A DNA stretch of 64,000 nt from a virus, in IMG/VR virus record IMGVR_UViG_3300036893_000049, positions 21,260 to 85,259 of that record; one strand, 5' to 3'. Made by a program: the position numbers and the translations under genes. The first letter of the stretch is position 1; the number at the start of each line of letters is the position of its first letter. Below, in pieces: positions 1 to 64,000 of this stretch. The notes under the pieces were generated by a model. That model saw only the letters and a list, made by a program, of their open reading frames with translations. It did no database searches and was not told the DNA's origin.

Positions 1-267
1 CTTCCGTCCGTTCCACTTGTCATCCAGCGCCGTGTCAGACCAATCGTAAAGTTCGCGCATCACGGCATCGAATTCCTCGGTATTGATAGAAGGGTCGCGA
101 GCCATATCAGCGAATTCCTCGCGGAGTTCGTCGCGCCGCTCGTCAATGTATGCGTCCCCGAGCGGCGGTAGCAGGCCGAGACGATCGGAGATGGTGCGGG
201 CGATCAGCGGGATATCGTGGGTATCCCATACGTCTTTGATGTTGAGGGTGCGTTGCCATTGGGCCAC
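1..267 (-). CDS. Hypothetical protein, 3' end cut by window
   Basis: The leftward frame is open from a GTG at 265-267 to the window edge, giving at least 89 residues that begin MAQWQRTLNIKDVW. The start is supported by an AGGAG-like site about 10 bases upstream. The visible part is acidic and probably helical, with no recognised domain. It is the most downstream visible member of the leftward small-gene run. Confidence 0.7.
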   Translation of the reverse strand, partial: MAQWQRTLNIKDVWDTHDIPLIARTISDRLGLLPPLGDAYIDERRDELREEFADMARDPSINTEEFDAVMRELYDWSDTALDDKWNGRK

Positions 268-304
268 GGGGAGTCTCCTGGGGTTGTACTCGTTTTCGCG
301 AAGG

Positions 305-703
305 TTAATTCACATCCCCCGCCGGGCCATTCTCGATATCGAACTCAACCTCGATATCCAGAGCCTCGGGAGCCTCGATGGCTGGCAGTTCCAGCGATGT
401 CGCGAATTCTTCCCAGGCCGATATCCAGGCCGCGACTTCCTGGCCTTTGTCGCTCTCCTGCCATTTTTCCGACTTCTCCTCGAATTCGGATAGCTGGTCG
501 GCGTGGAACTGCTCGGCGAATTCGCGGAGATCGGCTACGGCATTCTCTGCTGTCCGATACGCGGTTTCCAGGTCTGCGTAGGCGGTTAGCACGGCCTCGT
601 TAAATGTTTCCCGTGCTTCTTCCATTGCCTCGGTCGCATCCCGAACCGCCGATGACAGATCGTCGTATTGCTTGGTCTCGCGTTTGTCCATTTTGAAGGG
701 CAT
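305..703 (-). CDS. Acidic coiled-coil protein
   Basis: About 132 residues starting MPFKMDKRETKQYDD, with GGAGAA upstream of the chosen ATG; the frame extends further up but without a better start. Nearly the whole protein is rich in Glu, Ala and Gln in long helical stretches (residues 15-90), which suggests a coiled coil. The C-terminus is very acidic. I do not recognise a family. The upstream gene overlaps it by about 100 bases in another frame. Confidence 0.7.
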   Translation of the reverse strand: MPFKMDKRETKQYDDLSSAVRDATEAMEEARETFNEAVLTAYADLETAYRTAENAVADLREFAEQFHADQLSEFEEKSEKWQESDKGQEVAAWISAWEEFATSLELPAIEAPEALDIEVEFDIENGPAGDVN

Positions 704-1055
704 CTTTGTTCTCCATCGCCGGACCATCCCGGCGGGTTGATGTTAAGTCCGGTCTCGTCTCACGCGGGCGTCTCTCGTGCCCGCGTGCGCAGCGCCACAG
801 GTGCACACCGTAATGCCAGGATCGGCACATGTTGCCGGTGCCAGAGTTTGCGCTGAACCAATACCAGCGCCCGCGCGTGCCGCCGGCCAGGAGTGCCGCT
901 TTCACGGCCTCCGAGGTGTACGGGCGCGCCTCGTAAGCGCCATCACGTCTACGGAACACAAGCCAGTCCCGATGGCCTTTCATGGCTTTGCGGCGCGCTT
1001 CAACAAAGGCGGAAGTGTCGGCGGTGACGATCAACGTCGCGGCTGGCGTCGGCAT
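600..1055 (-). CDS. Hypothetical protein with long out-of-frame overlap
   Basis: 151 residues from an ATG preceded by AGGAGGG. Residues 1-85 look like real coding sequence (a Trp/Arg-rich small domain). The last roughly 35 codons overlap the next gene in another frame and look like low-quality Arg/Gly-rich sequence. Either the overlap is real or the frame has lost its natural stop. It follows the 58-residue gene by three bases. Confidence 0.55.
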   Translation of the reverse strand: MPTPAATLIVTADTSAFVEARRKAMKGHRDWLVFRRRDGAYEARPYTSEAVKAALLAGGTRGRWYWFSANSGTGNMCRSWHYGVHLWRCARGHERRPRETRPDLTSTRRDGPAMENKDALQNGQTRDQAIRRSVIGGSGCDRGNGRSTGNI

Positions 1056-1058
1056 CGC

Positions 1059-1235
1059 TCAGACCCTCCTGAGATATTGAGCCGCCTCAATAATCGCGGC
1101 CTCTTTGTTGTTGGCGCCAAGCAAAACCGGCTCGCCGGGGACCGAAAAAATAATGACATCTTCCGGGCCTATCAGGACCCAATCGCCGTCACTGTCCTGG
1201 CAGACCTTATATCCAATGGGGAGTTTGTTTGGCAT
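1059..1235 (-). CDS. Small hypothetical protein, 58 aa
   Basis: Starts MPNKLPIGYKVC with an AGGAGGAT ribosome binding site directly upstream. It contains SDGDWVLIGP, a small beta-rich pattern, and ends with a helix rich in Ala and Glu. It is tightly packed against the next gene, so it is probably cotranscribed and translationally coupled. No known family is recognised. Confidence 0.7.
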   Translation of the reverse strand: MPNKLPIGYKVCQDSDGDWVLIGPEDVIIFSVPGEPVLLGANNKEAAIIEAAQYLRRV

Positions 1236-1291
1236 TTTGTATCCTCCTGGTGTTCAACCCTGATCCGGTCGGGCCGGATCAAGGCAGAGCG

Positions 1292-1576
1292 TCAGGCGTC
1301 TACGGCGCGGATAAGCGCCAATGCGCCCCGATAGACCGGTTCCATGGTGCCGTTCTGTTCGTGGGAATTGGTGCTTTCCACCCAGGCCCGCAGATACTTC
1401 AACAGGTCAGGCGCGGCGGCTATCAGCCGAACGTTGGCCGCTTGCTCTGGCGTACGTTTACCCAAACCGGAACAATCTGCCACGATCTGGTAATCCTGTT
1501 CTGGGCCGGGCGAATATCTGACCAGACAACCACCATATTCTAAATCGGCCTCCCATGGTCCTGGCGTATGCGACAT
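1292..1576 (-). CDS. HTPGPW-type phage protein
   Basis: 94 residues. The N-terminal HTPGPW motif (residues 3-8) and the central block NVRLIAAAPDLL are the marks of a very common phage family of unknown function. A second member with HTTGPW and GRLIAAAPDML lies at 3268-3588. The ATG follows an AGGAGG site that lies inside a 27-bp repeat. The role is unknown. Confidence 0.8.
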   Translation of the reverse strand: MSHTPGPWEADLEYGGCLVRYSPGPEQDYQIVADCSGLGKRTPEQAANVRLIAAAPDLLKYLRAWVESTNSHEQNGTMEPVYRGALALIRAVDA

Positions 1577-1579
1577 CGT

Positions 1580-1867
1580 TCAGTCCTCCTGGTTGTCAAG
1601 ACTGCCACCCCTCGCGGGACAGTCAGCCCAGATCATCCGCATGTTATCCCGGCGCCGACTCCGGGCATGGAACCCAGTGGGCAGTTCCGCACCCGCGAGT
1701 AATGCTGACACGACGCCTTCAAGGCCGGGGAGATGCCAGACGTGCGTCACGTCGATCTGTTCGCCCGTGCTGTCCACCGTCAGTTCGCGTGGGCTGGTGC
1801 CATTGATCCGAGACGAAAGGCGCGTCGTCCCGCAAGAGATTGAGCCGTCAGCGTATATTTTAAGCAT
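1580..1867 (-). CDS. Hypothetical protein
   Basis: 95 residues beginning MLKIYADGSISCGTTRLSS, with an AGGAGGAT site upstream. The last residues (CPARGGSLDNQED) are encoded inside a 27-bp sequence repeated exactly upstream of the gene. The C-terminus may therefore have been set by the recombination that placed this cassette. No domain is recognised. Confidence 0.65.
   Translation of the reverse strand: MLKIYADGSISCGTTRLSSRINGTSPRELTVDSTGEQIDVTHVWHLPGLEGVVSALLAGAELPTGFHARSRRRDNMRMIWADCPARGGSLDNQED
1584..1610. repeat. 27-bp direct repeat, copy 1
   Basis: This stretch is identical to 1874-1900. It carries the AGGAGGA ribosome binding site (leftward strand) of the gene at 1292-1576 and the last codons of the gene at 1580-1867. 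A partial copy lies near 1240-1255. Confidence 0.85.
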
Positions 1868-1873
1868 TGTGTA

Positions 1874-1900
1874 TCCTCCTGGTTGTCAAGACTGCCACCC
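1874..1900. repeat. 27-bp direct repeat, copy 2
   Basis: Exact copy of 1584-1610, here in the spacer upstream of the gene at 1580-1867, again providing its AGGAGGA ribosome binding site. Confidence 0.85.
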
Positions 1901-1938
1901 TCGGGGGTGACAATCCAAACGATCAGGCTGCGAGCAGA

Positions 1939-2607
1939 TCACCATCCGAATTTGTCGCGACATATCGGCCCGATACCGAGGTCGATACTTTCTTTGTTCG
2001 TCAACTCACGCCCGCAGCATCCGCACGATCCGGTTTTCTGCCCATAGGCAACCGCCGCTTTGTGTGGGTCAGACGCCACCTTAATCACACTGGCCGTGGT
2101 CGCGCTGTCGCAGGCGAACGATGGCCGGAACCGCCCCTCGGATACCTTGCCGAGGTACTCGCCGGACTGTTTAACGTAGATCGCCCCCGCGTTGTTGCCG
2201 TGGTCAGGCGCGCGGGAGAAAACAAAAGTGGCCAGTCTGAGTTTCGGCCGCTTGATTCCATTCGCACGCGCCGCCTCGAACGCGGTTACGATGGCATCTA
2301 CCGTAATTTCAGCAGTTTCAACCTCGCGGCCAGTGCCATTGCAGGCGAAACATGCGCGGCCACGACGCCACTCGCCAGACCCGAGGCACTTCACACAATC
2401 GCCGGGTTGCAATTCAACCGCGATGTGCCGCTGTAGTCCGGAGCCGTCGCAAGCGAAGCATGGTCCGAAGGGTTTGCCGTTGCGGCCGAGGAACTTACCG
2501 CCTCCGCCGCACTTCGCACAGAGAATGTCAGGCACAGGAGCGTCGTCGCCGATGTCCATTTCGATGCCGAATAGCGCGGACAGATTGGTGTCTGTCAAAC
2601 GATCCAT
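1939..2607 (-). CDS. Cys-rich zinc protein with DUF6011-like C-terminus
   Basis: 222 residues. Four CxxCxGxG-like knuckles (about residues 30-95: CAKCGGGG, CFACDGSG, CVKCLGSG, CFACNGTG) form a DnaJ-type zinc-binding module. The C-terminal block CGCCGRELTNKESIDLGIGP resembles the zinc-ribbon DUF6011 found in phages and plasmids. The middle (100-190) is a small mixed domain. It probably binds zinc and perhaps nucleic acid or protein; the exact role is unknown. An AGGAGGA site precedes the start. Confidence 0.75.
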   Translation of the reverse strand: MDRLTDTNLSALFGIEMDIGDDAPVPDILCAKCGGGGKFLGRNGKPFGPCFACDGSGLQRHIAVELQPGDCVKCLGSGEWRRGRACFACNGTGREVETAEITVDAIVTAFEAARANGIKRPKLRLATFVFSRAPDHGNNAGAIYVKQSGEYLGKVSEGRFRPSFACDSATTASVIKVASDPHKAAVAYGQKTGSCGCCGRELTNKESIDLGIGPICRDKFGW

Positions 2608-2654
2608 TTTTGTGTCCTCCTATGGAAAGGCCACCCGTCGCCGGGGATGGCGGG

Positions 2655-2834
2655 TCAGGCCGCCGCTTTCTGATAAACCCGGTCCCATCCATTGGTCTGG
2701 GTTGGCGTCTCTACGCCAACGCACCGCGTGGCGAAGGACCACACCATATCCATCAGCGCCGCCTTGCTCATGCTTTCGATTTCCGGCTGGCAGGTAGTCG
2801 GGATCAAAACGGGTCTTTGATTTTTCAGGTTCAT
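2655..2834 (-). CDS. Small hypothetical protein, 59 aa
   Basis: Starts MNLKNQRPVLIPTTC after an AGGAGG site eight bases upstream. It has one Cys near residue 15 and one near 41 and an otherwise helical C-terminus. The start codon overlaps the end of the upstream gene by four bases, so translation is coupled. No family is recognised. Confidence 0.7.
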   Translation of the reverse strand: MNLKNQRPVLIPTTCQPEIESMSKAALMDMVWSFATRCVGVETPTQTNGWDRVYQKAAA

Positions 2835-3070
2835 CGTAAGGGCCTCCTGTAGTGGATTGCCTCATGCTCATCAGGAAGATCATCACCGGGTCTCTGGCAG
2901 CCCCAATATCCGTCGAGAAGCTGCACCCACTCGATAGGGCCATCCTTGGCCATCGCGTCCCAGAATGACCGTGCTGCTTCACAGTTCGCGGGAGGACGGG
3001 AATGATATCGTTTTCCAGTCCCCATGCGGAACACTGCTGAAAGGTTCCAACCGGCTGGCAGCCCGCTCAC
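2831..3070 (-). CDS. Small hypothetical protein, 79 aa
   Basis: I choose the GTG that overlaps the stop of the upstream gene (GTGA at 3067-3070); an ATG further up lies inside that gene. The C-terminal half (WDAMAKDGPIEWVQLLDGYW) looks like a compact domain. Function is unknown. Confidence 0.6.
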   Translation of the reverse strand: MSGLPAGWNLSAVFRMGTGKRYHSRPPANCEAARSFWDAMAKDGPIEWVQLLDGYWGCQRPGDDLPDEHEAIHYRRPLR

Positions 3071-3264
3071 GCTGGTTGCCAAACTCTCGGCCCCTTGGAA
3101 TGGCCCAGATGCACGGTCATGGCTCGCACGCACCCGCCTCTCTTGTTCAGTATCCGCCGCGCGCCAAGTTCAGTCTTCGCGTATCCGAGCACGTAGCGGT
3201 CACCTTCCCCCTTGCTGTATGCGGGGTGCGTGACGGGCAATGCGGTTGTTTCGACCTGTTTCAT
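3067..3264 (-). CDS. Small hypothetical protein, 65 aa
   Basis: Begins MKQVETTALPVTHPAYSKGE with GGAGGG upstream. A basic middle (ARRILNKRGGCVR) could fold as a small beta-alpha unit. It is packed three bases after the HTPGPW-type gene and coupled to the next gene through GTGA. No known family. Confidence 0.65.
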   Translation of the reverse strand: MKQVETTALPVTHPAYSKGEGDRYVLGYAKTELGARRILNKRGGCVRAMTVHLGHSKGPRVWQPA

Positions 3265-3267
3265 GGC

Positions 3268-3588
3268 TCAGCCCTCCACTTTGGCAATGATGCGGTCGGC
3301 ATCGACCAGACACAGATCAGCCCGGCTTTCCGACCATCCGAGGTCAATGAGCGCCTTCCGGTAGCGGGTGCGCATCTTACGCAGTTCCATCAGCATGTCG
3401 GGAGCCGCTGCAATCAGCCGCCCGTCCGCGTCCGCTTTCGGCTGGTCTGTGTTCTCGAAATTGACGGTGGCCACCAGGGCTTGGATGTCCTCCCCGCTGC
3501 GGTCGTCCATCTGAACGGCACCGCTTTCACGGTCATAGAACCAGGGGCCTGTGGTGTGGGTCATGCTGTTGTGGTAGAACGGGTCCAT
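3268..3588 (-). CDS. HTPGPW-type phage protein (second copy)
   Basis: 106 residues with HTTGPW near residue 11 and GRLIAAAPDMLMELR near 82, so it is a divergent paralogue of the gene at 1292-1576. The first ATG has an AGGAGAG site seven bases upstream; an internal ATG at 3564 would give the usual family start. Function of the family is unknown. Confidence 0.8.
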   Translation of the reverse strand: MDPFYHNSMTHTTGPWFYDRESGAVQMDDRSGEDIQALVATVNFENTDQPKADADGRLIAAAPDMLMELRKMRTRYRKALIDLGWSESRADLCLVDADRIIAKVEG

Positions 3589-3645
3589 CTTCGTCTCTCC
3601 TGTTTGGGATGGCGGGGAAGCCGGACGGGGCCGGAGCCCCGTTGT

Positions 3646-3852
3646 CTATGCTGACGCGAAGCCGACCATTTCGCCGCGCCAGTAGTTGGCTGTCGCCGCG
3701 AAAAATGCCGCGTTATCCCGCGCCTGTTTCGCGTGTCCGGGTTGTCCTTCTTCGATTGCCAGGACGGCGCGGCCCTCGGCATGGGCTGCCCAGAGATCGT
3801 ATTGAGCGATCCATGCCGGGACGCGATCAAGGTTGATTTCGTTGAGTGTCAT
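3646..3852 (-). CDS. Small hypothetical protein, 68 aa
   Basis: First gene of the leftward run. It begins MTLNEINLDRVPAWIAQYD with AGGAGGATGAG before the ATG, and is mostly helical and rich in Ala, Trp and Tyr. It lies next to the divergent control region shared with the rightward RHH-TnpB pair. No domain is recognised. Confidence 0.7.
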   Translation of the reverse strand: MTLNEINLDRVPAWIAQYDLWAAHAEGRAVLAIEEGQPGHAKQARDNAAFFAATANYWRGEMVGFASA

Positions 3853-4091
3853 CTCATCCTCCTATCCAAAACCCCAGGACGATCCGGGGGCTTGAGAGAG
3901 TAGGCTGTCCGGGAGGTCCCGATCTTGAAGCAGGCGTTAATCCTGCGAACGATCCGGGAGGCCCGATCGCCTGTCGTCCGGCGATAGGGGGAATGTAGCG
4001 AAAGCGTATTGCGCCGTCAATTGCGCTTTTCGCATACCTGTATTGCGCTAGGCGTATTGCGCTACCGCGTCCGAATCGGTATGGTCCGCCC
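3853..4091. promoter_or_regulatory. Divergent control region with four TATTGCGC repeats
   Basis: This 239-bp non-coding stretch separates leftward and rightward units. The octamer (T/A)ATTGCGC occurs at 4007, 4019, 4041 and 4055, all in the same orientation, just before the RHH gene at 4092. Near 3912 and 3942 there are two copies of a CCGGGAGG(T/C)CCCGATC element. RHH proteins commonly autoregulate by binding short repeated operators, so the octamers are candidate operators. That is inference from position. Confidence 0.55.
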
Positions 4092-4337
4092 ATGAGCAAC
4101 GCCCAGATCACCCGAAACACACGCAACCTCACGATGCGCCTCCCGCTCGACCTCTATAATAAGGCGCGGGAGAAGGCGTCTGGGGGTAGCCTGAAGCCGG
4201 TCATCGAGGCTGGACTCCGTGAGGCGTGGGATATGCCGGTGGTAATATCTGGTGAGGGGGCTGACACGTCGGTGAGCGAACCTACTGAGGAAATCGAGGT
4301 CACGTCCGAGATGATCGAGGCGCGGAAGGTGGGATGA
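4092..4337 (+). CDS. Ribbon-helix-helix type DNA-binding protein
   Basis: 81 residues. Residues 10-45 fit the RHH pattern: a short beta strand (NLTMRLPLDLYNKAR) followed by two helices ending GLREAW. The C-terminal tail is acidic. RHH proteins dimerise and bind repeated operators. The gene lies 30 bp after four TATTGCGC repeats and overlaps tnpB by ATGA, so it probably controls its own promoter and that of tnpB. The family call is by pattern only. Confidence 0.6.
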   Translation: MSNAQITRNTRNLTMRLPLDLYNKAREKASGGSLKPVIEAGLREAWDMPVVISGEGADTSVSEPTEEIEVTSEMIEARKVG

Positions 4338-5560
4338 GGGTGGTCATGCAGGCCACGAAAGGACGGCTCTACGGCGGCGGACTCGGAACCGTCGCGCGGA
4401 TCGGCGGCCAGTGCCGGGCCGTGTGGAACCTGTTCGTTGCGGAGAGCGCCGAACGCTATAAGGCCGAGGGCAAGTTCGTTTTCTATGCTGAAATGTCGGC
4501 TCGGCTGCCGAAGTTGTTGAAGGAAGACGCGCGCCTTGCCGGGTTGCCGCACCGCGCGGCACAGATGACCGTGCAGAAGCTGGATCGGGCGTTGCGCGAC
4601 TGCGCCAAGAGCAAGGGGAAGGCGCGACGCGGCTTTCCGCGCTTCAAGAAATACGCTGACAGGTCCGACGCTTTTTCGTTCGTTGGCCGCGAGGTCCGCG
4701 TTGAACCGGGTCGCATCCGACTGCCGAAGGTCGGCTGGCTTCGCGTGCGCGGCATGACCTTGCCCGATGGCGCTGACATGAAGCAGGTCGCCGTGACGCA
4801 AGAGCCGAATGGCTGGCACGTCTCCATCCAGTTCGAAGCCGCGCCGAAGCTCTACGCCGTGCCGACGCTTCCTGCGGTCGGTATCGACGGCGGCTTGATC
4901 CATCTGGCGACACTGAGCGACGGCACCCTCATTCCGCATCCACGGCTTGCCAGGAAGGCCGCGAAGCGGCTGCGCCGGTTGAACCGGGAACGCGATCGGC
5001 GGCGCAAGGGCAGCGTGAACCGCCGACGCACCGTGGCCAAACTCGGGCGCGCACATCGCGCGCTGGGCAACGCCCGCAAGGATGCGATGCACAAGGCCAC
5101 CCGGAAACTGGTGGACACATACGGCGGCTTCGCCGTCGAGGATTTGAGCCTGCGAGGCATGATGCGGACCCGGATGGCGGGTTCGCTGGCCGATGCTGGG
5201 CTGGGAGAGTTCGTCAGGACGCTCCACTACAAGGCCGATTGGGCGGGGCGAACGTGGCACGTTCACGGGCGCTTCGAACGCAGCACGGGCGTCTGTCCGG
5301 ACTGCGGCCAAGTCGGCGGCAAGCTTGCCCTGTCCGTCAGGAGTTGGGTTTGCGATAGCTGCGGCGCGGTTCACGATCGCGACGTTGCCGCCGCCAGGGT
5401 GATCCTGGCTGGCGCGGTACTGCCAGTGGGGCAGGAACCGTCGGCTGCGATGCCGAGAAAGCGAGGCGCTGCCGCTCGTGGCGGGGATCGGGCATCCGCT
5501 CGGTCTAGTCACGGCGGGCCACCTCCGAATGTTGCCGATGCTCTGCCGGAGGCTGCATGA
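4334..5560 (+). CDS. tnpB: TnpB RNA-guided nuclease (IS200/IS605-type), catalytic residues intact
   Basis: 408 residues, the usual TnpB length. The RuvC-like triad is visible: Asp185 in AVGIDGGLIHLATLSDG, Glu269 in FAVEDLSLRGM and Asp350 in HDRDVAAARVIL. The zinc ribbon is CPDC (321-324) and CDSC (340-343). TnpB proteins are omega-RNA-guided DNA nucleases that normally sit with a TnpA transposase. No tnpA is nearby, and the start overlaps the RHH gene by ATGA, so this copy may be a non-mobile, regulated gene. The C-terminal 45 residues are a basic low-complexity tail. The guide RNA would lie at or just past the 3' end, but I cannot fix its boundary. Confidence 0.9.
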   Translation: MRVVMQATKGRLYGGGLGTVARIGGQCRAVWNLFVAESAERYKAEGKFVFYAEMSARLPKLLKEDARLAGLPHRAAQMTVQKLDRALRDCAKSKGKARRGFPRFKKYADRSDAFSFVGREVRVEPGRIRLPKVGWLRVRGMTLPDGADMKQVAVTQEPNGWHVSIQFEAAPKLYAVPTLPAVGIDGGLIHLATLSDGTLIPHPRLARKAAKRLRRLNRERDRRRKGSVNRRRTVAKLGRAHRALGNARKDAMHKATRKLVDTYGGFAVEDLSLRGMMRTRMAGSLADAGLGEFVRTLHYKADWAGRTWHVHGRFERSTGVCPDCGQVGGKLALSVRSWVCDSCGAVHDRDVAAARVILAGAVLPVGQEPSAAMPRKRGAAARGGDRASARSSHGGPPPNVADALPEAA

Positions 5561-5642
5561 GCAAAAGCAATAACCCCGATCCCGATCTTGACAAAATCAC
5601 GGAATCGCCCCGATTGTCCGTCCCGCGCAATGTGGAGCCGAC

Positions 5643-5819
5643 ATGCCGGACACCATTCCAATCGCCGCTGCGGACATCCCGCCGGATGATAAATACGATG
5701 CTATCCTGGCAATGCTGCACCGGATCGATGCCCGGGTTGAGGCGCAGGGACGGGAGATACGGACGCTGGTCGAGATGCTGCGGTCGCGGGCTACCCTTCC
5801 GCCGGTCGGGTATCGTTGA
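5643..5819 (+). CDS. Small hypothetical protein, 58 aa
   Basis: Begins MPDTIPIAAADIPPDDKY after GTGGAG. Residues 25-48 form a heptad-like helix (LHRIDARVEAQGREIRTLVE), so it may be a small coiled coil. It is coupled to the next gene through TGATG. A competing frame starting at 5557 is less convincing. Confidence 0.65.
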   Translation: MPDTIPIAAADIPPDDKYDAILAMLHRIDARVEAQGREIRTLVEMLRSRATLPPVGYR

Positions 5820-6628
5820 TGGCCACAATCGCCGAAAGCGCCGTTACCAAACCCGCCCGAATCGCCGAAAGCGCCGCCACCAAACCCGCCCGTAAACGAC
5901 AGCGCCGCTCAGCCGAGTGCCAGCGGGAGCAGGTTCGCCGAAACCGCGAACGCCGGGCCGCCCGTGCGGAGGCGGATCGAATCGCCGCGGCGGAGGCGGA
6001 GCAGCGCCGGGCCGATGACAGGGAACGCCGGGCCGAGGCCATCGCTCCGGCATTTCTTCGCAACCCGGTGGTCGTCCCCAAGGGTCGCATGATTGTTGGC
6101 CCGCGAATCCAGATCAATGGCAACCATGCTGTTCGAGGTGTCGAATTTCCATTCGCCTCCCGCCGCGCGCGCCGGGCTATTTCCATGCTCCGGCAGGACT
6201 GGGCCGATGTGGGCGCCGGTCTCACCGCGGGCACGGCAAACTATGTGGGAATCACCGGGGGCGGATCGGATGCGCCGATCTCAGGCAAGGACTCCGCCAT
6301 GCTGGCCCAGATCGAAATGCGAGCCCGGCTTGACGGTGCGATGACATACGTCGGGGCATTCGCCCCGTGTCTCGCCAGGATCGTGCTGGATTGCATCCCC
6401 GTCGCGACATGGGCGATAGAACAGGCCATCCCAATTACGCCCGACGCCGCCATGAAGCACGTCCTCGCGGCGTTCAACCGGCTCGCGGATTGGTATTGTC
6501 CCACGAAACTCGTCGAAATCGGAACCCGCACGTTCGTCATCGCGCCGCCGCGCGAAGCCTATGCGGTGCCAGGCCAGGACTATGCCGGTCCCGAATATGA
6601 TGAGCGGGGACGGCAGATTGGGGCTTGA
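5819..6628 (+). CDS. Hypothetical protein with basic coiled-coil N-terminus
   Basis: 269 residues. The N-terminus has two repeats (IAESAVTKPAR and IAESAATKPAR), followed by a very basic Arg/Ala/Glu helix (residues 25-80). A compact domain then begins near AFLRNPVVVPKGR. It lies just before the terminase genes and may be a packaging-linked DNA-binding protein, but no family is recognised. The ATG overlaps the stop of the upstream gene. Confidence 0.6.
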   Translation: MATIAESAVTKPARIAESAATKPARKRQRRSAECQREQVRRNRERRAARAEADRIAAAEAEQRRADDRERRAEAIAPAFLRNPVVVPKGRMIVGPRIQINGNHAVRGVEFPFASRRARRAISMLRQDWADVGAGLTAGTANYVGITGGGSDAPISGKDSAMLAQIEMRARLDGAMTYVGAFAPCLARIVLDCIPVATWAIEQAIPITPDAAMKHVLAAFNRLADWYCPTKLVEIGTRTFVIAPPREAYAVPGQDYAGPEYDERGRQIGA

Positions 6629-6714
6629 CACGATACCCCACAATGCAATAGAGAATCGGACAGGGTCGTATTTTGCGGCCTGTCTCAAATAGTAAACAGA
6701 TAGTGAGATAGTGA

Positions 6715-7101
6715 ATGCCTGCTGGTGCCGCCCCCGGTGAGCGGCGGGGTGGTCGGCAAAAAGGTACAACCAACAAACTGACCAAGGCCCGCGATGAATC
6801 TGAGAAGGCCGCTCGCGCCGTTGCCTTTGGAAGTTTGACCGAAGATCAGATTCAAGCCCTGACGCCGAAGGATATCTTTCGTCTTGTGGCACACCATGCG
6901 GTGCGGACGATGGATATCCCTCTGATGCTCAAGGCCGCGTCTGAACTGGCCCCATACGTACATCCGCGCCTGACCGCGACCACGTTGGAAGCTAATGTCC
7001 GTAGCAGCCCGAGCGATTACACGGATGCCGAACTCCTGGCGCTCGCAAGTGCCGGAATGGGCGAAGAAGGAGATGGCGAGGCGATCAGCGGCCCGCACTA
7101 A
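6715..7101 (+). CDS. Probable small terminase subunit
   Basis: 128 residues. The N-terminus GGRQKGTTNKLTKAR is the basic motif of DNA-recognition proteins found before large terminases in many alphaproteobacterial phages. The middle is helical and ends HPRLTATT. It overlaps the large terminase gene. The assignment rests on position and this motif; the ribosome binding site is weak. Confidence 0.65.
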   Translation: MPAGAAPGERRGGRQKGTTNKLTKARDESEKAARAVAFGSLTEDQIQALTPKDIFRLVAHHAVRTMDIPLMLKAASELAPYVHPRLTATTLEANVRSSPSDYTDAELLALASAGMGEEGDGEAISGPH

Positions 7102-8500
7102 GCTGCTCGGATTTGTCCAGTATACGTATCCCACTTATATCCCAGCCGGACACCACGGACTGATCTGTGAAAAACTGGAGGCGGTCGAACGCGGTGAATG
7201 TAAGCGGCTTATGATTCTAATGCCGCCGCGCCATGGGAAAAGCCAGCTTGTCTCTCGACATTTCCCGGCATGGTATATCGGCCGGAATCCAACAAAGCAG
7301 ATTATTAGTGCCTCCTACGCCTCGGACCTTGCATCTGGCTTTGGCCGCGATGTCCGCAATCTGGTTGCCAGCCAAGAGTTCGCCGCGATCTTTCCCGGCG
7401 TTCGTTTGGCTGATGACAGTGCGGCGAAAAATCTCTGGCACACCACACAGGGCGGTATCTATGTCGCGGCGGGGGTGGGCACGGGCATCACCGGCAAGGG
7501 AGCCGACATTTTGAACATTGACGATCCGGTAAAGGACCGGGCGGAGGCGGAAAGTCAGACTATCCGGGATGGTATCCTCGCGTGGTACACGTCAACTTCA
7601 TACACGCGATTGATGCCCGGTGCCGCGGTAATCCTGACCATGACTCGCTGGCATGAAGACGATCTCGGCGGCACGTTGTTGCAGATGGCCGGGGGTGACA
7701 AGTGGGACGTGCTGTCACTCCCCGCACTGGCATCAGCCAACGACGACCCGCTTGGCCGAGCCGCGAATGAAGCTCTCTGGCCAGCGTGGTACGATGAGAC
7801 CGCGCTTGCGAAGATCCGGGCGAACATAGGCGAGCGGGATTTCGGTGCGCTTTATCAACAAGACCCTCGACCGGCCGGGACATCCTTTTTCGATGTTCAA
7901 TGTTGCCTCGTCGATGGCCAGCCGGTTGATGCGCCAAAAAACTGCGAAAGTGTATTCGCTGTCATGGACACGGCGATTAAGACCGGCACGAAAAACGATG
8001 GGACCGGCATTCTGTATTGTGCTTTTTCTCCACATTTCGGCTACCAACTAACGATTCTGGATTGGGAAATTCAGCAGATCGAAGGTGCGATGTTGGAGAC
8101 GTGGTTTCCTGTCATTTACGAAACCCTGGAAGGCTACGCCAAGGCTCAGCGGGCGCGAATGGGCGCGCTGGGAGTCTATATCGAGGACAAGGCGAGCGGA
8201 AGCATTCTTCTTCAGCAAGCCGCTCGGCGGGGTTGGCCAGCGAAAGCGATCGAAAGCGGGTTGACCGCGGTCGGTAAGGACGAACGAGCGATATCCGTCT
8301 CGGGATACGTTACCAGGGGCGATGTTAAAATATCACGTCACGCCTATGAGAAGATCACGAATTACAAAGGCCGGAACGGCAACCATTTCCTGATGCAGGT
8401 GTTTCGATTCCAGGTCGGTGTGAAGGATCAGGCGGACGACCTGCTAGACTGCTTTACATATTCCGCGGCGCTGGCTTTGGGTAACTCAGACGGGTATTGA
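7025..8500 (+). CDS. terL: Large terminase subunit (ATPase and nuclease)
   Basis: About 491 residues. The ATPase has Walker A PPRHGKSQ near residue 67 and Walker B ILNIDDPVKDR. The C-terminal RNase-H-like nuclease starts near FAVMDTAIKTG with its first Asp. This is the motor that cuts and packages phage DNA into the prohead. The start is uncertain: ATG at 7025 overlaps the small subunit, and ATG at 7072 sits right after GAAGGAG. Length fits the family. Confidence 0.9.
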   Translation: MPNSWRSQVPEWAKKEMARRSAARTKLLGFVQYTYPTYIPAGHHGLICEKLEAVERGECKRLMILMPPRHGKSQLVSRHFPAWYIGRNPTKQIISASYASDLASGFGRDVRNLVASQEFAAIFPGVRLADDSAAKNLWHTTQGGIYVAAGVGTGITGKGADILNIDDPVKDRAEAESQTIRDGILAWYTSTSYTRLMPGAAVILTMTRWHEDDLGGTLLQMAGGDKWDVLSLPALASANDDPLGRAANEALWPAWYDETALAKIRANIGERDFGALYQQDPRPAGTSFFDVQCCLVDGQPVDAPKNCESVFAVMDTAIKTGTKNDGTGILYCAFSPHFGYQLTILDWEIQQIEGAMLETWFPVIYETLEGYAKAQRARMGALGVYIEDKASGSILLQQAARRGWPAKAIESGLTAVGKDERAISVSGYVTRGDVKISRHAYEKITNYKGRNGNHFLMQVFRFQVGVKDQADDLLDCFTYSAALALGNSDGY

Positions 8501-8528
8501 TAACTCTTGGGGACTCAGACGGGATTGC

Positions 8529-8651
8529 TTAGCTGGTCACCGCAAAAATCCACCAGATTATCGCTCCCGCGATCAACAGGGATGCCAGCGACCGCGCCCA
8601 TCGGAAGAGGACCAGGGCCGCGAAGATGACGGGGAACCAGAGCAGGGTCAC
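8529..8651 (-). CDS. Small membrane protein, 40 aa
   Basis: Starts at a GTG that overlaps the upstream stop (GTGA). Nearly the whole peptide is hydrophobic (LLWFPVIFAALVLF and LLIAGAIIWWIFAV), so two short or one hairpin membrane segment is expected. It is the last gene of a three-gene leftward cassette inserted among rightward head genes. Confidence 0.55.
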   Translation of the reverse strand: MTLLWFPVIFAALVLFRWARSLASLLIAGAIIWWIFAVTS

Positions 8652-8821
8652 GACGCCAACGACTCTAATTGACTCGCCACGAACAGTTCCACGCGCTCGG
8701 GTAATCGCACCGCACATAGGGTGCCATCTCGATCCGCGATCTTCCCGATGCGTCCGACGTATGCGGAATTCACATCGCGCACCACTCTGACGAGTTCGCC
8801 GGATTCGACGGTTTGGGTCAC
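8648..8821 (-). CDS. Small SH3/KOW-like protein, 57 aa
   Basis: Begins VTQTVESGELVRVVRDV and contains YVGRIGKIADRDG, which resembles the beta turn of KOW or SH3-like barrels. Start GTG overlaps the stop of the upstream RHH-like gene. It could bind nucleic acid or protein. Family assignment is tentative. Confidence 0.55.
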   Translation of the reverse strand: MTQTVESGELVRVVRDVNSAYVGRIGKIADRDGTLCAVRLPERVELFVASQLESLAS

Positions 8822-8970
8822 TTCGCTTTCCTTTCCTTATCCTCAACCCGAGCCGCCTCGACCAATCGCCTGACGATTTCAGCGACCGGCACTTCGGCTT
8901 CGCGGGCGACATGTGCCAGCCAGGTATCCTGTGGCGCGGTGAATGTGATTGTGGTTCTCGGGTTGCTCAT
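8818..8970 (-). CDS. Small RHH-like DNA-binding protein, 50 aa
   Basis: Begins MSNPRTTITFTAPQDTW and continues with two helices (HVAREAEVPVAEIVRRLVEA), a ribbon-helix-helix pattern. It is the promoter-proximal gene of the reversed cassette and may repress it. An ATG six bases upstream is also possible; the ribosome binding site is weak. Confidence 0.6.
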   Translation of the reverse strand: MSNPRTTITFTAPQDTWLAHVAREAEVPVAEIVRRLVEAARVEDKERKAK

Positions 8971-9006
8971 ACGCATCACATTAGCATCGCCTGAGCGAGG
9001 TTGTCA

Positions 9007-9198
9007 ATGTCCCTATCCGCCGCCCTCTGTGAAGAACTGGCCCGGCGCGGGCTGGCGAGGTTGTCTGCCGCCGAACTGGAGGCCGCTCTGAGGGCCCGTG
9101 GACTCTCCCTCACCGGGGGTGCCAGGGATGCGGTGAACGCTCATTTGGCTGCGGTGCGAGGGCTCAGTGCGGATGGTCTGGCGGAACGCGGCGCATGA
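9007..9198 (+). CDS. Small helical protein, 63 aa
   Basis: Starts MSLSAALCEELARRGLARL. Residues 5-35 fit a SAP-like or helix-hairpin pattern with LSAAELEAALRARGLSLTGG. It is coupled by ATGA to the next gene and lies before the portal. Its C-terminal LAERG is echoed in the next gene, which suggests a possible shared origin. The role is unknown. Confidence 0.6.
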   Translation: MSLSAALCEELARRGLARLSAAELEAALRARGLSLTGGARDAVNAHLAAVRGLSADGLAERGA

Positions 9199-9362
9199 TC
9201 GATCCTGTTGCCGCGGTCGTGACTGCCTTGGCGGAACGTGGCATCGCAATCGATCCGGCCATACTCGCGGACGCGATTCATGCCGCTGGGGCTCAATTCA
9301 TCCCGCAGGCCGAAGCGCATGACACCGCGAAAGCATGGGAACGCGGCATAAAAAATGGCTGA
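9195..9362 (+). CDS. Small hypothetical protein, 55 aa
   Basis: Begins MIDPVAAVVTALAERGIAID and is helical. It overlaps the portal start by eight bases and the upstream gene by ATGA, so the three are translated together. No family is recognised. Confidence 0.6.
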   Translation: MIDPVAAVVTALAERGIAIDPAILADAIHAAGAQFIPQAEAHDTAKAWERGIKNG

Positions 9363-10893
9363 GATTACAATTACGGGGGTGAATCTAAGCACGACCCTTC
9401 AAAACCTGTTGATGGCCGATGATATCGTCCCCGGCGCGGAACCGTCGTATCAACTTTGTCAAGAAATTTACGTTTCGCATCCGCTAGGAAAAAAATTGTG
9501 CGACACTCCAATCGCGCTGGCGCAGTCGCAACCTCGCGAAATCGCGATCCCAGGTGCGCCGGAACGGGTCAAAGAACAATTCCTGAAACAATGGAAGTCG
9601 GATGGATGCGACGGCCATATCTTTAATGTCGGTTCGGCATCCCGCCGTCTCGGTGTTGCTGCGATTGGTATCCTGATACGGGGCGTTGAGCCAATGGCTC
9701 CCCTCGATCTCGAAAAGATCGCGAATGCCGAGATTTCATTTAATATGTGGGATGCCCTCAATCTGGCGGGATCGCAGGTTCTCGACCTCGATCCGAACTC
9801 GATGGACTTCCTCAAGCCGACCAAAGTATCGGCGGCCGGGACGCCGTATCATCGCAGCCGTGCCATTGTGCTGATGCACGAAAAACCGCTGTATCTGAAA
9901 TATAGCAATCCGGCTTATGGGTTCACGGGCCGTTCGGTTTACCAGCGAGCCTTGTTTCCGCTGAAATCGTTTGTTCTGACGATGGTCACGGATGCGATGG
10001 TTGCCCGCAAGGCCGGGCTTTTGATCGCGGCGATGAAACAGGCCGGGTCCGTCATCAGTCAGGCGATGCAAAAACTGTTTAGTGTTAAGCGCGGGATGCT
10101 GGAAGACGGCGCTACGAACAATGTGCTTGGCATCGGGGCTGAAGACCGCATTGAGTCTCTGAACCTACAGAACGTCAACGGCGCGATGAGCGAGTCCCGT
10201 AAGAATATTCTCGATAACATCGCGACCGCCGCCGATATGCCAGCTATTATGCTGAACCAGGAGACTTTCGCGGAAGGGTTCGGCGAAGGCATCGAGGACG
10301 CCAAGTCGGTTGCCCGTTATGTCGGTGGCGTCCGCGCCGAACTCGAACCAATCTATTCCTGGTTCGATACCATCATCATGCACCGGGCCTGGACGAAGGA
10401 ATTCTTCAAGACGTTGCAGGCGGAAGAAGAAAATTCCCCTGACGTGGAACCGGTTTATTCCGGTATGGAGTATCGCGAAGCATTTTATCAATGGAAGAAC
10501 GCTTTCTCCGCGATCTGGCCGTCTCTGATCGAGGAGCCGGAATCGGAGGCCGTCATGGTCGAGGATGTGAAAATCAAGGGTGTGATCGCCACTGTCCAGG
10601 TCTTCGATCCCTTGATGCCGGATCAACACAACAAGGCGGAACTGATCGAGTGGGCGCAGGACAATCTGAATTCCAGCGAGACATTGTTCAGGACGCCTCT
10701 TAATATCAGCCTCGATCTGATCGCGGATTATGAACCGCCGGTGCCGATTGCCATACCCGGCGAAGACGAAGGGGAAGGCAAAGAACCGCCGGAACCAAGA
10801 CCCTTCAGCCGCCAGGACGCGGATGCGCGTGTCGCGGGATGGCTGGCCGCGGTGCCGGTGTTGGGAAAGAAGAGAGGCCGTGCCGCCGCTTGA
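9355..10893 (+). CDS. Portal protein, DUF1073 / HI1409 type
   Basis: 512 residues. The block ATAADMPAIMLNQETFAEGF (about residues 300-320), followed by GEGIEDAKS, is characteristic of DUF1073 phage portals. Twelve copies form the ring through which DNA enters the capsid and to which terminase and tail bind. Gene order terminase-portal-MuF supports this. The C-terminal 60 residues are Pro/Glu-rich and probably disordered. Confidence 0.85.
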   Translation: MAEITITGVNLSTTLQNLLMADDIVPGAEPSYQLCQEIYVSHPLGKKLCDTPIALAQSQPREIAIPGAPERVKEQFLKQWKSDGCDGHIFNVGSASRRLGVAAIGILIRGVEPMAPLDLEKIANAEISFNMWDALNLAGSQVLDLDPNSMDFLKPTKVSAAGTPYHRSRAIVLMHEKPLYLKYSNPAYGFTGRSVYQRALFPLKSFVLTMVTDAMVARKAGLLIAAMKQAGSVISQAMQKLFSVKRGMLEDGATNNVLGIGAEDRIESLNLQNVNGAMSESRKNILDNIATAADMPAIMLNQETFAEGFGEGIEDAKSVARYVGGVRAELEPIYSWFDTIIMHRAWTKEFFKTLQAEEENSPDVEPVYSGMEYREAFYQWKNAFSAIWPSLIEEPESEAVMVEDVKIKGVIATVQVFDPLMPDQHNKAELIEWAQDNLNSSETLFRTPLNISLDLIADYEPPVPIAIPGEDEGEGKEPPEPRPFSRQDADARVAGWLAAVPVLGKKRGRAAA

Positions 10894-11728
10894 CGGCGGG
10901 TTCGGTCCCGCGACAGGCTTCTATGCGGTTTTGACCGCGGCCATCAACAGTCTGATGGAAACGGGATACGACTCGCCGGAGCAGATCGCGGCATGGGTTG
11001 CTCAGATCAGACGGGCCGCCTTGCTCAATATGATCCCGGAGAGCGTGCTACAAAAATCGCTCAACGACACCATGCGGGCGATCTATCGAAACAAAATTGA
11101 ACGAGGCGGCATTCTCACTCAACACCCAGGCATCGCACGATTCACGCTGGAACGGGTCGAGCCGAAGCTGAGAGCGGAACTTGATCGCCGCATCGTTGCC
11201 TCGGCCAATCTGATCCGGCTCAACCGGCAAGAGGCCATTGAAACGACATTACGGCGGTTTTCCGGGTGGTCCACCTCGATCCCCGCTGGCGGCATAAGCG
11301 AAACGAGCCGCCGCGCGACGAAGGAAAAAATCCGTAAGCCGCTGGCTTCGTTACCGTTTGAGGAACGTCGCGTAGCGGTAGATCAAGGCCACAAGTTCGT
11401 TGCGAACCTGTCGGAAATTCTCGCCGCTAACGGTGGGGCAATCGCGGTCAAATGGAATTCGCACTGGCGGCAGCAAAATTATGACTATCGCGAAGACCAC
11501 AAAGAGCGGGATGGAAAGATATATCTCTTGCGCGGAAATTGGGCGAAGGAAAAGGGCCTCGTGAAACCTGGGTCGGCTGGGTATTATGAGGACATTACAT
11601 CGTTCGGCCAGGAAGTTTTTTGCCGGTGTTTTGGGACCTATATCCATTCGCTTCGGCGGCTTCCCGAAGATATGCTGACCGAGAAGGGTCAAGAGGCCGT
11701 TGCCAACAGAATTAATATGGCGGCCTAG
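10880..11728 (+). CDS. Head morphogenesis protein, Mu gpF-like
   Basis: I choose the GTG at 10880, which overlaps the portal end and has AAGAGAGG upstream; it gives about 282 residues. The C-terminal part (HWRQQNYDYREDHKERDGK and SFGQEVFCRCFGTYIHSL) matches the Mu-F-like minor head domain with its conserved His/Asp and Cys. Such proteins attach to the portal and are injected or aid assembly. Confidence 0.75.
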   Translation: MPPLDGGFGPATGFYAVLTAAINSLMETGYDSPEQIAAWVAQIRRAALLNMIPESVLQKSLNDTMRAIYRNKIERGGILTQHPGIARFTLERVEPKLRAELDRRIVASANLIRLNRQEAIETTLRRFSGWSTSIPAGGISETSRRATKEKIRKPLASLPFEERRVAVDQGHKFVANLSEILAANGGAIAVKWNSHWRQQNYDYREDHKERDGKIYLLRGNWAKEKGLVKPGSAGYYEDITSFGQEVFCRCFGTYIHSLRRLPEDMLTEKGQEAVANRINMAA

Positions 11729-11737
11729 GAGAACACC

Positions 11738-13807
11738 ATGCCGCTGAAATCGGGATCGTCTCAGAAAACGATTTCAGAAAACATCGCCGAAATGATCCGC
11801 GCCGGTCACGATCCGAAACAGGCAGAGGCAGCCGCGTACCGCATGGCGCGGGGGGATGCCGATTCAACTATCGGTGCCGCGGGCATCATGTTTCTGACGG
11901 CTGGCGGCGAGACGTTACTGTTGAAGCGCGGCCCTGGCGGAGATTTCCCTGGCGCGTGGTGCTTCCCTGGCGGAACATCCGAGGGCGATGAAACCGCGGA
12001 ACAAACCGCCGAACGCGAAACGATTGAGGAACTTGGCTTTCTGCCGGAAGGCGAGCGGATGCTTCTGACACGTCAGATGCGCGCCGATCTGCCGCATGAT
12101 CCTGGCGTTGTGGATGCGCTGAACCCCGTCGATTACACGACATTCCTCCAACGGGTGCCGGAACGATTTGAACCGAAACTGAACGGGGAACATACCGGAT
12201 TCGCGTGGTGCAAACCATCCGAACCGCCGCAACCCCTTCATCCCGGTTGCCGACTCGCGCTCGAACGCCTTGGAATGAACGAACTGGATATCGCCCGCGG
12301 CATGGCCGCCGGTGAATTGACCAGCCCGCAACGGTATTACAACGTTTGGCTTTTCGATATCAGGATTTCTGGCACCGGTTATGCTCATCGGGGCGCCGTC
12401 AAGAACAAAGACGGAAAGGTGATTCGAGAGGCCGAACATGCGTGGCGGCGGCCTGAGAACTATCTGACAGAAGACTATCTCGCTCGCACGAACGGATTGC
12501 CCGTCATCTGGGTCCATCCGAAAGACTCCATGCTCAACAGCAAGGAATTCAGAAACCGGATAATCGGAACCTGTTTCCTTCCGTATATTCGAGACGAATC
12601 TGTCTGGTCCATAGTTAAAATATGGGACCAGGAGTCCGCCGCCGATATGGCGACGATGGATTTGTCAACATCGCCCGGCGTTGTGTTGAGCGGAGACGAT
12701 GATATCCGCGTGAGACTTCCCGATGGTTCGCCGTTGTTGATTGAAGGCGATCCGACCATAAACGATCACATTGCCATAGTTCCTCAGGGAGTCTGGGACC
12801 TCGGCGGCCCACCGTCTGGAATTCGAACCGACAGCGTAAAGGAAAGCACCATGCCGCAAGAGACCGAAGAAGAGAAGGCCGCCCGCGAGACGCGAGAGGC
12901 GAAAGACGCCGCGCGCGATGCCAAGATGGACAAGATCATGGATGCGCTCGCATCCATGGCGGATAATTTCGGCAGGCGTTTGGACGCGGCCGAAACGCGC
13001 GACACCAAGCGTGACGCGGATGAGGCGAAGGCGCGAGCCGATGCGGAGGCCGCCGAAGAAGAGCGGAAGAAGGCCGATGCCGCACACCGCCTTGACGCGA
13101 AGGGCCGCCGCGATGCCGAGCGCGAAGCCTGGATGAAGGCCGATGCTGGCGTGTGCGCCGATGAGGACGCCCAGGAGGCCATGGAACTCGATGCCATGGT
13201 CAAGGATGGCGCCGATCCCGACGAGGCCGCCGACAAGGCTCGCAAGGACCGCCGCGACAGGATGGACAAGCGCCGCAAGGACGCCGCGTCCGAGGAAGAA
13301 AGGAAGATCGCGGACAAAGCCCGCGCGGATAGCGTGGCGACTCTTGACGCCGCCGCTGTCGCCAAGATTGTCGCGGACACGCTGGCGAAGCAGAACCGGT
13401 CGGAGGCGGATACCACGACGCTCAGCCTTGAGCAGGCCCGCGCCGATGCCGTTTTCACCGCGTTTGGAAGCGGCGCGGCCCGGCGTCCGATGTCCGGTGA
13501 AACTCCGGCGGACTATCAGATCGCCATGGCGCGCGAATTCCAGAAGCACTCAAAGCGCTGGAAGGACACCAACCTTGGCCTTCTGGACAGTTCGACGCGT
13601 GGCGTCGTGATCGCGGACATCTATAACGATGCCATCGCGGCATCGAAAAACACCGACGATCTTGAGCCGGGCCAACTGGTCTACATCACCCGTTCCGGCG
13701 AGGGTGGACACCAGATCACCGAGGCCCGCGGCAACGGCACCTTTATCCATGGGCTGAAGCGAGATTCGATGCGGGTCACGAAATTCATGACCGAACGGAG
13801 GGCTTAA
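11738..13807 (+). CDS. Nudix hydrolase - DUF2213 - coiled-coil scaffold fusion
   Basis: 689 residues in several parts. Residues 8-38 are a phage motif (TISENIAEMIRAGHDPKQA). Residues 45-175 are a Nudix domain with the full box G79-x5-E85-x7-R93-E94-x2-E97-E98-x-G100. About 200-365 match DUF2213, usual at this place in DUF1073/DUF2184 phages. Residues 370-555 are a long charged Ala/Glu/Lys/Asp coiled coil typical of scaffolds, and 565-689 a C-terminal domain. The Nudix domain could hydrolyse nucleotides or simply be carried. AGGAG precedes the ATG. Confidence 0.8.
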   Translation: MPLKSGSSQKTISENIAEMIRAGHDPKQAEAAAYRMARGDADSTIGAAGIMFLTAGGETLLLKRGPGGDFPGAWCFPGGTSEGDETAEQTAERETIEELGFLPEGERMLLTRQMRADLPHDPGVVDALNPVDYTTFLQRVPERFEPKLNGEHTGFAWCKPSEPPQPLHPGCRLALERLGMNELDIARGMAAGELTSPQRYYNVWLFDIRISGTGYAHRGAVKNKDGKVIREAEHAWRRPENYLTEDYLARTNGLPVIWVHPKDSMLNSKEFRNRIIGTCFLPYIRDESVWSIVKIWDQESAADMATMDLSTSPGVVLSGDDDIRVRLPDGSPLLIEGDPTINDHIAIVPQGVWDLGGPPSGIRTDSVKESTMPQETEEEKAARETREAKDAARDAKMDKIMDALASMADNFGRRLDAAETRDTKRDADEAKARADAEAAEEERKKADAAHRLDAKGRRDAEREAWMKADAGVCADEDAQEAMELDAMVKDGADPDEAADKARKDRRDRMDKRRKDAASEEERKIADKARADSVATLDAAAVAKIVADTLAKQNRSEADTTTLSLEQARADAVFTAFGSGAARRPMSGETPADYQIAMAREFQKHSKRWKDTNLGLLDSSTRGVVIADIYNDAIAASKNTDDLEPGQLVYITRSGEGGHQITEARGNGTFIHGLKRDSMRVTKFMTERRA

Positions 13808-13810
13808 CCA

Positions 13811-14710
13811 ATGGTCGCGACCATATCAAACAATCCCTATGCTACCACGAATGGCTTTGGTGGTTTCAATATCGAAAGCACCGGTTTTTGGCAGGGCATG
13901 TCGGTCGATGAACCCGATCTCCGGAATCGCCTCGCTGGCGGGTATCTGTCCAATGCCGAGACGATTCCGATGTGGGGCGGCGTTATGATCAGCGAAGCCA
14001 TCCCCGGCGGGTCGGGAACGCCAAACACCGCATTAGGCGGCCTGATTACGCGCGCTACGACACTGACCGCCACATCGACCAACGGCTATACGGGTTTTTC
14101 GGTCTTCGATCAAAACTTCGCGATGGTCAGCAGCCCGTCGAGTCGAGTCCCATTGATCGGGTCCGGGGGGCAGGTGAACTTCTACCGGAAGGGATCGGGC
14201 AAGCGAATCATCGTCGCGATGGACCCGTCCCTGGTCAGTATCGATGGCAGCATCATCACCTCTCAGGTCTCGTGGGACTTCAACAACTCGCTATTGACGG
14301 CATACGATGCCTCAACGGCGACCTATTCGTTGACCTCGATCACATCGACTTATGCGGCCGGCGTTTATACGATGGTCGTGGTTGCCGCCGCCGCCACGCC
14401 GGTTGGCGGAATTGGCGACTCAATCAACGTGAGTGGCGTGACCGGCACCGGGGCTTCTCTGGTCAACGGCGATCAGGTTGTGACCGCGTTCACCGATAAC
14501 GAGCATTTCACTTTCCAGGTGTTGGCCGGTTCCGGCGCGATCGCCACGGGCGCATTGTCCGGGACCCTGGTGCTGAACTACGGGACCGGCGCGCTGCCCG
14601 TGCAGGTGCTGGAAACTCAGGCCGGAAACAGCGGCACCGTCCAATACAACGCGGTGACCAACTCAGCATCGTGGAATCAATCCGGCGCCGTCGCCATGAT
14701 TTTGATATAA
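13811..14710 (+). CDS. Head decoration/structural protein with beta-sandwich repeats
   Basis: 299 residues beginning MVATISNNPYATTNGFGGF. The N-terminal 130 residues look like a capsid cement protein. Residues 160-250 (TGASLVNGDQVVTAF and EHFTFQVL) are a small beta domain rich in Thr, Ser and Val. It lies between the scaffold and major capsid genes. Function is inferred from context. Confidence 0.65.
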   Translation: MVATISNNPYATTNGFGGFNIESTGFWQGMSVDEPDLRNRLAGGYLSNAETIPMWGGVMISEAIPGGSGTPNTALGGLITRATTLTATSTNGYTGFSVFDQNFAMVSSPSSRVPLIGSGGQVNFYRKGSGKRIIVAMDPSLVSIDGSIITSQVSWDFNNSLLTAYDASTATYSLTSITSTYAAGVYTMVVVAAAATPVGGIGDSINVSGVTGTGASLVNGDQVVTAFTDNEHFTFQVLAGSGAIATGALSGTLVLNYGTGALPVQVLETQAGNSGTVQYNAVTNSASWNQSGAVAMILI

Positions 14711-14725
14711 CAGGGAGCCCAGAAC

Positions 14726-15742
14726 ATGCTTATCGCCCCCGCTCAACAAATGATTCATCCGTCATATGTCATGCCGGAAATCGTGCTGCCTTACAGTCAG
14801 GCATCGGGTGCGTTCGACGCGCTTCCGACCGGCGAACCGTTGGTGAGGCTTGGTGAAGACGATCTCGCCGTCTATATGCGCCAGATCGCCGTGCGAACGA
14901 AACTCGCCGCCGGGCAGGCCACTTTCAATTCTCTGCCATCGGCGGACGTGATCGTTTGGCAGATGAGCACCCCGGCTTACCGGTTGCGGTCGCAGTCGAT
15001 CTTCGACCATCACGAAAGCGCCGCCGCCGGACGCAACGGTTTCTCGTTGAGTGAGGCATATCGTCTCGCCAATCAGCAGGGCTTCGCGCAGCTTGCTCGT
15101 GTCGGCTTGCTCTATGGGTTCAACCCCGCCAACGGCGAAGGCATCATAAACGCGGCGAATATCACCACGCTCAATTTGCCCGCGGACAGTTTCAGCAATA
15201 CGACTGTGACGACCTATGATAACGGTCAGATGGCATTCTTTCTGATGAACCAGGTGCTGGGGATCAAATCCCGGACCAACCAACTCGGAATGGGTCGCAA
15301 ATTTGTCTTTATCGGGCCTCAGCGGACACTCGGATCATTCGAGTACAACGTGGTCCAACTCGTGCAGTATCAGCGCCCCGGCGCCGGCACGGCATCCACG
15401 GTCGAGACGGTGCGAAACGTTCTGATGTCGAACGGCGACGAGGTGATCTGGGCCTATGATGATACTCTGATCGGCAAGGGCGCCGGAGGCACCGATGCCG
15501 TTGTCATTGTCATGCCCGAGGTCGAACGGCCGAAGCGCGGTGCGTGGAATACCAACAAATTCGCGGAATTGCAGCCGGGCCAGGAGGCGATGCTTCTGCA
15601 AATCTGCGACATGGCGGCGCCGCGCGAAATCACCGTTCCGCTGGCATTGGGCGCGATCAGCACGCTCTATGAACTGTCGACAACTTCGGGTTGGGCATTC
15701 CGTCCGGAGGGCGTTACGGTTGTTTCAATGCCGTACCCGTAA
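14726..15742 (+). CDS. Major capsid protein, DUF2184-like
   Basis: 338 residues after CAGGGAG. Sequence blocks near residues 70-140 (VIVWQMSTPAYRLRSQS and GLLYGFNPANGEGI) and the C-terminal SGWAFRPEGVTVVSMPYP fit the DUF2184 capsid family. This family follows DUF2213 and DUF1073 genes in related phages. It should build the icosahedral head with an HK97-type fold. Confidence 0.8.
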   Translation: MLIAPAQQMIHPSYVMPEIVLPYSQASGAFDALPTGEPLVRLGEDDLAVYMRQIAVRTKLAAGQATFNSLPSADVIVWQMSTPAYRLRSQSIFDHHESAAAGRNGFSLSEAYRLANQQGFAQLARVGLLYGFNPANGEGIINAANITTLNLPADSFSNTTVTTYDNGQMAFFLMNQVLGIKSRTNQLGMGRKFVFIGPQRTLGSFEYNVVQLVQYQRPGAGTASTVETVRNVLMSNGDEVIWAYDDTLIGKGAGGTDAVVIVMPEVERPKRGAWNTNKFAELQPGQEAMLLQICDMAAPREITVPLALGAISTLYELSTTSGWAFRPEGVTVVSMPYP

Positions 15743-15780
15743 TAAACCCTTAACATCCGCACCATGCCTTAGGAATTCCA

Positions 15781-16326
15781 ATGAAGCTGTTCATAGGCAA
15801 CCCCACGACTCAAAATCACGTCTTCCTCTACCGTCTCGCTGAAAATGCCAAGATCGTTGAGCGGCCAATTCCGGCCGGTAAGCAGATCGACATCGAATGC
15901 GACACGCGCGACGAGATTGACAGCATCATCAAACAACACGCCAGATACGGTTTGATCGATGCGAATGAAGTAACCCGAATCCGCAAATTCCATGGCCTTT
16001 GTTACGCGCTCGACAAGCCGATACCGGCCGACAAGCTGAACTATTTTCGGGAACACAACACCGGCGAACTGATTGAGCAGGGCCGCGAGTTGCGCCAGAT
16101 CGCCGCCATCGCGGGAAACGATCTCATGGAGACCGCGTTGCTGGAAAACGATCGGCACGAACGCGTCGACCGCTTCGATCTCTATATCCAGGAAGATCGG
16201 CAGGGTGATAGCCCCTTTCCGCAACTGTCGGATCAGATCACGGTGACGAAGAACCCTGATAAGGTGGGGCCGATTTCCGATCCGGTTGCGACACGCACCA
16301 AGTCAGGACGACGCAGGGCCGCGTGA
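15781..16326 (+). CDS. Head-associated hypothetical protein
   Basis: 181 residues beginning MKLFIGNPTTQNHVFLYRL. The N-terminal 90 residues contain a small alpha-beta unit; the C-terminus is basic (TRTKSGRRRAA). It lies directly after the capsid gene, so it may be a decoration or completion protein. No family is recognised. Confidence 0.65.
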   Translation: MKLFIGNPTTQNHVFLYRLAENAKIVERPIPAGKQIDIECDTRDEIDSIIKQHARYGLIDANEVTRIRKFHGLCYALDKPIPADKLNYFREHNTGELIEQGRELRQIAAIAGNDLMETALLENDRHERVDRFDLYIQEDRQGDSPFPQLSDQITVTKNPDKVGPISDPVATRTKSGRRRAA

Positions 16327-16508
16327 GCATGTCAGAGACGATTGAGGACATGCTCACGCTAACCGATGCGCGGCGGCTTCTGGGACGCGCCAGGGCCGTT
16401 CTGCGGACGGTGGCGGAGTGGGATCGGGACGAACCGCAATCGGCCATGACGCTTGTCGTGGCGGCGCATTTACATCGCGATATCGTCAACGCATTGTCGC
16501 CAAAATGA
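16323..16508 (+). CDS. Small hypothetical protein, 61 aa
   Basis: GTG at 16323 overlaps the upstream stop (GTGA); an ATG at 16329 is also possible. It is mostly helical with TDARRLLGRARAVLRTVAEW. It is coupled to the next gene through ATGA. Its role is unknown, but its place among connector genes suggests a structural part. Confidence 0.6.
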   Translation: MSMSETIEDMLTLTDARRLLGRARAVLRTVAEWDRDEPQSAMTLVVAAHLHRDIVNALSPK

Positions 16509-16975
16509 GCAGCACACTCGGTCCAACGCTCGCCGGGTTCACGACGTTCGTTTACAACGTTATGCAGATAGACCCGCTCAATTTGCCTACGGATTCGGCT
16601 ATAATCGAGTATGCGTTCGATAACGCCATGACGATAGTCAATCAGGCTCTGTGTGTTGTCTGTGGACCGCCGAATGGGCAATGGTCGTACTATGCCATCG
16701 CGGTTTATAATCTTGGCGGGTCGAATATTATCAATTTCGCTCAGGATCAGACCGGTCGGACATATTTCGCCGATCTTCGCGCGCTGTATGGGATCGGGAA
16801 ATTTCCGGCTGGTGTGGTTGCCGGAACGTCTGATGCCGGATCATCGACCTCGCTTCTCAACCCGGAGTTCATGAAGACGCTCACGATGCGCGACCTCCGG
16901 ACGCTCAAGGACCCCTGGGGGCGGGCTTATATGGAGGCGGCGATGGACTACGGGGAAATCTGGGGACTCACGTGA
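16505..16975 (+). CDS. Head-tail connector, DUF4054-like
   Basis: 156 residues from the ATG overlapping the upstream stop. Features are MQIDPLNLPTDSAIIEYAF near the N-terminus and a helical C-terminus ending GEIWGLT. Position after the DUF2184 capsid and the fold pattern fit the DUF4054 connector family. It probably joins the portal to tail completion proteins. Confidence 0.6.
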   Translation: MSSTLGPTLAGFTTFVYNVMQIDPLNLPTDSAIIEYAFDNAMTIVNQALCVVCGPPNGQWSYYAIAVYNLGGSNIINFAQDQTGRTYFADLRALYGIGKFPAGVVAGTSDAGSSTSLLNPEFMKTLTMRDLRTLKDPWGRAYMEAAMDYGEIWGLT

Positions 16976-17481
16976 AGCTCATCCTCGGCGTGTACGACGT
17001 ACCGTATTCCGATGCATCGTATAATCCAGTTCGCGCCTCGAAGAATCCGAAATATCGTCGCGGCCGGGCGAGGCGCCCCACCGCTGACGTGGCGGCTTCG
17101 AATCATAAAACCACGGGCGATGTCGCGGTCATCCTTGAGGATGAATACCACATCATGGAGACGTTTTTCGAACTCCATGAGGACATGATTGGCGACATGC
17201 TTTGTCAATCCATGAGCGATACGCTGGATGAACTGGCGGATGGTGCGCCGGGCGATTTGAGCCTTACCGCGGCTGCCACCAGCAAGATCGAAGAGACCTT
17301 TAAGCGGTGGTTGTCAGAACGCGGCATGGACGCGACCGCGACTGCTGGCGTGCCAACCAAGGCCGCGATGATGGGAGTTTCGCATCGGTTTCTGCATCCT
17401 TATGCGAAGCGGCCGAGCCGCCCGAGTTTTATAGACACAGGTCTCTACGAAGCCAGTTTTGTTGCCTGGACTGAGATATAA
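16972..17481 (+). CDS. Head-tail completion protein (probable)
   Basis: 169 residues from a GTG in GTGA overlap. Residues 20-40 are basic (NPKYRRGRARRPTADVA). The C-terminus (GVSHRFLHPYAKRPSRPSF) is rich in Arg and Pro and ends SFVAWTEI. Such order is usual for head closure or neck proteins. No direct family match is seen. Confidence 0.6.
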   Translation: MKLILGVYDVPYSDASYNPVRASKNPKYRRGRARRPTADVAASNHKTTGDVAVILEDEYHIMETFFELHEDMIGDMLCQSMSDTLDELADGAPGDLSLTAAATSKIEETFKRWLSERGMDATATAGVPTKAAMMGVSHRFLHPYAKRPSRPSFIDTGLYEASFVAWTEI

Positions 17482-18407
17482 TGTCTTACGCGATCCCCCA
17501 GGACACGTTAAACCCCACGCTCGATACTGGCCTGGAACAACTCTCCGGCTACGCACAAATTCCGTTCACGCAATATATCCGGCGCGTGCTTCCCCTGGAT
17601 GGATACGTGTTCTGGCAGGCGACGCAACAGACCACATTCCCGGGCTCGCTTCATTACGATGCCCGTGCGGTGCAAAACGACGACGAATCATTTTCGATCA
17701 ACCGGGTTATCCTGACGACAAGTTCGCCGATTCAGCCATTCGAGAAAATCGGTCCTAACGAAATGTGGATTGGCATCTGGGACGGCATGAAGTTCGCGTT
17801 TTCCTCTCGCGGATATTTTTATCCCAACGCCGGGCTTTTCCACTACGCGGGCGATGCAGTTTATCCGATCATGGAATCGCAACTTATCGATATCGGCGCC
17901 GGGCCGTCCGATGATACTCTGATCGTATCCAACAGCCTCCCGGCATGGCTGACGCTCGTTACTTATGATCCGGTCTGGCTTGTCGCGGGGAACCCTGGGA
18001 TCACGCTTTATCCGTCATTCCTGGTGCCGGACAATCTTCGTCCTCCATACGGTTCGGTGCATATTCCGGCGGAGCAGACAAATCCGATGGCCGGGCTTCC
18101 GGTTATCGGAAACAGGGGCGCGCATTCGCAACTGGCCTGCGATGTCGTGGATGTCACGCTTTACGGCACAACGAACGCCGAGGCTCTCGCGTTTCTCGAT
18201 CTCGTCAATCAGTTCAGTCTCGATACCGACATATTTGGGATAATGGGTGCCACGGTGGCGCGCGATCCGAAACGGATACAGACAGAACTTAGCGTGATCG
18301 CGATGAAGAAAACGTTCCGATTCGAGGTTAATTACCTCCAGGAGTCCATGGTCGATACGGCGCTTCAACTGATCGAATCGGCGCCGATCACATATATCCT
18401 TCAATAA
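17481..18407 (+). CDS. Tail structural or neck protein, 308 aa
   Basis: Begins MSYAIPQDTLNPTLDTGLEQ. It is a beta-rich protein with Trp/Tyr clusters (GYVFWQATQQTTFPGSL, EMWIGIWDGMKFAF) and a C-terminal ferredoxin-like part near DVVDVTLYGTTNAEALAFL. It overlaps the upstream stop by one base. It probably forms part of the neck or tail terminator; that is inferred from position. Confidence 0.6.
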   Translation: MSYAIPQDTLNPTLDTGLEQLSGYAQIPFTQYIRRVLPLDGYVFWQATQQTTFPGSLHYDARAVQNDDESFSINRVILTTSSPIQPFEKIGPNEMWIGIWDGMKFAFSSRGYFYPNAGLFHYAGDAVYPIMESQLIDIGAGPSDDTLIVSNSLPAWLTLVTYDPVWLVAGNPGITLYPSFLVPDNLRPPYGSVHIPAEQTNPMAGLPVIGNRGAHSQLACDVVDVTLYGTTNAEALAFLDLVNQFSLDTDIFGIMGATVARDPKRIQTELSVIAMKKTFRFEVNYLQESMVDTALQLIESAPITYILQ

Positions 18408-18417
18408 GGAGTCTAAA

Positions 18418-19011
18418 ATGCCTCAGAACCCTCTTGGTGTTGTTTTCGGACAGAACCCCGCTGGAGCGCTGCAACCGCTCACCACCGATGGCGATGGTGG
18501 GCTTATCGTCTCCCAGGCCGAGGCCAATACGTTCATTGGCGCCAATCCGTCCGGCGTCACGACCTCCGCTGGGCTGGCGACAACCTATGTCGGCATCTGC
18601 CTCTCCAATCCGGCGGGTAGCGGCGTCAATCTGATCTTGCGGCGTATCGCCGGGCAGTTCATCGTGGCCCCCTCCACCGTGACCGGGTTTAATCTGATCA
18701 CCGGCTATGCGGCCGGGGGTATCACGGTCCACACGACGCCTCTGACCCCGTTCAGCGGCATCATCGGCACCGGTCCTACGCCAAAAGGACTGCTGGACAG
18801 CGCCGCGACGTTGGTTGGGACGCCGGTCTACACGATGCCCCTTGGCGAGACTCTGGTCGCCACCGATCTGCCTGCTTTCAATACCGATCTTGAGGGATCG
18901 ATTGTTCTGCCGCCGGGTGCCTATGCGGCAATCGGCACGACCATCGCCGGACCCGCGAGCGGCTTCATGGGGTCGATCCAGTGGGAAGAAAAAGCTGGCG
19001 CCGTGATCTGA
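18418..19011 (+). CDS. Virion structural protein, 197 aa
   Basis: Begins MPQNPLGVVFGQNPAGALQP after AAGGAG. It is rich in Gly, Thr, Ala and Val with a predicted beta-sandwich form and ends GSIQWEEKAGAVI. It stands just before the tail sheath. I do not recognise a family; a small decoration or tail-associated protein is likely. Confidence 0.6.
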   Translation: MPQNPLGVVFGQNPAGALQPLTTDGDGGLIVSQAEANTFIGANPSGVTTSAGLATTYVGICLSNPAGSGVNLILRRIAGQFIVAPSTVTGFNLITGYAAGGITVHTTPLTPFSGIIGTGPTPKGLLDSAATLVGTPVYTMPLGETLVATDLPAFNTDLEGSIVLPPGAYAAIGTTIAGPASGFMGSIQWEEKAGAVI

Positions 19012-19037
19012 TCCTCTGATCATCCGGGAGGTGGAGT

Positions 19038-20468
19038 ATGACAAACGGCTATAACCCGATCGTGCAGGTAAACGTATCGGTGCAACAGGCACCGGCGCCC
19101 AGCACGTTGCAGCGGAACGTGGCGTTCATTTCGCAGGGCGCCACTAATCTGGCGGCTGGCACTTATTCTTTGTTGACCGTCGCATCGAGCCTCACGCCGC
19201 TCCTAAGTGGCGCGTTATCCCTGACCGGGATTACGCAGAGCGCGGGTACCGCGACGGCCACGGCCGCCGCGCCGCACGGCTATACCATAGGCGACCAGGT
19301 GTTTCTGATAATGACGGGCGGCACGGGGTCGTCGGTCGCCTATAATGGCGCCTTTATCTGCACCGCAACGACAACGACGCAGTTCACCTATCCGGTTCCT
19401 GGCGGAACCCCGGCGACCGGTGTCGGCACGTTCATTTATACCCCACAAGATGTTGCCGAACTTGTCGCGATGAACACGACATTTTTCGCGCAGGGTAGCG
19501 CGGCCTCGGTTTACGTTCTGGAACTCGGCATCCTTCAACCCACGTTAGGGCCGACCGAACTCCAGACCTGGATCACGGCCAACCCAGGAGTGTTCTATGC
19601 GTATCTGGTGCCGCGGTTGTGGTGCGTCCTGACCTCGTTCTATACGCTCGCCGCGAATTACACGAGCCCAACAGCGAAGACCTATTTTCACCTTACGACC
19701 ACGCTTGCCTATTGGCAGGCGAATCCTTCGAGTTTCGCGACAACGCTGAAAAGTGTTATCGCGAGCATTGAGGCGCCAGCCGTGGCTGCCGCCGCCGTCT
19801 CTGGAACGGCGACCGAGTTCAGCGCCGCCGCGTTCTTTTATTCGACAGCGAACCTCAATCCGAATGCTGGTATTCCGGTCACTCAGGCAGCCTATACTTT
19901 CCTGTATGGTGTGACGCCATACCCCGTGGCGGGAAATTCGGCATTGTTCGCATCGCTGAAAACCGCCAATATCAACTATGTCGGGACCGGAGCCGAAGGC
20001 GGTCTCGCCTCCAATCTGATTGAGTTCTACGGCAAGACGCTTGACGGAAACGACTTCAACAAGTTTTGGTTTTCCATCGATAATGTGCAGATCAATCTTG
20101 AGTTAAACACCGCGAATGCCATCATCAACGGGTCGAATAATACTCTGGCCCCCCTTAACTATAACCAGTCCGGCGTCAACACTTTGCAAGCCGTCGCGGG
20201 ACAGACCATGCAATCTGAAATTGGTCTCGGTCTTGCCCTTGGCGCGCTGGTCCTGACGCAGATGACCGCCGCGAACTTCGCCGCCGCCGTCGCCAACGGA
20301 CAATTCATCGGACAGGTCGTGGTCAATGCGGTGCCGTTCCAGTCGTATGTGACGCTGAATCCGACACAGTACCCTCTTGGGGTCTATGGCGGCCTGTATG
20401 TCGCCTATACGGTGCAACTTGGCTTCGAACAAATCATCTATAACATCACCGCTTCGACGTTCGCGTAA
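19038..20468 (+). CDS. Contractile tail sheath protein, DUF3383-like
   Basis: 476 residues. The N-terminus (MTNGYNPIVQVNVSVQQAP followed by TLQRNVAFISQG) and C-terminus (FEQIIYNITASTFA) fit the DUF3383 sheath proteins of myoviruses. Residues about 55-140 hold an inserted beta domain (GYTIGDQVFLIMTGG). A similar GYSTGQAVTVAGASPGGYN stretch occurs in the J-like baseplate protein. The sheath contracts to drive the tube through the envelope. A strong GGGAGGTGG site precedes the ATG. Confidence 0.8.
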   Translation: MTNGYNPIVQVNVSVQQAPAPSTLQRNVAFISQGATNLAAGTYSLLTVASSLTPLLSGALSLTGITQSAGTATATAAAPHGYTIGDQVFLIMTGGTGSSVAYNGAFICTATTTTQFTYPVPGGTPATGVGTFIYTPQDVAELVAMNTTFFAQGSAASVYVLELGILQPTLGPTELQTWITANPGVFYAYLVPRLWCVLTSFYTLAANYTSPTAKTYFHLTTTLAYWQANPSSFATTLKSVIASIEAPAVAAAAVSGTATEFSAAAFFYSTANLNPNAGIPVTQAAYTFLYGVTPYPVAGNSALFASLKTANINYVGTGAEGGLASNLIEFYGKTLDGNDFNKFWFSIDNVQINLELNTANAIINGSNNTLAPLNYNQSGVNTLQAVAGQTMQSEIGLGLALGALVLTQMTAANFAAAVANGQFIGQVVVNAVPFQSYVTLNPTQYPLGVYGGLYVAYTVQLGFEQIIYNITASTFA

Positions 20469-20479
20469 GGAGCCCGAAA

Positions 20480-20941
20480 ATGTCAGGCACGAATAGCGGC
20501 AATCCGCAAATCCCGCAGGGCGTCATCAATCTTGGCCGCGTTAGTTTTCAGGTGCCGAATTATCAAAATCTGAATGTCACGCCTCCGTTCATGGGCGCGG
20601 GCGGCCTGTCGTTCTCTCGGGGTGGTCCTTCCACGACATTCATTAACACCCTGACTGGACGGGTCAGATCGCCGGAGCCCTTTCAGCCAGTCACGATCAC
20701 CGTCCATCTGGTGCGCTCTCAGGCACTCGCGGCGGCATGGGAAGCACAATTACAGTTGTGGTCCCTCCTCGGACCCACGACGGTCTATACCGACTCCCGC
20801 ATGTTGCCGACTTACAGTTTTTACGAGTGCGCCATCGATAACGTCGGTGAGATCGTTTCAAACGCGAAGTCGGCCGAGTACATGGTCACCATTGGCGGGA
20901 CGCTCCCGATCAATAGTAATCTTTGGGCGCTGATTGCGTGA
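20480..20941 (+). CDS. Tail tube protein (probable)
   Basis: 153 residues beginning MSGTNSGNPQIPQGVINLGR. A small beta-barrel pattern with PFQPVTITVHLVRSQALA and a C-terminal VTIGGTLPINSN fits tail tube subunits. It directly follows the sheath gene, which is the normal order. A TAAGGAGC site precedes the ATG. Confidence 0.7.
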   Translation: MSGTNSGNPQIPQGVINLGRVSFQVPNYQNLNVTPPFMGAGGLSFSRGGPSTTFINTLTGRVRSPEPFQPVTITVHLVRSQALAAAWEAQLQLWSLLGPTTVYTDSRMLPTYSFYECAIDNVGEIVSNAKSAEYMVTIGGTLPINSNLWALIA

Positions 20942-21522
20942 AAATCGACCGGAAACTAAACCTCGTCCAGACCTTTGATACCTCCGCGGGGACGGTTCAC
21001 GTCCATTCGGTGCCGATATCATACGAAACCTGCCGCCAGTATTCTTTCATCATACGAAAGACATACTCGCAAATCGTCAACAACGGATTGTTTCCCAGCG
21101 GCGGCGCGTCGGTTGCCATCGAAATGATGGAGAGGATCGCGAAACTCGATAACGTCTGGGAAGGTTCCGATGGCGTCCGCGATGGGTTGCGGGCGGAAAT
21201 CCGGCAGCGAACAAATGTCATTATCCCGACACCCCAGGGCTGGAAGACGATTCCCTACGCCCATGCTTTGGAACAAAATCTTTTCGACCAGGAAGATGTC
21301 GATGAGATGGAAGGCGCCATCGTTTTTTTTACCTGTGCCTCTTTAGTGTTGAGGAGCCAGAACGATCAACAGAGGATGACGATTCTGTTGAACGTGATGG
21401 AATTTCAGTGGCACACGCGGACTACATCGTTGGATTGTATGGCGCACGCCGCTTCCTTGCCGATGTCGATGCCGGTCGAGAGTTCTGGCGAGACGATGCC
21501 GGTATCGTCGGTGCCACGCTAG
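20938..21522 (+). CDS. Tail assembly chaperone, zero-frame product
   Basis: About 194 residues from a GTG that overlaps the upstream stop. It contains KIDRKLNLVQTFDTSAGTVH and a helical body. A run of eight T (21323-21330) lies near codon 130. Codon use after the run looks normal in the -1 frame rather than in the zero frame, so the true longer product is probably made by -1 slipping. Chaperone pairs of this kind stand between tube and tape measure genes in most long-tailed phages. Confidence 0.7.
   Translation: MKIDRKLNLVQTFDTSAGTVHVHSVPISYETCRQYSFIIRKTYSQIVNNGLFPSGGASVAIEMMERIAKLDNVWEGSDGVRDGLRAEIRQRTNVIIPTPQGWKTIPYAHALEQNLFDQEDVDEMEGAIVFFTCASLVLRSQNDQQRMTILLNVMEFQWHTRTTSLDCMAHAASLPMSMPVESSGETMPVSSVPR
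21323..21330 (+). promoter_or_regulatory. Slippery run of eight T for -1 frameshift
   Basis: The run reads GTT TTT TTT ACC in the zero frame. The -1 frame is open from here to 21638 without a stop. It lies in the expected place for a programmed tail-chaperone frameshift. A homopolymer sequencing error would give the same picture. Confidence 0.7.
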
Positions 21523-21638
21523 ACTGGGCGGCGACCGATGGGTTCATGGAGTGCGTCGGCGCCAAGGCGCGGGGTCAATGGACTGATGTCAGTTCATTCC
21601 GCCAACGGCATCTGATCGCGGCGTTAAGGAGGGTGTGA
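21324..21638 (+). CDS. Tail assembly chaperone, -1 frame extension
   Basis: This open frame continues the chaperone after the slippery run, giving a fusion of about 233 residues. It begins with an acidic linker (VEEPERSTEDDDSVERDG) and then a compact part (IVGLYGARRFLADVDAG). A GTG at 21408 could start it alone, but no ribosome binding site is seen. The stop overlaps the tape measure start as TGATG. Confidence 0.7.
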   Translation, partial: FFYLCLFSVEEPERSTEDDDSVERDGISVAHADYIVGLYGARRFLADVDAGREFWRDDAGIVGATLDWAATDGFMECVGAKARGQWTDVSSFRQRHLIAALRRV

Positions 21639-23362
21639 TGCCGCGCACGGTATTTTCTGTGGATGTGGATCGATCTCAATTCGATTCGTATGTATCCGCA
21701 TTCAATGACTATCAGGCTCAACTCGGCAAGATGGAGGGATCGTGGAATGCGGCCAGCAATGCCGCGGTGGGTGCCGAAAGCGCCTCTCTCGGTATGGTCG
21801 ATACCCTCGCGGCGAGCGCTGCGTCGGCAGTTCTGATTGGGGATGCTCTGCAACGAACCGAGGCCGCCAGCGGAAGGGCGTCAAACAATTTCGGCAAACT
21901 CGCGGAGCATGCCAAGGGAATCGCCTCGTCCCTGCTTTCCGCGACGGTCAGTCTCGCGAAATGGTCTGTCCTGTCCCTGGGCGCGGGACTTATCGGCGGC
22001 GGGGTCGGTCTCTTCGGATTGGACCGTCTCGGGGAGTCGGTCGCCGCGACGCGCCGGACCTCGCAGGGGCTTGGCATTTCGGCCGGTGAACTACAGGCGT
22101 TCAATGTCAATTACGGAACGCGGCTTGGGCTTGGCACGGATTTTCTGAATACGGTTCAGGGCGCGCAATCGGACCTCGGCCAACAATGGAAATTCTCTGC
22201 CCTTGGTATTCCGCAATCCGAGGTGGGTGGCGACACCGCGACCTTGACGACCGATGTAATTCGCCGCGCCCACGCGCTCTGGCAACAGGCTGGACCTCAA
22301 GGGCATAACGTTCAATGGATGCAGGCTCATGGTCTTGATGGGATCATGGGATTCAACCAATGGCAGGCTATCGGCCGTCAGTCAGATAGCGATCTGGACA
22401 GGTGGGGCGCTCAATACCGACGCGATGCCGGGACAATGAATCCGACCGATCCGACGCAAAAAGCCTGGGTCGAATTTACGACGCAACTTGATCGGGCGGC
22501 GAAGCAGATCGAGGCGGTATTTATTACAGGCGCGAGTCCGTTGCTTCCGGCCCTGGAAACATTCTCAAAATCCATTGAGAAAATGATCGCTAACTTTTTT
22601 GGCAATGCGAGCATCGAACAGCATATCAAAAACCTTGGCAAGGCATTGGAGGGGTTTGGAACCTATCTCGGGTCGGATAAGTTTATTGACGATGTGAAGA
22701 AGTTCGCTGATGGAATCAGTTATGCAGTCGATAAGGTCGAGAATATCTTACGCATTCTTGGCATCATGGCACCAACGGCGGCGCAACAGGCGATGCAGGG
22801 GCTGCCCTCGGCTTTCAAGTCGGGAGAGGATACGATCGGCGGATTGACGTTCCGGCAGACGATTGGGCTCGATCCGAAGCCCGCTGGGTATGATATGGAT
22901 TTTGGGCCACTCGAACAGAAAGTCGGTCTTCCGCCAGGAGTATTGAGGGGCCTTGCGATAACTGAGTCCGGCATGACACCGCATCCTTCTGATCGCTTCG
23001 CCGCTGGAGAGTTGCATCGCGGCATGTTCCAAATGTCAGACACCATGCTCGGCCGCTATGGAATCCAAAATCCCTATGATGCGGATCAGGAATCCAAGGC
23101 CGCGGCGATTGAGGAAAGCGCCTATCTTCAACGGTTCAATGGCAACATCGCGGCGGCTATCGCGGCTTGGAATGAAGGTCCTGGCGCGGTTGAATCGCAG
23201 ATGGAAAAGGCACGGCGGCAGGGCGGTAACTGGCTCGATTATGCCGGTAAGGGCGTGCAGAAATATGTCAACGATGTCGCCGGACGCATGAATATCAGTG
23301 TCCAGGTCCTAAACCAAACCGGCGCCGCTGTCGCGGTCCTCTTGAACGGTGCCCGGCAGTGA
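21638..23362 (+). CDS. Tape measure protein with lytic transglycosylase domain
   Basis: 574 residues, short for a tape measure, so a short tail is predicted. Residues 90-140 are hydrophobic (LLSATVSLAKWSVLSLGAGL) as usual for tape measures. The C-terminal part (about 425-545) is an SLT domain: catalytic Glu near residue 443 in AITESGM, then RGMFQMSD and NIAAAIAAWNEGPGAV. It sets tail length and locally opens peptidoglycan during infection. An AAGGAGG site precedes the ATG. Confidence 0.85.
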   Translation: MPRTVFSVDVDRSQFDSYVSAFNDYQAQLGKMEGSWNAASNAAVGAESASLGMVDTLAASAASAVLIGDALQRTEAASGRASNNFGKLAEHAKGIASSLLSATVSLAKWSVLSLGAGLIGGGVGLFGLDRLGESVAATRRTSQGLGISAGELQAFNVNYGTRLGLGTDFLNTVQGAQSDLGQQWKFSALGIPQSEVGGDTATLTTDVIRRAHALWQQAGPQGHNVQWMQAHGLDGIMGFNQWQAIGRQSDSDLDRWGAQYRRDAGTMNPTDPTQKAWVEFTTQLDRAAKQIEAVFITGASPLLPALETFSKSIEKMIANFFGNASIEQHIKNLGKALEGFGTYLGSDKFIDDVKKFADGISYAVDKVENILRILGIMAPTAAQQAMQGLPSAFKSGEDTIGGLTFRQTIGLDPKPAGYDMDFGPLEQKVGLPPGVLRGLAITESGMTPHPSDRFAAGELHRGMFQMSDTMLGRYGIQNPYDADQESKAAAIEESAYLQRFNGNIAAAIAAWNEGPGAVESQMEKARRQGGNWLDYAGKGVQKYVNDVAGRMNISVQVLNQTGAAVAVLLNGARQ

Positions 23363-24069
23363 GTGCGTCTATCCTCTCTCCGGTTTTCGCCGCGGCATAC
23401 GAAATTTCACCGATATTCCTGACCGGCGGCATCGCGGCAACGATCGGCTCGGCCGCCGGTTCCGCGTTCGGCGGCAGCATTGGGGCCGGCGTATCATCGG
23501 TCATCGGTGGTGCATTGCCACTGATTGCGTTTACCGAGGGGGTTGATTTTCTCGCGGCGGCCTTGGCCGGCGGTTTGCCATCCTCGCCGTTCGCCCGGTT
23601 CACCGTCATCCCCTCAGGAAAACTGATATCACAGCAAATCGCGCACTATCCGTTTGCCAATCAGGCGGTCGCTGCCAATGCGGTCATTACGGAGCCCCTG
23701 ACGGTCTCTGTGCGGATGGACTGCCCCGCCGCCGAACCTGGGGCCTATGTGTCCAAACTGGCCGTTATGACCGCCCTACAGGCCGCGCTGAGTGCTCATA
23801 ATGCGTCGGGTGGTCTCTATACGGTCCTGACACCGTCCTTCCCTTACGTCAATCTCATCATGACGGCCTTCACGGATATCTCCGGCAGCGGATCGAACCA
23901 GGTGCAATATCAGTGGCAGTTCGACTTTGAACAGCCTCTGGTAACCCTGGCGGCGGCGCAACAGGCATATTCGTCGCTATTGAACAAGTTCAGCGGCGGG
24001 ACACAGATCACCGGAATGCCGTCATGGACCGCACCGGGGAATGTTGGCCCGGCGGTGCCGGTATCATGA
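23359..24069 (+). CDS. Tail/baseplate protein, 236 aa
   Basis: GTG start overlaps the tape measure stop. Residues 20-75 are hydrophobic and glycine-rich (FLTGGIAATIGSAAGSAFGG), followed by a mixed domain with YPFANQAVAANAVITEPL. It resembles in order the hub-associated proteins after tape measures in related myophages. The family is not identified with certainty. Confidence 0.6.
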   Translation: MSASILSPVFAAAYEISPIFLTGGIAATIGSAAGSAFGGSIGAGVSSVIGGALPLIAFTEGVDFLAAALAGGLPSSPFARFTVIPSGKLISQQIAHYPFANQAVAANAVITEPLTVSVRMDCPAAEPGAYVSKLAVMTALQAALSAHNASGGLYTVLTPSFPYVNLIMTAFTDISGSGSNQVQYQWQFDFEQPLVTLAAAQQAYSSLLNKFSGGTQITGMPSWTAPGNVGPAVPVS

Positions 24070-24338
24070 GCGGATTGATTTCGTTTACGCCAACCAGTAC
24101 GGCGCCATTTCAGTTCGGCGCCACACTCGACGGGACGAACTACACCTGTCAGGTCCGATGGAACGTATCGGCGCAGCGCTGGTATCTTTTCATTTTCGAT
24201 ATCTCGGGATCGGTGGTTCTGACGCGGGCGCTGATCGCGAGTCCGCCGGGATATGGAATCAATATGATATATGGGTTGTTTCTGACCTCGGTTATGTATT
24301 TCTGGGATGCGACGCAGAGTTTTCAGGTGATTCCGTAG
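24066..24338 (+). CDS. Small baseplate protein, 90 aa
   Basis: ATG in ATGA overlap. Beta-rich, with FGATLDGTNYTCQVRWNVSA and RWYLFIFDISGSVVLTRAL. This pattern (a Trp strand followed by two strands) is typical of small phage baseplate components. Role inferred from position. Confidence 0.6.
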   Translation: MSGLISFTPTSTAPFQFGATLDGTNYTCQVRWNVSAQRWYLFIFDISGSVVLTRALIASPPGYGINMIYGLFLTSVMYFWDATQSFQVIP

Positions 24339-24346
24339 GAGGAACG

Positions 24347-24559
24347 ATGGATACGCTTAATCTTAACGATGTGGTTTCTGTGGAACCGGGTGTCTCTGGG
24401 AAATCCGTTATGATGATGCTTGTCGAAGTTGAGGCTATTGATGGAAAGATCGTGGGGTCTGCACTATCCGCTGGTTATCATATCGATCAATGTGCGTTGC
24501 CTGGGCGGCTCATTTATACGATCACGTCTCCAATTGATCGCGAGAAATGTCCGAAATGA
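24347..24559 (+). CDS. Small hypothetical protein, 70 aa
   Basis: Begins MDTLNLNDVVSVEPGVSGKS with GGAGGAACG directly before the ATG. It has a beta pattern and ends SPIDREKCPK. It is unknown, and sits between baseplate genes. Confidence 0.55.
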   Translation: MDTLNLNDVVSVEPGVSGKSVMMMLVEVEAIDGKIVGSALSAGYHIDQCALPGRLIYTITSPIDREKCPK

Positions 24560-24775
24560 CCCGCTCATGCCACAAGATGTAGTATCGGCGGGGCGTGACA
24601 AGCCGGGTTTGCAATCCTCAACATTAAGGCATATAATAAATTTGCTTATCCGTCTATCATACCAGAAGAGGCGGTATCTGGTTGTCGGTCCAGGCAGCCC
24701 ACGCGCGGAGAACGGACCTGATACTCCGCCAGGGCAAGCGTCCGGTTCAATTCCACGCATAGCCGGATAAGCATT
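24560..24775. other. Intergenic stretch inside the baseplate operon
   Basis: These 216 bases have no convincing gene. They are more AT-rich than the surroundings around 24630-24665. A leftward frame spans part of it but has no good start signal. It may hold a promoter for the downstream baseplate genes; I see no clear -35 and -10 pair. Confidence 0.3.
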
Positions 24776-25813
24776 TTGCGTTATTATCTGATCCAAATTT
24801 TTCCGCCCGGCTCGGACCCTGGTTCCGCGCCGGTATTCCGGGAATACACGTCATTTCCAAACGGGCAAAGCGATCCTGGTGCTCTGAATATCGTTTTGGA
24901 TATCTATCAATACACCTTTGGCGATGCCCTACCATTAAGTGTCGTGCAAATTTACGGTATAGATATCCGGGATGTTTCCCAGGTCAGCAATTTTACGAAC
25001 TGCAATATTATGATCTGGGCGGGTTTCCAAAAAGGCTTGCCACTCAATAACTCAGCGCAAGCCGGGCTGCTCTTATCAGGCATCATCTGGCAGGCGTTCG
25101 GTAATTGGCAGGGCACGGAAATGGTCCTGGATTTCGTGGTCTCTCCGCCGGGCGCCATCGCGGCACAGAACACGAATTTCTCTTTCAGTTGGACGGCTGG
25201 AACCCCGCTTTCTTCCGCTTTGGCGACCACGCTCACGAACGGTTTCCCGAAAATCAAGCAGAACATCCAGATCAGCCCAAATTTAATTATTGGGCATGAC
25301 GAGAACGGCGTCTACCAGTCCATGCCGCCATTCGCGCAAACCCTGAAATCCCTCACGGCGGCGGCCATCGGTGGCACTTATCCCGGCGTCGATATTATCT
25401 GGACGCCAACCCAGATCAATGTGTTCGACGGCACGGCGCAGCAGACACCGAAACAGATCGCATTTCAGGACCTCATCGGACAGCCGGTGTGGATCGGGCC
25501 GCTCACGATACAGTTCATGTGCCCCATGCGCGCCGATATCAGTGTCGGAACATTCGTCACGATGCCGAAAGCGTCAACCGGAGGCGCATATCCAGCCTAT
25601 TCTCCTGGTGCCGCCGTTACAACATCAGCCGCGCAACCGCAGGCACGGCAGAGCAGCATCTTCAACGGAACCTTCAACGTGATCCTCGTGCATCACATGG
25701 GCATCTTTCGGCAGCCTGACGGAACAGCATGGGTAACGGTATTCAACGCCTATGTGACGACACCGGAGCCCGTTCCGACTGTCACCATTGAATCGTTATC
25801 GTTCGGCCCATGA
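24776..25813 (+). CDS. Baseplate hub protein (probable), 345 aa
   Basis: The only reasonable start is a TTG giving MRYYLIQIFPPGSDPGSAP. The protein contains a beta domain near NCNIMIWAGFQKGLPLNN and TPTQINVFDGTAQQTP. Its size and position (before the Gp138-like spike gene) fit a hub protein. It ends with ESLSFGP, overlapping the next start by ATGA. Confidence 0.65.
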   Translation: MRYYLIQIFPPGSDPGSAPVFREYTSFPNGQSDPGALNIVLDIYQYTFGDALPLSVVQIYGIDIRDVSQVSNFTNCNIMIWAGFQKGLPLNNSAQAGLLLSGIIWQAFGNWQGTEMVLDFVVSPPGAIAAQNTNFSFSWTAGTPLSSALATTLTNGFPKIKQNIQISPNLIIGHDENGVYQSMPPFAQTLKSLTAAAIGGTYPGVDIIWTPTQINVFDGTAQQTPKQIAFQDLIGQPVWIGPLTIQFMCPMRADISVGTFVTMPKASTGGAYPAYSPGAAVTTSAAQPQARQSSIFNGTFNVILVHHMGIFRQPDGTAWVTVFNAYVTTPEPVPTVTIESLSFGP

Positions 25814-26376
25814 ACGGCAATTTTCAGCGTACCCCTATCGGCGAATCGATTCAACGGATCGCGCGGGAAGGCGTTGGGACGCAGCTACAGCGCGAGGCCA
25901 AGGCACTTCCTTGTTCCGTGGTCTCTGTCAACGGCCAATTCGTTACCGTGAAATTCGAGGTGAACTCTGGAATATTCACGTTGCCGAACATCACGATTCC
26001 GATCAATACCAGTGAATACGATTGGATTCCGGTTCAGGTCGGGGACCTGGGCTACACTCAGGCCGCCGATGTCGCGCTCGCGGCGGTGAGTGGGGTTAGC
26101 TCGAATGTCCCCAATCTGGTGCAGGGGATGAACCTGACCTCTTTGGTGTTCCAACCGATATCCAATATGGCGTGGACGGTCGCGAACTCCAATCAGCGGA
26201 TTGTGCAGGGTCCATCTGGCGCGGTGATACAGGTAACCGGCGGCGCGACAAGCCTGACCGTCACATCGAGTGGCATTTTCCTGAAAACAACAAGGCTCAA
26301 TGTGGCGACGCTTCCAACTTCTCCTGGTGCGGCAGGGGATATCTATAACCATTCTGGGACCCTGATGGTATCATGA
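25810..26376 (+). CDS. Baseplate spike protein, Gp138-like
   Basis: 188 residues. The N-terminal OB-fold pattern is CSVVSVNGQFVTVKFEV and later DWIPVQVGDLGY. A repetitive beta C-terminus (GPSGAVIQVTGGATSLTV) is typical of the needle of baseplate spikes such as Gp138 and gpV. It should pierce the outer membrane. ATGA couples it to both neighbours. Confidence 0.75.
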   Translation: MNGNFQRTPIGESIQRIAREGVGTQLQREAKALPCSVVSVNGQFVTVKFEVNSGIFTLPNITIPINTSEYDWIPVQVGDLGYTQAADVALAAVSGVSSNVPNLVQGMNLTSLVFQPISNMAWTVANSNQRIVQGPSGAVIQVTGGATSLTVTSSGIFLKTTRLNVATLPTSPGAAGDIYNHSGTLMVS

Positions 26377-26723
26377 GAATCTGGGGAAGAATCCCAGCAT
26401 CGCCCGGCGCACCGCCGACGATATGGGTTGAGGTCACAACAGATGCCAATGGTGAGAACGGGAATGTCTATCTGACGAATCTGTGCCAATGCCTGGCACT
26501 CAATCTCAATGAAGACCCATTTTTCAGTCAGTACGGAATCCCGGCGCAACCATCTGTTCTCAGTCAGATATTCCCAGATTACAACACGAATTTAACGCAG
26601 CAACAGTTCCAGCAGTATTTCGCGCTTCTGACGATTAAGAAGCGGTCTTCGCCGACGCCAACATACGACATCACCGCGATTACATTTTCCGGGACCATTC
26701 TGACAGCACAGGTGCCGGTATGA
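26373..26723 (+). CDS. Baseplate wedge protein, gp25/W-like
   Basis: 116 residues. It contains VYLTNLCQCLALNLNEDPFF and a C-terminal ITAITFSGTILTAQV, as in gp25-type wedge proteins that nucleate the baseplate periphery and sheath. Gene order spike-wedge-J fits. Confidence 0.65.
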   Translation: MRIWGRIPASPGAPPTIWVEVTTDANGENGNVYLTNLCQCLALNLNEDPFFSQYGIPAQPSVLSQIFPDYNTNLTQQQFQQYFALLTIKKRSSPTPTYDITAITFSGTILTAQVPV

Positions 26724-28144
26724 GCGAATCGACGCTTCCTAATGTGATGACCCCACTGGGACTCCAGCCGCAGACGCCAGCGCAATTGAACAACCAAATT
26801 TATACGGTGGCCTTGTCGCTTTCTCCTGGCCTTACGGTCCTCCCAGGGACGCTGGTCGCGGATATGGGAGGCACGGCGACTGGCGCCGCTGTCGTGATGG
26901 AATATATGCGAGTCGATGTCGTCAATTCCATCTCGCCGCTACTCGCGAACCCTTTCCTGCTCTACCAACTCGGAGCGGTTTACGGTGTGCAGCAGGGACA
27001 AGGCAGCAATGCTTCGGTTTACGTCGTCTTCACGGGATCGTCGGCCGGGTTTGTCATCCCAATCGGGTTCACCGTCTCGGACGGATCGAATAATTACACT
27101 ATTCAGGACGGCGGCATCATCGGGTCGAGTTTGCAAAGCCCGCCGCTTTTCGCGCTCTGCACGAATTCAAATCAGTTCGCTATTCCCGCCGGATCGGTCA
27201 CGACGATCAGAACGTCAGTCCCAGGCGGATATACGCTCAGTGTCACAAATCCCCTCGCGGGGACGCCACTGGAATCGCAACAGACGATCGCCAGTTTCCG
27301 GTCCCAGGTCGTACAGGCTGGCCTTGTCGCTTCGGTTGGAACGCCCGCTTTTCTGAAGACATTGATTACCAACGTCTCAGGTGTGAATCCATTCCTGGTG
27401 TCGGTTGCCTCCGTCCCTGGTACGGGATGGAAAATCATTGTTGGCGGGTCCGGCGACCCTTATCAGATCGCGAACGCGATCCTACAGGGGGTGGGGTCCG
27501 TTGCCTTTTTAACGGGCTCGACCATCGGCGTGGCAAATTTCACTGCCGCCGCGAATGGTGTCTGTACAACCACGATCAATCACGGTTATTCGACCGGACA
27601 GGCCGTTACGGTTGCTGGTGCCTCGCCGGGTGGATATAATCAGACCTACGCTTCAATTACGGTCGTGGACGAAAAAACGTTCCAGTCCAACGTAAATACG
27701 TCAGGGTATGGTGCATGGACGAGCGGGGGCGTCTGCACGCCGAACTTCCGAAATCAATCAGTTAGCATCAATGATTATCCTGACACCTATACAATTCCAT
27801 TTGTTGTTCCGCCCTCCCAGACTGTTGCGATGTCGGTGTCATGGAATACGATATCCGTCAATTTTGTCTCCGCGACGGCAGTTGCCTCTTTGGCGGGCGC
27901 GGCGCTGGCGAATTATGTGAACAGTCTACCTATTGGTGCGCCGTTGAATGTTGACGTGATGATCCAGATATTCCAGACCGCCGTTGTTTCGATCCTCCCG
28001 GCGGCGCTGATTTCCATCGTGACGTTCTCAGTGACCATCAATGGCGTCGCGACCTCTCCCGCTGGCGGAACGGTTCTTGTGTACGGCGACCCTGAGTCCT
28101 TCTTCACAACGACCGCGGCTTCAATCGTGGTGACGCAGATATGA
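26720..28144 (+). CDS. Baseplate J-like protein
   Basis: 474 residues. The N-terminal block, AVYGVQQGQGSNASVYVVF and FVIPIGFTVSDGSNNYTIQ, is typical of gpJ/gp47 baseplate wedge proteins. The middle has an inserted domain with HGYSTGQAVTVAGASPGGY, close to the insertion in the sheath protein. It should form the wedge that links hub and fibres. ATGA overlaps on both sides. Confidence 0.8.
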   Translation: MSESTLPNVMTPLGLQPQTPAQLNNQIYTVALSLSPGLTVLPGTLVADMGGTATGAAVVMEYMRVDVVNSISPLLANPFLLYQLGAVYGVQQGQGSNASVYVVFTGSSAGFVIPIGFTVSDGSNNYTIQDGGIIGSSLQSPPLFALCTNSNQFAIPAGSVTTIRTSVPGGYTLSVTNPLAGTPLESQQTIASFRSQVVQAGLVASVGTPAFLKTLITNVSGVNPFLVSVASVPGTGWKIIVGGSGDPYQIANAILQGVGSVAFLTGSTIGVANFTAAANGVCTTTINHGYSTGQAVTVAGASPGGYNQTYASITVVDEKTFQSNVNTSGYGAWTSGGVCTPNFRNQSVSINDYPDTYTIPFVVPPSQTVAMSVSWNTISVNFVSATAVASLAGAALANYVNSLPIGAPLNVDVMIQIFQTAVVSILPAALISIVTFSVTINGVATSPAGGTVLVYGDPESFFTTTAASIVVTQI

Positions 28145-28800
28145 GCGAGACACAATACGTCTCCCCCAACGCGGTTTATGATGGAGGCTTAACGTATGTG
28201 CCTGGAATACTTCCAGCATATGTTTATCAGGAATATGCTGACGACGACAATATCCGAGCGTTTTTCACGTCATATAATAACCTGGCGACGCAATATCTCC
28301 TTTGGTTCAGTTCGCTCAACCTGCCGATCTATACCGGCGGCATCATCGCGGGTGCGCTGCTTGATTGGGTCGCGCTCGGATTGTATGGGATCATCCGGCC
28401 ATCGATCACGACGGGCTCTGTGTTTTATGAGGGTGCCACGAACACTGTGCCGACAAACGTTGTCGCCACGAACAGCCAGCTTCAAAGTTCGACCGAAGCG
28501 TTGCAATCGACCTCGGACGATATCTTCCGCCGCGTTATCACTTGGAATTTCTACAAAGGCGATGGATTCGTGTTCAATATGCAGTGGTTGAAACGGCGCG
28601 TATTCCGGTTCCTGAATGGTCCGAACGGTGTCTCTCCGGTTATAGACCAGACCTATACCGTGAGTTGCACCGTAACAGGAAATACGTTCGCCGTTGTTGT
28701 CGCGACCGGAGATGCCGGGACAATCGCGTTACTCAATAATCTGATCGGTTCCGGCGCCTGCGCGATTCCGTTTCAATATGTAGTGACGGTGGCGACATGA
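28141..28800 (+). CDS. Tail protein I-like, 219 aa
   Basis: Begins MSETQYVSPNAVYDGGLTY. It contains NDDIFRRVITWNFYKGDGF-like spacing (actual text SDDIFRRVITWNFYKGDGF). Position after J fits the I/gp53-like baseplate proteins that carry fibres. The C-terminus is a small beta unit (YTVSCTVTGNTFAVVVAT). Confidence 0.65.
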   Translation: MSETQYVSPNAVYDGGLTYVPGILPAYVYQEYADDDNIRAFFTSYNNLATQYLLWFSSLNLPIYTGGIIAGALLDWVALGLYGIIRPSITTGSVFYEGATNTVPTNVVATNSQLQSSTEALQSTSDDIFRRVITWNFYKGDGFVFNMQWLKRRVFRFLNGPNGVSPVIDQTYTVSCTVTGNTFAVVVATGDAGTIALLNNLIGSGACAIPFQYVVTVAT

Positions 28801-29990
28801 TACTCCTTTCCTCGAATGATGCTTCGACGACGCTCGGTGCCGGGATCAGTTCCAGTACAACCACCATTGTTCTGGCGCCGGGGGGCGGGGGTTTGTTCCC
28901 GTCGCCCGCCGCGAACGAATATTTCACACTCACGCTGAACGATGCGGCGACGCGAGCGAATTATGAAATCTGCAACTGCACCGCGCGCACGGGCGATAGT
29001 CTGACGGTTACGCGCGGCGCGGAGGGCACGACGGCACGCTCATGGCTCTTGGGCGACTTCGCTTACAACACGAATACCGCGAACAGTATCGGCACCGCGC
29101 GTGCCTATGCCGCTGGAAACACGCCAACGCTCCCGTTCACGATTCCCGCCGCGCATCAGGGCGTTGTTCAGTATTGCGGCACCGCGGGCACGATCACGTT
29201 GCCAGCCGTTGCCGGGATTCAGGATGGGTTTCTTTGTGCGATATGCTGCACGTCGAACGCGGCGACGATCACGGTCAATACGAATTCGGCGACGGTGGTT
29301 TTGCCATCTGGCAACGTAACCTCGACGTTTACCCTCACCGCGCTACAGCAGACTGTTACGCTACAATGGAATGCGGGGGCTTCGCTTTGGTATGGACTAA
29401 ATAGCAGCGCGGCACCGCCGCCGCCGCCGGTGCCTGGAAGTTGGGTGATTACCGCAAGTACAACGTTTACCGTTCCCACAGGTGTCGGAACTCTTGAAAT
29501 TGAATTGTGGGGCGGCGGTAGCGGCGGGGTTGGCGGAACAGGTGCGGCTGGCAGTGCGGGAGGTTACGCCTGGGGGGTGTACTCGGTGACACCCGGAACA
29601 GAATATACCGTATTGATCGGCGCGGGTGGCGCGGGCGTCACAGGTGCCAGCGGTAGTTCCTCAGGTGCGGGAGGGGAAACGAGTTTTGGGGGAACGTTAA
29701 TATACGCAACGGGGGGCCTGTCAGTTGGCCCATCCTCTCTTGGTATCCCTTCTGAGGGGGGTATGGGCTTTGGTGGGGATCTAAATTTGCCGGGCGGTAG
29801 CGGCGGCGATCTATGCAGCACCTTCTTTGTCGCGATTGGCGGCGCGGCACCCAGAGGCGCGGCGGGGGGGTTTGGTCAACCCGGCCAGACGGCGGGTTAT
29901 GGTGCGGGAGGAGGCGCGGCTGCTAACCAAACGCTCTTAATTGACTACGGGGGCAACGGCGGCGGGGGATTGGTCATCGTCAGATGGTGA
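28797..29990 (+). CDS. Glycine-rich tail fibre adhesin
   Basis: 397 residues. The N-terminal 60 residues (MILLSSNDASTTLGAGISSS) attach to the baseplate. Residues 90-205 form a beta domain. After a poly-Pro linker (near residue 210) comes a glycine-rich domain (ITASTTFTVPTGVGTLEIEL, then GGGSGG-type runs), ending GGGGLVIVRW. Such Gly-rich tips form receptor-binding polyglycine helices in S16-like adhesins. It probably sets host range. Confidence 0.75.
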   Translation: MILLSSNDASTTLGAGISSSTTTIVLAPGGGGLFPSPAANEYFTLTLNDAATRANYEICNCTARTGDSLTVTRGAEGTTARSWLLGDFAYNTNTANSIGTARAYAAGNTPTLPFTIPAAHQGVVQYCGTAGTITLPAVAGIQDGFLCAICCTSNAATITVNTNSATVVLPSGNVTSTFTLTALQQTVTLQWNAGASLWYGLNSSAAPPPPPVPGSWVITASTTFTVPTGVGTLEIELWGGGSGGVGGTGAAGSAGGYAWGVYSVTPGTEYTVLIGAGGAGVTGASGSSSGAGGETSFGGTLIYATGGLSVGPSSLGIPSEGGMGFGGDLNLPGGSGGDLCSTFFVAIGGAAPRGAAGGFGQPGQTAGYGAGGGAAANQTLLIDYGGNGGGGLVIVRW

Positions 29991-30142
29991 GTGTGACCTT
30001 GGGAGCGTGCCAGGGAAGCCCCTCGACCGGTAGCACCATAACGAGGCTCGTGGTGCTGCTCGGCGGCGCGGGCGGCGGCCCGACAACCGGCGGGACGGGC
30101 GCGGCTGGTTTCCTGACAATTATTGAGTATTGCACCTCATGA
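29984..30142 (+). CDS. Small Gly-rich tip-like protein, 52 aa
   Basis: ATG inside the last codons of the adhesin. It contains TRLVVLLGGAGGGP and ends TGAAGFLTIIEY, similar in pattern to the last residues of the adhesin (GGGGLVIVRW). It looks like a broken or miniature copy of a Gly-rich tip. It is coupled by ATGA to the next gene. Confidence 0.5.
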   Translation: MVSVTLGACQGSPSTGSTITRLVVLLGGAGGGPTTGGTGAAGFLTIIEYCTS

Positions 30143-30852
30143 CGCCCTACGTCTGCACCGCGATTCCTGGCAATCCCTTATGGTTTCCCGCGCGCGGCAA
30201 CGATGCGTCTCTCGACTATTCGCTCAACATCGCATCGGCGTTGGATGCCGGGACCGACTTCCCCGCCTCGGCGACGTTCGCGATAGCCCCGTCCGGTGCC
30301 GGGGAAGCGGTCGCCAGCAGCCTCACATACAGCGGCGGAGGCGGAATACCGGTCTTCACCGTCACGCTGTCAGGGGGCGTTCAGGGCCGCATCTACACAT
30401 GGCAGTTGGTCGTGACGTGCTTTAACGGGTTAATTTATGAATTTATCGGCTACCAGGGCGTGATCCCAGGTCTGCCGGGATATCCGGTTCCGGTCGCGCC
30501 ATCGCCAGGATTTGGAACGCCGATCACGTGGACAGCGGGGACAACCATGCAAGAGGTCGTCACGGGATTGATCGGGACTGGAACGAATCAGGCCACGGCC
30601 ACGCTGCTGTATGGATTCACGAGCATAATTTCCTCGGCTCCATCTGGCACCGGGTTCATTCTGCCTGGATATATTCAGGAGGGGACAATTATTGTCCAGG
30701 ACATGGACCTTACGCACAACGCGACGATTTATCCTCCCGTGGGGGCTCATATCAACAACCTCGCGGTCAATGTTCCGTTCACCGTTGGCTCAAACGGTGG
30801 CCGGATCAGTTTTTCCACCAACGCACCGGCAACGCAATGGTATGCAGGATGA
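30139..30852 (+). CDS. Tail fibre-associated protein, 237 aa
   Basis: Begins MTPYVCTAIPGNPLWFPARG. The first 95 residues form a beta-sandwich with ASLDYSLNIASALDAG, and the C-terminal half is a beta domain with HNATIYPPVGAHINNLAVNV. The central part is Pro/Gly-rich. The N-terminal half resembles in style the phage fibre-basal domains. Family is not recognised. Confidence 0.6.
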   Translation: MTPYVCTAIPGNPLWFPARGNDASLDYSLNIASALDAGTDFPASATFAIAPSGAGEAVASSLTYSGGGGIPVFTVTLSGGVQGRIYTWQLVVTCFNGLIYEFIGYQGVIPGLPGYPVPVAPSPGFGTPITWTAGTTMQEVVTGLIGTGTNQATATLLYGFTSIISSAPSGTGFILPGYIQEGTIIVQDMDLTHNATIYPPVGAHINNLAVNVPFTVGSNGGRISFSTNAPATQWYAG

Positions 30853-32210
30853 TGAAATATATCTGGGGGCTTCTGGCCGGGATTTTTATTGGTGCCGCCG
30901 TAGTGGCGCAAACGCCACTTAGCGGCCCGCTGCTTATTCAAAAGAATTTCAGCGAGATCGCGACAAACGGAACGCAGGCGGCAGCGATTGCTAATCTCGG
31001 GCTCGCGCCGATTTCTCCTGGCACCGGGACTGGCAATCTTTTGATTGGCGCGACAGGAAATACCGGACTGTCGGCATCATACAACATCTTTGGCGGCTAC
31101 AGGACCGGCGTAAATGTCACGACATGCACAACCGGCCTTCCGCCGGGGTTCGATGTCGCGCTTGGGTATAACGACCTTCCCAACGATGCCGGGTGTGAAA
31201 ATATCGCGGTGGGCGGCCAGATTTTAGGGGCCAATATCGGCGGGCATAATAACGGCGGCCTCGGGGAGGATGTTCTTGGCGGTGTCACGTCAGGGGTTGG
31301 AATTTGGGGTTTTGGTCATGGCGTCGGTGGTCAGGACGGCACGTATGCGATCACCGGAGCCATGGACCTTTGGATGCTGGAAGGGGCCTGCGGTTATTGC
31401 AGCGGCGCGATATCGGATACAATCTATATAGGCCGGTACGCCGGAGCAGGGGCACCGGCAAATCACAACACGGCAAGCGGAAACATCGGCATAGGAAGTC
31501 TTTCGCTGGAGAATGTTTCAACGGGAACCGGTGAAGTCGCCGTGGGTGCCGGGACATTGACAGGCTCGTCGTCCGCGCCATTGACAGGTACTAATAATAC
31601 CGCGATCGGAAACGGCGCTGGAAATGCGGTCCAGGGATCGGGGAACGCTAATACAATGATAGGAGATCAGGTTTTTTCTCAGTTGACAACAGGACAACAA
31701 AACGCGGGGCTCGGAGCCTTCGTTGGTTTTAATTGCATAACCTGTATTTCCGACATTCTGATCGGGTACAATACGGCATCTTCGATCCTGACCAGCGGGT
31801 CCGGCAATATCATGATCTGTAACAACTGCGATGTTCCAGCGTCAAATACGAGCAACTGGCTCAACATTGGGAACGCCGTCATGGCGGTTTTGAGTCCGCC
31901 GACAGTTGCATCTGGGTTCGGAACAAGCCCCAGCATCCCGAAGGGCGCCAGCACGCGCGCGTTCACGGTCAATGTCGGATCGGGTGGAAGTGCCACGACT
32001 GGCGTTTTGAATATGTCGCAAGCCATGCCAAACGGTTATATCTGCAAGGCGACCGATATCACCCACGCCGGTTCGTTCGTCACCGAGGCCGTTCCAGACG
32101 GGAGTAATCCGACGTTTGAAATTGACTTGTTGAACTACAGCCGGACAACGGGGCTCGCCATTGCCTGGACGGCAAACGATGTGATCACGGTAATGTGTGA
32201 GGGGTATTGA
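30849..32210 (+). CDS. Fibre-like protein with Sec signal peptide
   Basis: 453 residues. The start MMKYIWGLLAGIFIGAAVVA is a clear Sec signal peptide with a likely AxA-type cleavage near residue 21. The body is repetitive (GNIGIGSLSLENVSTGTGEV, NNTAIGNGAGNAVQGSG), like trimeric autotransporter head repeats. The final 100 residues form a beta tip. A signal peptide is unusual in a phage fibre and suggests export to the periplasm or cell surface. Confidence 0.65.
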   Translation: MMKYIWGLLAGIFIGAAVVAQTPLSGPLLIQKNFSEIATNGTQAAAIANLGLAPISPGTGTGNLLIGATGNTGLSASYNIFGGYRTGVNVTTCTTGLPPGFDVALGYNDLPNDAGCENIAVGGQILGANIGGHNNGGLGEDVLGGVTSGVGIWGFGHGVGGQDGTYAITGAMDLWMLEGACGYCSGAISDTIYIGRYAGAGAPANHNTASGNIGIGSLSLENVSTGTGEVAVGAGTLTGSSSAPLTGTNNTAIGNGAGNAVQGSGNANTMIGDQVFSQLTTGQQNAGLGAFVGFNCITCISDILIGYNTASSILTSGSGNIMICNNCDVPASNTSNWLNIGNAVMAVLSPPTVASGFGTSPSIPKGASTRAFTVNVGSGGSATTGVLNMSQAMPNGYICKATDITHAGSFVTEAVPDGSNPTFEIDLLNYSRTTGLAIAWTANDVITVMCEGY

Positions 32211-32211
32211 A

Positions 32212-32331
32212 ATGGTTGGCCTGAGGACGGCATCTGCTCAACGCATGAATCGCGGTGCGAATGTATCATCACAAGATCGAGCGGTTTCTGTTCAGCCTTC
32301 GAACCGAACCGCGTCGTCAGGCCCTCAGTAG
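32212..32331 (+). CDS. Possible 39-aa peptide
   Basis: A short open frame fills the gap between two signal-peptide genes. It has no clear ribosome binding site and no recognisable feature; it may be non-coding. Confidence 0.2.
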   Translation: MVGLRTASAQRMNRGANVSSQDRAVSVQPSNRTASSGPQ

Positions 32332-32341
32332 GAGCGTTCGT

Positions 32342-32734
32342 ATGCGTAAAGGAATTATTTTTGCCGCGGGTCTGATGTGGACCGGATCGGTATTGGCGCA
32401 AGGCGTTCCAGGCGCTTATACCGGAAACGGATCGTTGTCGGTCACCACGACGCCCGCGCTCGTCAACACGATGACCGTGAATTCAACGGGTAAACCGCTC
32501 CCCGCGAATTTGAACAATGTCACGGTGTCCAATCCCGGTGGCGGAACGGTCGCGGTTTGTCCATCTGCCGGATCGGCGTCATGCACATGCTCGCAAAATG
32601 GCGTCGCGAACACCAACGGTCTGACGATCGGCGGCGGTCTGGGGGCATGGAGTTATGTGCTTCAAGGGGTCGCGTCCAATCTTCCAAAGATTGTCGCGTG
32701 TTCCGTGACTACCGTCGTGGAGTTTCAGTGGTGA
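32342..32734 (+). CDS. Exported small Cys-containing protein
   Basis: 130 residues after TAGGAGCG. MRKGIIFAAGLMWTGSVLA is a Sec signal peptide with cleavage near residue 20. The mature part is beta-rich with three clustered Cys (CPSAGSASCTC near 83-93) and one later Cys, which suggests disulphides in the periplasm. It is coupled to the next gene by TGATG. Confidence 0.65.
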   Translation: MRKGIIFAAGLMWTGSVLAQGVPGAYTGNGSLSVTTTPALVNTMTVNSTGKPLPANLNNVTVSNPGGGTVAVCPSAGSASCTCSQNGVANTNGLTIGGGLGAWSYVLQGVASNLPKIVACSVTTVVEFQW

Positions 32735-35433
32735 TGAAATATGCTCTCGCTGCTCTGTTCGTTCTGATCGCCGGAACGGCCCAGGCGCAAATGGGTGCCG
32801 CGCCTGGTCCGCGCCCGCCGCAGGGTGGTGCGCCGGGAACGCTGGCTTGTTCTCTCGCCAATCCATCGCAATGTCCCGCCGCCGGTTCGCCAGGACAGAT
32901 ACAGGTCAACATCGCTGGCGTGCTGGGCGCTTATTCAGGACTGACTTATAACGGCACGACATTGACGCTGCCCAGCGGTTCAACGTTTACATCGTCGGGC
33001 CAAACGCTCGCGGGCAGCACGACCGCGACTGGCCCATTCTACACCGCCGCCGGTTGGCCCCTCCCTCCCTCCAATCTCCGCTCCCCAACCTCCTACGACG
33101 CCGCCCAATACGTATCCGGCCTCGCTTATTGGCTCGATCCGATCAGCGGGACGATCATGCTCAACAATGGCACTCAGGCCGCCGGGGGCGCGTTTTGGGA
33201 ACCTCGCGCCGTCGTAAGCGGTGCGGTCTACGATTTTACCGCGGCGAAGGTTGGCGATCTTCCTAACGCGATACATTGCGCCGGTCCTCGCGTCCTTAGC
33301 ACCAGATATTGGAGCGGCGCGCTCAGCGGGGGTCCGGCCGGGCCGACAACTGCCTATATTCGTGAGTTGATCCGTGCCAGCGATGGCACGACCCTTCTCA
33401 CGACCTCAATCGACGGGTCGAAAGAATACACGGCGGCGATTGACTCGTTCGGCGGGACCGTCGCGCAGGACTGGGTCGCCGAGATCGTCCGGTTTGGTCA
33501 ATGTGGGCCGACCACATACACGGATTACAATGAGACGGAATGGGAAGTTCCCCTTACGACCGCCTCGACCAGCACAACCGGAAATCCTCTGGTTTTCACG
33601 GTGCCGACCGCGACCGCGAGCGGTTCCGCTGCCAGTGCGACGCTTACCGCCGTCTCATCTTTTCCGGCGTGGTTGCCTGTTTCAAACTCATCGGTTTTTG
33701 ATGCGGTGAATGGTCCCGGAGGATTGAACCTCGCGACGATTACAGGCACCAACCTTTCGGCCAGTGGCACATGGTCGATCAGCGGGACGACGCTAACCAC
33801 TCCAAGTGCTACGGGAACCATTCAGATCGGCCAACAGCTTTCGTCAACGGCTGTCGCCAGTGGAAATAAAGTTGTCGTCGCCGGGACCATTATCACGGGC
33901 GGCAGCGGAACCAGTTGGACGGTTTCCATTTCTCAGACCGTTCCAAGTTCGCCCATGCTGGCCGCTACTCGGATCACCAATTACAGCACCGTGGCCTCGA
34001 CGCTGACGGTCTCGCCCAATCCGTCAGGAACGATCACGGCGGGGACGATATCCTACCAGCTTCCCGTCGCGCCGGGGATGGACATTTACGCTGCGGGGAC
34101 GCTGTTTTGCGAGGGGTTCCATGTCACTTACGTTTCGGGCGGGAACGTAGGACAGGCGAACTACGACCTCGAAACATCTTGCTATCTGGCGTCGGGGAGC
34201 AACGTCCTCATCGGGACCGGTGCGCTGGTCACTCCGCAGGCTATGGTCGGCAATCAACGCGCGTCCTGGTTCGACGAAGTGAACGATAACCGGGCGGTAG
34301 CGAGTGGGTATGCCGCTGGCGCGCTCCAACACGCCGACTTGTCGCCCAACACAACCGTCGCCGCTACCAACAATATGACAGTCCTCATGGAGGTCGGCAC
34401 CCGGAACGTCGGGCAGATATTCGATGGGTTTAGTCTGCTGTCATCTGGCCTCAATTCCAACGCTCTTGCGTTCTCTACAGGAGGCAATGGATACTCGGCT
34501 TTCCTCTACCCGCAACCCGGCCTTGGCGCATGGACCAGCGCGTTCGTTCACCGTGCGCCAGGACACCAGGGAGGATCGCTGATCTGGTTCAACGCAGCCT
34601 ATGCGAACTCGACAACAGGCAATATGACCGGCGGCATAGACGGCCTCGCGGTTGTTCCGGCGAACTATCAGGATGGGAACACGTCGCTCGCGGGTGGCTC
34701 GATGTGCGGAAATTTGGGCTTGCAATCGCAAACACCTCTGGCTTACGGGAATTGCTTATTGGGTGCCGATGTTATTTTCAGCCCGGCGGTGCCACCGGCT
34801 TTGCTTCCCCTCGCCAAAGCGGCGATGTATCGCGACAGCGGCATCATCCCTCAGTATGACGTGAGCATTCTCTTATACGACGGGTTCGCAGGCATAACGG
34901 GTATCAGTCAGACTTTTGCTGACCAACTTGAGGCCAAACACCCCAACTGGCACATCAACAATATATCGCCCCTTAGCTCCATGTGCAGCCAGGTGACGCA
35001 TTTTGCCAATTTGGCCACGGCACAGATTGACCCGGCCGCGGTAAATATCATCATCACGGGGATCAACCCGAACGATGCGTCAACGTCACTGGACCCGACG
35101 GTTCAGGAAGCCTGTATCGCTACTTTTATCACGGATGCGGTGGCGGCGGGGTTTGCAAAACCGTTCATCGTAGTCTGGAACTATAACTCCGGCTCGTGGA
35201 ATGGGACGACCCTCACCTATAATAATGCGCTGATCGCATGGGGAAACAGCGGCGCCATCGAGACCCTTGGCGGCATTCATATCGACACGACGGCGTGCGC
35301 CGTATCCTACACGCCGAACTCTATTTGGTCGCAGGATGGGTACTCGCAGATGCCGCACTGGCACGCTTGCGCCGCGACGATTATTGAAAAGCAGATCATG
35401 GATAACCTGCCCGTAGCGTTGAAGGGATATTGA
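32734..35433 (+). CDS. Large exported fibre-like protein with possible SGNH-like domain
   Basis: 899 residues starting MKYALAALFVLIAGTAQAQM, a signal peptide with AQA-type cleavage. Residues 30-100 are low complexity, 105-280 and 290-500 are beta domains, and 510-700 resembles a lectin-like jelly roll. The last 200 residues (YDVSILLYDGFAGITG, then NIIITGINPND, then a terminal DGYSQMPHWHAC) look like an SGNH hydrolase with its C-terminal D-x-x-H region, though the Ser block is not canonical. It may trim or bind surface sugars. Confidence 0.6.
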   Translation: MKYALAALFVLIAGTAQAQMGAAPGPRPPQGGAPGTLACSLANPSQCPAAGSPGQIQVNIAGVLGAYSGLTYNGTTLTLPSGSTFTSSGQTLAGSTTATGPFYTAAGWPLPPSNLRSPTSYDAAQYVSGLAYWLDPISGTIMLNNGTQAAGGAFWEPRAVVSGAVYDFTAAKVGDLPNAIHCAGPRVLSTRYWSGALSGGPAGPTTAYIRELIRASDGTTLLTTSIDGSKEYTAAIDSFGGTVAQDWVAEIVRFGQCGPTTYTDYNETEWEVPLTTASTSTTGNPLVFTVPTATASGSAASATLTAVSSFPAWLPVSNSSVFDAVNGPGGLNLATITGTNLSASGTWSISGTTLTTPSATGTIQIGQQLSSTAVASGNKVVVAGTIITGGSGTSWTVSISQTVPSSPMLAATRITNYSTVASTLTVSPNPSGTITAGTISYQLPVAPGMDIYAAGTLFCEGFHVTYVSGGNVGQANYDLETSCYLASGSNVLIGTGALVTPQAMVGNQRASWFDEVNDNRAVASGYAAGALQHADLSPNTTVAATNNMTVLMEVGTRNVGQIFDGFSLLSSGLNSNALAFSTGGNGYSAFLYPQPGLGAWTSAFVHRAPGHQGGSLIWFNAAYANSTTGNMTGGIDGLAVVPANYQDGNTSLAGGSMCGNLGLQSQTPLAYGNCLLGADVIFSPAVPPALLPLAKAAMYRDSGIIPQYDVSILLYDGFAGITGISQTFADQLEAKHPNWHINNISPLSSMCSQVTHFANLATAQIDPAAVNIIITGINPNDASTSLDPTVQEACIATFITDAVAAGFAKPFIVVWNYNSGSWNGTTLTYNNALIAWGNSGAIETLGGIHIDTTACAVSYTPNSIWSQDGYSQMPHWHACAATIIEKQIMDNLPVALKGY

Positions 35434-35465
35434 CATGCGCTGGCCCGCGACCGTGAAAGCGGGCA

Positions 35466-35822
35466 GTGTCCGGGGATGACGATCTCATCGGCCCTGAGTT
35501 TCCGCACGCCCCCGCCAACGACCGGTCGTTGCGCTCGCAAACCGACGCAAATTCTCATAAAAAAGACGTTAATCGCGCGTCAATGGAGGACGATACATCA
35601 ATTACGAGGCGTTCCGAGGATGAATCCGACCGGGCCTGGCTTCATGCACAGCGTGTCTCCGCTCTGGCGCATGCGGCGCGCAAGGCCAGCCGTTGGCGTG
35701 CGGTTAAACGGTTCGCGACCGCCGTTGGACTCGCCGCCACAACCGGAATGCCATGGACGGCATGGTTGACATGGATATGGGATCATCTCCGTCCAATCAT
35801 TCACGCGGCTACTGGCCCATGA
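35466..35822 (+). CDS. Small membrane-associated protein
   Basis: 118 residues from GTG; a later ATG at 35583 is also possible. The first half is charged and polar, and residues 75-110 (AVGLAATTGMPWTAWLTWIW) form one membrane-like segment. It overlaps the next gene by ATGA. Its place after the fibres fits a lysis or anchoring role, but that is unproven. Confidence 0.55.
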   Translation: MSGDDDLIGPEFPHAPANDRSLRSQTDANSHKKDVNRASMEDDTSITRRSEDESDRAWLHAQRVSALAHAARKASRWRAVKRFATAVGLAATTGMPWTAWLTWIWDHLRPIIHAATGP

Positions 35823-35983
35823 AATTGTTCGATTCCTGGTGTTCGATGTCCGACCGGCATCCGGTCAGATGTTCGATTTTACAGTTCGGTGGCGTCTCGT
35901 GCGTGTTCGTGGCGGTCTGTCTCTGGGCGGGGTCGGAGAATGCGCTGTTGACGCTGTGGCGGATGGTACGGGGATGGTGGTAA
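35819..35983 (+). CDS. Small membrane protein, 54 aa
   Basis: Begins MKLFDSWCSMSDRHPVRCSI. Residues 22-48 are hydrophobic (LQFGGVSCVFVAVCLW). One membrane segment is expected, with three or four Cys around it. It could be a holin-like or inhibitor protein. Confidence 0.5.
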   Translation: MKLFDSWCSMSDRHPVRCSILQFGGVSCVFVAVCLWAGSENALLTLWRMVRGWW

Positions 35984-35984
35984 C

Positions 35985-36308
35985 GTGGAGGCCGAGATCA
36001 AAGAATGGCTCCAAACGGTCGCGCCCTACATCGCAATCTTCGTGTCACTCTATATTGCGATTCGCGTTCAGGCCGTTCACAAGTTGGTCAATTCGGAAAT
36101 GGACCAGTTCCGGGCCACGCTAAAGCGGTTGGCCGAGGCGAACGAGGCCAGCGTCTTTCGTGCCGGGCAACAAAACGTCAGGGATGCCAATCGCAATACG
36201 GTGGTCGTCGCCGGGCAGGCTACGAGAGCGGCGGCAGAGGCAACGACAGCGGCGGCATCGGCGGTCGAGGCTGTCCAGGTTGGTCGTGATGGTCTCGGCC
36301 CCCAATAG
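35985..36308 (+). CDS. Membrane-anchored coiled-coil protein
   Basis: 107 residues from GTG with TAACGTGGAGG context. Residues 10-28 (TVAPYIAIFVSLYIAIRV) are a membrane segment; 40-105 is an Ala-rich coiled coil. This topology resembles i-spanin-like or holin-associated proteins. It ends the rightward virion operon before a terminator. Confidence 0.6.
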   Translation: MEAEIKEWLQTVAPYIAIFVSLYIAIRVQAVHKLVNSEMDQFRATLKRLAEANEASVFRAGQQNVRDANRNTVVVAGQATRAAAEATTAAASAVEAVQVGRDGLGPQ

Positions 36309-36512
36309 CCTGACCGAATCGATGTCACTCAAGATGACCCCATCCCTGGCTCCAAACGGTCGCGAATCATGGCTTAGAGGTACGGTTGGAGCCTTCAACT
36401 CACCCCCGGCGGCCGTGGCGGATGGGCGAAGGCGTTGCATTTCGGGGCCGGTATCGGTAGGATACAACCCATCGCCGCCCAGCGATTTCGTTGCAGCCCC
36501 CGTGATACCGTT

Positions 36513-36532
36513 CCCCGGTGTCCGGGGGTTTT
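36513..36532 (+). terminator. Intrinsic terminator after virion operon
   Basis: Perfect stem CCCCGG-TGT-CCGGGG (36513-36527) followed by G and four T. It stands between the rightward virion genes and a convergent leftward gene and could also stop the latter. The 36309-36512 stretch before it holds no convincing gene. Confidence 0.7.
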
Positions 36533-36535
36533 GCA

Positions 36536-36763
36536 TTACGCGGCCACGGCCTCAGCCGCACGGTGCTTGTAGGTTCGGGCGGCAATCCAACCATCGACAT
36601 CATTGCGCCGATAGAGAACGCGCCGTTGGCCTACCCGAACGAAGGGCGGTCCCTCACCGTCAATTCGCCACCGCAGCGTGGTACGATCATCAACGTGCAA
36701 CAAGGCGCACAATTGCGCATCGGTCAGGAATTCCCCTGACAGGTCCACAGTGTCATGCAACAT
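36536..36763 (-). CDS. AlpA/excisionase-like HTH protein
   Basis: 75 residues. GEFLTDAQLCALLHVDDRTT, then LRWRIDGEGPPFVRVG and RRVLYRRNDVDGWI, is the HTH_17 (MerR/AlpA-like) pattern of excisionases and small activators. It is a lone leftward gene with AAAGGACAG upstream. It may regulate prophage excision or an operon. Confidence 0.75.
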   Translation of the reverse strand: MLHDTVDLSGEFLTDAQLCALLHVDDRTTLRWRIDGEGPPFVRVGQRRVLYRRNDVDGWIAARTYKHRAAEAVAA

Positions 36764-36970
36764 ATCTCTGTCCTTTGGTGACTGGGGCCGACGTGGCCCG
36801 CCGTCAAGGACATAGCGAACGGCAGTGTCCGCCCTCTACTGTCCGCAATCGCATGATTTTCAGACCGATTCCGGTCCTCTTTCAGGTGACGCTGCCATCT
36901 GAGTAATTTCCGATCCTCTCGCCCTCTCCTCTCCCGTGACATGGTGCGCCCATAATCTCGGGAGCGTGCC

Positions 36971-37165
36971 ATGATCGGTCTGTTGGTCAATCTGCTGATT
37001 CTGTGCCTCATCGTGGGGCTGATCTGGTGGGTCATCACCATGATCCCGCTTCCCGCGCCGTTCGCACTGATTGTCCGCGTCGTGTTCGCGGTGATCCTCG
37101 TCATCGCCCTCATAGATTGGCTGACCGGGTTTACTGGTGTTGGGCGGCGGTATCATATTCTTTGA
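36971..37165 (+). CDS. Small two-span membrane protein, 64 aa
   Basis: Begins MIGLLVNLLILCLIVGLIWW. Two membrane segments (residues 2-24 and 30-50) and a short polar tail GVGRRYHIL. GGGAG stands before the ATG. It resembles a widespread family of tiny Thivi-2564-like membrane proteins in proteobacteria. Role unknown. Confidence 0.65.
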   Translation: MIGLLVNLLILCLIVGLIWWVITMIPLPAPFALIVRVVFAVILVIALIDWLTGFTGVGRRYHIL

Positions 37166-37211
37166 GGGGTGGCGGCCCCCTAAGAATGTGCTATATGTTG
37201 AAAGGCCATAG

Positions 37212-37282
37212 GGCGAGCGCAGAGAGTCGAACCCTGGTCTCGGGGGTACGAGCCCCGCGTCCTACCGCTGAACGACGCTCGC
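37212..37282 (-). tRNA. tRNA-Thr (anticodon CGT)
   Basis: Leftward cloverleaf: acceptor GCGAGCG paired with CGCTCGC, D arm GTTC/GGAC with GG in the loop, anticodon stem CGGGG/CCCCG with loop CTCGTAC (anticodon CGT, reading ACG), short variable loop, T arm CAGGG/CTCTG with loop TTCGACT. CCA is not encoded. Invariant T8, A14, T33 and the T-loop TTC are in place. It may supply a codon that is rare in the host; I cannot compare usage without the host. Confidence 0.85.
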
Positions 37283-37321
37283 CATATTGGCCGCCATAGC
37301 ACCATCTGGTGCCGACTATCC

Positions 37322-37369
37322 GGGCCGCTCCCTTCCACTTTCCTAGGGCGTTGGGGAGCGGCCCTTCTT
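37322..37369 (+). terminator. Possible terminator hairpin
   Basis: Perfect stem GGGCCGCTCCC / GGGAGCGGCCC (37322-37332 with 37354-37364), 21-base loop, followed by TTCTTA. The T tract is weak. It may end a rightward transcript from 36971 or be a structured RNA. Confidence 0.5.
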
Positions 37370-37545
37370 ATCCTCACCCCCGGCACGGGTAGTGACTCAG
37401 TTTGATTTTGGCTGCGGACGGAAGTCCTAGAGGCCAGGTACAAACATAGCTGTGTTGCGGGGTACGTTGCGAAGACGTTCTGTTTATCCTGTCTATTCTC
37501 TCAGATATCTACCACAATCATCGCTAGGCAACCAGCGGTGGAACC

Positions 37546-37758
37546 ATGCAACAAGCAGACCCTACGCATCCCAAACGTGATGCAGAGTTCACACACATCT
37601 CCGGTGGCAACGATAACGACGAGCCTCCGGTCAACGCGGTAGCGTTCACTGATTTGGCATCAGCGATGGGGATGGATGAGGACGCCTTGTTGCAGAGGTT
37701 TGCCGCGATCCTCCGCAAAAGAGAGGGTGGCGAAGATACAACCCCGGCGGAAGAGTGA
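37546..37758 (+). CDS. Small acidic protein, 70 aa
   Basis: Begins MQQADPTHPKRDAEFTHISG. The C-terminal half is a helix (AMGMDEDALLQRFAAIL). It is acidic overall and unknown. It is followed by a GTGA-coupled frame and then, about 340 bp on, by a strong terminator. Confidence 0.6.
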   Translation: MQQADPTHPKRDAEFTHISGGNDNDEPPVNAVAFTDLASAMGMDEDALLQRFAAILRKREGGEDTTPAEE

Positions 37759-37961
37759 CGCCGATGGACTGGGGTCAACTCCTGGATGGGGATCATCCAG
37801 GAGTCGCCAGTTCCGGGTCCTCGCGGAGAGAGCGTCTATCCCCCGCGCGAGAAACGGAGTCCAGGCGTGTGCGCGCTTGGCCCCACAGGTTCCCTGTGAG
37901 TCTGGTAGCACAAGTCTTGGCTCCTATCAAAGGGACTTTTGGGCTTTTGTGGCGTTTTTGA
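37755..37961 (+). CDS. Doubtful 68-aa frame
   Basis: A GTG overlaps the upstream stop (GTGA) and opens a 68-codon frame (MTPMDWGQLLDGDHPGVASS). It carries a perfect hairpin near its start and basic low-complexity sequence, so it may be non-coding RNA instead. Confidence 0.3.
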   Translation: MTPMDWGQLLDGDHPGVASSGSSRRERLSPARETESRRVRAWPHRFPVSLVAQVLAPIKGTFGLLWRF

Positions 37962-38123
37962 TTCTGAGGTATGTGCCGCGACACTCGGTTGAGACGGCTG
38001 CCTTCGCGGTCGATTGGGCGTTTGGTCCACTCGGCTGAATTATAGACCCGATCACCTGACCACGCCATACGTCACCAGAACCACCTGAGGGGCGGACGCT
38101 CCGGGGGAAACTCCGGGGCGTTT
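37759..38123. other. Largely non-coding 3' region with hairpin and terminator
   Basis: Apart from the doubtful frame, no gene is supported here. There is a perfect 11-bp stem (37778-37788 with 37794-37804, loop GGGAT) and, at the end, a strong terminator at 38096. The stretch may be a long 3' untranslated region or a small RNA. Confidence 0.4.
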
Positions 38124-38125
38124 TT
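38096..38125 (+). terminator. Intrinsic terminator
   Basis: Nine-pair stem ACGCTCCGG / CCGGGGCGT (one T-G pair) with an eight-base loop, followed by five T. It ends the rightward unit that starts at 37546 and stands next to the convergent end of the RNA-repair operon. Confidence 0.75.
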
Positions 38126-38285
38126 ATTTGTCCTCCGCGATTCGCGCGATCTCCGCCAGCCTCTTCCGCAATCGCTCGATTTCCGCGGCGGCGTCAGCCA
38201 GCAAGACGTAGCCGATGCCGACTTCCTCCGCGGTCAGGCGGGGGTGGAGGCGGTAGAATCTCAGGCGATCGATCAGTCCGGGCAT
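38124..38285 (-). CDS. Small coiled-coil protein after rtcB
   Basis: 53 residues beginning MPGLIDRLRFYRLHPRLTAE. The C-terminal half (AAAEIERLRKRLAEIARIAE) is a clear coiled coil. Its ATG lies one base after the rtcB stop, so it is cotranslated with it. It is the last gene of the leftward operon. Function unknown. Confidence 0.65.
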   Translation of the reverse strand: MPGLIDRLRFYRLHPRLTAEEVGIGYVLLADAAAEIERLRKRLAEIARIAEDK

Positions 38286-38286
38286 C

Positions 38287-39648
38287 TCAGTCTTTCCAAG
38301 GATCATCGATTCCGTCTCCCGCCATCGCCACGGCGAATGGCCGTAGTGTGTGCAGCACTCGCGTCGAGGCCGCGTGGTGAGCCAGCACTTCCGGCAAACG
38401 GCGATAAGCCATCGGACTTTCGTCCAGACCGCCGCCCGCCAGTAACACGCCGCGATCTTGCAACCACGCCTCCATCTGGGTACGGGTGAACGTGCGAATC
38501 GCTTGTTTCCGCCCGAATAATCGCCCGGCACCGTGGACCGTCGAGTAGAGCGCATCCTTCGCTTCTTGGCAGTCAACACCTTCCAAGATCACAGCGTCAT
38601 CGCCCATGGAGCCGCCAACAAAGCCCTTTTGGCCGGGGAAGGCTGGAGTTGCACCTTTTCGAACTACCCAGAGATCACGGCCGTTATGCGTTTCGCGCCA
38701 CGCGTAATTATGATGGTTGTGAACCATTTCGGTCACTGAGCCGCCGATGATCTGGCGAACACGTTCAACCACCCATTCACGACCGGCGTAAGAGTACCTT
38801 CCGGCCAATTGCATCGCCGCGATATAACGGCGGCCGACTTCACTATCTTCATCGACCACGGCGGGTGCAACGTTCATGCCGTCTTTCCCGCCAGCCGCTT
38901 TCAGATATCGTGTCGCGCTGGTGTGACCGAAACCGCGAGAACCGAAGTGGACGCCGATCCAAACGAAATCGTCTTCATCTCGCATGAGATCGACATAATG
39001 GTTGCCTGATCCGACCGTTCCTAGCTGTGCGACGGCTTTTGAGCGGTATTCACCCATGTCGGATTCGCGCCATGCGTCGCTGTCGTCAAAGAGTTCATGT
39101 TCCACGCGCTCCTCATTGGTGCGACCGACGCCGAATGAAATAACCTTGCGGACATCTTCAAGGATTGGATGGATACGATCCTGGATATCGGAAAATGGCG
39201 TGTCCAGGCGAACGGCCATGTTGCCGCATCCGATATCGAAACCGACACCGGAAATGCTGATCTGCTTTTCATAAGCGATCACGCCCCCAACAGGTTGCGC
39301 GTAACCAAGATGACCGTCCGCGCAAATCACGCCCTTAACCGCGTTGCCGATAGCCATGCAGTTTCGCATCTGAGCGATGGTGTTGGGATCGTGATCGCCG
39401 AAGATCGTCAGAGGACTGTCGCGGAATCGTTCCTCCTGCGGGCGCAGATTGACGATGCTGGCCGCGAGGTCCGCTGCCTCCCTGGCGTTTTGCGCCGAAC
39501 GGGCAGCATCGCGGAAATCGCACCATGCGGGCATACCCCGCTCACTGCCGGGTTTCGCGACACGCGAATCCGGATCGATGCCTTTAGCCTGGCACATTTC
39601 GCGTGCGGCGACTTCCAATGGATCGGCTCGACGTGTTGAAACAGACAT
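38287..39648 (-). CDS. rtcB: RtcB RNA ligase
   Basis: 453 residues. All family marks are present: ADGHLGY (Asp111, His113), GFDIGCG with Cys141, GTVGSGNHYVDL, HFGSRGFGH, HNHHN (310-314), GGSMGD and HGAGR with His372, the residue that is guanylated. RtcB joins RNA 2',3'-cyclic phosphate (or 3'-phosphate) ends to 5'-OH ends using GTP and manganese, which repairs tRNAs cut by anticodon nucleases. AAGGAGAGAG precedes the ATG. The tRNA-like RNA starts about 97 bases upstream on the same strand, with a nucleotidyltransferase before it. Phage copies are known to counter host tRNA cleavage; that use is inferred here. Confidence 0.95.
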   Translation of the reverse strand: MSVSTRRADPLEVAAREMCQAKGIDPDSRVAKPGSERGMPAWCDFRDAARSAQNAREAADLAASIVNLRPQEERFRDSPLTIFGDHDPNTIAQMRNCMAIGNAVKGVICADGHLGYAQPVGGVIAYEKQISISGVGFDIGCGNMAVRLDTPFSDIQDRIHPILEDVRKVISFGVGRTNEERVEHELFDDSDAWRESDMGEYRSKAVAQLGTVGSGNHYVDLMRDEDDFVWIGVHFGSRGFGHTSATRYLKAAGGKDGMNVAPAVVDEDSEVGRRYIAAMQLAGRYSYAGREWVVERVRQIIGGSVTEMVHNHHNYAWRETHNGRDLWVVRKGATPAFPGQKGFVGGSMGDDAVILEGVDCQEAKDALYSTVHGAGRLFGRKQAIRTFTRTQMEAWLQDRGVLLAGGGLDESPMAYRRLPEVLAHHAASTRVLHTLRPFAVAMAGDGIDDPWKD

Positions 39649-39669
39649 AACTCTCTCCTTCTATAAGGC

Positions 39670-39745
39670 ATCGCCGCACGGGACTCGAACCCGCCGCCTA
39701 TCCGTTAGTGGCCACTGTGCAGTTCCGACGTTTGCACACGGCGAT
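39670..39745 (-). ncRNA. tRNA-like RNA without canonical anticodon arm
   Basis: 76 bases in the 105-bp gap between the nucleotidyltransferase and rtcB, same strand. The acceptor stem TCGCCGT/GCGGCGA (with a G-U pair; an extra A-T pair is possible outside it) and the T arm GCGGG-TTCGAGT-CCCGT are tRNA-perfect. The D region forms a long six-pair stem TGTGCA/TGCACA with an 11-base loop containing GG. Where the anticodon arm should be, only GTGGCCAC (self-complementary, no loop) and a weak GCC/GGC pairing are seen, and no U33-anticodon loop can be drawn. No CCA is encoded. It could be a decayed tRNA or a functional tRNA mimic such as those in bacterial Y RNAs linked to rtcBA operons. Confidence 0.6.
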
Positions 39746-39751
39746 ATGGGA

Positions 39752-40732
39752 TCACAAAATCGCGGTTCGATAAGCATCCTTCACGATAGCGTCGATCACG
39801 CCGTGGTCCGGCGTCTCGGGCAGTGCGGATACCTCCTCCTCTGCTTCTACTCGTTCCAACAAATCCTCGATTTCCTCCGCGACGGCGGCATAGGGCAGTT
39901 CGCCTTTCTTGATCGCCAGAATATGCTTGGCGTTCAGCAGTGGAAAGGTGATATGGCCAGATCGCAACAGTTCCAGAGCCTCGCCGCCAACTCGCACCGC
40001 ATGAGAAAGCGCCTTCCAATCGACGTTTTCGTTACGTTCGGCCTGCAACGCGCGGGCGCCATATTCGTCCAGTAGTCGAACATAGATCGCGCGCGTATCC
40101 TTCAACGATGTGAAGAACGGTGCCTTACGGTTACAGCATTCAAGATGCGGGATCGGATCGGGACGGCTTGGATGCGGGATAAATATGATCGCGGTATGAT
40201 CGAGTTTATGTTCCGCGATGAACGTAGGCAGCGTGTCTGCCGCGATCTCCAACTTTGCCAGATGCCCGTATTCCATGATGGCCTGGTCAAACCAATTCAC
40301 GATCTCGCGGGCGGCATGAACGCGCGAGCCTTTGATTCCATATTTGTTTGCCTGAGTTCGGCAATAGCCAATGAAGCTGGCGGCACGACGGCTCAACAAC
40401 TGATGGCGACAATCCCAGATACGGCCCCAGATCGGATCGGGATCGCATGTCATAGCCCATCGTGGCGCAAACAGCATGTCCAGAGCAACGGTCTGCCCTT
40501 CTGCCAGCAATGACAAATACCGATGGAGCGCATAAGCCTCCCGGTCGATATCGCCCGCGACGTTCTTTTCGCCAGTCTGCTTGGGTCGTTTGTCTGTTAC
40601 CGTCGCTTTAACGCGTTGCAATAGGATCGCGTCCGCGTCTGGCACAAACACGGTTTTGTAATCCACGTCCGACGCTGGCGTGGACGTGCCGTAGAGGTGC
40701 GAGCCAAACTTGATCTCGACAAGGGTTTTCAC
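39752..40732 (-). CDS. COG3541-type nucleotidyltransferase
   Basis: 326 residues from a GTG overlapping the upstream stop (GTGA). The N-terminus FGSHLYGTSTPASDVDYK has the polymerase-beta-type GS motif (Gly10-Ser11) and the two Asp (22, 24) that bind metal. Residues about 60-150 include ALHRYLSLLAEGQTVALDML. This matches the YcgL-like predicted nucleotidyltransferases (COG3541). Such enzymes add nucleotides to RNA or proteins. Its position just before a tRNA-like RNA and rtcB suggests RNA end processing or tagging; that is inference. Confidence 0.85.
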   Translation of the reverse strand: MKTLVEIKFGSHLYGTSTPASDVDYKTVFVPDADAILLQRVKATVTDKRPKQTGEKNVAGDIDREAYALHRYLSLLAEGQTVALDMLFAPRWAMTCDPDPIWGRIWDCRHQLLSRRAASFIGYCRTQANKYGIKGSRVHAAREIVNWFDQAIMEYGHLAKLEIAADTLPTFIAEHKLDHTAIIFIPHPSRPDPIPHLECCNRKAPFFTSLKDTRAIYVRLLDEYGARALQAERNENVDWKALSHAVRVGGEALELLRSGHITFPLLNAKHILAIKKGELPYAAVAEEIEDLLERVEAEEEVSALPETPDHGVIDAIVKDAYRTAIL

Positions 40733-41145
40733 GACTTATCTCCAAACATCGCCGCGAACCGTTCTCGTAGAATTTGCTCGGCCTTAGCAGTCAGGATTTG
40801 TTCAATTGCGGGGTTCAATTCTTTCCACGTCTCATTGATACGTTCGAGGATCATCTTATTGATCGCACCATGCGTCACATCGTTGATGAACGCCGCCGCC
40901 ATCGCGGTCATGGTGTCCGCGAGCATCTTTTGATATTTGGTCGCGATGGTTTTTTTATACCAATCGTCTTGAATCATCTCGCTCTTGAGGAACGAATTAA
41001 TATGGGCTTCAACCGCCTCTCGTGTGGTGCGGCGCGCGATTTCCTGCGCTACCTGAGCCGCGCCAGTTCTGGCCAATTCAACCGTGGCTTCGGGGTCCAG
41101 TTCCAGCAATTTCGCGATTGCCGGTGCGCTCAGCAGCAGTTTCAT
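40729..41145 (-). CDS. Helical hypothetical protein of the RNA-repair operon
   Basis: 138 residues from the ATG in ATGA overlap with the upstream gene, beginning MKLLLSAPAIAKLLELDPEA. It is nearly all helix, with repeated charged stretches (EAVEAHINSFLKSEMIQDDW). It may be a structural partner of the nucleotidyltransferase, to which it is coupled by GTGA. No family recognised. Confidence 0.65.
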   Translation of the reverse strand: MKLLLSAPAIAKLLELDPEATVELARTGAAQVAQEIARRTTREAVEAHINSFLKSEMIQDDWYKKTIATKYQKMLADTMTAMAAAFINDVTHGAINKMILERINETWKELNPAIEQILTAKAEQILRERFAAMFGDKS

Positions 41146-41351
41146 AAAAAAGCACTCGCTCTCATGGCTTTCCGAACGGCATGGTCCCACGGTTCGGAAT
41201 TGTGTGGCAGCACGACGGCATACTCGCCGCCCTTCTTATCGACCCGGTAGCGGATCGCGATGTGATCGCCGGACGGCTCGTGGAGATACACGCTCAGTTC
41301 CCCGGCGCGGTCGAAAATGGTCAGTTGCGTGCCAGACATCCCACCCTCCAA
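41142..41351 (-). CDS. Small hypothetical protein, 69 aa
   Basis: Begins MSGTQLTIFDRAGELSVYLH after GGAGGGTGGG. A beta pattern (HIAIRYRVDKKGGEYAVVLP) and a C-terminal helix (DHAVRKAMRASAFL). It is preceded by a 12-bp stem hairpin and coupled to the next gene. Role unknown. Confidence 0.65.
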   Translation of the reverse strand: MEGGMSGTQLTIFDRAGELSVYLHEPSGDHIAIRYRVDKKGGEYAVVLPHNSEPWDHAVRKAMRASAFL

Positions 41352-41359
41352 AATCCCCG

Positions 41360-41422
41360 CCCCGGCCAGCGCAGACGCGGGGTGTCTGTAGAGCCGGGAC
41401 TATTCCCCGTCGCTGGCCGGGG
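41360..41422 (-). promoter_or_regulatory. Structured leader or attenuator-like hairpin
   Basis: Perfect 12-bp stem (41360-41371 with 41411-41422, CCCCGGCCAGCG and its complement) with a 39-base loop that has smaller G/C stems inside. On the leftward strand it is followed by GCGGGGATTTTGGAGGG, so it could end transcripts or control the gene at 41142. Confidence 0.5.
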
Positions 41423-41490
41423 AGTGGTGGATACGACGATTGGGGTTGACAGATCAATGCACCCGATCTTTTGAAGCAACCGGACGGTTT

Positions 41491-41982
41491 TCATACCGCC
41501 CCCATCTTTCTCAAAAAATCCCGGGCGACCTCCGCGACCGGCAGCGGGTGAGTGGCCCCCTCCGCTACATCCGGCTTGCTCCGGTCCTTAGCCGTATGCT
41601 CGATCAGACCAAGTATCGATTGTTCCCGCAACGCTTCACGCAGTGCAGGTGGCGAAATGTCATTGGCCTTGGCGAGACCATTAGATATGGTACGAAATCC
41701 CCGCCGCGCCTGACTACGAATACGGGCACGAGCCGTTTGACCGATTTTGTGCAGATCGTCAGGAACGACGCGTTTATATCCAACACGGCGCACGGAAGCG
41801 AATACCGCGCCATTTTCTCGTTCAACGACAAAAATCGCGCGATAAAGAAGATACCGGCATACGTTAATGTTCCGGCCGATTGCCTTACTGAAATCGTCGA
41901 ATGTCAACGTTTCGCCAAAAGGACAAGCGGCGAGAAGGTCCGCGAGGATGCGGGTGTCCTGGTGTAACTCCATGACGATCAT
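41491..41982 (-). CDS. Hypothetical protein, possible winged-helix
   Basis: 163 residues beginning MIVMELHQDTRILADLLAAC. Residues 20-75 (LTFDDFSKAIGRNINVCRYL, then ASVRRVGYKRV) look like a winged-helix domain with its wing. The middle is basic (RARIRSQARRGFRT). It follows a 15-unit GTGNN array and a CAGGAGCC site. It may be a regulator or RNA-binding protein. Confidence 0.65.
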   Translation of the reverse strand: MIVMELHQDTRILADLLAACPFGETLTFDDFSKAIGRNINVCRYLLYRAIFVVERENGAVFASVRRVGYKRVVPDDLHKIGQTARARIRSQARRGFRTISNGLAKANDISPPALREALREQSILGLIEHTAKDRSKPDVAEGATHPLPVAEVARDFLRKMGAV

Positions 41983-41999
41983 GGGAAGGCTCCTGTATT

Positions 42000-42074
42000 G
42001 TGTCGTGCTGTGCGGTGGTGTGGCGTGACGTGTCGTGCGGTGCCGTGGTGTGGAGTGGTGTGCTGTGGTGTGAT
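42000..42074 (-). repeat. Pentamer array GTGNN x15 (CACNN on transcript strand)
   Basis: Fifteen uninterrupted 5-bp units, each GTG plus two varied bases, counted from 42000. On the leftward transcript they read CACNN and end just before the ribosome binding site of the gene at 41982. A period of five is not compatible with a coding tract. Confidence 0.85.
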
Positions 42075-42144
42075 GATTTTGGCAGTCCCAACAGAAGCGA
42101 GAACGATTCCGTTGGGATTGCCGATGATGTGCCGTGGCGTGGTA

Positions 42145-42738
42145 TCATGCAACCATCTGGCGATTATCCTGCCAGACCAGTTTATCCAGAACGAAGCGGC
42201 CATTGTGACCGCCATTTTGTGGCCGGAACTGGCCGATTCCAATAAAGAGGCCAGCAAGTTCCACCATGTCCCGGAAAACGGGCTCGACGATGATCGGGTC
42301 CAGGATGATGATTTCGAATGTCGATGACCATTCCCGAACCACGGGAAAGCGGCGCACGACTCGTTTGCCTGAACCCCGGACACCATCGGCGTTGGCTGAG
42401 ATCGTAACCATCATCGCCTCTGAGGGATCGATATTCAGGATTGGTGCGGCGGGGATCATCACGCCGCTGGTGAACTTGGCGGACCATGTGGCCTTCCCCT
42501 GGCCCGGGATTTGGATTTTTGAATATTTCGCCGCCGCGATCAGGCATTGGTGAAAACCGTGCGGTGGAATAATGATGGTTTTTTTGCCGTCGTGTTCCTC
42601 GATGGACAATTTGCTACGCCATGTCCTGGCGTCATAGGCATCTGGCGACTCGCCTTCGAGCCGCGGGTCATTGTGTTGCCGGGACTGACTGTACGGCGCG
42701 GTGCCACGGAGGGTCAGTTGAGCGATGGTGTATTGCAT
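42145..42738 (-). CDS. Hypothetical protein with FRPQNGG motif
   Basis: 197 residues beginning MQYTIAQLTLRGTAPYSQSR. It is a beta-rich fold with conserved-looking blocks: PPHGFHQCLIAAAKYSKIQI near 78 and GIGQFRPQNGGHNGRFVLDK near 168. The glycine-rich FRPQNGG segment is a common mark of a phage family of unknown function. A 19-unit GTGNN array lies before its AAGGAACC-like site. First gene of the leftward operon. Confidence 0.7.
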   Translation of the reverse strand: MQYTIAQLTLRGTAPYSQSRQHNDPRLEGESPDAYDARTWRSKLSIEEHDGKKTIIIPPHGFHQCLIAAAKYSKIQIPGQGKATWSAKFTSGVMIPAAPILNIDPSEAMMVTISANADGVRGSGKRVVRRFPVVREWSSTFEIIILDPIIVEPVFRDMVELAGLFIGIGQFRPQNGGHNGRFVLDKLVWQDNRQMVA

Positions 42739-42755
42739 GGAAGGTTCCTTGGCTG

Positions 42756-42850
42756 GTGAAGTGATGTGTCGTGGAGTGGCGTGATGTGTCGTGGAGTGGC
42801 GTGGTGTGGCGTGGAGTGGCGTGGAGTGGCGTGGCGTGATGTGATGTGCG
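42756..42850 (-). repeat. Pentamer array GTGNN x19 (CACNN on transcript strand)
   Basis: Nineteen uninterrupted GTGNN units, followed by one imperfect unit (GCGCG) and one more GTGGC. The array lies in the leader of the gene at 42145-42738. Many units recur in pairs (GTGGA-GTGGC), giving a weaker 10-bp period. Confidence 0.85.
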
Positions 42851-42872
42851 GCGCGGTGGCCTCGCGGCCAGT

Positions 42873-42926
42873 TTCGTGATTACACGAATTGCCGGTTGAC
42901 TGTCAACCCATGATTACGGTAATCAT
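42873..42926. promoter_or_regulatory. Three consecutive perfect palindromes
   Basis: TTCGTG-ATTA-CACGAA (42873-42888), GGTTGAC-T-GTCAACC (42894-42908) and ATGATTAC-G-GTAATCAT (42910-42926) follow one another between the leftward operon and the RHH gene at 42932. The first also contains the TGATTAC half of the third. They look like operators. The TTGAC in the middle one may be part of a -35 box. Confidence 0.7.
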
Positions 42927-42931
42927 CGCCC

Positions 42932-43153
42932 ATGAGCCGAGAAATCTTGCTTCCCGAAGTTATCACCGTTCGGTTGCCAGCGGGCACACTTACCGCCCTG
43001 GATGCCTTATGTAAGACGGCTGAGCGGCGCGCGGATGTCGCTCGGGCGATTCTGGTGGGGGGAGTGGCGGAATCTCCCGCCCCTGACGCCGCCGGTTCCC
43101 GCTATCGACCCCGCCGGGCCGGGGCAACCACAGGGACCACGCCCCATGACTGA
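42932..43153 (+). CDS. RHH-like DNA-binding protein
   Basis: 73 residues beginning MSREILLPEVITVRLPAGTL. ITVRLPAGTLTALDALCKT followed by a second helix fits the ribbon-helix-helix pattern; the C-terminus is a Pro/Arg-rich tail. It starts six bases after the last palindrome, so it probably binds these palindromes and controls both directions. It overlaps the next gene by eight bases. Confidence 0.65.
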   Translation: MSREILLPEVITVRLPAGTLTALDALCKTAERRADVARAILVGGVAESPAPDAAGSRYRPRRAGATTGTTPHD

Positions 43154-43352
43154 CTCCCCGCCCCCCGTCGAGAGCGTCTGGCCCGACCATCTGACCTTAT
43201 GGTTTGGCCCCCGGCCCGACTCTGAGGATGGACGCGTCGAAGAGCCCGTAGAGCCGGATCGTGAGCCGGAACCCCGCCCAGACCGCGACGAGGATGGGCA
43301 TGTCGCGATGTGGACGCGGGAGCCGCAAGTCGAGCGGGGGGATGCGCCGTGA
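43146..43352 (+). CDS. Small acidic Pro-rich protein, 68 aa
   Basis: Begins MTDSPPPVESVWPDHLTLWF and continues with a Glu/Asp/Pro/Arg-rich disordered stretch. It is coupled to the RHH gene before and the HNH gene after (GTGA). Such highly acidic small proteins could be inhibitors of the nuclease next to them, but nothing direct shows this. Confidence 0.55.
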   Translation: MTDSPPPVESVWPDHLTLWFGPRPDSEDGRVEEPVEPDREPEPRPDRDEDGHVAMWTREPQVERGDAP

Positions 43353-43762
43353 CCAGTATCTGGGGCAAACAGGAAAAACAGTTCAGATTGCACCGGGCAC
43401 AGAACGGCCTTTGCGCGCTGTGCGGAGATGACCTGAAACTGGCCGAGGCGACTTTCGATCACATCATCCCGAAGTCGAAACACGGGCCTTCAACGATTGA
43501 TAACCTTCAACTGGCACATAGATCGTGCAACAACAAGAAGGGCGATAAGATTGTCGCGCCGCTCCAACTATCGGGGAAAATTCGCAAGCGCGTGTTGCAC
43601 GCGCTGGTGATGGAGCGGCTTTGCCGTCGAGACATTGACGAACGAAAGGGAAATTATATAGTTGATTCCCTTCGGCAATCTGGTAATATTGCCGGATCGG
43701 GTGGCGCTACCAACGCCAGTCCCGATCCTGACCTCGACGGAAGGTTACTCCGCGTTGGCTGA
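43349..43762 (+). CDS. HNH endonuclease
   Basis: 137 residues from GTG. The HNH core is clear: CALCGDD, then FDHIIPKSKHG, then LQLAHRSCNNKKGD, with zinc-type Cys pairs around it. The C-terminus (LDGRLLRVG) overlaps the long frame of the following tnpB. Phage HNH enzymes act as homing or packaging nucleases; here it stands between an RHH gene and a TnpB nuclease. Confidence 0.85.
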   Translation: MTSIWGKQEKQFRLHRAQNGLCALCGDDLKLAEATFDHIIPKSKHGPSTIDNLQLAHRSCNNKKGDKIVAPLQLSGKIRKRVLHALVMERLCRRDIDERKGNYIVDSLRQSGNIAGSGGATNASPDPDLDGRLLRVG

Positions 43763-43781
43763 CCCTATCGTAGCGACTCAG

Positions 43782-44915
43782 ATGCTCACATGGAAGTGTC
43801 GTTTGCTCCCAAGCAAAGGCCAGCATGACAAATTGCGCGCTGCACTAAGCCATACCCGCGACCTCTACAATGCCGCCTTGGCTGAGCGCATCGACTGTTA
43901 CCGGAAAACCGGCAAAGGGCGCTCTTTTTTCGACCAGGCTAAGGGCCTTACCGAACTCCGCGCCGATCCGGGCTGGGCAACCTATTCTGTCGCCATGCAA
44001 CGCTGGCCGCTGAAACAAGTCGATCTTGCCTTCGCCGCCTTCTTTCGACGCATCAAGGCGCGGGACGGAAAAGCCGGATTTCCGCGATTTCGGGGCCGCG
44101 AATGGTTCAAGACGTTCGGTTTTTCGGATCGCGGCGGCTGGCGCGTGGACGGCAACCGGCTGCGGCTGAAGGGCATAGGGTCTGTTCGTATTCACCTCCA
44201 TCGCCCCCTCCCTTCTGTGCCAATCGCCTGTAAGGTGAAACGCGAGGGCCGGAATTGGTATGCGCTGCTGACCGTCGAGACGCCTTGCGCGGCCTTCCAC
44301 CCCGGCCCGGCTGTCGGAATCGACATGGGCATCACGACCATGGCGGCGCTTTCGACCGGCGAACTGATCGCCAACGCACGCCCAGTCAAGCGGGCTGAGA
44401 GAGAAATGCGGAGACGCCAGAGACAGATCGCGCGATGCAAGAGAGGATCGAATCGTCGCCGCGAGGTCAAGGCGCGGGTGGCATCGCTGCACGCCAAGAT
44501 CACCCGGACGCGCGAAACGCATCTGCATCAGGTGTCGGCATCGCTCACGGCCCGGTTCGGCACGATTGCCATCGAGAAGTTGAACGTCAAGGGCCTGGCT
44601 GGCGGAATGCTCGCCAAGCAGGTCAATGACGTTGCATGGGGTCGCTTCATAGGTATGCTGCGCTATAAGGCTGCAAGGGCCGGTGGCACAGTGATTGAGG
44701 TTGATCCTCGCGGAACAAGTCAGACCTGCCCTGAGTGCGGCGTCATCAAGAAAAAGGAACTCTCGCAACGCGTCCACCGATGCGATTGCGGCTGTATCCT
44801 TGATCGCGATGTCGCCGCTGCGAAGGTCATTCTAATCCGGGCCGGGAATGGTCCGGGAGGCCGCAACGCTGGTGCTACAAGGCGTGGTCTCGAAAAGATA
44901 TGCGAGGCTGCCTGA
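43782..44915 (+). CDS. tnpB: TnpB RNA-guided nuclease, second copy
   Basis: 377 residues from the ATG giving MLTWKCRLLPSKGQHDKLRA, which is the usual TnpB N-terminus; the frame itself opens at 43662. RuvC residues are present: Asp181 (VGIDMGITTMAAL), Glu265 (IAIEKLNVKGL), Asp343 (LDRDVAAAKVIL), with zinc Cys at 316, 319 and around 334. It is clearly diverged from the copy at 4334, so the two are not a recent duplication. No tnpA is near. Its 3' end, the usual place of the guide RNA, is followed closely by the holin gene. Confidence 0.9.
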   Translation: MLTWKCRLLPSKGQHDKLRAALSHTRDLYNAALAERIDCYRKTGKGRSFFDQAKGLTELRADPGWATYSVAMQRWPLKQVDLAFAAFFRRIKARDGKAGFPRFRGREWFKTFGFSDRGGWRVDGNRLRLKGIGSVRIHLHRPLPSVPIACKVKREGRNWYALLTVETPCAAFHPGPAVGIDMGITTMAALSTGELIANARPVKRAEREMRRRQRQIARCKRGSNRRREVKARVASLHAKITRTRETHLHQVSASLTARFGTIAIEKLNVKGLAGGMLAKQVNDVAWGRFIGMLRYKAARAGGTVIEVDPRGTSQTCPECGVIKKKELSQRVHRCDCGCILDRDVAAAKVILIRAGNGPGGRNAGATRRGLEKICEAA

Positions 44916-44958
44916 TGTCAGGTAGTCAAGTATATAATTCCCAACGAAAGGAAACACC

Positions 44959-45252
44959 GTGAGCCAGACCACAATCCAGCCCCCCACACCCGCCCCCGTG
45001 CAACCTCCGGGCCTGTTTCAGTGGGTCAGGAGCCGCTTGTCCGAGGCCAGCACATGGGGCGGCATCAGCGCCTTCGCGGCGGCCATGGTGACGCAGGTCC
45101 CGGCCAGCGTGCAGCCTTATATGCTGGGGCTGTCTGGTGCCGCGGCGGCGCTGGCCGTCGTGATCGCGGAAAAGGGCAGCAGCCGGACGCCGGCACAGAT
45201 CGCGGCCGATGCGCTCGCGGCGGCGCAAGAGGCGGATAGGTTGAGGTCGTGA
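44959..45252 (+). CDS. Holin (probable)
   Basis: 97 residues from GTG with AAAGGAAAC before it. Residues 32-50 and 53-70 are two hydrophobic segments (GGISAFAAAMVTQVPASVQ and LGLSGAAAALAVVIA), with a Pro-rich N-terminus and a charged Ala-rich tail. It lies about 0.9 kb before the endolysin gene. This fits phage holins that open the inner membrane at lysis. Confidence 0.7.
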   Translation: MSQTTIQPPTPAPVQPPGLFQWVRSRLSEASTWGGISAFAAAMVTQVPASVQPYMLGLSGAAAALAVVIAEKGSSRTPAQIAADALAAAQEADRLRS

Positions 45253-45362
45253 ACATCGCAAAGTTCCTTGACGGCATCAAAAAAGACGAAAAATGGGAAA
45301 CCTACGCAGATGCTGGGTATCGCGTCCGGAAGGTGCGGATTGACGATAGGGGGGACGCGTAA
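45249..45362 (+). CDS. Small hypothetical protein, 37 aa
   Basis: GTG in GTGA overlap; begins MNIAKFLDGIKKDEKWETYA. Short, charged and helical. It overlaps the next ATG by one base. The position inside the lysis cluster is its only clue. Confidence 0.5.
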   Translation: MNIAKFLDGIKKDEKWETYADAGYRVRKVRIDDRGDA

Positions 45363-45655
45363 TGATCTTTGGCACAACCATGACCGGGCGCGATCCAAAA
45401 TATCGGCATCGCAAGTCGTTCCTTCCGATGCAACACATCAAGGAATCTCAGTTGCTGAACCGGTTGGACAGCCACTATATCTTACGATTCCGCATGGATG
45501 GTGGAGGTGGGATGGGTCGCGGCGTCTGGCGAAACGGACATCAGATGCGGTGGTATTGGCGGATTGCCATGGGCGGTCGTACGCCCGCTTACCGGCCACC
45601 GGACCCACCGATGGAAGCGCCTGAATGGTTTGAGCCCGAAAGGATGGCCGCGTGA
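45362..45655 (+). CDS. Hypothetical protein, 97 aa
   Basis: Begins MIFGTTMTGRDPKYRHRKSF. Rich in Arg, Trp, Gly and Met, with GGGGMGRGVWRNGHQMRWYW in the middle. It may be DNA- or RNA-binding because of its basic aromatic surface. Coupled by GTGA to the next gene. Not recognised. Confidence 0.6.
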   Translation: MIFGTTMTGRDPKYRHRKSFLPMQHIKESQLLNRLDSHYILRFRMDGGGGMGRGVWRNGHQMRWYWRIAMGGRTPAYRPPDPPMEAPEWFEPERMAA

Positions 45656-45807
45656 TCCTCCTCGCTACACTCGCCGTCATCGGCACCCTCGCCAAGGAAT
45701 TGACCATGGATAGCCGCGAAATCGAACCTGGTGATGCCATCGCCAACGACAATAATACGCCGCCAATTACCACGGTCACTCCAACTGATCTGGCGGGGGA
45801 AGGGTAA
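45652..45807 (+). CDS. Small hypothetical protein, 51 aa
   Basis: GTG in GTGA overlap. The first 15 residues (MILLATLAVIGTLAKEL) are hydrophobic and may anchor it to the membrane; the remainder is acidic and polar. The stop is directly followed by the next ATG. Confidence 0.5.
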   Translation: MILLATLAVIGTLAKELTMDSREIEPGDAIANDNNTPPITTVTPTDLAGEG

Positions 45808-46140
45808 ATGGCCACACTAAAATTAGTTGATCGGGCAGGCAATATCATGGGCGCAATCGTTATCCCGGATGCGAAAGTTGCGCGCTTCGCCCAAGATCAA
45901 CGTCTGACCATACAATATGTTGATGCGCTGCCTGTATCATCATACCCACCGCATAATATGGAAAATGTAGATTCGCACATCCACATCATAACCATCGTCC
46001 CGGCACACACCCGGAGTGATGCGGTGATGTTGGCGGAAGGCGCGCTCTATGATCTTGAGAAGGTCGAGGGGTGCTTCTTCATTCCTGGCTATGCGTTCAG
46101 TATACCGCGAACGTGCTTTTATGGAGGGAATCTGACATGA
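45808..46140 (+). CDS. Hypothetical protein, 110 aa
   Basis: Begins MATLKLVDRAGNIMGAIVIP. A beta-alpha pattern with HIHIITIVPAHTRSDAVMLA and two Cys near the C-terminus. Starts right after the upstream stop and overlaps the endolysin start by ATGA. Family not recognised. Confidence 0.6.
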   Translation: MATLKLVDRAGNIMGAIVIPDAKVARFAQDQRLTIQYVDALPVSSYPPHNMENVDSHIHIITIVPAHTRSDAVMLAEGALYDLEKVEGCFFIPGYAFSIPRTCFYGGNLT

Positions 46141-46664
46141 ACGCCACCGACTTCCTGACCACCATCGTCCGTCCATCCCTCGCCTGGATGGAATCGGTCC
46201 TTGGCTCTACGCCGCTGCTGACCGACGCGAACCGGACGCAGGTCGAGGTTATGCTGACGGCAATCGCCGGGCAGGAGAGTGCGTGGACCTATCGGGTGCA
46301 GGCCAACGACGGCCCGGCACATTCTTACTGGCAAGACGAGGATGGCCGTCACGAGGCCCTGGATGGCGTCCTGACAGGCGCGGCGACGAGTGCATGGGCC
46401 ACGAAACTCTGCGCGGCGGCAAAGGTCGCGCCGAACCGGATAGCGGTCTGGGAGTTGTTCGCGACGCCAGCGGGTGATGGCCTCGCTTGCGCGGTTGCGC
46501 GGTTGTTGCTGTGGACGCATGCCGGGGCACTGCCAGCGGTTCATGACGAAAGCGGCGCGTACCAGTATTATCTCGATCTCTGGGAACCGGGTGCCCCATC
46601 CCGGGGGCGCTGGGCCGAGGTCTATCCGCAGGCGGTCGCGGCGGTGACGGGAGGGGCGACGTGA
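46137..46664 (+). CDS. Endolysin (lysozyme-like muramidase, probable)
   Basis: 175 residues. AIAGQESAWTYRVQ (Glu47 as candidate catalytic residue), then GPAHSYWQDE, then CAVARLLLWTHAGALPA and a C-terminal LDLWEPGAPSRGRWAEVYP resemble a phage family with lysozyme-like fold. It would cut peptidoglycan after the holin opens the membrane. No signal peptide is seen, so it depends on a holin. Confidence 0.7.
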   Translation: MNATDFLTTIVRPSLAWMESVLGSTPLLTDANRTQVEVMLTAIAGQESAWTYRVQANDGPAHSYWQDEDGRHEALDGVLTGAATSAWATKLCAAAKVAPNRIAVWELFATPAGDGLACAVARLLLWTHAGALPAVHDESGAYQYYLDLWEPGAPSRGRWAEVYPQAVAAVTGGAT

Positions 46665-47056
46665 ACGAAATCCATTACGCGCTCGGCGCGGCGACCGAGG
46701 CCGATGAGGTCCGCCGCGAAATGGCGGCGGGGATGACGCGGCTTACGCAGACGATCCTCGATCTGCGAGCGGAAAATCAGACTGCCACCGCGGAAAACTT
46801 ACGTCTCGCCGAACATCTCGCCTATGCGACAATCGAAGCGCGCGGTGCCAACGAACGGAGCGCCCGGCTCGATGTGGAGAATGTCGCACTGAAATCCTTT
46901 CTTGAGGCCATTTGCTCGCAGTGGGTTGCGGCGGTAACGGAACTCATGCTCTTCAAAGCGTCGAACGTGCAGCCCTTGGATACGCCGGTCGAACCGAAGT
47001 CGTGGCCGTTTCAGGATCACAGGCGCGATCCGCGTGTCATGGGGAACCCGAGGTGA
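46661..47056 (+). CDS. Coiled-coil protein
   Basis: 131 residues from the ATG or GTG overlapping the endolysin end, beginning MNEIHYALGAATEADEVRRE. Residues 20-80 are a coiled coil (LRAENQTATAENLRLAEHLA). It has no N-terminal membrane segment, so it is not a normal i-spanin. Its place after the endolysin still suggests a lysis link. Confidence 0.6.
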   Translation: MNEIHYALGAATEADEVRREMAAGMTRLTQTILDLRAENQTATAENLRLAEHLAYATIEARGANERSARLDVENVALKSFLEAICSQWVAAVTELMLFKASNVQPLDTPVEPKSWPFQDHRRDPRVMGNPR

Positions 47057-47238
47057 ACCGCGGTAACGGATTCTTGGTAGTCCTCATCCTCGCGGCCACC
47101 TTGACCGCCGCACCCGCATGGCACCCCAAAGATGTAGCAGCCCCGCCCGAAACGGTCTGCTGCTACATCGACGAGCCGCGCGATTGCTGGCTGCCTCGCG
47201 AAGACCATGAATGTCATGTGGAGGATGCGCCGAAATGA
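47053..47238 (+). CDS. Small exported Cys-rich protein, 61 aa
   Basis: GTG in GTGA overlap. Residues 5-21 (NGFLVVLILAATLTAAPAW) are a signal peptide or anchor. The mature part has four Cys (ETVCCYIDEPRDCW and HECH). It may be periplasmic. Coupled to a tiny lipoprotein gene. Confidence 0.55.
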   Translation: MNRGNGFLVVLILAATLTAAPAWHPKDVAAPPETVCCYIDEPRDCWLPREDHECHVEDAPK

Positions 47239-47378
47239 ACCCGCTCCACCTCCACGTCGTCGCGGCGGTCTGCATAACTATAGGGGTTATGTTTGTCATG
47301 ATGCTGGTGTCCGGCTGCACGCCGCCGGTTTGCGAATATGCTTGGCCTACAGTGCGATGTCTGGAGGTGGGGCGGTGA
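47235..47378 (+). CDS. Tiny lipoprotein, 47 aa (o-spanin-like candidate)
   Basis: Begins MNPLHLHVVAAVCITIGVMF and contains the lipobox VSGC near residue 28, followed by Pro-rich TPPVCEYAWP. Tiny Pro-containing lipoproteins after an endolysin are typical of outer-membrane spanins (Rz1). The partner i-spanin is not clear. Confidence 0.55.
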   Translation: MNPLHLHVVAAVCITIGVMFVMMLVSGCTPPVCEYAWPTVRCLEVGR

Positions 47379-47512
47379 TGAAACAGACCGAAACCGAATG
47401 CGAACATATGAACCTCAGGTCGTTCGCGAGTGTGGAAACTTCAACACGAAGGTCGTCGATCGAACCAGCCTACACAACTGAAATTCTGAGCCATCCTATC
47501 GTGGTTGGCTAG
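47378..47512 (+). CDS. Small hypothetical protein, 44 aa
   Basis: ATG overlaps the lipoprotein stop (TGATG). Begins MKQTETECEHMNLRSFASVE; Ser/Thr/Glu-rich. No feature recognised; coding status is moderate. Confidence 0.4.
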   Translation: MKQTETECEHMNLRSFASVETSTRRSSIEPAYTTEILSHPIVVG

Positions 47513-47529
47513 GCGTAAGGAAACTCGAA

Positions 47530-47835
47530 ATGAACGAACCCACGAGCGGACTGGCGCGATTCCAGTCGATCAAACAGGTGAGCGCGGGAGAAATCACCGA
47601 AGTTGTCGAATACGGTTGCTACGTCAAAGATGCTGACGGAACCGCGACTCTTCGCGAATACGCGCCGAACATGAATGCCCGATACACGCCTGTCGTTGGC
47701 GATTTCTGGATCGTATATGACGGTGACGGCTATCAGTCGATCAGCCCCGCCAAGCAGTTCGAGGAAGGCTACAAGGCCGTCGAACCTGATTTTGATTGGG
47801 CGGCGTTTAATGCGTTACGGAAAGCGTCACCATGA
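47530..47835 (+). CDS. Hypothetical protein, 101 aa
   Basis: Begins MNEPTSGLARFQSIKQVSAG after TAAGGAAAC. Mixed alpha-beta with GDFWIVYDGDGYQSISPAKQ and EEGYKAVEP, as in small phage proteins of unknown role. Overlaps the next gene. Confidence 0.65.
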   Translation: MNEPTSGLARFQSIKQVSAGEITEVVEYGCYVKDADGTATLREYAPNMNARYTPVVGDFWIVYDGDGYQSISPAKQFEEGYKAVEPDFDWAAFNALRKASP

Positions 47836-48173
47836 TCGCCATTCTCTCCGTCGAATGGGTCGATCATGGCCACGAGCCTCAGTGCGTGCCGAATCCGGAC
47901 TATCCGCAAGGAATCGACGTGAATGTTTCCATGGGCGCGAAACACTCGTGCATGACGGCGGAAGCGCCGGGCAACGAAGATTGCAAAGGAGAAATTGAAA
48001 TGAGCGACACATCAGATGATGCTAAGATATTCGTCATCACATTGAATTTCATCACCCGACAGGAACGAGACCGAGCGGCGAAATTGATCAACGCCGCATT
48101 AGACGGTGGTAATGTCCACCATAGCGGTCTCTGTATGCTTGAAGAAGGTGACGACGGAGCCCAACCGTGCTGA
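47832..48173 (+). CDS. Hypothetical protein, 113 aa, with internal start
   Basis: Begins MIAILSVEWVDHGHEPQCVP. A second in-frame ATG at 48001 has a much better site (AAGGAGAAATTGAA) and gives a 57-residue helical protein (MSDTSDDAKIFVITLNFITR). The frame may thus encode two overlapping products, or two small genes fused by loss of a stop. No known family. Confidence 0.55.
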   Translation: MIAILSVEWVDHGHEPQCVPNPDYPQGIDVNVSMGAKHSCMTAEAPGNEDCKGEIEMSDTSDDAKIFVITLNFITRQERDRAAKLINAALDGGNVHHSGLCMLEEGDDGAQPC

Positions 48174-48934
48174 TCGGTCCTCCCGCATCGGCGATCGTCC
48201 GAGACAACAAAGGTGTGTTGCACGTTTGCGGCATTTCCGGCGGCAAGGACTCGTCTGCCATGGCGTTGGAATTGCAAGCGCGGCACCCGGATCGTCCCTT
48301 TATCTATCTCTGCACACCAACCGGCAATGAACCGGAGGCGATGTTTGACCATTGGCTTGCGTTGGGCAAACGGCTCGGCTCGCGCGTTTGGCCGGTGACC
48401 ACGAGTTACAGCCTTGTCGGGCTGATTAAGCATTACAAGGCGCTTCCGAACTTCCGCCAGCGTTGGTGCACCCGCCAATTGAAGATCGAACCCTATGGGG
48501 TATGGATGGCCGCACAGGCGGCAAATGGTCCAGTGGTCTCGTATATCGGCATTCGTTTCGATGAGCCTGAACGCGAAGGCGGCGACTATTCGGCTATCGA
48601 AGGCGTTACCGCGACATTCCCCATGCGTGATTGGCAATGGGCGTTGTCCGATGTTCTGGATAGCCTGGATCGCCGCGGCGTTTGCATCCCCGTCCGGACA
48701 GACTGCGAGTGGTGCTACCATCAGACCTTGTTCGAGTGGTATTCGCTCTGGGCCAACTTCCCTGACCGGTTTGCGGAAGGCGAGGCTTTGGAGACTGAAA
48801 TCGGTCATACTTTCAGGTCTCCTGGGCGTGACACTTGGCCGTCGTCCATGACTGATCTGCGAAAGAGATTCGAGGGCGGGGATGTTCCGAAACAGCGCAA
48901 ACGGGCCACAGCATGCGCGGTTTGTTCCAGATGA
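48167..48934 (+). CDS. PAPS-reductase-like PP-loop enzyme
   Basis: 255 residues from GTG. The PP-loop SGGKDSSAMAL (residues 24-34) binds ATP. FRQRWCTRQLKIEPY near 105 is the Cys-Thr-Lys motif seen in PAPS-reductase-like proteins. CEWCYHQ near 184 and the final CAVCSR may bind metal or an iron-sulphur cluster. Members act in sulphur transfer, including DNA or tRNA modification. The phage role here is unknown; base modification against restriction is one option. Confidence 0.8.
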   Translation: MLIGPPASAIVRDNKGVLHVCGISGGKDSSAMALELQARHPDRPFIYLCTPTGNEPEAMFDHWLALGKRLGSRVWPVTTSYSLVGLIKHYKALPNFRQRWCTRQLKIEPYGVWMAAQAANGPVVSYIGIRFDEPEREGGDYSAIEGVTATFPMRDWQWALSDVLDSLDRRGVCIPVRTDCEWCYHQTLFEWYSLWANFPDRFAEGEALETEIGHTFRSPGRDTWPSSMTDLRKRFEGGDVPKQRKRATACAVCSR

Positions 48935-49032
48935 CAGGGGGAGGGATGTCGGTTGCCGTCACAACCGCTGGCCGCCCAGACGACCCGCGCTCGATCAAAA
49001 TCCCGTGCAAGATCACCGGGACGAAACACTGA
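48931..49032 (+). CDS. Possible small peptide, 33 aa
   Basis: ATG in ATGA overlap with the PP-loop gene; begins MTGGGMSVAVTTAGRPDDPR and is basic at its end. It may be real, being coupled, but is too short to judge. Confidence 0.3.
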   Translation: MTGGGMSVAVTTAGRPDDPRSIKIPCKITGTKH

Positions 49033-49047
49033 AAAGGACCCAACACC

Positions 49048-49287
49048 ATGACCACGACAGTCCACATCTACTCGTCCCATGTGATGGACGATTGCCGCCT
49101 CGAACTGATCGCGCTGGATGCCACCATCGCGGCCATCACGGTCGCATTCGATGGGCCGACGACGACAATGAAGACCGTCGAAACCATCCTCGATCCCGAT
49201 ATCGGCCATCATCGAATCGTCACGCATCTTGTCCACGGCACGCGGGAACTCGTCCTCCGCGAAGTGAAGCGGGAACCGGCGGCTTGA
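49048..49287 (+). CDS. Hypothetical protein, 79 aa
   Basis: Begins MTTTVHIYSSHVMDDCRLEL. Beta-strand pattern with LVHGTRELVLREV at the C-terminus. Its leader CTGAAAAGGACCCAACACC is identical to that of the lipoprotein gene at 49730. Unknown function. Confidence 0.6.
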   Translation: MTTTVHIYSSHVMDDCRLELIALDATIAAITVAFDGPTTTMKTVETILDPDIGHHRIVTHLVHGTRELVLREVKREPAA

Positions 49288-49289
49288 CA

Positions 49290-49520
49290 GTGACGGTCAG
49301 CGCCAAACCAAAATGCGATGATGCCGAGGTAATGCGGCTCTGGCGCGAATGTGGTCTGCCAGAGTATTTTCTCGGTAATGGCGGCACAAACCATAAACTT
49401 GTCGCGTTCGCCGCACGCATCCAATCCGAAAGGACGCATCACTGCAACATCTGCGGCGGCACGGTCGATCTGACCAACGCGACCGCGCCGACCGTGGGCT
49501 TCGGAAAGACCGGACGATGA
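49290..49520 (+). CDS. Small Cys-containing protein, 76 aa
   Basis: I choose GTG at 49290; a TTG at 49284 overlaps the upstream stop. It includes EVMRLWRECGLPEYFLGNGG and a CNICGG motif near residue 57, perhaps half of a zinc site. Coupled by ATGA to the next gene. Confidence 0.55.
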   Translation: MTVSAKPKCDDAEVMRLWRECGLPEYFLGNGGTNHKLVAFAARIQSERTHHCNICGGTVDLTNATAPTVGFGKTGR

Positions 49521-49714
49521 TCAACTGCACAGCCTACCCCCTGAACGGTTGCGCTCACCCGCAATTCTGCAAGGATCAGTGCAACGGTCGCCCGGTAAAG
49601 ATCAGCCGGGAAACCATGGAGGCGCTGCTGGCTAAATGCCGCGATGACATGCGGCAACTACGCGAAGAAGCGCGACCAAATCGGGCGCTGATGAACGAAC
49701 CGATGACAATCTGA
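49517..49714 (+). CDS. Small Cys-rich protein, 65 aa
   Basis: Begins MINCTAYPLNGCAHPQFCKD; five Cys in total suggest metal binding or disulphides. The second half is a charged helix (METMEALLAKC-type: ETMEALLAKCRDDMRQLREE). It ends just before the repeated leader of the next gene. Confidence 0.6.
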   Translation: MINCTAYPLNGCAHPQFCKDQCNGRPVKISRETMEALLAKCRDDMRQLREEARPNRALMNEPMTI

Positions 49715-49729
49715 AAAGGACCCAACACC

Positions 49730-57813: not shown

Positions 57814-57992
57814 TCCCCACCCGCCCGCGCGAACAACGCGACAACCGCCCGAGCCTGCCGGTCAAGCCGATCGACATATTTTCGCAATCGCAGTATTTCG
57901 GCGGCGCATTCCCTGGGACTCGCGTTGCGGAAACCTCCGGCGCTGTCTGGCTTCCACCAGATGCCGAATTTGAACTCGTCATCGTCAGTCAT
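57810..57992 (-). CDS. Small acidic protein, 60 aa
   Basis: I choose the ATG giving MTDDDEFKFGIWWKPDSAGG, after GCGAGG. The C-terminal half is a helix with ECAAEILRLRKYVDRLDRQA. An ATG 21 bases upstream is the alternative. Confidence 0.6.
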   Translation of the reverse strand: MTDDDEFKFGIWWKPDSAGGFRNASPRECAAEILRLRKYVDRLDRQARAVVALFARAGGE

Positions 57993-58173
57993 GGCCGCCT
58001 CGCGGGTCTTCATCCGTTGATCGTTTCGGGACCTGACCGCCTCGCAGATATGTGTCGGAACCAGTCTGTTTCGTCCAGTCGTCTGGTTGCCGGTAGACTT
58101 CTTTGCGCTGTTCGGCTGTCAATTTCTTAAACCTCGCGGCTCGCTTTTGACCGCCTCTTGGGCGTTTAGTCAT
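57985..58173 (-). CDS. Small basic protein, 62 aa
   Basis: MTKRPRGGQKRAARFKKLTA: Lys/Arg-rich N-terminus and a helix, likely nucleic-acid binding. Coupled through ATGA to the small membrane gene upstream. Confidence 0.6.
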   Translation of the reverse strand: MTKRPRGGQKRAARFKKLTAEQRKEVYRQPDDWTKQTGSDTYLRGGQVPKRSTDEDPRGGHD

Positions 58174-58292
58174 GGTCGGTGCTCCCACCGCCATCGTTTG
58201 TACGCGGCGACCATATCCTGCATGAGACCAACGAAAATACCGCCCGCCGCACCCGCGAAGAAACAGCTGAAGATAAGTAATACCTCGGTCAT
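58170..58292 (-). CDS. Tiny membrane protein, 40 aa
   Basis: MTEVLLIFSCFFAGAAGGIF with AGGAGGGGCG before the ATG. One membrane segment (residues 3-25), then a basic tail YKRWRWEHRP. Overlaps both neighbours. Confidence 0.6.
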   Translation of the reverse strand: MTEVLLIFSCFFAGAAGGIFVGLMQDMVAAYKRWRWEHRP

Positions 58293-58771
58293 AATTCGCC
58301 CCTCCTGATCCGTTCAAACACTGTTACCAGATCGGAAAATGTCAGTTCCGCACCGCCATTCTCCGGGCCGCCATGTATCGCGTGAATGCTGTCGCCGATC
58401 CCGATAAGGGGTTTGGCTCTGCGGCAATCTATGTATTTCCAGATTCTGTCCACGGCGGCGCGGTAGTGGGCCTCCTCGGCATCGCGGACAAGCCGGGCGG
58501 CGGCGGCGGCTTCCTCCCCCCGCTCCCACTCTACCTCTGCTTCACGCGCTTTCGCTATGTCGTCGGGATCGACGGAGAGGTAGACAGAACCCCCACTGAT
58601 TCGGCGGCCATTCGCGCGGTGATACAGACCAGCCATCACCGTCAGCCGTTTCGGCGTTGCCTTCTGGACGGATGCAAGCCGATAAAACGGTTCGAGGCCG
58701 CCGTAGCATGAGAATATCATCGCGACCGGGTCACCCTGTTTCAGATCGTTGAGGTTCATTGGTTCAGCCAT
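58289..58771 (-). CDS. Hypothetical protein, 160 aa
   Basis: From MAEPMNLNDLKQGDPVAMIF with GGTGGAGAA upstream. A beta domain (residues 10-65), then a helical acidic part (ERGEEAAAAARLVRDAEEAH), then a short C-terminal domain. Not recognised. Confidence 0.65.
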   Translation of the reverse strand: MAEPMNLNDLKQGDPVAMIFSCYGGLEPFYRLASVQKATPKRLTVMAGLYHRANGRRISGGSVYLSVDPDDIAKAREAEVEWERGEEAAAAARLVRDAEEAHYRAAVDRIWKYIDCRRAKPLIGIGDSIHAIHGGPENGGAELTFSDLVTVFERIRRGEL

Positions 58772-58958
58772 CGGTTTTCTCCACCTCGACAACCTGCCCG
58801 CCACATCCGATCCGATAGTTCCGCGCCAGACGGGTGAAGTCGCGCGCCGTCGCGTAGGCGTCCGGTGAACCTGCCTTGCTCAATGCGCTGACATAACGCC
58901 AGGCGTCCGCGATCTCCTTCGCGGTTGGGCGGACGGTTGGGGCGGGAAGGGTGGTCAT
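58764..58958 (-). CDS. Small hypothetical protein, 64 aa
   Basis: From MTTLPAPTVRPTAKEIADAW with GGGGGAAG upstream. Helical; FTRLARNYRIGCGGQ near its end. Unknown. Confidence 0.6.
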   Translation of the reverse strand: MTTLPAPTVRPTAKEIADAWRYVSALSKAGSPDAYATARDFTRLARNYRIGCGGQVVEVEKTDG

Positions 58959-59155
58959 GGCTTCCCCCGATATTCGCTTGAGAAATCGCCATTGGGTCCG
59001 CAACAGCCGTGCATCACGCCCATCGCGACCGCCAGAGCGGTGTTGCGCTTGCTTTCATCGCTGGCGGCTCTCCCTATCCCGATGACAGTTTCAACGGCAA
59101 CGCCAAGCGCCAGGCCCATCCGAACATCATCAGCACCTTTTTGTCCGGATTTCAT
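58955..59155 (-). CDS. Small helical protein, 66 aa
   Basis: ATG in ATGA overlap: MKSGQKGADDVRMGLALGVA. Two weakly hydrophobic helices (GLALGVAVETVIGIGRAA, TALAVAMGVMHGCCGPNG). May sit at the membrane. Confidence 0.6.
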   Translation of the reverse strand: MKSGQKGADDVRMGLALGVAVETVIGIGRAASDESKRNTALAVAMGVMHGCCGPNGDFSSEYRGKP

Positions 59156-59379
59156 GGCAATCCAATCCCAAACAATGCACAAATCTCATTCGCTATTTGC
59201 AATTCCTGGCGCCTGTTTTCCAATGGCGTTTTTGGTGGCCCTTGCGCGGATTCATGCTCCATAACGGCAAGGTTTTCATAAAGAACCGCGCGCACTCGCG
59301 CCAACGGACTGTCGGCACGGCATGCGGCAAGGATTTCTTCATCAGTCATCGTTTTGATGATTCTGCTACGTTGGATCAC
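59152..59379 (-). CDS. Small hypothetical protein, 75 aa
   Basis: GTG after AAGGAGGCAGCC, giving MIQRSRIIKTMTDEEILAAC; an internal ATG is possible. Helical, acidic, with ALYENLAVMEHE-type text (actual AVLYENLAVMEHES). Unknown. Confidence 0.6.
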   Translation of the reverse strand: MIQRSRIIKTMTDEEILAACRADSPLARVRAVLYENLAVMEHESAQGPPKTPLENRRQELQIANEICALFGIGLP

Positions 59380-59533
59380 CGGCTGCCTCCTTCTCCGCCC
59401 GCCACATCTCCATCCGCGCGATCTTCTTCAACGCGATAGCCAGTTCCTCCAACCGCGCGGCGGCGAGCGAACCGGGCACACAGGCGCGGGATATGGCCAG
59501 CAGGCGGTCGATGCGGGTCTGGGTGGGGTTCAT
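59366..59533 (-). CDS. Small helical protein, 55 aa
   Basis: MNPTQTRIDRLLAISRACVP; ends with a charged helix. Overlaps the previous and next genes. No family seen. Confidence 0.6.
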   Translation of the reverse strand: MNPTQTRIDRLLAISRACVPGSLAAARLEELAIALKKIARMEMWRAEKEAAGDPT

Positions 59534-59715
59534 GGTTTTACCTCAATCGTAACGCCAGGGCTGTCGACATCGACGGAAACGGCAATTAACCTGGCGGACT
59601 TGTGCCCGTGGCGCCGTAAGTCTCCCTTCATGTCTTCCAGGACATCGATGATCTCCGTCTCAGCAAGGCCAGTGATCTGTTCGATCGTTAAGAAGTTTGG
59701 GTTGGCGGTCGGCAT
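59530..59715 (-). CDS. Small hypothetical protein, 61 aa
   Basis: Starts at the ATG in TAATG overlap: MPTANPNFLTIEQITGLAET. A helix then a beta strand pair (SARLIAVSVDVDSPGVTIEV). The first five residues resemble the start of the next upstream gene (MPTAD). Confidence 0.6.
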   Translation of the reverse strand: MPTANPNFLTIEQITGLAETEIIDVLEDMKGDLRRHGHKSARLIAVSVDVDSPGVTIEVKP

Positions 59716-60047
59716 TACTCCGTTTCCTTCCATCCAATTATCTCCGCGACGGCGCGCAGAGTCGCCGGGTCCCGGCATCTCAGAATCATGTCTGAGATTC
59801 GGTAAACATTCGCATGCAACCAGCAGTCGGCATCAACTTCAGTGGCGGTTTTTGCATTGGCTTTCAGGGTTTTGTTGGGCCAGCCATCGAGAATCCAGGA
59901 GCGCGATGTCTGGCCGACAACCTTGCATTTCCGCCAATGTTCGCGATAGATCGGGGCACCCGTAGCGCGGCCATCCGAGCCATTTGCGTAGACACGGCGA
60001 TTTGCGTCGAAGACGTAGACAAATTCTGGGGAATCGGCGGTCGGCAT
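59715..60047 (-). CDS. Hypothetical protein, 110 aa
   Basis: MPTADSPEFVYVFDANRRVY with CGGAGAGATTG before. An N-terminal beta meander (EFVYVFDANRRVYANG and SWILDGWPNKT) and a helical C-terminus. No family identified. Confidence 0.65.
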   Translation of the reverse strand: MPTADSPEFVYVFDANRRVYANGSDGRATGAPIYREHWRKCKVVGQTSRSWILDGWPNKTLKANAKTATEVDADCWLHANVYRISDMILRCRDPATLRAVAEIIGWKETE

Positions 60048-60286
60048 CACAATCTCTCCGTCTCGCGGTGCAGCAACCGCACCAGTTCGTTCGTGATCCC
60101 GTTCGGCAATGTCTCCGGCGCGGGATGGATCGTGAAATTATCCGGCTCGGTGCGCTGTTCCGCCTGCGCCTGTTCGAGCGTGTAGCGCCCGGCATCGAGC
60201 GTGGTCTTCGTGTACCCGGACCAGCGCGGGCGGTAGTAGTAGTTGCCTTTTCGGATCAGGTATCCGGCGTATCCTTCACGAGCCAT
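60047..60286 (-). CDS. Small hypothetical protein, 79 aa
   Basis: MAREGYAGYLIRKGNYYYRP: a Tyr/Arg-rich short beta unit like AP2-type arms, then a charged tail. Overlaps both neighbours. Role unknown. Confidence 0.6.
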   Translation of the reverse strand: MAREGYAGYLIRKGNYYYRPRWSGYTKTTLDAGRYTLEQAQAEQRTEPDNFTIHPAPETLPNGITNELVRLLHRETERL

Positions 60287-60663
60287 CACTCCCTCCCCTC
60301 CAACATCGCATACCGCATCATAAACTCGTCAATCAGCGACATGACCCCACGCTTGATCCCGCGCTTGATTTCTGGCGTCACATAGGCGGGTGTGGTCACT
60401 AAGGTTCGCGCCAGGATTTGCACGCATACAAGTACCACGGAACGCCTGGTCATCTGGTTCGATCTGATCAGATCGTTGATCGCGGCAACCACTTTGGCGA
60501 CCTCGGCATCGGACGCACCCTCCCTGATAGTATCGGCCCATACCTGGTCTTCGATCCCGGCGATCATCGCTTCGTGCGTATCCTTGATCTTCACGCCATT
60601 GCAACCAAAAAAACGGAGAGATTTGGCGATGGCGGCGTAGATGTGGGCAGGGGGGATGGCCAT
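60286..60663 (-). CDS. Helical protein, paralogue of next gene, 125 aa
   Basis: MAIPPAHIYAAIAKSLRFFG. The first 45 residues (AHIYAAIAKSLRFFG, then DTHEAMIAGIEDQVW) closely match the gene at 60663-60881, so one arose by duplication. The remainder is a helical extension (ASDAEVAKVVAAINDLIRSN) with a basic end. Confidence 0.65.
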   Translation of the reverse strand: MAIPPAHIYAAIAKSLRFFGCNGVKIKDTHEAMIAGIEDQVWADTIREGASDAEVAKVVAAINDLIRSNQMTRRSVVLVCVQILARTLVTTPAYVTPEIKRGIKRGVMSLIDEFMMRYAMLEGRE

Positions 60664-60881
60664 CAAAACACCCTCCCCATCGCTTCCGCCCGGTCAATGC
60701 ATTCCTGCAACTGGCCTTTCGCAAACAGGCCGATGACGCCGTGCGGTATTTCGATCCCGGCGATCATCGCTTCGTGTGTTTCCTTGATCTGGTCCGGACG
60801 CACGTCATTGTAACCAAAATCACGGAGAGATTTGGCGATGGCGGCGTAGATGTGTGCGCGGGTGGTTGGGCGGCGCATCAT
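60663..60881 (-). CDS. Small helical protein, paralogue of previous gene, 72 aa
   Basis: MMRRPTTRAHIYAAIAKSLR, then ETHEAMIAGIEIPHGV: clear paralogue of the neighbouring gene, here with a short C-terminus. GGAGAAA directly before the start; an ATG nine bases up is also possible. Confidence 0.65.
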   Translation of the reverse strand: MMRRPTTRAHIYAAIAKSLRDFGYNDVRPDQIKETHEAMIAGIEIPHGVIGLFAKGQLQECIDRAEAMGRVF

Positions 60882-61105
60882 TTTCTCCATACCCGCAGAC
60901 CGCTCTCGACAGAGCGAATGCGAATTTTGATCTTTGACCTAGAGGCCTCGTAATATATGCTCTCGCGAAGCCTGGTCCGGTTTTTCTCGTCCGCGAGAAC
61001 GAGAAAACTATCGCCCGGCTCCATTTGACTGAAGGGATATTTTTCCGGCTTTTTCTTGCCTTTGATGGGCGAAACAGGGATGCCTTTTTCGATTTCGTAT
61101 GTCAT
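60878..61105 (-). CDS. Hypothetical protein, 75 aa
   Basis: MTYEIEKGIPVSPIKGKKKP. The block YPFSQMEPGDSFLVLADE is common to a small phage protein family of unknown role, as is a basic C-terminus. GAGGAAAG stands upstream. Confidence 0.7.
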   Translation of the reverse strand: MTYEIEKGIPVSPIKGKKKPEKYPFSQMEPGDSFLVLADEKNRTRLRESIYYEASRSKIKIRIRSVESGLRVWRK

Positions 61106-61341
61106 CAGAAACTTTCCTCTTCCTCGGCCGGGATGTTCAGGTTGGCGGCGGGTGGGGCGGGGAGGGGTTGCCAGTGGGTGGCATCGCCGGGCTGGAATAC
61201 ACGCTGCACCTTCGGCGGTTCGCATCCCCGTCCGTTGCAGTCCGGGCACTCGCCGCGGTCCGTTTGCAGATAAGGGTCATCGGGTTGCGGGTCCGAACGC
61301 ATTAAGCGACCGTCAACGCAGGTATAGGTCCGAGTGTCCAT
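61105..61341 (-). CDS. Small zinc-knuckle protein, 78 aa
   Basis: Starts at the ATG of a TGATG overlap: MDTRTYTCVDGRLMRSDPQP. CPDCNGRGC near residue 34 is a half zinc knuckle. The tail is Pro/Ala/Glu-rich. There is no separate ribosome binding site, so it depends on coupling to the short upstream frame. Confidence 0.55.
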   Translation of the reverse strand: MDTRTYTCVDGRLMRSDPQPDDPYLQTDRGECPDCNGRGCEPPKVQRVFQPGDATHWQPLPAPPAANLNIPAEEEESF

Positions 61342-61403
61342 CAGTGATGCCATAGCAAAACCGTCGTCTTGTTCGGTGCCGTGCTGATATCCTGCCAATC
61401 CAT
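61341..61403 (-). CDS. Truncated WQDISTAP-type peptide, 20 aa
   Basis: MDWQDISTAPNKTTVLLWHH with GGAGATGACA before the ATG. The text matches the beginning of a longer family of phage proteins starting W-x-x-I-x-T-A-P-K and stops early. It may be a truncated gene now used as leader peptide for the zinc-knuckle gene. Confidence 0.4.
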   Translation of the reverse strand: MDWQDISTAPNKTTVLLWHH

Positions 61404-61405
61404 TG

Positions 61406-61627
61406 TCATCTCCTCCGCGTCACCGGCTTGCGAAGTTCCACGATCACCGCGACCACGATAATGATGGCAATGATCGCGAGCGCCACGGCGAAACCGCCCC
61501 ATAACGGCGCGAGAACCCACCACCAGGACCAATCAATATAGCCGGTCAGTTTTAGGGCGACGAACAGAACACCGAAGTAACCGACAACTCCGATGCCACC
61601 GCAAGATGCGTTATTCTGTGTACTCAT
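61406..61627 (-). CDS. Transmembrane Fragile-X-F-type protein
   Basis: 73 residues from MSTQNNASCGGIGVVGYFGV with CGGAGGATAAG before. LKLTGYIDWSWWWVLAPLWG and hydrophobic segments match the small phage family often annotated as transmembrane Fragile-X-F. Two membrane segments and a basic end. Role unknown. Confidence 0.75.
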   Translation of the reverse strand: MSTQNNASCGGIGVVGYFGVLFVALKLTGYIDWSWWWVLAPLWGGFAVALAIIAIIIVVAVIVELRKPVTRRR

Positions 61628-61628
61628 C

Positions 61629-61877
61629 TTATCCTCCGGTGGTCGCGCCACCCGTTGTGTGGTGGGTCGTTCGCGGCACCTCATTCACAAGCCCGGCGAG
61701 CGAGTCGGCATATGCCTTCGCGTCGGAAAGACTGGCGAATGGCAATGAATAAAAAACCGAGCCGCATGTGATGGCGCAATAAGCGGTATCGTGGCCGATT
61801 GCATTATATGGGCTGATCTCCCTCACATTCGCCAGGTCGATCCAGGTTCCGTTGGGTAACTTGTGAAGCGGTTGCAT
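61629..61877 (-). CDS. Small hypothetical protein, 82 aa
   Basis: MQPLHKLPNGTWIDLANVRE after GGAGGAGAGAAAC. A short beta unit (GTWIDLANVREISPY) and YCAITCGSVFYSLPFASL. This resembles small phage proteins with a KOW-like or PH-like fold. Thr/Gly tail. Confidence 0.65.
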   Translation of the reverse strand: MQPLHKLPNGTWIDLANVREISPYNAIGHDTAYCAITCGSVFYSLPFASLSDAKAYADSLAGLVNEVPRTTHHTTGGATTGG

Positions 61878-61918
61878 GTTTCTCTCCTCCGCGCTTCGGC
61901 GCTGGTGTTCGGGTCGGG

Positions 61919-62182
61919 TCAGGCGGCTTTCCGGCGGAGATTCGCCGGATAAATGCGGGCATACAGAATCTCGCGATTGTCCCGATCCCGCCCCGTCACG
62001 ACCGAGATGTGCGGATGTTCGCGCTCCGGAAACGCCAGCGCGCAAAACTGGTGGTTTTCCCCCGGAACAGCGAGCGAACCGCACCAGAGCCAGCCTTCGT
62101 TGGTTCGCGTCGCCGCGATGGCCCACCGTTCGGTAAGGTCGCTTATGCTTCTGAGTTTCACATCGGTTTGTATGCGTGCCAT
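61919..62182 (-). CDS. Small hypothetical protein, 87 aa
   Basis: MARIQTDVKLRSISDLTERW with GGAAGGAAAACG before. Beta-rich (GWLWCGSLAVPGENHQFCAL) with a basic end. First gene of the leftward early run, so near its promoter. Confidence 0.65.
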   Translation of the reverse strand: MARIQTDVKLRSISDLTERWAIAATRTNEGWLWCGSLAVPGENHQFCALAFPEREHPHISVVTGRDRDNREILYARIYPANLRRKAA

Positions 62183-62416
62183 CGTAACGTTTTCCTTCCG
62201 GCCGCCCCTCGCGAGGCGTCTGGTTCGTTTGGGGTGGGTTACGCCGCCACGTCGAGGAGACGGCGACCCATGGGTCATTCGGTCATCTCGCGCCTCCTGG
62301 GTTCGGGTGGCGACGAGAGGGAGATTGGCACGGGACGGCGGGGAAGGCAATAAGAAAATCGCTTAGTGCGAAAAATAGTTGTTGACCGCGACCAGGACAC
62401 CCTATAGAAAGGGGCC
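62183..62416. promoter_or_regulatory. Divergent early control region
   Basis: Separates the leftward small-gene run from the rightward HTH gene. TTGACC (62382-62387) and TATAGA (62403-62408) with 15-base spacing may be the rightward promoter, followed by AAAGGGG and the ATG. No clear leftward pair could be fixed. No gene is supported here. Confidence 0.5.
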
Positions 62417-62623
62417 ATGAACACACCGATCCATCCCTTGCGCCGATGGCTCTTTGAGCATCAAGAGACGTTGGCAGAGTTCGGCAAACGCGCGGACCTT
62501 GCGCCCAGCTTTCTGTCCGAGATTATGACCGGCAAAAAGCGTCCATCCCTGGACGCCATCGACAAAATCACCGCGGCGACCGCGAAGGCTATCACCGCAA
62601 ATGATTTTCAGGAGTCCGCGTGA
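62417..62623 (+). CDS. Cro/CI-type HTH repressor-like protein
   Basis: 68 residues. LAEFGKRADLAPSFLSEIMT, then GKKRPSLDAIDKIT is a classic XRE helix-turn-helix. At this size it resembles Cro or short repressors. It probably binds the divergent region before it and controls the early genes. It is coupled to the next gene. Confidence 0.8.
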   Translation: MNTPIHPLRRWLFEHQETLAEFGKRADLAPSFLSEIMTGKKRPSLDAIDKITAATAKAITANDFQESA

Positions 62624-62961
62624 TGCCCTCCGGTCTCCAGCGTGCGCGGGATGCCGCCAAGGTAACCGAAGTGCCACTGAGCGAACGGCAAGCGAAATGT
62701 CTCGCCACATTATCTGATATGTCGCTGCCCTGGGGCGAATACTGCCTGTCGTTTCGCGTGATCGAGATAGATGCCGGAATGAACCGGATTGACGTAAAGC
62801 GATCAGTTCGCGCGTTGGCTCGGAAAGGGTTTGCCGAATTCCATAATGGCCTGACGACCGAGGACGGCAGTTTTGCCGGAGCAGGCTATTGTATAACGCC
62901 CGCGGGACTGGCGCGAGACGCCATCGCCCGTGAGCCCACGCCAGACCAGGGAGGCGCGTGA
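62623..62961 (+). CDS. Winged-helix-like protein, 112 aa
   Basis: MPSGLQRARDAAKVTEVPLS, from the ATG in TGATG overlap. RVIEIDAGMNRIDVKRSVRA, LARKGFAEFH, then a wing (GLTTEDGSFAGAGYCITPAG) fit a winged-helix DNA-binding fold, common in phage replication or regulatory proteins. Confidence 0.65.
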   Translation: MPSGLQRARDAAKVTEVPLSERQAKCLATLSDMSLPWGEYCLSFRVIEIDAGMNRIDVKRSVRALARKGFAEFHNGLTTEDGSFAGAGYCITPAGLARDAIAREPTPDQGGA

Positions 62962-63476
62962 TGATCCTCACCGAACACTGGTGCCCCGCATCACTCGCCG
63001 CGATGTTCCCGGCGGTTCAGGCCAGCGCCCTGTGCAGTGACGCGATACAGCGAGCGGACGAACCAGAGTATATCGGGATCGAGAAATTCCGTCACGGTAT
63101 GTCGGTGATCGCCTGCTTATCCGCGGGTCCACATACCGATCATGATTCTCCGCGTTATACCGCGCTTTGGATCGTTCGATCTCACGGCCACAAGATCGGC
63201 GTGTCGGACACGCGGCCCGGGGATTTGCGGGTTGTAAAGCATCGCCGCCCACGCAATCGCGCGGAATACGATGCTGTCACTGGCGAGATCGCGGTGCTCG
63301 ACACACATTCGCTACATTGGCTTCTCCCCGGAGATGGTGTGTTCGCGGCAGTCGCATCGGTGTGGGATCGGATGCCCGGAGTCGAAGACGTTGAGGCGCG
63401 GTTTGCTGCGTTGGGGATCGCGGCTGATAATCTGAATCTCGTCTTCGAGGCGGTTATGCCGCCAGGGAAGGCGTAA
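62961..63476 (+). CDS. Hypothetical protein, 171 aa
   Basis: MILTEHWCPASLAAMFPAVQ. The middle HGMSVIACLSAGPHTDHDSP, then ALWIVRSHGHKIGVSDTRPG may be a cupin-like or dioxygenase-like beta core (His-x-Asp), but the pattern is incomplete. Coupled to the preceding gene. A terminator follows. Confidence 0.55.
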   Translation: MILTEHWCPASLAAMFPAVQASALCSDAIQRADEPEYIGIEKFRHGMSVIACLSAGPHTDHDSPRYTALWIVRSHGHKIGVSDTRPGDLRVVKHRRPRNRAEYDAVTGEIAVLDTHSLHWLLPGDGVFAAVASVWDRMPGVEDVEARFAALGIAADNLNLVFEAVMPPGKA

Positions 63477-63554
63477 CCCCATTGGCTGGTCCTCTCCGTT
63501 CCAGCCGATCCGCGCGAGGCAGCGGGAGTGCCTTACGTTTCCTCCCTTAAACTT

Positions 63555-63589
63555 CCCGGCGGCTGGTTCGCTGGCCGCCGGGGTTCTTT
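63555..63589 (+). terminator. Intrinsic terminator after HTH operon
   Basis: Perfect stem CCCGGCGGC / GCCGCCGGG (63555-63563 with 63574-63582), ten-base loop, then GTTCTTT. It ends the three-gene rightward unit. Confidence 0.65.
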
Positions 63590-63674
63590 GGAAGATAGAT
63601 CGTGGAATACGCCGCAGGTCGCGGGGCCACAGACGAACTCTTAACCCCGGCGCCATCAACGAAAGGACCGAACG

Positions 63675-63962
63675 ATGCCCAATCTCCCCGCGGGCCGGAT
63701 CATCGAAATCAAATTCGAGTTTCGGCTTCCCGTTGACGCGACAAACGAAGAAATCGCGGAATGGGTGTCGTTCGCGACGGGCTCCGGCACGATATCGCTC
63801 GCCAATCCGTTATACGGTCGCCTCCTGGAATACTGGGATAAGCGCCCCGTGCTAACCGACACCTTCACGCAAGGGCGTGAGGTTGAGACCAATCGCCGCG
63901 CGTTACCTGGCGGCGTGACGGTTGTCGATGTTCAGTATGTTCGGGAGCGTGCCACGAATTAA
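63675..63962 (+). CDS. Hypothetical protein, 95 aa
   Basis: MPNLPAGRIIEIKFEFRLPV after GAAAGGACC. The first half (EIKFEFRLPVDATNEEIAEW) is a common phage pattern of a strand and helix; the C-terminus is beta. Function unknown. A further ATG at 63998 with CAAGGAAACC marks the start of a gene that runs out of the window. Confidence 0.65.
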   Translation: MPNLPAGRIIEIKFEFRLPVDATNEEIAEWVSFATGSGTISLANPLYGRLLEYWDKRPVLTDTFTQGREVETNRRALPGGVTVVDVQYVRERATN

Positions 63963-64000
63963 CCCCGGCGTTCGCGCCATAACACAAGGAAACCACGATG

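What the first reader, a model, noticed from the sequence alone, without database searches (positions are those of the whole stretch)
38124..41145. Phage RNA-repair operon: RtcB, tRNA-like RNA and COG3541 nucleotidyltransferase
Seen: a leftward unit in which a nucleotidyltransferase (GS and DVD motifs), a tRNA-like RNA and an intact RtcB ligase follow one another without other genes, joined by GTGA/ATGA coupling to two unknown genes upstream. Known: RtcB heals tRNAs cut by anticodon nucleases, and rtcB loci of some bacteria encode tRNA-mimic Y RNAs. Inference: the phage carries a self-contained system in which the nucleotidyltransferase and the ligase act on cut tRNA ends or on the local RNA, to defeat host tRNA-cleaving defences.
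Basis: partly seen in the sequence, partly recalled or inferred. Interest (0 to 1): 0.9.

Follow-up and report, generated by a model that had tools for sequence, protein, structure and literature searches.

The report
Phage tRNA-repair genes around tRNA-like RNA
A phage carries two tRNA-mending enzymes (an RtcB ligase and an RlaP nucleotidyltransferase) with a tRNA-shaped but apparently non-decoding RNA gene between them; the enzyme pair recurs near tRNA genes in other phages and fits published predictions, while the RNA's role is open.

Summary
On the minus strand: ORF69 - ORF138 - RlaP-family nucleotidyltransferase (NT) - tRNA-like RNA - rtcB, with ATGA and GTGA overlaps. RtcB keeps its metal-binding and guanylylated residues; NT keeps GS..D.D. 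The RNA starts 6 nt after the NT stop and folds with acceptor (8 bp), D and T arms in normal tRNA order, but its anticodon arm is defective (3 bp, 11-nt loop), it lacks CCA, and ARAGORN and Rfam reject it.

The exact order NT-RNA-rtcB was found nowhere else. The parts recur: same-subfamily rtcB and NT are neighbours in L141, L143 and L077; rtcB lies within 5 kb of NT in 5 of 10 RtcB-bearing NT records (1.5 expected, P=0.007). Real tRNA genes (His, Thr) abut NT in other phages. This RtcB clade also sits inside phage and mobile tRNA arrays, and beside a Ro/TROVE gene and YrlA-like RNAs in Bradyrhizobium.

Best reading: a phage tRNA-repair module in which RlaP restores lost nucleotides, RtcB reseals, and the RNA is a degenerate or decoy phage tRNA. 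RtcB plus RlaP as phage tRNA repair is already published as a prediction. The RNA is not a Y RNA. New variant of a known kind; the RNA's function is unproven.

The parts
38287..39648 (-). rtcB, RNA ligase, 453 aa, with an N-terminal extension of about 80 aa shared by its clade
   Evidence: PF01139 E=9.9e-64; active-site residues aligned to 4dwr
39667..39745 (-). tRNA-like RNA: 8-bp acceptor-like stem, 5-bp D-like arm with GG in the loop, 3-bp arm with 11-nt loop in the anticodon position, T arm GCGGG-TTCGAGT-CCCGT, ends ..GCC without encoded CCA
   Evidence: sequence and fold; not called by ARAGORN; best Rfam hit tRNA-Sec 19.7 bits, below the gathering score
39752..40732 (-). RlaP / phrog_388 (T4 nrdC.11-type) nucleotidyltransferase, 326 aa
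   Evidence: PF10127 E=2.5e-14, phrog_388 E=9e-76, confident predicted structure, pLDDT 91.7
40729..41145 (-). ORF138, unknown function, overlaps NT by GTGA; not found next to NT elsewhere
41142..41351 (-). ORF69, unknown function, overlaps ORF138 by ATGA; a homologue directly precedes NT in L136, L137 and L189
38124..38285 (-). 53-aa ORF starting just after the rtcB stop; possibly part of the unit, no family found for the longer ORF that holds it
37211..37282 (-). tRNA-Thr(CGU), the only recognisable tRNA gene of the record, 1 kb downstream of rtcB on the same strand, no encoded CCA

Best explanation
The unit is a phage tRNA-repair module. When host or phage tRNAs are cut (leaving 2',3'-cyclic phosphate and 5'-OH ends, sometimes with lost nucleotides), the RlaP-type nucleotidyltransferase restores missing nucleotides and RtcB reseals the break, so translation of phage genes goes on. 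The RNA between them is a phage-borne tRNA gene that kept the acceptor, D and T arms needed to be seen as a tRNA by processing and repair enzymes but lost a usable anticodon arm: most likely a decayed tRNA of a former tRNA-rtcB cassette, possibly a retained decoy. Shown here: genes, active-site residues, coupling, RNA anatomy, recurrent neighbourhood with tRNA genes and with each other. Inferred: the substrates, the order of action, the anti-defence purpose, and that the RNA is expressed.
For: Family and active-site evidence. Same-subfamily RtcB (75, 59 and 78% identity) and NT (56, 53 and 52%) lie together in L141, L143 and L077 in different gene orders. Of 50 NT-bearing virus records 10 carry RtcB and 23 carry RtcB or a PF09414/PF09511 ligase; 5 of the 10 have rtcB within 5 kb of NT against 1.5 expected, P=0.007. 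Cr30, phiM12, IME-CF2 and Phynn carry NT with Rnl-type ligases and no RtcB, while Erythrobacter phage L02 and the window record have RtcB and no PF09511 ligase. Real tRNA genes abut NT in L153, L157 and L208 (expected 0.32, P=0.004). This RtcB clade sits in or beside tRNA clusters in L007, L010, L013, L015, L016, L024, L045, L075, L079 and others. Published predictions: RlaP restores lost nucleotides before ligation and its distribution mirrors RNA ligases in jumbo phages (PMC7824862); phage RtcB suggested to counter tRNA cleavage (PMC3203893).
Against: No experiment. All 18 virus records with close RtcB relatives lack a PF10127 match (many are fragments). The exact order with an RNA between is unique to the window. 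The closest NT relatives (L136 80%, L137 77%) have no rtcB or tRNA beside them. Phage RtcB may act on mRNA or rRNA instead of tRNA.
Confidence: 0.6

Rival explanations
1. The tRNA-like RNA is a functional, dedicated tRNA mimic (decoy for anticodon nucleases, or a platform or regulator for RtcB or RlaP), analogous to the Y RNAs of host rtcB loci but of independent origin.
For: D and T arms and an 8-bp acceptor are intact while only the anticodon arm is defective; it lies 6 nt after NT and ends next to the rtcB ribosome-binding site; the same RtcB clade is found with YrlA-like tRNA mimics in Bradyrhizobium; a competitive-inhibitor role for YrlA has been proposed (PMC7790460).
Against: Single example, so no covariation; folding energy not below shuffles; no relative found in viral contigs, phages or plasmids.
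Confidence: 0.25
2. The RNA is a processing signal: RNase P and 3' tRNA processing cut the transcript at the tRNA-like element and separate the NT and rtcB messages (tRNA punctuation).
For: It fills the gap between the two cistrons; real tRNAs abut NT in L153, L157 and L208.
Against: Most relatives have no such element between cistrons; the promoter and terminator scan gives no evidence either way.
Confidence: 0.15
3. The neighbourhood is ordinary gene mosaicism: a tRNA-rtcB cassette inserted beside an unrelated ORF69-NT pair, with no joint function.
For: ORF69-NT occurs without rtcB in L136 and L137, and rtcB occurs without NT in most relatives.
Against: Repeated rtcB-NT neighbourhoods and clustering P=0.007; RNA-ligase co-occurrence in NT phages.
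Confidence: 0.2
4. The nucleotidyltransferase makes a signal oligonucleotide rather than repairing RNA (HalB-like), and RtcB is unrelated.
For: The closest solved folds are the Hailong HalB nucleotidyltransferase and aminoglycoside nucleotidyltransferases, but weakly (E=1.6e-3, TM 0.34).
Against: No PADLOC match for these genes; the family is RlaP/phrog_388 by sequence and its phage relatives match by fold with E down to 3e-21.
Confidence: 0.05

Closest known systems
Phage RtcB plus RlaP RNA-repair complement (predicted in jumbo phages, PMC7824862; RlaP = PF10127)
   Same: Same two enzyme families in one phage genome, predicted to restore nucleotides and reseal tRNAs
   Different: Here in one compact unit, in a phage record of 85 kb, with a tRNA-like RNA between them
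T4-type tRNA repair (Pnkp and Rnl1 against PrrC; NT relative nrdC.11)
   Same: The NT belongs to the family of T4-like nrdC.11; purpose probably the same
   Different: The ligase here is RtcB, not a PF09511/PF09414 ligase, neither of which was found in the record
Bacterial rsr-yrlBA-rtcBA RNA repair operon with Y RNA (PMC7790460)
   Same: rtcB next to a tRNA-shaped RNA; Bradyrhizobium relatives of this very RtcB have TROVE and YrlA-like RNAs
   Different: No TROVE in the record; the RNA has normal D-to-T order with an open acceptor, not the permuted YrlA module
Cluster K1 mycobacteriophage RtcB plus tRNA-Trp (PMC3203893)
   Same: A phage with RtcB and a tRNA, proposed to counter host tRNA cleavage
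   Different: There the genes lie far apart and no PF10127 match was found in Angelica

Membership tests
RtcB (PF01139) RNA ligase | Family profile match above cut-off | tested here: met
   216.5 bits against 27
RtcB (PF01139) RNA ligase | Mn2+ ligands and guanylylated histidine | tested here: met
   D138, C141, N216, H217, H234, H313, H372 aligned to 4dwr; E206 is D220
RtcB (PF01139) RNA ligase | Ligation of 2',3'-cP or 3'-P to 5'-OH ends | not testable with these tools
   needs purified protein
RlaP (PF10127) / phrog_388 nucleotidyltransferase | Profile match and GS..D.D motif | tested here: met
   54 bits against 23, phrog_388 E=9e-76, invariant G10 S11 D22 D24
RlaP (PF10127) / phrog_388 nucleotidyltransferase | Association with RNA ligases | tested here: met
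   5 of 5 named NT phages and 23 of 50 virus records, many of them fragments
Bacterial Y RNA (YrlA, RF02553) | Covariance model match | tested here: not met
   no YrlA hit in 37000-41500 even at E<=10; Bradyrhizobium loci give up to 40 bits
Bacterial Y RNA (YrlA, RF02553) | Permuted tRNA-like module (T arm before D arm) | tested here: not met
   window RNA has D arm before T arm; the YrlA consensus is the reverse
Bacterial Y RNA (YrlA, RF02553) | Ro/TROVE partner in the genome | tested here: not met
   no PF05731 in the 85-kb record; the record may be incomplete
Functional tRNA gene | Cloverleaf with 5-bp anticodon stem and 7-nt loop, detected by tRNA finders | tested here: not met
   ARAGORN none, Rfam tRNA none above the gathering score; 3-bp arm with 11-nt loop

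The most novel reading that the evidence does not exclude
The phage encodes a dedicated non-decoding tRNA mimic inside its RtcB-RlaP operon that acts as a decoy or sensor for tRNA-cutting defences, or as a cofactor RNA for the repair enzymes: a phage counterpart, independently evolved, of the Y RNAs that accompany the same RtcB clade in host chromosomes.
Probability: 0.15. Interest if true: 0.75.

Novelty: new variant of a known kind. Interest (0 to 1): 0.45.

Why it matters
Phage tRNAs and phage RNA ligases are mostly discussed apart. Here rtcB, an RlaP nucleotidyltransferase and tRNA or tRNA-like genes are neighbours, and the RtcB clade recurs inside whole tRNA arrays in phages and in Bradyrhizobium. 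That makes it directly testable whether phages carry matched sets of tRNAs and tRNA-mending enzymes against tRNA-cutting immunity, and whether a tRNA without a usable anticodon can serve as a decoy.

Tried and rejected
Y RNA membership: rejected (no YrlA match, order not permuted, no TROVE). Relatives of the RNA by DNA: the one viral pattern hit (L107) is a chance match inside a coding gene; blastn against phages finds only the T-arm half of unrelated tRNAs, plasmids nothing useful. Homology of the RNA to particular array tRNAs: best alignments rest on the T arm, no convincing z-score. A defence-system reading: no PADLOC match. Degenerate tRNA-like elements after other NT genes: none convincing besides the real tRNAs. 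The second RlaP of L077 as a probe found no viral relative. Tree of RtcB: viral and cellular rows interleave, at least 8 label changes forced, so exchange was frequent, direction not resolved.

Full report
WHAT IS THERE. The window is bases 21260-85259 of an 85-kb virus record; it has a terminase and a portal gene, so it is a tailed phage. The minus strand from 41351 down to 38287 reads ORF69, ORF138, NT, tRNA-like RNA, rtcB. ORF69/ORF138 overlap by ATGA and ORF138/NT by GTGA. rtcB (453 aa, PF01139 E=9.9e-64) is intact: D138, C141, N216, H217, H234, H313 and H372 align with the metal ligands and guanylylated histidine of P. horikoshii RtcB, with E206 replaced by D220. NT is RlaP by Pfam and phrog_388 by PHROGs, a family that includes the nrdC.11 gene of T4-like phages. 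GS and D-x-D are invariant in 22 aligned sequences, and the predicted structure (pLDDT 91.7) matches other phage nucleotidyltransferases (E down to 3e-21) and, only weakly, solved nucleotidyltransferases such as HalB.

THE RNA. It runs from 39745 to about 39667 (-), starting 6 nt after the NT stop. Acceptor AUCGCCGU/GCGGCGAU, D-like arm GUGCA-AACGUCGGAAC-UGCAC with a GG, a 3-bp arm GCC/GGC with an 11-nt loop where the anticodon arm should be, T arm GCGGG-UUCGAGU-CCCGU, then GCC with no encoded CCA. ARAGORN does not call it and Rfam's best is tRNA-Sec at 19.7 bits, below the gathering score. A perfect 7-bp acceptor plus 5-bp T arm is expected 0.15 times per shuffled window on both strands; the window has two, this and the real tRNA-Thr at 37211-37282. 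Folding energy alone is not unusual. So it is very probably a real tRNA-like element, but not a decoding tRNA. No relative was found, hence no covariation test was possible.

CO-OCCURRENCE. A profile of nine NTs brought in 80 NT loci from viral contigs. Five have rtcB within 5 kb on the same strand. In L141 RtcB is 75% and NT 56% identical to the window's, in L143 59% and 53%. L143 has tRNA-Pro and tRNA-Thr upstream of rtcB and a tRNA-Met directly upstream of NT. In L077, a Rhodospirillales MAG, rtcB is followed within a few bases by NT and then a second RlaP. Burkholderia phage FLC9 has RlaP, one gene, rtcB. Of 50 NT records 10 carry RtcB, 17 PF09414 and 8 PF09511; 23 carry at least one. Five of the ten RtcB-bearing ones have it within 5 kb of NT; random placement gives 1.5, P=0.007. 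Cr30, phiM12, IME-CF2 and Phynn carry PF09511 and PF09414 ligases with NT and no RtcB; Erythrobacter phage L02 has RtcB and no PF09511; the window record has RtcB only. In 15 sampled RtcB phages RlaP passes the cut-off in five. So the pairing is real at genome level and sometimes at operon level, but it is loose: the other virus records with close relatives of this RtcB had no PF10127 match, though many are fragments.

LINK TO tRNA GENES. Real tRNA genes start within -40 to +60 of the NT stop in L153 (His), L157 (His) and L208 (Thr), against 0.32 expected (P=0.004; L153 and L157 may share descent). The RtcB clade lies within 500 nt of a tRNA in L007, L010, L013, L015, L016, L024, L032, L039, L045, L052, L060, L075, L079, L098 and L106. 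In L045 (Bradyrhizobium sp. BR13661) rtcB lies inside an array of 24 tRNAs, and in L075 it follows 22 tRNAs. In the library searched I found no paper describing rtcB inside tRNA arrays; the nearest is Anabaena, where one repressor controls both a tRNA operon and rtcB (PMC10272220). In a Bradyrhizobium chromosome (L071) the same RtcB clade is preceded by a TROVE/Ro protein (E=3.7e-12), and L026, L061, L067 and L071 carry YrlA-like RNAs (up to 40 bits, below Rfam's gathering score of 69). The phage record has no TROVE match.

MECHANISM. From the known chemistry of RtcB and the published prediction for RlaP (PMC7824862), the most likely action is: RlaP refills ends that lost nucleotides, RtcB joins 2',3'-cyclic-phosphate or 3'-phosphate to 5'-OH ends. 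Substrates are inferred to be tRNAs because of the neighbourhood. The RNA may be a decayed tRNA of a tRNA-rtcB cassette (my first choice), a retained decoy or mimic, or a processing signal. I cannot separate these by sequence.

VERDICT. Observation confirmed; interpretation partly supported. RtcB plus RlaP as phage tRNA repair is a known, predicted kind; the compact unit with a tRNA-like RNA, and its clade's association with tRNA arrays, make it a new variant. That the RNA is a Y RNA was tested and not met; that it may work like one is open.

Noticed in passing
L045 1257-6546; L075 59-3947: rtcB of the same clade embedded in, or following, tRNA arrays of 22-24 genes covering most amino acids (Bradyrhizobium sp. 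BR13661 contig; Xanthobacteraceae MAG). Several array tRNA-like genes have odd D arms or long variable regions (e.g. L045 3811-3889, 5518-5597).
   Followed up: partly
L071 2265-3895 and similar Bradyrhizobium loci: YrlA-like RNAs below Rfam's gathering score upstream of a TROVE/Ro gene that directly precedes rtcB: probably unannotated Y RNAs of Bradyrhizobium.
   Followed up: partly
L153 5975-6048; L157 5471-5546: A tRNA-His gene overlaps the last codons of the NT gene in two phages.
   Followed up: partly
window 37986-38037: DUF3800-VI RNA motif (Rfam RF02915, 50.3 bits) on the + strand between rtcB and tRNA-Thr, with a terminator-like hairpin at 38094-38123.
   Followed up: no
window 4334-5560, 43662-44915 and 52705-53751: Two OrfB_IS605/TnpB-type genes and an IS1595-type transposase in the phage record.
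   Followed up: no
window 41999-42072 and 42761-42848: GTG-rich short tandem repeats (periods 10 and 20) flanking an ORF of unknown function at 42145-42738.
   Followed up: no
L141 579-5972: Virus record with rtcB, a 678-aa unknown gene, a 131-aa ORF, an HD_4 domain gene and NT in one row: perhaps a larger RNA-repair operon.
   Followed up: partly
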